A stretch of 17,707 nucleotides of DNA, from positions 1-17,707 of the forward strand of contig CAMBHH010000056.1 of assembly GCA_945866505.1 (NCBI GenBank), in the 5' to 3' direction. The stretch's first letter is position 1, and every line of letters begins with the position of its first letter. Shown piece by piece: positions 1 through 17,707 of this stretch. The notes beneath the pieces were generated by a model. The model had not been told where the DNA came from. It made no database searches and saw only the letters and a list, made by a program, of their open reading frames with translations. This DNA comes from Flavobacterium psychrophilum. GTDB taxonomy: Bacteria; Bacteroidota; Bacteroidia; Flavobacteriales; Flavobacteriaceae. The translations under genes were made by a program, and so were the position numbers.

Positions 1-393
1 CGTTACCGAATTATCACCAGCAGAAAAGTTTTGATTGAACAAAACGAACAAACATTTACAGTAAAAATACCAATTTTAACGAAACAAATTTCAGTTATGG
101 AAACATCAATAAATTATAATGAAAATACCGCTTACTTTAGAGCCAAAAAACGAGTAGAAGAACTCAAAGGATTTTACGGAAACTTAATTTCATATTGTTG
201 TGTAATTCCGGTTTTAATTTTTATAAATTTGACTTATATGCCACAATTTCAATGGTTTTGGTTTTCGGCAGGAGGTTGGGGATTTGGTTTAACAATGCAC
301 GCTTTCAAAGTTTTTGGTTATAGTTCCAACTGGGAAGAGCGTAAAATTCAAGAGATTTTAAGAAAAGAGGAAAATAAACAAACTTGGAAATAA
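1..393 (+). CDS. LytS-type histidine kinase C-terminal tail joined in frame to a 2TM domain (5' partial)
   Basis: The frame is open from base 1. The first ~25 residues (RYRIITSRKV..., then TVKIPIL) look like the end of the HATPase domain of a LytS/YehU-type sensor kinase, which often ends in VKIPL-like sequence. Without any stop the frame continues into a 2TM domain (PF13239-like): KKRVEELKGFYGN, two hydrophobic segments, then the tail NWEERKIQEIL. An ATG at 100 could start a separate 2TM protein, because its sequence lines up with the start of the next gene, but it has no clear ribosome-binding site. Either this is a kinase with a C-terminal 2TM domain, or two genes share a frame. The downstream LytTR regulator at 1213 fits a kinase/regulator pair. 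The 2TM domain is clear; the kinase assignment rests on a short tail and on context. Confidence 0.7.
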   Translation, partial: RYRIITSRKVLIEQNEQTFTVKIPILTKQISVMETSINYNENTAYFRAKKRVEELKGFYGNLISYCCVIPVLIFINLTYMPQFQWFWFSAGGWGFGLTMHAFKVFGYSSNWEERKIQEILRKEENKQTWK

Positions 394-404
394 TAGTTAA
401 AAAT

Positions 405-707
405 ATGGAAAATATATATCAAGAAGAACGCTATTATAAAGCAAAAAAAAGAGTAGAAGAAATCAAAGGGTTTTACGGCAATTTAGTCTCATATATTCTT
501 GTGAATATTGTACTTTTGATCATTAATTTAGTGACTTCGCCAGATTATTTATGGTTTTTTTGGCCATTACTAGGTTGGGGAATTGGAGTTGTATTTCACG
601 GTATGAGGGTGTTTAATTATATGCCTTTTCTTGGAAAAGATTGGGAAGAGCAAAAAATTAAAGAGTATATGGATAAGGAAAATGAGAATAAAGAAACTTG
701 GAAATAA
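405..707 (+). CDS. 2TM domain protein, second tandem copy
   Basis: A 100-residue membrane protein of the 2TM family: KKRVEEIKGFYGN motif, two hydrophobic helices (roughly residues 27-47 and 55-75) and a charged tail DWEEQKIKEYM ending in ETWK. I chose the ATG at 405, 11 bases after the previous stop, because MENIYQEERYY aligns with METSINYNEN of the upstream copy. A TTG at 384 would overlap the preceding gene and has no homologous extension. The domain is common in Flavobacteriia near LytS/LytTR genes, often as the N-terminal part of the kinase. Its function is unknown; a membrane-anchored partner of the kinase is an inference. Confidence 0.8.
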   Translation: MENIYQEERYYKAKKRVEEIKGFYGNLVSYILVNIVLLIINLVTSPDYLWFFWPLLGWGIGVVFHGMRVFNYMPFLGKDWEEQKIKEYMDKENENKETWK

Positions 708-723
708 TTCAAAAATTAAAGAA

Positions 724-1074
724 ATGCAACAATCAATAGAAATGTTTGAAGAATACCAGTCTGAAAATTATAGTTCAGACGAACGATACAATATCGCTTA
801 CAAAAGGGTAAAAAGAATCAAAGGATTTTATGTTCACGCACTGGTTTATGTTTTGGTTAACATATTCATTGTTACCAAAAATTATTATGGTAATACTCAA
901 AGTAATCCAAATTTTTGGAGCTGGATAAACTTTAACACAGCATTATTTTGGGGAATTGGTTTAGCGGCACACGGTTTATCAGTATTTGGGAAAAACATTT
1001 TTTTTGGAAAAAACTGGGAAGAAAGAAAAATTCAAGAGTTAATGGAAAAAGAAAAAAGCGAGAAATGGGAGTGA
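724..1074 (+). CDS. 2TM domain protein, third tandem copy
   Basis: A 116-residue protein with the same plan as the two upstream copies: KRVKRIKGFYVHA, two hydrophobic stretches separated by a polar loop (NPNFWSWIN), a glycine-rich second helix (FWGIGLAAHG) and the tail NWEERKIQELMEKE. The start at 724 lies 16 bases after the previous stop; an ATG at 742 is also possible. It is the most diverged copy. It precedes the LytTR regulator, separated by a 138-base repeat-rich gap, so co-transcription with the regulator is likely but not certain. No catalytic residues are apparent, and a structural or sensory role in the membrane is inferred. Confidence 0.8.
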   Translation: MQQSIEMFEEYQSENYSSDERYNIAYKRVKRIKGFYVHALVYVLVNIFIVTKNYYGNTQSNPNFWSWINFNTALFWGIGLAAHGLSVFGKNIFFGKNWEERKIQELMEKEKSEKWE

Positions 1075-1093
1075 GCAAGTATTGCAGATTGCA

Positions 1094-1206
1094 GATTTCA
1101 GAATTCAGAAATCAAGTGTGAGATTTCGAATTATGAACTTCTAAACGGTAAAACCTTTAAACTCTAAAACCTTCAAACTTCCATCTTCAAACTTCTAACC
1201 ACTAAC
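1094..1206. repeat. Repeat-rich intergenic spacer
   Basis: Between the third 2TM gene and the LytTR gene lies simple-sequence DNA. At 1094-1113 GATTTC and GAAATC flank the palindrome GAATTC, giving a near-palindrome. From about 1136 there is a run of degenerate units related to CTTCAAACTTC; exact copies are at 1171-1181 and 1185-1195. The unit is strand-biased, with C but almost no G on the + strand. I see no open reading frame. It may be a dispersed intergenic repeat. Confidence 0.6.
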
Positions 1207-1212
1207 CTAAAA

Positions 1213-1971
1213 ATGACCACAATAATAATCGAAGACGAAAAACCAGCTGCAAGATTACTGCAACGCAAACTCGAAAAATTTAATGTCGAAGTAGGAGTGA
1301 TGCTTCATTCTGTTGAAGAAGCTGTCGAATGGTTTTCTAAAAATGAGCATCCGGATTTAATCTTTTTAGATATTCAATTATCGGATGGTTTGTCATTTGA
1401 AATTTTTGAAAAAATAGACATAAAAAGCGCTGTGATTTTCACAACAGCTTATGACGAATATGCGCTGAAAGCATTCAAATTAAACTCCATTGATTATCTC
1501 TTGAAACCCATCGACGAAGACGATTTGGAAGTAGCGATTTCTAAATTTAAAGACCGTTTGCCTAAACCTGAAAAGAATTTACAGTTGGATTTTGAACAAA
1601 TTAGAAAAATGTTCCAAAATCCTCTCGAGAAGAATTACAAAACTAGGTTCACGGTAAAAATTGGTCACCATCTCAAAGTAATTTCTACTGATGAAATTGA
1701 ATGTTTTTTTAGCGAAAATAAAGGAACATACATTCACACTTTCGATAATCGAAATTATTTAATTGAAAGTACTCTCGAAGTTTTGGAACAAGAATTAGAT
1801 CCATCAGCATTTTATCGAATTAGCCGAAAATTCGTTATTCCATTAAAATCCATCAAGGAAATTGTGTTGTATTCGAACTCAAGATTGAAGGTAATTTTGC
1901 CTTCTTACAAGGAGGATGACGTGATTGTTAGTAGAGAAAAGGTTCAAGAATTTAAAAATTGGATAGGATAA
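1213..1971 (+). CDS. LytTR-family response regulator
   Basis: A 252-residue DNA-binding response regulator. The N-terminal receiver (about residues 1-115) has the acidic pair E7/D8, the phospho-acceptor D53 in FLDIQLSDG, T77/T78 and the conserved K98 in LLKP. A linker precedes a LytTR DNA-binding domain from about residue 144, with the family features FFSENKGTYIHT and FYRISRKFVIPLKSI. The length and order match the LytR/AlgR (LytT) family. It lies directly downstream of the kinase tail and the 2TM genes, so it is probably phosphorylated by that kinase. Its targets cannot be read from the window. Confidence 0.95.
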   Translation: MTTIIIEDEKPAARLLQRKLEKFNVEVGVMLHSVEEAVEWFSKNEHPDLIFLDIQLSDGLSFEIFEKIDIKSAVIFTTAYDEYALKAFKLNSIDYLLKPIDEDDLEVAISKFKDRLPKPEKNLQLDFEQIRKMFQNPLEKNYKTRFTVKIGHHLKVISTDEIECFFSENKGTYIHTFDNRNYLIESTLEVLEQELDPSAFYRISRKFVIPLKSIKEIVLYSNSRLKVILPSYKEDDVIVSREKVQEFKNWIG

Positions 1972-2063
1972 TTCTATATTAAATTATTATAATAAATAAA
2001 TATACTTAAAAATACTGGTGTTTAATTATTTACGAATTCAGTATAGATTATTTCTATGATGAT

Positions 2064-2837
2064 TTAAGTTCTAAAAAAGGACTTTCTAATCCCAATTAAT
2101 ACAAGAATAAATAAAGTGTACAAGATGAAAAATGGAATGATATATTCTATTAAATCCATCGGCAGCATTACGGCAATAATCAGCAATTGAAAACCTAATC
2201 CATAAATAGAAACAAACGTCATAAACCAATTAGGAAACGTTTTTGCCTTGTACGCTTCACTGTCTAAAGTATGAATTATTTTGTCGAAAACACCATAGAC
2301 AATTGTGTAAATCCTAAACCAGATATTGACCCATTTTTGAGTTTCTCCAGGTAAAGCTACTGGTGAATTGTCTTCGAAAATTTTGCTCGTTTTGTCTCCT
2401 CCAATTGAATTATTTCTCAAAATCACATAGTAGTAATTGTATAAAGTTCCTTGTAATTGGATGCAAAAAAAGGCTAATAAAGCCATCCAAAATGAGGTTT
2501 CGGACATGTAGCATATCATCATAAAAAAGAAAAAATTGAGTGTAATATCAAAGACACTGTCGAGATATCTTCCAACATAAGAAGGTGTGTTTTTTATTCG
2601 AGCTAGTTCGCCATCAATAGCATCAATAATCGATTTCAGAATGATGAAAAAGCAGGCTAAAAAGTAGTGGTTTCGCAAAATGCAGTAAATGCCAATCAAG
2701 CCACAAAGTCCAAAAAGCAGTGTGACGTGAATAGGTGTAAATCGTGTGTTTTTTAATTGATTGGCAAATAGCTTTGCAATTGGTCTTCCATAATCCGACA
2801 AATCTAAGAATTTATCCTCGGCAGCAAGTTTAGACAT
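2064..2837 (-). CDS. CDP-alcohol phosphatidyltransferase family protein
   Basis: A 257-residue integral membrane enzyme carrying the complete CDP-alcohol phosphotransferase signature: D72, D75-G76, A79-R80, G89, D93 and D97 (DAIDGELAR...GRYLDSVFD). These residues bind the two metal ions and the CDP-linked substrate. At least five hydrophobic segments follow or surround the motif. The family makes phospholipids (phosphatidylglycerol-phosphate, phosphatidylserine, phosphatidylinositol-like lipids). The substrate here cannot be told from sequence, so I give no gene symbol. It lies downstream of ctaA on the same strand with an 85-base gap and converges with the LytTR gene. Confidence 0.9.
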   Translation of the reverse strand: MSKLAAEDKFLDLSDYGRPIAKLFANQLKNTRFTPIHVTLLFGLCGLIGIYCILRNHYFLACFFIILKSIIDAIDGELARIKNTPSYVGRYLDSVFDITLNFFFFMMICYMSETSFWMALLAFFCIQLQGTLYNYYYVILRNNSIGGDKTSKIFEDNSPVALPGETQKWVNIWFRIYTIVYGVFDKIIHTLDSEAYKAKTFPNWFMTFVSIYGLGFQLLIIAVMLPMDLIEYIIPFFILYTLFILVLIGIRKSFFRT

Positions 2838-2922
2838 TTTTATACGTTGAAAAGAGAATGTGACAATATAGTCGGTTACTAATTTGAATAGCCCACGGAT
2901 TAATCAGTAGGTTTTGTTTGTT

Positions 2923-3945
2923 TTATAAAAGAATTTTCTTGTTGTTTTTGGATTCTAAAATCATATAAAATTGTACTCCAAATAACAGTGTAGCTAAAAC
3001 AATATGAATAGTTTGTGTTCCAAATGGAAAATCAAAATAATACATAGCAATTCCGGTAAGAATTTCAATTCCGATCAAAACTAGTACCCAGTTTGTTTTT
3101 GAAAAGCCTAAATTTAATTTTCGATTTCGTCCGAATAAAAACAAGTTGACCAATAAGACGATTATTGAAAAACTACGATGAACATAAAACGATAAACTCG
3201 GATTTTGAAGCCATAAAATTTCAGGTGCGCCAGTTTTCGAAATGGTATCAACTTGCTCTCGAACACTTGTTCCTAAAACAACCTGAATTATTGTTAAAGC
3301 CAATGAAATTAGTAAAACCCAATTGAATTTATTGTCAAGAATTAATGCTTTTCGGTCTTTTTTAACCTCATGAATAGTGATTAATTGAAAAGCAACAATT
3401 AACAAAGCGGCGAGCATGTGTGTAGTGATTTTAACTGGGTTCAACACTGAATCGACGACTGTTTTGCCTAACCAAGCTTGAAATCCCATTAAAATACAAA
3501 TTAGAAAAGTAAGTAGAATGAGTTTTTTATTGTCTTTCCGAAACCAAAAAGAAAGTATAAAAGTCGCAAAGCAAATAATTCCTGCTAATGCTCCTAACAA
3601 TCTATTGATATATTCTACCCAAGTGTGTAAAGGATTGAAAACGGCATAATCGTGTTTGGTGTATTTTTCCCAATTGGAAGATTCAAAGGTAGCTGTCGAG
3701 ATAAAACTGGCTTTTGCTACCAATAATGATTCGTCTTTTATGATTACTTGACCTTTGTCGTATTCTTTTCCAGCGGTAAAAAGTAATTCTTTTTCCTGTG
3801 TTGGTGGAATGTAGTATCCAAAGCATTTTGGCCAATCAGGGCAACCCATTCCAGAACCAGTTAATCGAACAAATGCACCTGCAAGTATGACAAGATAAAC
3901 TAGAATTAATGCTGTTTTAGCCGATTTTAAAAAGTATTTTTTCAA
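2923..3945 (-). CDS. ctaA: Heme A synthase, COX15/CtaA family
   Basis: A 340-residue polytopic membrane protein that converts heme O to heme A for the aa3-type terminal oxidase. It has about eight transmembrane segments in two related halves. Conserved features are visible: the loop cysteine pair C35/C41 in GCPDWPKC, the first-half catalytic set H107/E111/N114/R115 (HTWVEYINR), and heme-ligand candidates H176, H256 and H314. Length is normal for bacterial members. The start codon lies 7 bases downstream of the stop of the broken toxin gene, so the toxin-antitoxin locus sits in its 5' region. The gene implies an aerobic respiratory chain. Confidence 0.95.
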   Translation of the reverse strand: MKKYFLKSAKTALILVYLVILAGAFVRLTGSGMGCPDWPKCFGYYIPPTQEKELLFTAGKEYDKGQVIIKDESLLVAKASFISTATFESSNWEKYTKHDYAVFNPLHTWVEYINRLLGALAGIICFATFILSFWFRKDNKKLILLTFLICILMGFQAWLGKTVVDSVLNPVKITTHMLAALLIVAFQLITIHEVKKDRKALILDNKFNWVLLISLALTIIQVVLGTSVREQVDTISKTGAPEILWLQNPSLSFYVHRSFSIIVLLVNLFLFGRNRKLNLGFSKTNWVLVLIGIEILTGIAMYYFDFPFGTQTIHIVLATLLFGVQFYMILESKNNKKILL

Positions 3946-3952
3946 TGGAATT

Positions 3953-4231
3953 TTATTTTATTGGAAAGTCTAGTGGATTTTGGCGTGTGTCCCAGATGTG
4001 TAGGACAACAATTTCATATGGGGTTATTTTGTAAATAATTTCAAAATGGCTTATAATTATAAATTTTGAATCTTCTCTAAAAGTAGGTTTGCTGAATTCT
4101 GGAAGTTGTAGGCCGATTTTTAAATTGGTCTTGAAAAGTACATTTAATCTTCGACTCTATTCTTTTGATTTATTTCTATTATTCCAGTATTCAAAAATAT
4201 TTTTATAGAATTTCGGGTCTCTACGAACCAA
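3953..4231 (-). pseudogene. ParE/RelE-type toxin with an in-frame TAG stop
   Basis: Reading the minus strand from TTG at 4231 gives VRRDPKFYKNIFEYWNNRNK, then a TAG at 4157-4159, then about 67 further codons in the same frame (SRRLNVLF ... EIIYKITPYEIVVLHIWDTR) ending at TAA 3953-3955. The N-terminal YWNNRNKSK stretch and the C-terminal beta-strand hairpin ending in IWDTRQNP are characteristic of plasmid-stabilization ParE-like toxins. Related toxins commonly carry Tyr where the TAG stands (KEYSRRLN), so a Tyr-to-stop change is likely. No ATG is available; the only starts after the upstream in-frame stop are ATT or TTG. It follows the antitoxin immediately, as in intact modules. It is probably inactive. 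Confidence 0.85.
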
Positions 4232-4232
4232 A

Positions 4233-4499
4233 TTAATCTTCTAACCATTCTAGAATTTCTTTTTGTGCTTCTTCATCAGAAATACATTCGGCATTTTCAT
4301 ATTGTTGGATAGCAAGATTTATTTTACGTTGTTCCTCTTCCGAAAAAATTCTAATTTTTTCATAAGTTGTGGTTTGCTCATTTACTAATGAATTAGATTC
4401 ATAGTCGTTTATAATTTCTTGAATTTTATTTAACAAAGCGCTATCGTCAATTGCGATAATTTTTTCAATTATTTCTAATTTTAATTCGGCTAAAATCAT
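4233..4499 (-). CDS. Probable antitoxin of a ParE-like toxin-antitoxin pair
   Basis: An 88-residue acidic protein starting at ATG 4499; an upstream TTG at 4505 would add two residues and is less likely. The N-terminal half is helical (AELKLEIIEKIIAIDDSALLNKIQEII), like many Bacteroidota antitoxins paired with ParE-type toxins. The C-terminal half (FSEEEQRKINLAIQQYENAE...EEAQKEILEWLED) resembles the toxin-wrapping tail of such antitoxins. Its stop is 1 base before the TTG that begins the toxin reading frame. Because the toxin carries a nonsense codon, this gene is probably an orphan antitoxin. The name rests on gene order and shape, not on a signature residue. Confidence 0.75.
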   Translation of the reverse strand: MILAELKLEIIEKIIAIDDSALLNKIQEIINDYESNSLVNEQTTTYEKIRIFSEEEQRKINLAIQQYENAECISDEEAQKEILEWLED

Positions 4500-4555
4500 A
4501 ATCAAAATTTCTATAAAGTTAAGAATTTTTTAAATATAAGAACAGTAAACAATAC

Positions 4556-5986
4556 TTAAACTTTTATCAAACCTAATTTGGCTCCACGCATCAAAACGAA
4601 ATCATAAGCCGCTTGATATTCATTAGGAATTTCGCCTTCCAAAATAGCTTCTTTTACTGCTTCTTTCAAAACTCCAATTTCTCGTGATGGTTGCAAATTA
4701 AAAATTGCCATAATCTCTTCTCCAGAAATCGGCGGTTGAAAATTGCGCACCTGATCACGCTCTTCGACTTCTACTATTTTCTTGCGAACAATTTCGAAAT
4801 TCTGATGGTATTTTTTGAATTTATTGGGGTTTTTGGTCGTGATGTCGGCTTCGCACAAGGTCATAAGGCTTTCAACATCTTCGCCGGCATCAAAAATCAA
4901 ACGGCGCACTGCCGAATCAGTGACGATATCTTCGGATAAAACAATGGGACGTGAACTCATCATTACCATTTTTTGTACAAATTTCATTTTGTGGTTTAGT
5001 GGCATTCGCAATCTTTCGAAGATTTTCTTTGCCATTTTTCCGCCCAAAAATTCGTGACCGTGGAAAGTCCAACCCTGTTTTTTGTTGAAACGTTTGGTAG
5101 GCGCTTTTCCAATGTCGTGTAACAATGCCGACCAACGCAACCAAACATCATCCGTATTCGGGCAAATATTATCCAATACTTCCAGTGTGTGGTAAAAATT
5201 ATTTTTATGGGTTTGTCCCTCGATTTCTTCCACTTGGTTCAAAGCAGTTAATTCTGGTAATATTATATCCAATAATCCAGTTTTGTACAACAATAAAAAT
5301 CCAACCGAAGGCTTGCCGGTAGAAAGGATTTTATTCAATTCATCGACAATTCTTTCACCCGAAATTATCTTGATTCTATCTGCATTTTTTGTAATAGATT
5401 GCAAAGAGTTTTCTTCAATTTCAAAACCCAATTGATTCGCAAATCGTATTCCTCTCAACATTCGCAAAGGATCATCGGAAAAAGTAATGTCAGGATCAAG
5501 CGGAGTTTTGATGGTTTTATTTTTCATATCGTCCAATCCATTGAAAGGATCGGAAAGTTCTCCAAAATTGGCGGTGTTTAAAGATAAAGCCAAAGCGTTG
5601 ATTGTAAAATCACGACGATTTTGGTCGTCTTCCAAGGTTCCGTTTTCTACAACAGGATTTCGGCTGTCAAGATTGTAGGATTCTTTTCGAGCGCCTACAA
5701 ATTCGATTTCGGTATCTTCAAAACGCAACATTGCTGTTCCATAGGTTTTAAAAACTTGTACTTTTGGTTTGTTGGGCAATAATTCAGAAACTTTCAAAGC
5801 CAATTCAATTCCGCTGCCAACAGCGACAATATCGATGTCTTTTTTGAAATCTCGTTCAAGAATTAAATCCCGCACGAAACCACCAATAACATAACTATCT
5901 ATGTTGAGTTCTTGCGAAGCGTGCGAGATGACTTCGAATATTTTATTATTTAGGGCTTTAGTATAGTTGGTTTTTATTGTAGCCAC
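4556..5986 (-). CDS. cca: CCA tRNA nucleotidyltransferase / poly(A) polymerase family with HD domain
   Basis: A 476-residue enzyme that adds CCA to tRNA 3' ends. The nucleotidyltransferase head has GGFVRD (residues 35-40) and the metal-binding DID (50-52), followed by the RRDFTINALAL block near residue 127 and the RMLRGIRFA RNA-binding segment. A C-terminal HD domain carries the LLHDIGK motif. I start it at GTG 5986, giving MATIKTNYT. The frame remains open to a TTG at 6007, but the seven extra codons lie in repeat DNA and the first ATG is far inside. The GTG lies inside a copy of the repeat that bounds the GxxExxY cassette, so that insertion may have replaced the native start region. Confidence 0.93.
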   Translation of the reverse strand: MATIKTNYTKALNNKIFEVISHASQELNIDSYVIGGFVRDLILERDFKKDIDIVAVGSGIELALKVSELLPNKPKVQVFKTYGTAMLRFEDTEIEFVGARKESYNLDSRNPVVENGTLEDDQNRRDFTINALALSLNTANFGELSDPFNGLDDMKNKTIKTPLDPDITFSDDPLRMLRGIRFANQLGFEIEENSLQSITKNADRIKIISGERIVDELNKILSTGKPSVGFLLLYKTGLLDIILPELTALNQVEEIEGQTHKNNFYHTLEVLDNICPNTDDVWLRWSALLHDIGKAPTKRFNKKQGWTFHGHEFLGGKMAKKIFERLRMPLNHKMKFVQKMVMMSSRPIVLSEDIVTDSAVRRLIFDAGEDVESLMTLCEADITTKNPNKFKKYHQNFEIVRKKIVEVEERDQVRNFQPPISGEEIMAIFNLQPSREIGVLKEAVKEAILEGEIPNEYQAAYDFVLMRGAKLGLIKV

Positions 5987-6435
5987 TGATTCACAGATTT
6001 TTTTCAAAGATTATTTTATAATTCTTTTGTATTCAAGAGAAGTCTTGTTGAAATTTACTAAAATAGCGAGTCTATGCCCAGAAACGTGCAAGTAGTTTAA
6101 GCATTGTGAAATATGCTTTTCGTGCAATGCGTCTGTTGATTTTATTTCAATTATGATTTTGTCTGATATAACAAAATCAGCATAAAATTTATGATTTAAA
6201 ATAATATCTTTATAATGAACTAAATATTCTTTCTCTCTTGCAAAAGAAAAGTCAATCCTTTTTAACTCATATTCAAAGGCATCTTTATAAACAATTTCAG
6301 AGAAACCTTTGCCCAAATTTTTATGGACTTCTATTAAAGCACCAATAATTTTATAAGTATCATCTTCGTATAAATAGTCTGACATAATAATCTGTGAGAT
6401 TTATTTTTTTAAATAAAATCAGTGAATTTGTGGTT
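5982..6435. mobile_element. GxxExxY gene cassette bounded by inverted repeats
   Basis: A gene-bearing segment with related inverted repeats at its edges. The left copy is GCCACTGATTCACAGATT at 5982-5999; the right copy, AATCAGTGAATTTGTGGT at 6417-6434, reads ACCACAAATTCACTGATT when reversed. An inner AATCTGTGAGATT at 6389-6401 overlaps the upstream side of the gene. The core is built from CACAGATT and CACTGATT words in either order. It lies between cca and tsaC. No transposase is present, so if it moves it needs help in trans. Calling it mobile is an inference from the repeats and from the patchy distribution of GxxExxY genes. Confidence 0.55.
6011..6385 (-). CDS. GxxExxY protein, PD-(D/E)XK nuclease-like fold
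   Basis: A 124-residue protein of the GxxExxY family (PF13366-like). The name-giving motif is G27-x-x-E30-x-x-Y33 in GKGFSEIVY, preceded by the typical IIGALIEVHKNLG helix. D70 in YADFVI and E80-x-K82 in IIEIKS form a PD-(D/E)XK nuclease-type active site, and HISQCLNYLHVSG and LAILVNFN complete the usual core. The length is normal and all key residues are kept, so it may be active. Its biological role is not established. It lies alone in a repeat-bounded segment between two housekeeping genes, with its stop 24 bases before the cca start. Confidence 0.9.
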   Translation of the reverse strand: MSDYLYEDDTYKIIGALIEVHKNLGKGFSEIVYKDAFEYELKRIDFSFAREKEYLVHYKDIILNHKFYADFVISDKIIIEIKSTDALHEKHISQCLNYLHVSGHRLAILVNFNKTSLEYKRIIK

Positions 6436-6454
6436 TTTTTATAACTAACCACAA
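6428..6454. repeat. 8-bp hairpin at the junction of the two repeat units
   Basis: TTGTGGTT at 6428-6435 is mirrored by AACCACAA at 6447-6454 across an 11-base T-rich loop. It joins the outer end of the GxxExxY cassette to the start of the gene-less unit. It could be a weak terminator, or simply the abutted ends of two repeat units. Confidence 0.5.
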
Positions 6455-6474
6455 AACAATCAAAAGCATATATT

Positions 6475-6600
6475 GCCACAGATTCACTGATTTTTAATTG
6501 GATTTCTTTTTAGAAATAGGATTGATTTATAAACTTTAAAAGAAATCTGTGTTTTTTTTTCGTTGTCAATAATCTAATTTTAATCTGTGAATCTGTGACA
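6475..6600. repeat. Gene-less inverted-repeat unit (MITE-like)
   Basis: GCCACAGATTCACTGATT at 6475-6492 is mirrored by AATCTGTGAATCTGTGACA at 6582-6600. The similarity extends inward (TTTTTAATTGGATT against AATCTAATTTTAA). An extra AAATCTGTG word lies at 6543-6551. The roughly 90-base centre has no open frame and can fold partly (TTTCTTTTTAGAAA). It uses the same repeat words as the GxxExxY cassette next to it, so it looks like an empty version of the same element. It ends 7 bases after the tsaC stop and may fold into a terminator-like structure. Confidence 0.6.
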
Positions 6601-6607
6601 AAAAAAA

Positions 6608-7174
6608 CTATTTTCTGATCACTTTTACCTGCGAATCGCTCGTTAATTTTATGATTGTCGAAGGTTTTCCGGCAATTTTATCGCGGTGCAAATTTACAAC
6701 ATAGTCCACACCTTTTATAATTTCTGGACTAATATCTTTGAAGGCAATAGGATTGGGTTGTCCTGAAATATTTGCCGAAGTGGACACTAATGGTTTTCGC
6801 ATTTTTTCCATTAATTTAAAACAGAAAGACTCTTTTACGATTCGGATTCCTAATGTATTGTCAGCAGCTATTAAATTGGGCGCCACATTTCTTGGTTTAT
6901 CTAATATTAATGTGGTTGGTTTTTCGGATAAATCAATAATTTGCCAAGCCACTTCGGGAATATCTTTGAAAACATTATACATCATTTTCTCGCCATTCAT
7001 CAAAACAATCATACTTTGAGTTTCATCCCGTTGTTTGAGTTTGTAGATTTTGGAGACCGCTTCAGCATTTGTGGCATCACAGCCAATTCCCCAAACGGTG
7101 TCTGTTGGGTAAAGGATAATGCCACCTTGTTGGATTATGTCAAATGCTTTGTGGATTTCGTGGTTGATGTCCAT
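6608..7174 (-). CDS. tsaC: L-threonylcarbamoyladenylate synthase, TsaC/YrdC type
   Basis: A 188-residue single-domain enzyme that makes threonylcarbamoyl-AMP from threonine, bicarbonate and ATP, the first step of t6A37 tRNA modification. It has the YPTDTVWGIGCDA motif (residues 22-34), KQR at 47-49, STSAN at 131-135 and KPSTII near the C-terminus. The length matches the short TsaC/YrdC form and not the longer Sua5 form, which has an extra C-terminal domain. The ATG at 7174 starts just before the conserved N-terminal helix. A TACCTTTG box 19 bases upstream suggests its own promoter. Confidence 0.94.
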   Translation of the reverse strand: MDINHEIHKAFDIIQQGGIILYPTDTVWGIGCDATNAEAVSKIYKLKQRDETQSMIVLMNGEKMMYNVFKDIPEVAWQIIDLSEKPTTLILDKPRNVAPNLIAADNTLGIRIVKESFCFKLMEKMRKPLVSTSANISGQPNPIAFKDISPEIIKGVDYVVNLHRDKIAGKPSTIIKLTSDSQVKVIRK

Positions 7175-7192
7175 TTTGTTTATTATATTTTA

Positions 7193-7200
7193 CAAAGGTA
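7193..7200 (-). promoter_or_regulatory. Bacteroidota-type -7 box upstream of tsaC
   Basis: The minus strand reads TACCTTTG, an exact match to TAnnTTTG, 18-20 bases before the tsaC ATG. No clear TTG -33 element is present. Confidence 0.45.
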
Positions 7201-7373
7201 TTTATTTGAAGTTATTGAAATTAGATATTAAATAAAATTATGGACTTATAATCAATTTTATGAATAAAGTTAAGTTGTAAAATCAACAAAAAAACACATT
7301 ATTTTTAATAGCGATTATAGAATAAACCCGATATGTTGAATAAACAAATCAGATTTTATAACAGTGATTTTTT

Positions 7374-8960
7374 TTATTGCAAATGGTATTGCAAAGTAAG
7401 TTGAAACTGAATATTAACTTTAAGATTATGATACTGCCATTGATAATTATCCATCAATGAAGTGTTCAATTTAGCTTGAATTCCAAAATTATTATACTTT
7501 CGGTAAGCAAATGTGTTGATATTAAAGTCTGTCCATTTATGATTGTATTCAGTATAGGCGTCATAGTAATAATCTAGATTATGTGACAATCGTTCCATTT
7601 GAACTCCCCATACTTTGCCTTTATTCCAAACACTAAATTCTAAGGTTTGCGAATTTCCACCAGGACCAATTCCAGAACCCATTACTTGGCTTTCATTAGT
7701 GTAACCATGACGAACTTGACGATGTACGTACCAAGCACCAGCAGGTCTTACGATGCGATCGGCACTTTGTTGCATTCCTGCATGTTCAAAATTGAATTTC
7801 AAATACTTCTCTTTGTTTGGATTAAGTAAAAAAATTTTACTAAAACCTAATAGAAAAGCTCTGGAATGAGAAGGGCTTTCAAATAGATCAACAATGTCGT
7901 TAGAATGATCGTTCCAGCCGTTTTCGAAATATAACTCTGCTTTAGATTCTTTTAGTACCCATCTTAAAAATAGAGAAGCCACTTGGTCTCTCGCTTTTTC
8001 ATCTTCTTCGGTTAAATTTTTCTTTTGAAATGGAGTAATAACTGGGAAATAATCCGAAAAACTATCTCCTAAGTCTTTGTGATAAACCTGAAATACGCGA
8101 TTTAAACCGATAAACAAACCAGGAACCCATTTGGGTTGGTAATTTATGGTTAATCCGCTCATATAGCGCCAATCCTGCTCTTTAGGTAATTTGTAATTTA
8201 TTCCGTCAATGATATATTGCTCTTCTGCAACATCTAGACCAGAACTTTTTAATTTTCCAGAAATCAATTGTCCTTCAAAACTTCCTATTAAAGTTTTTAT
8301 TGGTTTTCGGGTATTAAGCGTGAAATGTAAAAACCCAGGAGCATTATTACTCATAATAAGTGAATTCCTTTGCCCAGGTCCCCACCAAAGATTTTCGGTA
8401 GAGACCCCTACAGATATGCTTTTATAATTGAGACTAATTTTGCTTTGCCCCCAAAATAATTTACTGTAGGGTTTGGCACCTAAAAGTTCGGGTAAATCTG
8501 AGTAATTGAGGTAGTAAATATGATTGGTTCGTGCTACATCTGTTTCAGTTAAAGGGAATGTTTCAAAATCGGGATTTGCTGCATAAACATATTCGGGATT
8601 TATTTTAACATTTAAAATTCCATATTGAGCAAATAATCCAGCGCTTAGAAGAGTCTGATAGCCTTTGGCAGGAATCATTGCGCCATCATTCCATCCCGAA
8701 GGAGCAAAGGTATTGTATTGTTGTGTAACGCGGATAGGAAGAGCTTCTAAGCTAAACTTTTTGTTTGAATCAAGCTTACCTGTTAGTAGACTTTGTGATA
8801 AGGGGCGCAATGAAAAGGATACCAATGAATCTACTCTTCCTAATAATTGTTCATTTCGTAATCGTGTCTCCGTAAAATCAATATATCCAACTGGGATGTT
8901 TTGAGCAAAAAAGGTATTGCTAATTAATAAGAAAATAATAATTCTAAATGATATATTCAT
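7374..8960 (-). CDS. Capsule assembly Wzi family outer-membrane protein
   Basis: A 528-residue protein. It starts with a signal peptide (MNISFRIIIFLLISNTFFAQ, cleavage probable after FFA). The rest alternates short beta-like strands rich in aromatic and polar residues, with recognisable Wzi-family segments (ISVGVSTENLWWGPGQRNSLIMSN, then GFLHFTLNT, and GMQQSADRIVRPAGAWYVHRQVRHGYTN). In E. coli, Wzi is an outer-membrane barrel that binds exported capsular polysaccharide to the surface. Bacteroidota members are longer and often lie beside polysaccharide clusters, as here, where the glycosyltransferase region starts upstream. It is transcribed alone, with a TAACTTTG box upstream. Confidence 0.88.
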   Translation of the reverse strand: MNISFRIIIFLLISNTFFAQNIPVGYIDFTETRLRNEQLLGRVDSLVSFSLRPLSQSLLTGKLDSNKKFSLEALPIRVTQQYNTFAPSGWNDGAMIPAKGYQTLLSAGLFAQYGILNVKINPEYVYAANPDFETFPLTETDVARTNHIYYLNYSDLPELLGAKPYSKLFWGQSKISLNYKSISVGVSTENLWWGPGQRNSLIMSNNAPGFLHFTLNTRKPIKTLIGSFEGQLISGKLKSSGLDVAEEQYIIDGINYKLPKEQDWRYMSGLTINYQPKWVPGLFIGLNRVFQVYHKDLGDSFSDYFPVITPFQKKNLTEEDEKARDQVASLFLRWVLKESKAELYFENGWNDHSNDIVDLFESPSHSRAFLLGFSKIFLLNPNKEKYLKFNFEHAGMQQSADRIVRPAGAWYVHRQVRHGYTNESQVMGSGIGPGGNSQTLEFSVWNKGKVWGVQMERLSHNLDYYYDAYTEYNHKWTDFNINTFAYRKYNNFGIQAKLNTSLMDNYQWQYHNLKVNIQFQLTLQYHLQ

Positions 8961-8985
8961 AAGTTGTTTATTTGTATAAAAACAG

Positions 8986-8993
8986 CAAAGTTA
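8986..8993 (-). promoter_or_regulatory. Bacteroidota-type -7 box upstream of the wzi-like gene
   Basis: TAACTTTG on the minus strand matches TAnnTTTG and lies about 26 bases before the ATG. No good TTG element is seen upstream of it. Confidence 0.4.
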
Positions 8994-9016
8994 GACTTAT
9001 ATTTTAAATCCTACTT

Positions 9017-9241
9017 TTATAATGTAATGAAAAATATAAAAGAATGTTGTGGCACTGTAAATTCTGGGTTTAAATCATCACAGCCATAAAATGGGGTTAC
9101 ATAGTACTGAGGTGCCAATAGCTTTATTACATTTAAATCCTTTTGAGGCTCTTCTTTCTTCTTATAAAACAGGTTTCTACAACTAATTTCTAATAATTCA
9201 CATTGTTTAATACTGCTTAATTTATTGGTTGAATCTATCAT
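9017..9241 (-). pseudogene. IS3-family transposase orfB, N-terminal fragment
   Basis: This 74-residue frame is not an independent gene. MIDSTNKLSSIKQCELLEISC and YYVTPFYG match the start of IS3-group OrfB, whose helix-turn-helix region typically reads like LSxxRQCELLGISRSSxYY and later TPFYGxR. The sequence leaves the family after FYGC, and the DDE catalytic core is missing. It starts in the run of eight A residues shared with orfA, where IS3 elements normally shift frame by -1. The inner edge, where transposase sequence ends, lies between about 9017 and 9090 and cannot be fixed. Confidence 0.8.
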
Positions 9242-9542
9242 TTTTTTTCTCTTTCTTTGATGGGATTAATTCAACTTTTTTTAGAAAACCAACCTGCTAA
9301 CTTAGCTCGCCAATACGAGCATAAAGCTTCTCGGTAGGAATTTCATTTTTAGGAGCGACCGTTTTCTCGATAGAGAAAACTGAAGAAATATCCCTTATTG
9401 CCTCGGCTTTCTAACGCGAAATTTGGTTGGGCAAAAGCTTATATTTTTTGGCTAATACCTCGATGGTATCTTTTTCTTTAAGTGCCTCTAGCACCACTTT
9501 GGATTTAAAATTCTTCCTGAAGGTTCTTCTTGTTTTTGACAT
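9222..9542 (-). pseudogene. IS3-family transposase orfA, broken by two stops
   Basis: Reading from ATG 9542 gives MSKTRRTFRKNFKSKVVLEA and then LKEKDTIEVLAKKYKLLPNQISR, the helix-turn-helix of IS3-group OrfA. An in-frame TAG at codon 44 (9411-9413) replaces the Trp usual in NQISxWK. A second TAG lies at codon 82 (9297-9299), just before a VGFLKK segment matching the end of the OrfA coiled coil. The frame finally stops at 9222, overlapping orfB as usual in the family. The element cannot make a functional transposase. Confidence 0.85.
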
Positions 9543-9583
9543 AATTTGGCTAATTTAAGGCTGTTATTCCTATCTTAAATCAT

Positions 9584-9612
9584 GCTTTTATCTGTCTGAA
9601 TTTTGGGGAGTA
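9584..9612. mobile_element. Probable outer terminal repeat of the IS3 remnant
   Basis: CTGTCTGAATTTTGGGGAG begins at about 9585, upstream of orfA at the distance expected for an IS3-type terminal inverted repeat. It is followed by the palindrome AGTATACT. No matching inverted copy is seen at the other end (around 9041-9060 only a poor CTGTAAATTCTGGG in the wrong orientation), consistent with truncation of the orfB side. Confidence 0.45.
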
Positions 9613-9730
9613 GTATACTATTTTATGAAGGAGGATAAAACGAATAGTCAATTGCCAATTCAAAAAATGATATTGTGAAGAGACTCGTATTCGAATATTA
9701 AGTTATTTAGAACCTTCTTTTTACACAAAC

Positions 9731-10693
9731 TCATTCACTTTTCAAATCAAATACCACATTGACCCAAATACTTAAAGTATATTTATTATAGACACTTTCA
9801 GGAATTGGTTCGTAAGGGGTGTTGAAAAATTCTGGTTTAAAAGTTATATGTTTTTCATCAATTATTAAGATATTATTAGGTTTATAAAAATCGTAATTCT
9901 TAATAGATTGATTTGTTGTAATGATTTTTCTTTGCATCGGTCACGTTTCAAAAATTCTAAAACTTAATCCATTATGTTTTTTTCTAATTAAATCAAGAAA
10001 AAATACAGATTCATTTTAGAGTTCTAGAACCTCTATAGTATTTTTATTTTTGTTTATATGTTCTATACCTGGTTGAATTGATTGAGGTTAAATACTACTA
10101 ACAACAATACACTTTGAATTAATATCAATACCTAAATAAGAGAGTTTTTCTACAATTAAGTTTAAAACGGTTAATTGTTCATCAAGAGACATTATAATAA
10201 ATACTGTGTTTTAAATGATTTTTTTATTTCAATTTTTTTTTGAGAAATATAAAATTGGTTATAGCTATAAAACCAAATTTCTCAACATCTTCCATTTCAA
10301 AAGAATAAATTCTTTCGAAAATCCCCTTTGTTAAGTTTTTAATGTTGAAACGGATACAACTGTCGTATAAATAACATTTGTTTTCTGAAGTATGTTTTTT
10401 AATTTTTAAATGAGTATCTCTGTATATTAAATCTGGACGAATTACAAGTATTATGTCTTGTTTTCCTAATGGTAATAATTGATTAAAAATAAATTTTTTA
10501 ATTCGATTTGCTTAATGTTTTTTTTGAAAAATAGCTTAAGAAAAAAATTTCTGATTTTTTGAAATTTACTAGAATATGAAAAATGAAATTTACTTATATC
10601 AATATGGGTTGCATTAATATTTCTTTTTTGGAGTTCTAAAAGGGTGTGTTTGTAATATCCAAAATAATCATAATTTATAATACAAAATTTCAT
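9731..10693 (-). pseudogene. CgeB-like glycosyltransferase, multiply disrupted
   Basis: Two short frames (68 and 75 codons) are the ends of one decayed gene. The start at 10693 reads MKFCIINYDYFGYYKHTLLEL. A frameshift near 10480 leads to GKQDIILVIRPDLI and LYDSCIRFNIKNLTKGIFER, where sugar-nucleotide glycosyltransferases of this group have similar blocks. Further shifts occur near 10220-10235 and 10200. The last part reads MSLDEQLTVLNLIVEKL, then FFLDLIRKKHNGLSFRIFE, then KIITTNQSIKNYDFY and SIWVNVVFDLKSE. In-frame stops fall at 10088-10090, 10016-10018 and 9941-9943. Joined up it would be about 320 residues, with the LDLIR...GLSFRxFE block of the C-terminal Glyco_trans_1_2-like domain. It is certainly non-functional; the family name is less certain than the decay. 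Confidence 0.82.
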
Positions 10694-10697
10694 AAAA

Positions 10698-10751
10698 TTA
10701 CTTTTTGATTCTTATAAATCCCATTCTAGCACCAAAAAGAAGGTGTAGCAT
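10698..10751 (-). pseudogene. C-terminal scrap of a lost gene
   Basis: The minus strand reads MLHLLFGARMGFIRIKK and stops 4 bases before the ATG of the decayed glycosyltransferase. The tight spacing and the basic, hydrophobic end suggest the tail of a gene once upstream in the operon. An in-frame TAG precedes it, so nothing longer survives. The family is not recognisable. Confidence 0.35.
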
Positions 10752-10815
10752 TGTTCTTTTCTAAAATTGCATTGTTAGTAATATTTTTTTTAGAAAACTG
10801 CAAAAGAACAGTAGC

Positions 10816-11685
10816 CTAAAAAATAAATAAAGGGTCGATTTCGCCCATTTTATTATTCTTAAAATCCTGAAAAGCCTTTTGCTTATATTTTAAAACTTTA
10901 ACAATTTCGTTAGAATATCTTATGTTTTTAGAAATATGATACCTCTGATTTTTTTCAAATTTACGGATAATTTCGGGAATTTTTTTTTCGTATTTATTTT
11001 TAATATAAAGCATATTCCTAAACATATAATAAATTCTCAGAGAGGAATGAAGAGAAACATATTTTTTAAATAAATATAAAGTAAAAATTGAACCTCTTTT
11101 AGTTCTGGTTCCGAGAGAATGACTAAAGGAAATATTGCAGAATTTTATGTTTTTAAATCCTTTACATATTGCTGAAAAACAATAATCTATGTCTACACCA
11201 TCAATAAAAAGGTTGTTGTCAAATCCACCTATTACATTAAATAGTTTGAGGTTTAAAACTGATGCCGAAGTAATTAGATGATCTACTTCTGTTGTTATTG
11301 GCGTTTTGGAATAAATTTCTTTTCGATTATATTCTAAACCATAAACCGCTACTTTACTGTGATAGACAAAGTTTACAATACATTGAAAATAGTGGTTAAT
11401 TGTTATAGTATCAAAGCAAGAATCTTGATCCATAGTAAGCAAATAATCAAAATTTTCTTCGATTGCCTTTTTACAAGCATCGTTTAACCTAATCGAAATT
11501 CCTTTATTTTCACCATCCCAATAGTATTCAGTCTTTTTTAAATTTTTAAAAACTAATTGGTTCGATTTTTTTTGGGAATTATCAAAAACATACAGCTTTT
11601 TAACGAAAGGTAAATACGTTTCTATATTGCTTATTATTTCAGTAGTATTAGGATGATATAAAATGACACATGCTGCAATATTCAT
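10816..11685 (-). CDS. GT2 glycosyltransferase, rhamnosyltransferase-like
   Basis: A 289-residue cytoplasmic GT-A enzyme of family GT2 (COG1216 type). The N-terminal nucleotide-sugar fold has VILYHPN, FDNS (residues 34-37), GENKGIS and the metal-binding MDQD at 85-88. The acceptor part has GGFDNNLFIDGVDIDYC and the SLRIYYMFRNMLY segment typical of RfbF/WbbL-like rhamnosyltransferases. It starts 12 bases after the stop of the preceding GT2 gene, so the two are one operon. The actual donor sugar is not determined by sequence. Base composition is very AT-rich, like the decayed genes next to it. Confidence 0.9.
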   Translation of the reverse strand: MNIAACVILYHPNTTEIISNIETYLPFVKKLYVFDNSQKKSNQLVFKNLKKTEYYWDGENKGISIRLNDACKKAIEENFDYLLTMDQDSCFDTITINHYFQCIVNFVYHSKVAVYGLEYNRKEIYSKTPITTEVDHLITSASVLNLKLFNVIGGFDNNLFIDGVDIDYCFSAICKGFKNIKFCNISFSHSLGTRTKRGSIFTLYLFKKYVSLHSSLRIYYMFRNMLYIKNKYEKKIPEIIRKFEKNQRYHISKNIRYSNEIVKVLKYKQKAFQDFKNNKMGEIDPLFIF

Positions 11686-11697
11686 TTTTTTTATTTT

Positions 11698-12651
11698 TTA
11701 CTTTCTCTTGCCTCTAACAGCGTCAATGTACTTAAAAAAAGCAAATCTAATCGGGAATTTTAATTTTATTGTACTGTTGGTTTTGTCCCAATCATATTTG
11801 CTTTTTACAACCACATCCGACAGGCTTAAACTTGGCGAAATTAATTTATTAAATTTTAAACTATTATTAAATTTCAAATATTTTTTTTTAGATAATAATC
11901 TGTATTCTTTGAAGGTTTTTGGTTTTTCTAAATTAAGAATAATTCTTTTTAGATGCAGTTTTTGTTTTATTTTGTTTATATTTTTCATCCCCACTTGTTG
12001 ATTACTATGCAGCCTGTAAGAAATAAGATTTTCATCTGAGTAATACAGTGTATTTCTTATTGCGAGTAGATTTGCAATCCACTCATCGTGCAGCATATCA
12101 GTATGAAATGGAAATATGAAATCTTTAACACTTTTAGTAATGCATAAAGTTGCACCGGTTACTACATTACCATTTTTAGAAACAACATCAAAAAGGTCAA
12201 TAGGTTTTGTTAATTCTTTTTCTAAAAAAAAGATTGAATCCCAAATGGTTAAGTCCTTAATTTGGTTGTTATCTTTGTCGATTAAATCTGCATTTGAAAA
12301 GACACCTTCAGCATCTGGATTTTTATTAAAAACTTCTAAAACTTTTTGAATCTTATTGTTTTTCCAAATATCATCTTGATCAGACAAAAAGATGTAATCA
12401 CCCGAACAAAGTGAAATTGCTGTTTCAAAATTTTTGGTACTCCCAAGATTTATTTCATTGACATAAATTTTAAAAATATTTGGGTATAAAATTTTGTATT
12501 CTGTAAGAATTTTTAAAGTGTCATCTTTTGATTTATCATCGCAAATAATGATTTCATCTGGGATAGCACCATGTTGATTTAAAATACTATCGATTTGTTT
12601 TCTAAGGTATTTGAATCCATTAAAGGTACATAGAGCTACAGAAATCTTCAT
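11698..12651 (-). CDS. GT2 glycosyltransferase with SDQDDIW motif
   Basis: A 317-residue GT2 enzyme. The fold starts at once (MKISVALCTFNG), with CDD at 37-39, the SDQDDIW metal and nucleotide-sugar motif at 90-96 and GNVVTGATLCITK before LHDEWIANL, the usual layout of O-antigen and capsule GT2 enzymes of the WfaV/LgtA-like group. The C-terminal region is basic and has no obvious membrane helix. It is upstream of and nearly contiguous with the 10816-11685 gene. Sugar specificity is unknown. Confidence 0.9.
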   Translation of the reverse strand: MKISVALCTFNGFKYLRKQIDSILNQHGAIPDEIIICDDKSKDDTLKILTEYKILYPNIFKIYVNEINLGSTKNFETAISLCSGDYIFLSDQDDIWKNNKIQKVLEVFNKNPDAEGVFSNADLIDKDNNQIKDLTIWDSIFFLEKELTKPIDLFDVVSKNGNVVTGATLCITKSVKDFIFPFHTDMLHDEWIANLLAIRNTLYYSDENLISYRLHSNQQVGMKNINKIKQKLHLKRIILNLEKPKTFKEYRLLSKKKYLKFNNSLKFNKLISPSLSLSDVVVKSKYDWDKTNSTIKLKFPIRFAFFKYIDAVRGKRK

Positions 12652-12714
12652 GTTTTGCTGATGTTTTGTGTCTAGTTTTATGATAAAAAATAGTAAGTAA
12701 AAAATTTAATCGGA

Positions 12715-12888
12715 TTATGTAAGAATTGATTTTAATAGTAGCAAATATAATAATTCAGAATCTTTGATGGCTATTTCAATTCTGCTTAATATCTCAACAA
12801 TATCAACGCCGTTCTTATCAAATTTATAGATCTTGGCAATATGCAGCTTCAAGGTTCGTAGCATAGCAACCAATTTTACCAAAAAAGT
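12715..12888 (-). pseudogene. Unidentified gene remnant in a 303-base gap
   Basis: The gap 12652-12954 between two GT2 genes contains a 57-codon minus-strand frame between stops. From ATG 12864 it reads MLRTLKLHIAKIYKFDKNGV followed by DIVEILSRIEIAIKDSELLYLLLLKSILT. This part is richer in G and C than its AT-rich surroundings and looks protein-like, with helical hydrophobic spacing. I do not recognise the family. It may be a small gene or the surviving end of a larger one. The rest of the gap is AT-rich and shows nothing definite. Confidence 0.3.
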
Positions 12889-12954
12889 CTACCTTGCAGA
12901 CAAGAAATTTTTTATTTTTTTATTTTATTGTATTTAATTTGCGAACTTCTTTGT

Positions 12955-13887
12955 TTATAATAGATTAACGATTTTTTGTTGGTTTTTTAATGATTTTGAC
13001 AAATGTGCTCCTGCCAATATAAGAAAGAATACTGACCAATTTTTAGGTTTAAAAAGACTACTGAAAAAATATTTTATGACAAGAAAACACTGTACTATTT
13101 TATGTCCAAAAAAACCATAATGTTTTCTAATAATATAAAGTAAGGAAATTTTTAATTCTTTTTTGATAACTAACGACCGCTGCTCTGTACTTGCACCGTG
13201 GTAATGAATAAATTCGGCTTCTGGAATTAAATAGGCAAATTTAGACTTTTTCTCTAATCTCTTACAAAGATCGGTTTCTTCATAATATAAAAAAATAGCA
13301 GTGTCAAATCCTCCGATTTCATAAAAATCGATAGCTCTAACAAACATAAAACTACCTGGAATAAAATTTACTTTTAAAGGTTGGGTATATTCTTTTTTCC
13401 TTTTAGGATAGTTTGTCGCATCTATAAATTCCAAAAAATTTCTGCCCAAAGTTTCTCTTATTGGTGAGGCAAAATGATCAAGTGAAATCATAAACTCTCC
13501 ATTTTCTTTATAAGCCTGAGCACCAGCAATTCCAATATTTGGGTTGTTCTCTAATGCGTTTTTTAGAATCGAAAAACAATCATTTTTCAATAAAGTATCA
13601 TTGTTGAGAAAAGCCAAATACTGGGCTTTGGCAAATTGAATTCCAAACATATTCCCTCCTCCAAAACCAGTATTTATATTACTTCGATGAAGTTCTAAAT
13701 TAGGGAAATTATTCTCTTCACAAAACGATTTCAACTTTAAATAATCCTCTTTTTCAGAACAATTATCGGTTATGATAATTTGATAATTAAGGTTTTTTGA
13801 GGTTTTTTCAATAATGGAACGAATGCAATTGATGCTGTGTTCGCTGGAGTTATAGTTGATTAGAATTACGGCTATGTCAAACATCAT
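12955..13887 (-). CDS. GT2 glycosyltransferase, rhamnosyltransferase-like (COG1216)
   Basis: A 310-residue GT2 enzyme: VILINYNS, DN at 41-42, NTGFGGGNMFGI, the DxD-equivalent NND at 95-97 and the acceptor block GGFDTAIFLYYEETDLCKRL, followed by FIHYHGAST. The C-terminus (about residues 250-300) has hydrophobic stretches that may anchor it to the membrane. It overlaps the previous gene by 4 bases (ATGA), a strong sign of translational coupling. A second ATG directly follows the first. The linkage it makes cannot be inferred. Confidence 0.92.
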   Translation of the reverse strand: MMFDIAVILINYNSSEHSINCIRSIIEKTSKNLNYQIIITDNCSEKEDYLKLKSFCEENNFPNLELHRSNINTGFGGGNMFGIQFAKAQYLAFLNNDTLLKNDCFSILKNALENNPNIGIAGAQAYKENGEFMISLDHFASPIRETLGRNFLEFIDATNYPKRKKEYTQPLKVNFIPGSFMFVRAIDFYEIGGFDTAIFLYYEETDLCKRLEKKSKFAYLIPEAEFIHYHGASTEQRSLVIKKELKISLLYIIRKHYGFFGHKIVQCFLVIKYFFSSLFKPKNWSVFFLILAGAHLSKSLKNQQKIVNLL

Positions 13888-14678
13888 AAATATTGATTGA
13901 TTCCTTTTTCTATAAAAGTAAGTTTCTTTTCAGTGGTTAGTCTCTCGATTTCGTTGTTGATTTCGAGATGACTTTTTGATTGTTCTTTGTGGTAAATATG
14001 ATAGGCAATTCCTGAATATTTCAGTCTTTTTCCTTTAATTCCAATGTTGTGCAGTCTTTGAATCATTTCAGAATCATCAATTCCCCAACCAACTAATCCT
14101 TCATTAAATCCATTGATTTTGATAAAATCGGCTTTCCAAAATGACATATTGCAACCGCGAAGTTTTCTAGAACGTTGGTCAACACTTTTGGAAAAATTCA
14201 TTAGTAATGGAATCCGAATAGTTCGTCCTCTTTTCTTGATGCCTTTGGAAAACAAATTGAAATCGATAACTTTTTTTGAAAACAATTCAGGCAATAATTT
14301 CTCCTGAATATTGACGCGAGAGCCAAATAGATAATGTCCTTTTTCCGCAAAAGTTAAATGATCTTCCACGAAATGTTTGTTCATGATGATATCGCCGTCA
14401 ATCTCAACTATATAGCTATATTTAGCTGCGGCAATTGCTTTATTCATAATAGTTGGCTTTCTGTTTTTAAAATCTTCGTGCCAAATATGAATCAAGGGAA
14501 CGGGGAATTTTTTTTGAAAATCTTCAATTAATTGTTTGGTATCTTCCCGAGATCCATCATCTGCAATTATCACTTCATTGGGTAAAACGGTCTGGTTTAG
14601 CACGCTTAACAATAATAACTCTAGGGCTCCAGGCCAATTATAAGTAGATACTACTAGGCTACAACTAGAATAAGGCAT
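13884..14678 (-). CDS. GT2 glycosyltransferase with galactosyltransferase-type C-terminal region
   Basis: A 264-residue GT2 enzyme. The first half has VVSTYNWPGAL, ADDGS at 39-43 and the metal-binding DGD at 94-96. The second half has RGCNMSFWKADF (174-185) and GWGIDDSEMIQRL (197-209), a block shared with the GT7-like C-terminal domain of chondroitin-synthase-type and galactosyltransferase proteins. It heads the minus-strand operon and is divergent from the sugar-kinase gene at 14765; their shared upstream region is only 86 bases. Substrate unknown. Confidence 0.92.
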   Translation of the reverse strand: MPYSSCSLVVSTYNWPGALELLLLSVLNQTVLPNEVIIADDGSREDTKQLIEDFQKKFPVPLIHIWHEDFKNRKPTIMNKAIAAAKYSYIVEIDGDIIMNKHFVEDHLTFAEKGHYLFGSRVNIQEKLLPELFSKKVIDFNLFSKGIKKRGRTIRIPLLMNFSKSVDQRSRKLRGCNMSFWKADFIKINGFNEGLVGWGIDDSEMIQRLHNIGIKGKRLKYSGIAYHIYHKEQSKSHLEINNEIERLTTEKKLTFIEKGINQYL

Positions 14679-14712
14679 AGGGAATATAATTTATGTAAAA
14701 ATACATTAAAAA

Positions 14713-14743
14713 TTTGAAGTCTAAAATGCAATACATACATTTG
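14713..14743 (+). promoter_or_regulatory. Bacteroidota sigma-A-type promoter for the Kdo-kinase-like gene
   Basis: TTTG at 14713-14716 and TACATTTG at 14736-14743 are separated by 19 bases and match the TTTG / TAnnTTTG consensus and spacing. The ATG follows 21 bases after the -7 box. This is the best promoter match in the window. Confidence 0.65.
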
Positions 14744-14764
14744 TTTTTTTAACCTATACTTTAA

Positions 14765-15526
14765 ATGAAATATTTATTTAATCCCAATTGTATAAATCAC
14801 GACCATAAAGTAATTGCGATAATAAATAATTTCAATACGGATGGAATTCTTTTTGGCGATGGTCAAAGAAATAAAATTAAATTATTCGAATTAGAAGGCA
14901 ACACGATAAATATCAAATCCTTTAAAGTTCCACATTTAATTAATCAAATTGCTTACAAATATTTTAGGAAATCTAAGGCAAGACGTTCCTTTGAATATGC
15001 CACAGCTTTATTGCAAAAAGGAATTGGAACACCTCAACCTATTGCTTTTTTTGAAAATTACGACCTTATTGGACTTAAAGATAGTTATTATGTGAGCGAA
15101 CAGTTGAAATGCGATTTGACTTTTAGAGAATTAGTCGAAATTCCGGATTTTCCAGATCACGAGAACATTTTGAGACAATTTACCCAATTTTCATTCAATT
15201 TGCACGAAAAAGGAATCGAGTTTTTAGACCATTCTCCAGGCAATACTTTGATTAAAAAAAACGCCAAAGGAAACTACGATTTCTTCTTGGTCGATTTAAA
15301 CAGAATGAATTTTCACGACGCTATGGATTTTGATTCAAGGATGAAAAATTTATGTCGATTAACGCCATTAAAAGAAATGGTTGCGGTGATGAGTAACGAA
15401 TATGCCAAAATTTCTGGCAAGTCCGAAGCAACGATTTTTAAGACACTTTGGAACTACACTGCCGATTTTCAAAAACAATTTTACAGAAAAAAAAGATTGA
15501 AGAAAAAACTTAAATTTTGGAAATAA
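14765..15526 (+). CDS. Lipopolysaccharide kinase, Kdo/WaaP (InaA-like) family
   Basis: A 253-residue kinase-fold protein likely to phosphorylate a Kdo or heptose of the LPS core at the inner face of the membrane. The kinase core is visible: a lysine candidate at K51 or K54 (NIKSFKVP), E77, the catalytic loop HEKGIEFLDHSPGN (H147, D155, N160) and the metal-binding D177 in FFLVDLNRM. The C-terminus is strongly basic. It is divergent from the GT2 operon and converges with the GT9 gene (3-base gap), so it is a single-gene unit with its own promoter. The Kdo or heptose target is inferred from family and neighbours. Confidence 0.88.
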   Translation: MKYLFNPNCINHDHKVIAIINNFNTDGILFGDGQRNKIKLFELEGNTINIKSFKVPHLINQIAYKYFRKSKARRSFEYATALLQKGIGTPQPIAFFENYDLIGLKDSYYVSEQLKCDLTFRELVEIPDFPDHENILRQFTQFSFNLHEKGIEFLDHSPGNTLIKKNAKGNYDFFLVDLNRMNFHDAMDFDSRMKNLCRLTPLKEMVAVMSNEYAKISGKSEATIFKTLWNYTADFQKQFYRKKRLKKKLKFWK

Positions 15527-15529
15527 AAA

Positions 15530-16609
15530 TTATCCTTTTTTTAAGTTATTAGTTATAAAAAAGGTTTTTAATTTATGCAGTATCAATTCAATAGGGTATT
15601 CATCAAAATATCTAAAGGTGTTTTCTTTAATAAATTTCATGTCGTTTTGTTCATAAATTTCTGGTTTTAAATCTTTTAAATGAATAGATTCATTTTCTTT
15701 TTCATTTTCAAAAATTTGCCAAGTTTCTTTATCAACCGATGGTGAAAACAATGAAAACGTCGGAATATTTAATGCTTTCGCCATATTTACCGCACCACCT
15801 TCATTGCCAATTAGCATATTACATTGGGAAAGCAAAGCTAAAAAAGAGCGTAAACCTTCGCTATACAAATCGACATAAATCCTTTTTTGTGTTTTTGGAG
15901 TACAAAAATTAAATACTTTTAAAGCCTCTTCTTTTTGAGAAGGAATATAATTAAAAATCACATCGGCATCAAGTTCTTCCACTGTGAAATCTATGATTTT
16001 AGACATTTTTTCTAAAGGGTAAGTTTTATACCATTCACTACCTAAAATGCCAAACATAATTAACTGCTTCTTGCCTTTTTGAATATCAAATTTTTGCACT
16101 AAATCCTTAGCTTCTTGAATTTCGGTTTCAGTCAAAAAAACTTTCGGTTTGAAATCTGTAATTTCTTCTTTAATCAATGGTTTTAACAATAATAATCGAT
16201 TTTCGATAGCTAATCCTAATTTGGATTTTGCGCCGTTTTTAAATCGTTTTACAGTGTGATTATAAAAGATATTTGAATAGCCTTTATGGTATGAAATTCT
16301 ATCTTTGGCTCCTGAAAACAGAGTAATTAAATTGGTTTCCAATTTGCAATATGCATCAATAACCACATCATATTTGTTTTTTCGAATGCTTAATAGGAAT
16401 TGAAATAGTTTACTATATGATTTTCTGATAGGTTCGGGTAGGATAATAATTTCGTTAATGTTTGGGTTTTCTTTTAGTACATCAACACAATGGCTATAAC
16501 ACATATAGTCAATTTTAGCATTTGGAAATTTCTTTTTTAAGTTGTTGGTGATAATTGTACTCGTAAGTACATCTCCTATTCTCTTTTGTTGAATGACTAA
16601 GATTTTCAT
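15530..16609 (-). CDS. GT9 heptosyltransferase-family glycosyltransferase
   Basis: A 359-residue GT-B enzyme of family GT9. The N-terminal domain opens with MKILVIQQKRIGDVLTST, including the catalytic-type D13. The C-terminal domain has the GNEGGAVNMAKAL loop (268-280, ADP-heptose site) followed by IPTFSLFSPS. It transfers a heptose or similar sugar to the LPS core in the WaaC/WaaF family. In Bacteroidota, which often lack heptose, the donor may differ. It converges on the kinase gene and is divergent from the WaaE-like gene. Confidence 0.92.
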   Translation of the reverse strand: MKILVIQQKRIGDVLTSTIITNNLKKKFPNAKIDYMCYSHCVDVLKENPNINEIIILPEPIRKSYSKLFQFLLSIRKNKYDVVIDAYCKLETNLITLFSGAKDRISYHKGYSNIFYNHTVKRFKNGAKSKLGLAIENRLLLLKPLIKEEITDFKPKVFLTETEIQEAKDLVQKFDIQKGKKQLIMFGILGSEWYKTYPLEKMSKIIDFTVEELDADVIFNYIPSQKEEALKVFNFCTPKTQKRIYVDLYSEGLRSFLALLSQCNMLIGNEGGAVNMAKALNIPTFSLFSPSVDKETWQIFENEKENESIHLKDLKPEIYEQNDMKFIKENTFRYFDEYPIELILHKLKTFFITNNLKKG

Positions 16610-16700
16610 TTCCTATTCTTAAATTTTGGGCTAAAGTACAAAGTATTTTTAAAAAGGCTGATTATTCTTTTTTTTTAAGATAGTATTCATTTAAAAATCA

Positions 16701-16708
16701 TATTTTTG
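16701..16708 (+). promoter_or_regulatory. Bacteroidota-type -7 box upstream of the WaaE-like gene
   Basis: TATTTTTG matches TAnnTTTG and lies 23 bases before the ATG. In such T-rich DNA the match could be chance, and no clear -33 element is seen. Confidence 0.35.
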
Positions 16709-16731
16709 TTTTGACTTGAAAACTATTTTCG

Positions 16732-17484
16732 ATGGCAATTAGCGGTTTAGTAATTACTTATAATGAAGAGAATACAATTGGTAAGTGTATTGATGCGCTA
16801 TTCAAAGTGTGTGATGAGGTAATAATTGTCGATTCATTAAGTAAAGATCGAACAGTTGAAATAGCCAACGAAAAAGGAGCTATTGTTGTTTCGCAACCCT
16901 TTTTAGGTGATGGTCCACAACGAACTCACGGTTTGCCTCATTGCAAAAATGATTGGATTCTCAATTTGGATGCCGATGAATTTCTTGACACAGATGCCGA
17001 AGATTTTCTTTCAAAAGGGAAATATCTAATAGGTGATTTTGATGCTTTTAGTTTCCGAGTAAAAAATTTTTTAGCAGACAAATTGATAGATTTTGCAGGT
17101 TGGTATCCCGATCATAAAGTTCGTTTTTTTAATAAAAAAACAGCAAAACCCTCAGATTCAATCGTTCATCAGAAAATCATTGCAACAAATGAAAAGAAAG
17201 TGCCAGTTCATATTCTTCATTATGGTTGGGATTCATTGGAACAAATAATCGCAAAGAAAAATCAATATTCAGGTTGGCACGCTCAACAACTTTTTGATCA
17301 GGGCAAAAGGGTAAATGCTTTCAAACCAGTGCTAAATGGAACTGTTTCGTTTGTTAGATGTTATTTTTTCAAGAAAGGTTTTTTGAATGGAATTGATGGC
17401 TTGTCTATTTCATTGATTCAGGCTTTTTTTTCCTATATGAAATATGCAAAATTGATTAAAATACAAAATAAAAGCAGAAAGTAA
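16732..17484 (+). CDS. GT2 glycosyltransferase, WaaE/KdtX-like
   Basis: A 250-residue GT2 enzyme of the LPS-core beta-1,4-glucosyltransferase group. It has LVITYNEENTIGKCIDAL, VDSLSKDRT (33-41), the metal site LDADEF (79-84), and the group-specific GWYPDHKVRFFNK with DSIVHQK shortly after. The C-terminal helix (FVRCYFFKKGFLNGIDGLSI) is shared with the family and probably sits at the membrane surface. Length is normal. WaaE-type enzymes act on the inner core, which agrees with the neighbouring Kdo-kinase-like and GT9 genes. Confidence 0.92.
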   Translation: MAISGLVITYNEENTIGKCIDALFKVCDEVIIVDSLSKDRTVEIANEKGAIVVSQPFLGDGPQRTHGLPHCKNDWILNLDADEFLDTDAEDFLSKGKYLIGDFDAFSFRVKNFLADKLIDFAGWYPDHKVRFFNKKTAKPSDSIVHQKIIATNEKKVPVHILHYGWDSLEQIIAKKNQYSGWHAQQLFDQGKRVNAFKPVLNGTVSFVRCYFFKKGFLNGIDGLSISLIQAFFSYMKYAKLIKIQNKSRK

Positions 17485-17493
17485 TGCAATAAA

Positions 17494-17535
17494 AAATTCC
17501 AAATTCCAATCGACAAGTCATGGAATTTGGAATTT
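17494..17535 (-). terminator. Perfect 15-bp hairpin terminator
   Basis: AAATTCCAAATTCCA at 17494-17508 is perfectly complementary to TGGAATTTGGAATTT at 17521-17535, with a 12-base loop. On the minus strand the stem is followed by TTTTTT, so it is a good intrinsic terminator for dapD. It lies 9 bases after the stop of the WaaE-like gene and may work in both directions. The arm itself is a doubled AAATTCC unit, and another TGGAATTT lies at 17543-17550. Confidence 0.75.
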
Positions 17536-17555
17536 AAAATATTGGAATTTATAAT

Positions 17556-17707
17556 TTACACCGCTACGTCATATTCACGCAACGCATTGTTCAAGGATGT
17601 TTTCAAATCAGTTGAAGGTTTACGAGTTCCAATAATCAGGGCACAAGGCACTTGAAAATCACCGGCAGCAAACTTTTTAGTATAACTTCCAGGAATAACA
17701 ACCGAAC
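17556..17707 (-). CDS. dapD: Tetrahydrodipicolinate N-succinyltransferase, C-terminal end (5' partial)
   Basis: The last 49 codons of a gene entering from the right edge: SVVIPGSYTKKF, DFQVPCALIIGTRK and a C-terminus ending NALREYDVAV then stop. VVIPG...FQVPCALIIG is typical of the final turns and C-terminal domain of the left-handed beta-helix enzyme DapD, which succinylates tetrahydrodipicolinate in lysine/diaminopimelate synthesis. The start is outside the window. It converges with the WaaE-like gene. Confidence 0.88.
   Translation of the reverse strand, partial: SVVIPGSYTKKFAAGDFQVPCALIIGTRKPSTDLKTSLNNALREYDVAV

Follow-up and report, generated by a model that had tools for sequence, protein, structure and literature searches.

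What is a small nuclease-like gene doing inside a pair of short inverted repeats, in the gap between two housekeeping genes? This question is raised by a GxxExxY gene in the window, that is, the whole stretch of 17,707 nucleotides of Flavobacterium psychrophilum DNA analysed here. A preliminary description had claimed that the gene keeps D70, E80 and K82, that it is enclosed by inverted repeats between two housekeeping genes, and that the whole might be a mobile unit whose nuclease-like protein acts on its own repeat, as in homing or REP-associated systems. The gene and its enclosure were confirmed. The cassette, with inverted CACAGATT/CACTGATT repeats, is placed between cca and tsaC, and the limits proposed for it (5982-6435) agree almost exactly with the outer ends of the enclosing repeats. 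The features of the locus are as follows.

4556..6007, minus strand: cca, housekeeping neighbour (ORF and profile search)
5983..5999, plus strand: repeat enclosing the gene at its 3' side, CCACTGATTCACAGATT (pattern search)
5984..6007, minus strand: first cca codons, with in-frame start candidates TTG at 6005-6007 (beside the repeat) and GTG at 5984-5986 (inside the repeat) (sequence; same in relatives)
6011..6385, minus strand: GxxExxY gene, 124 aa, PD-(D/E)XK nuclease-like, with D70/E80/K82 (profile scores, alignment)
6388..6397: lone extra unit immediately upstream of the GxxExxY gene, TAATCTGTGA on the plus strand, its 10 bases identical to 6581-6590
6417..6433, minus strand: repeat enclosing the gene at its 5' side, in inverted orientation, CCACAAATTCACTGATT (pattern search)
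6476..6492, plus strand: gene-free inverted doublet, arm 1, CCACAGATTCACTGATT (pattern search)
6582..6598, minus strand: gene-free inverted doublet, arm 2, TCACAGATTCACAGATT (pattern search)
6608..7174, minus strand: tsaC/Sua5, housekeeping neighbour (ORF and profile search)

The 17-bp repeat pattern CCACWRATTCACWGATT has four matches (at most 2 mismatches) in the 17.7-kb window, all within ~620 bp, compared with a mean of 0.06 matches in the shuffled window. The gene product scored 131 bits against TIGR04256 (cut-off 35) and 120 bits against PF13366 (cut-off 22), and D70, E80 and K82 were invariant across 55 aligned GxxExxY sequences. The family is very large, with 2,651 relatives in one search and at least 7,999 in another. 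The structural matches of the predicted model (pLDDT 94.8) were nucleases of the PD-(D/E)XK fold, and a Cas4/lambda-exonuclease-like fold is predicted; a sequence search of solved structures gave no match at E up to 1. The protein resembles Cas4, lambda exonuclease and RecE in this predicted fold and in its D-ExK and QxxxY residues. It differs from Cas4 in having just 124 residues and no cysteine among its invariant or 90% columns, whereas Cas4 binds an iron-sulphur cluster via cysteines; moreover, the window gene lies between cca and tsaC and not beside cas genes. Among the PADLOC defence profiles only weak Cas4 matches were obtained, and a defence-system identity was dropped. PF13366 was the sole Pfam family reported for the gene, and the HUH/Y1 transposase domain (PF01797) was not among its matches.

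The association between gene and repeat was investigated in relatives at 80 cca loci, almost all of which carry the label Flavobacterium or related MAG, and in an additional sample consisting of the GxxExxY genes of 38 genomes of cca-locus relatives and 80 further regions from the upper part of the matches listed. The gene was present in 36 of the 38 genomes, in 1-14 copies per genome. After removal of 9 repeated sequences from 143 located genes, 134 distinct GxxExxY genes were available. Their flanks were scored by the best ungapped inverted match between the 160 bp on either side, with a threshold score of 12. This threshold was reached by 108 of the 134 Flavobacterium genes but by only 9 of 766 other ORFs in the same loci. 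Only 2 of the 134 reached it after flank shuffling, and 9 of the 134 when cassette ends were swapped between cassettes. The window's gene was among the 26 that missed it; its two enclosing repeats have diverged from one another and score 11. In relatives the gene is thus shared along with repeats, and on this count the preliminary description was not refuted.

The pairing was also found across the phylum. Of 296 Bacteroidota genomes drawn, 149 carried GxxExxY over the profile cut-off, and the flank threshold was reached by 19 of 37 GxxExxY ORFs from 30 Bacteroidota loci and 6 plasmid loci. Tandem units within 400 bp accompanied 29 of 31 GxxExxY ORFs of the phylum and 95 of the 134 Flavobacterium genes, compared with 36 of 597 other ORFs. 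Three GxxExxY genes, L245, L246 (G121) and L251 (G309), had no visible repeats and lay near or overlapping other reading frames; these possibly represent a subfamily without repeats.

By eye, each terminal repeat is built from 2-4 units of ~7-10 nt in tandem, and the unit varies by gene lineage (CACAGATT, CGCAAATT, CACGAATT, CACGGATT, CGCAAAG, CACAGAG, CACATAGA, CATATAAG and CATTAAG). Protein distance and repeat distance were correlated in a Mantel test of 109 genes (r 0.57, p 0.0005), namely the 108 with a detected repeat plus the window's, the other 25 being omitted, and the result was equal when repeats were permuted solely among the paralogues of one genome. Because gene and repeats are linked, such a correlation is expected from common descent alone. 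Two protein positions also followed the repeat: residues 83/92 were S/I with CAC-type repeats and T/Y with CGC-type repeats in a comparison of 27 of the 33 cca-locus genes, the six mixed-repeat genes (L007, L012, L013, L031, L051 and L055) being omitted.

Unlike the Mantel test, two further comparisons are independent of gene-repeat linkage. First, at least two CACAGAG-type sites were found in 52 of the 149 Bacteroidota genomes with GxxExxY but in only 1 of the 147 without it. In total there were 555 such sites with the gene and 12 without, compared with 29 and 7 for a reversed control pattern. The difference persisted among genomes of at least 3 Mb (52/136 versus 1/71). The tested repeat is thus near-absent without the gene, and not present everywhere regardless of GxxExxY, again in favour of the preliminary description. 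The sole gene-free genome with at least two sites had two CACAGAG doublets close together (L252, G197 contig C17), which are perhaps remnants after loss of a GxxExxY gene. In the 38 Flavobacterium genomes, the number of CRCRRATT-type sites was correlated with the number of GxxExxY genes (rho 0.67); it was zero in both genomes without the gene, and also zero in G025, G034 and G036, which have it.

Second, three flavours of the repeat were counted genome-wide in 32 genomes with a GxxExxY gene at cca. Genomes of the CACGAATT type had 635 CACGAATT, 50 CGCARATT and 14 CACAGATT sites; the CGC type, to which the genomes with mixed repeats were assigned, had 20, 188 and 86, respectively; and the CACAGATT type had 6, 3 and 24, where the CACAGATT count, allowing 1 mismatch, also captures mixed repeats such as CGCAGATTCACAGATT. 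After two genomes with fewer than two sites were dropped, the commonest dispersed flavour was that of the resident cca locus in 24 of 30 genomes (permutation p 1e-4, which ignores kinship; a large part of the CACGAATT group is apparently a single clade). The six mismatches were G360, G019, G037, G006, G010 and G024.

Away from the gene, the repeat takes the form of doublets, which were palindromic and intergenic in the loci inspected. Their form was analysed for 226 sites among those listed, contigs with a lone site being mostly omitted. Among these listed sites, 64 of 78 neighbours at most 150 bp apart were in plus-then-minus order. Of the plus-then-minus spacings up to 900 bp, 50 of 70 were 21-42 bp, corresponding to hairpins of ~38-59 bp, and four were 413-458 bp, the size of a gene-bearing cassette. 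The window's solo pair is plus-then-minus as well, with a spacing of 106 bp. In several genomes doublets or single repeats formed tandem arrays (G005 C4 130499-131354, period ~204 bp; G010 C55 75987-76369, ~122; G043 C10 46203-46819, ~192), and these periodic arrays resemble what CRISPR finders might call.

The ends of the cassette could be located at one site, that of L119, whose terminal repeats match over 41 of 41 bases. This region had a match in 85 of 121 Flavobacterium genomes, and among the matches listed 35 genomes matched by the flanks alone. In these flank-only matches, again among those listed, the upstream piece ended at query positions 227-247 in 34 of 35 (repeat end 236), and the downstream piece began at 797-811 in 27 of 35 and later in 8 (repeat end 805). 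We fetched 40 loci of this site, picked from the matches listed. A GxxExxY gene was present in 19, including L286, where a gene and a solo doublet are adjacent, and 14 had gene-free CGCAAAG/CACAAAG-type palindromes, a flavour other than that of L119. In the empty sites the conserved flanks were joined with 0 bp (L282, L283, neither with a repeat) or 3 bp (L284) between them. L285 and L295 had 24 bp and 48 bp without a clear repeat, L299 had a partial repeat, and L301 was uncertain. The flank matches and the 40 loci together indicate that the cassette ends are real and that one and the same site has served two flavours. At the divergence of these relatives, no target-site duplication was recognised at these loci.

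Based on the frequent gene-repeat pairing, the lineage-specific flavours, the near-absence of the tested repeat without the gene, the agreement of dispersed and resident flavours, the empty sites and the conserved residues, we consider it likely that a REP-like repeat system has its dedicated nuclease in GxxExxY. The gene lies between two inverted repeats of 2-4 tandem units, and elsewhere in the genome the repeat occurs as gene-free palindromic doublets. The protein would bind the tandem units of its own repeat and cut or trim DNA at the palindrome, and host repair would then copy doublets to new sites in trans. PD-(D/E)XK enzymes are not known to join strands themselves, and host repair or a partner enzyme would have to supply this step. 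The gene itself would rarely move and would be inherited mainly vertically, like RAYT genes. Of the two analogies in the preliminary description, the REP-associated one is well supported by the gene-repeat pairing and by the dependence of CACAGAG sites on gene presence.

The comparison with REPIN/RAYT systems (also called REP, TnpA-REP or REPtron) is close in several respects. In both, the gene for a small nuclease has a palindromic repeat of its own on either side, gene-free inverted doublets are dispersed, and the repeats are commoner where the gene is present; in both, moreover, the gene is not duplicated, is vertically inherited and is hardly found on plasmids. According to published work, RAYT genes are single-copy, vertically inherited and not seen on plasmids, with REPINs commoner where the gene is present (PMC8049555), Bacteroidetes have RAYT subclasses with their own REPs (PMC6006769), and RAYTs and REPs co-evolve (PMC8266576). 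On the other hand, the GxxExxY enzyme is of the PD-(D/E)XK type and RAYT of the HUH/Y1 type, the GxxExxY repeats are made of 7-10 nt units in tandem and in most cases lack the GT[AG]G foot of Flavobacterium RAYT flanks, and a single genome can contain several GxxExxY flavours and as many as 14 genes. As the gene lacks the HUH/Y1 domain and its flanks mostly lack the GTAG-type foot, the GxxExxY system is not a RAYT system, though it appears to work like one. It is probably a second, unrelated kind of nuclease-plus-palindrome (REP) system.

Y1_Tnp genes exceeded the cut-off in 29 of the 38 Flavobacterium genomes. RAYT alone, or RAYT together with GxxExxY, could be what moves these repeats, GxxExxY being an accessory nuclease or needed only beside RAYT. 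We regard this as unlikely. At least two CACAGAG sites were found in 0 of 20 genomes with GxxExxY but no RAYT-type gene, compared with 52 of 129 with both (p 1e-4), and site number tracks Y1_Tnp number in Flavobacterium (rho 0.53); the former comparison concerns one flavour (CACAGAG) and lineages that are not independent. However, RAYT without GxxExxY gave only 1 of 81 genomes with at least two such sites, and within Flavobacterium G005, G016, G017 and G037 had 26, 6, 7 and 5 CRCRRATT-type sites without any Y1_Tnp match. The flanks also differed. Two or more GGTAG motifs (GTAG form only) were found beside 9 of 15 RAYT genes, 17 of 134 GxxExxY genes and 58 of 597 other ORFs, while tandems of the GxxExxY type showed the reverse (2 of 15 RAYT genes versus 95 of 134 GxxExxY genes). 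Since 9 of these 15 Flavobacterium Y1_Tnp (RAYT-type) genes (L227-L241) have two or more GGTAG motifs in their flanks, a second and separate REP system seems to be present in Flavobacterium. Finally, GxxExxY genes in RAYT-free genomes often retain their repeats: five of ten such genes from nine genomes reached the flank threshold (L245 by a non-tandem 12-bp match), and by eye L242, L243, L244, L248, L249 and L250 were flanked by tandem units, L247 had them on one side, and L245, L246 and L251 had none. Despite these repeats, the 0/20 versus 52/129 contrast, for one flavour, makes a RAYT-GxxExxY partnership a possibility.

A different account is that of a minimal insertion sequence, in which the whole cassette moves by its terminal repeats, GxxExxY acts as the transposase and the solo doublets arose by deletion, in the manner of MITEs. 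Terminal inverted repeats are indeed present, as in insertion sequences with MITEs, the cassette is present or absent between relatives with its ends at the repeats, and gene-free doublets of the same repeat exist. Nevertheless, this account is quite improbable. Among 222 within-genome pairs of the fetched Flavobacterium genes, which do not comprise every copy, identity had a median of 35% and a maximum of 60%; therefore there has been no recent whole-cassette duplication in the sample, and near-identical cassettes in one genome, a family transposase and a recognised target duplication, by which insertion sequences differ from GxxExxY, were not found. For matches that were limited to the gene and lay at a non-homologous site, the highest identity was 82%. 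Most close pairs appear to be under purifying selection, with dN/dS at most 0.12 in 11 of 13 (0.09 for the window versus L001); the remaining two gave 0.29 and 0.64, with dS under 0.1. The gene is hardly found on plasmids or phages, and the PD-(D/E)XK fold is known to cut strands but not to join them. Of 72,556 plasmid records, 8 carried GxxExxY (two queries, same 8 organisms); each of these plasmids was typed as non-mobilizable and six exceeded 400 kb, and six of the eight loci were inspected. A tblastn search of 50,697 phage records with one or two queries, which distant members could escape, found no GxxExxY, and of 19 pattern matches in viral contigs none was confirmed as a GxxExxY relative. 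From these searches with one or two queries, carriage by phages or plasmids was dropped as a candidate. Recent horizontal replacement at cca is likewise not claimed: GxxExxY identity between L069 and the window is 90% and cca identity 82%, with synonymous sites saturated (dS 1.9). So, the mobile unit of the preliminary description holds in part, its ends fitting the empty sites in relatives, but whole cassettes showed no sign of recent copying (0 of 222 pairs at 70% or above; at non-homologous sites at best the 82% match). The dispersed entity is the repeat doublet without the gene, not the whole cassette.

The homing analogy was not supported. Homing endonuclease genes are likewise small nuclease genes that occupy a fixed chromosomal site in some relatives and are missing from others, but the GxxExxY cassette keeps its putative recognition repeat at both ends instead of destroying it, and this repeat is dispersed elsewhere. 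It is very improbable that GxxExxY happened to insert into host terminators or other palindromes, with no functional gene-repeat link: the doublets are palindromic and intergenic in the loci inspected, and at L258/L260 the palindrome continues into the flanks, but the tested repeat is near-absent without the gene (1/147), the dispersed flavour follows the resident gene, the two ends of a cassette agree with one another but rarely with the ends of other cassettes (108 versus 9 of 134), and no Rfam family matched the window stretch 5900-6700. At L258 and L260 (G289) the extension of the solo-doublet palindrome amounts to some 16-20 bp, which would fit a doublet placed on top of an older hairpin or an inverted copying of the flank.

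The reading of GxxExxY as the nuclease of a REP-like system may apply more widely. We lean, if only slightly, towards the view that GxxExxY proteins are the enzymes of this entire class of bacterial tandem-unit palindromes, Cas4-fold nucleases of which each lineage would read and spread its own repeat in trans. By eye, units lay beside GxxExxY on large replicons of Spirochaetota, Gemmatimonadota and Pseudomonadota and on a Fusobacteriota plasmid (L221, L225, L226 and L224, respectively), which suggests that the gene-repeat system extends beyond Bacteroidota. The Gemmatirosa and Sphingomonas genes (L225 and L226) had similar GC-rich units (acgcggat, cgcgaag) on one side. On the plasmid of Fusobacteria bacterium ZRK30 (L224), the gene was flanked by direct, not inverted, repeats, with gatttaatccgtgtacctat on both sides.

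In the open papers covered, GxxExxY was mentioned in passing in the excerpts available and no function for it was found, the repeat strings tried were absent, and REPIN together with Flavobacterium gave titles that were unrelated; earlier descriptions of the gene or its repeat are possible. No described enzyme was found in these papers for the class of tandem-unit palindromes. The repeat link thus offers a concrete, testable hypothesis for the GxxExxY family, and a candidate enzyme for short tandem-unit palindrome families in environmental bacteria. If true, a REP system would have arisen independently of HUH enzymes, its protein-DNA code could be deciphered, and REP-like repeat populations would have evolved at least two times with unrelated nucleases. 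More than 100 natural protein-repeat pairs would be at hand from which DNA specificity could be read.

The repeats also appear to shape host genes. In 39 of the 80 cca loci (2 were too short to score), there was no ATG at the conserved cca start and the outer end of the repeat was at most 30 nt away. The GTG of the repeat was the sole in-frame cca start codon within 19 codons in 26 of 45 loci, among the 45 of 47 listed. Judged from the reading frames, the repeat is the apparent supplier of the cca start, and many Flavobacterium have the only or nearest start codon of their tRNA CCA-adding enzyme inside it. Such a repeat-derived start was also found where the GxxExxY gene is absent (e.g., L014 and L018-L021).
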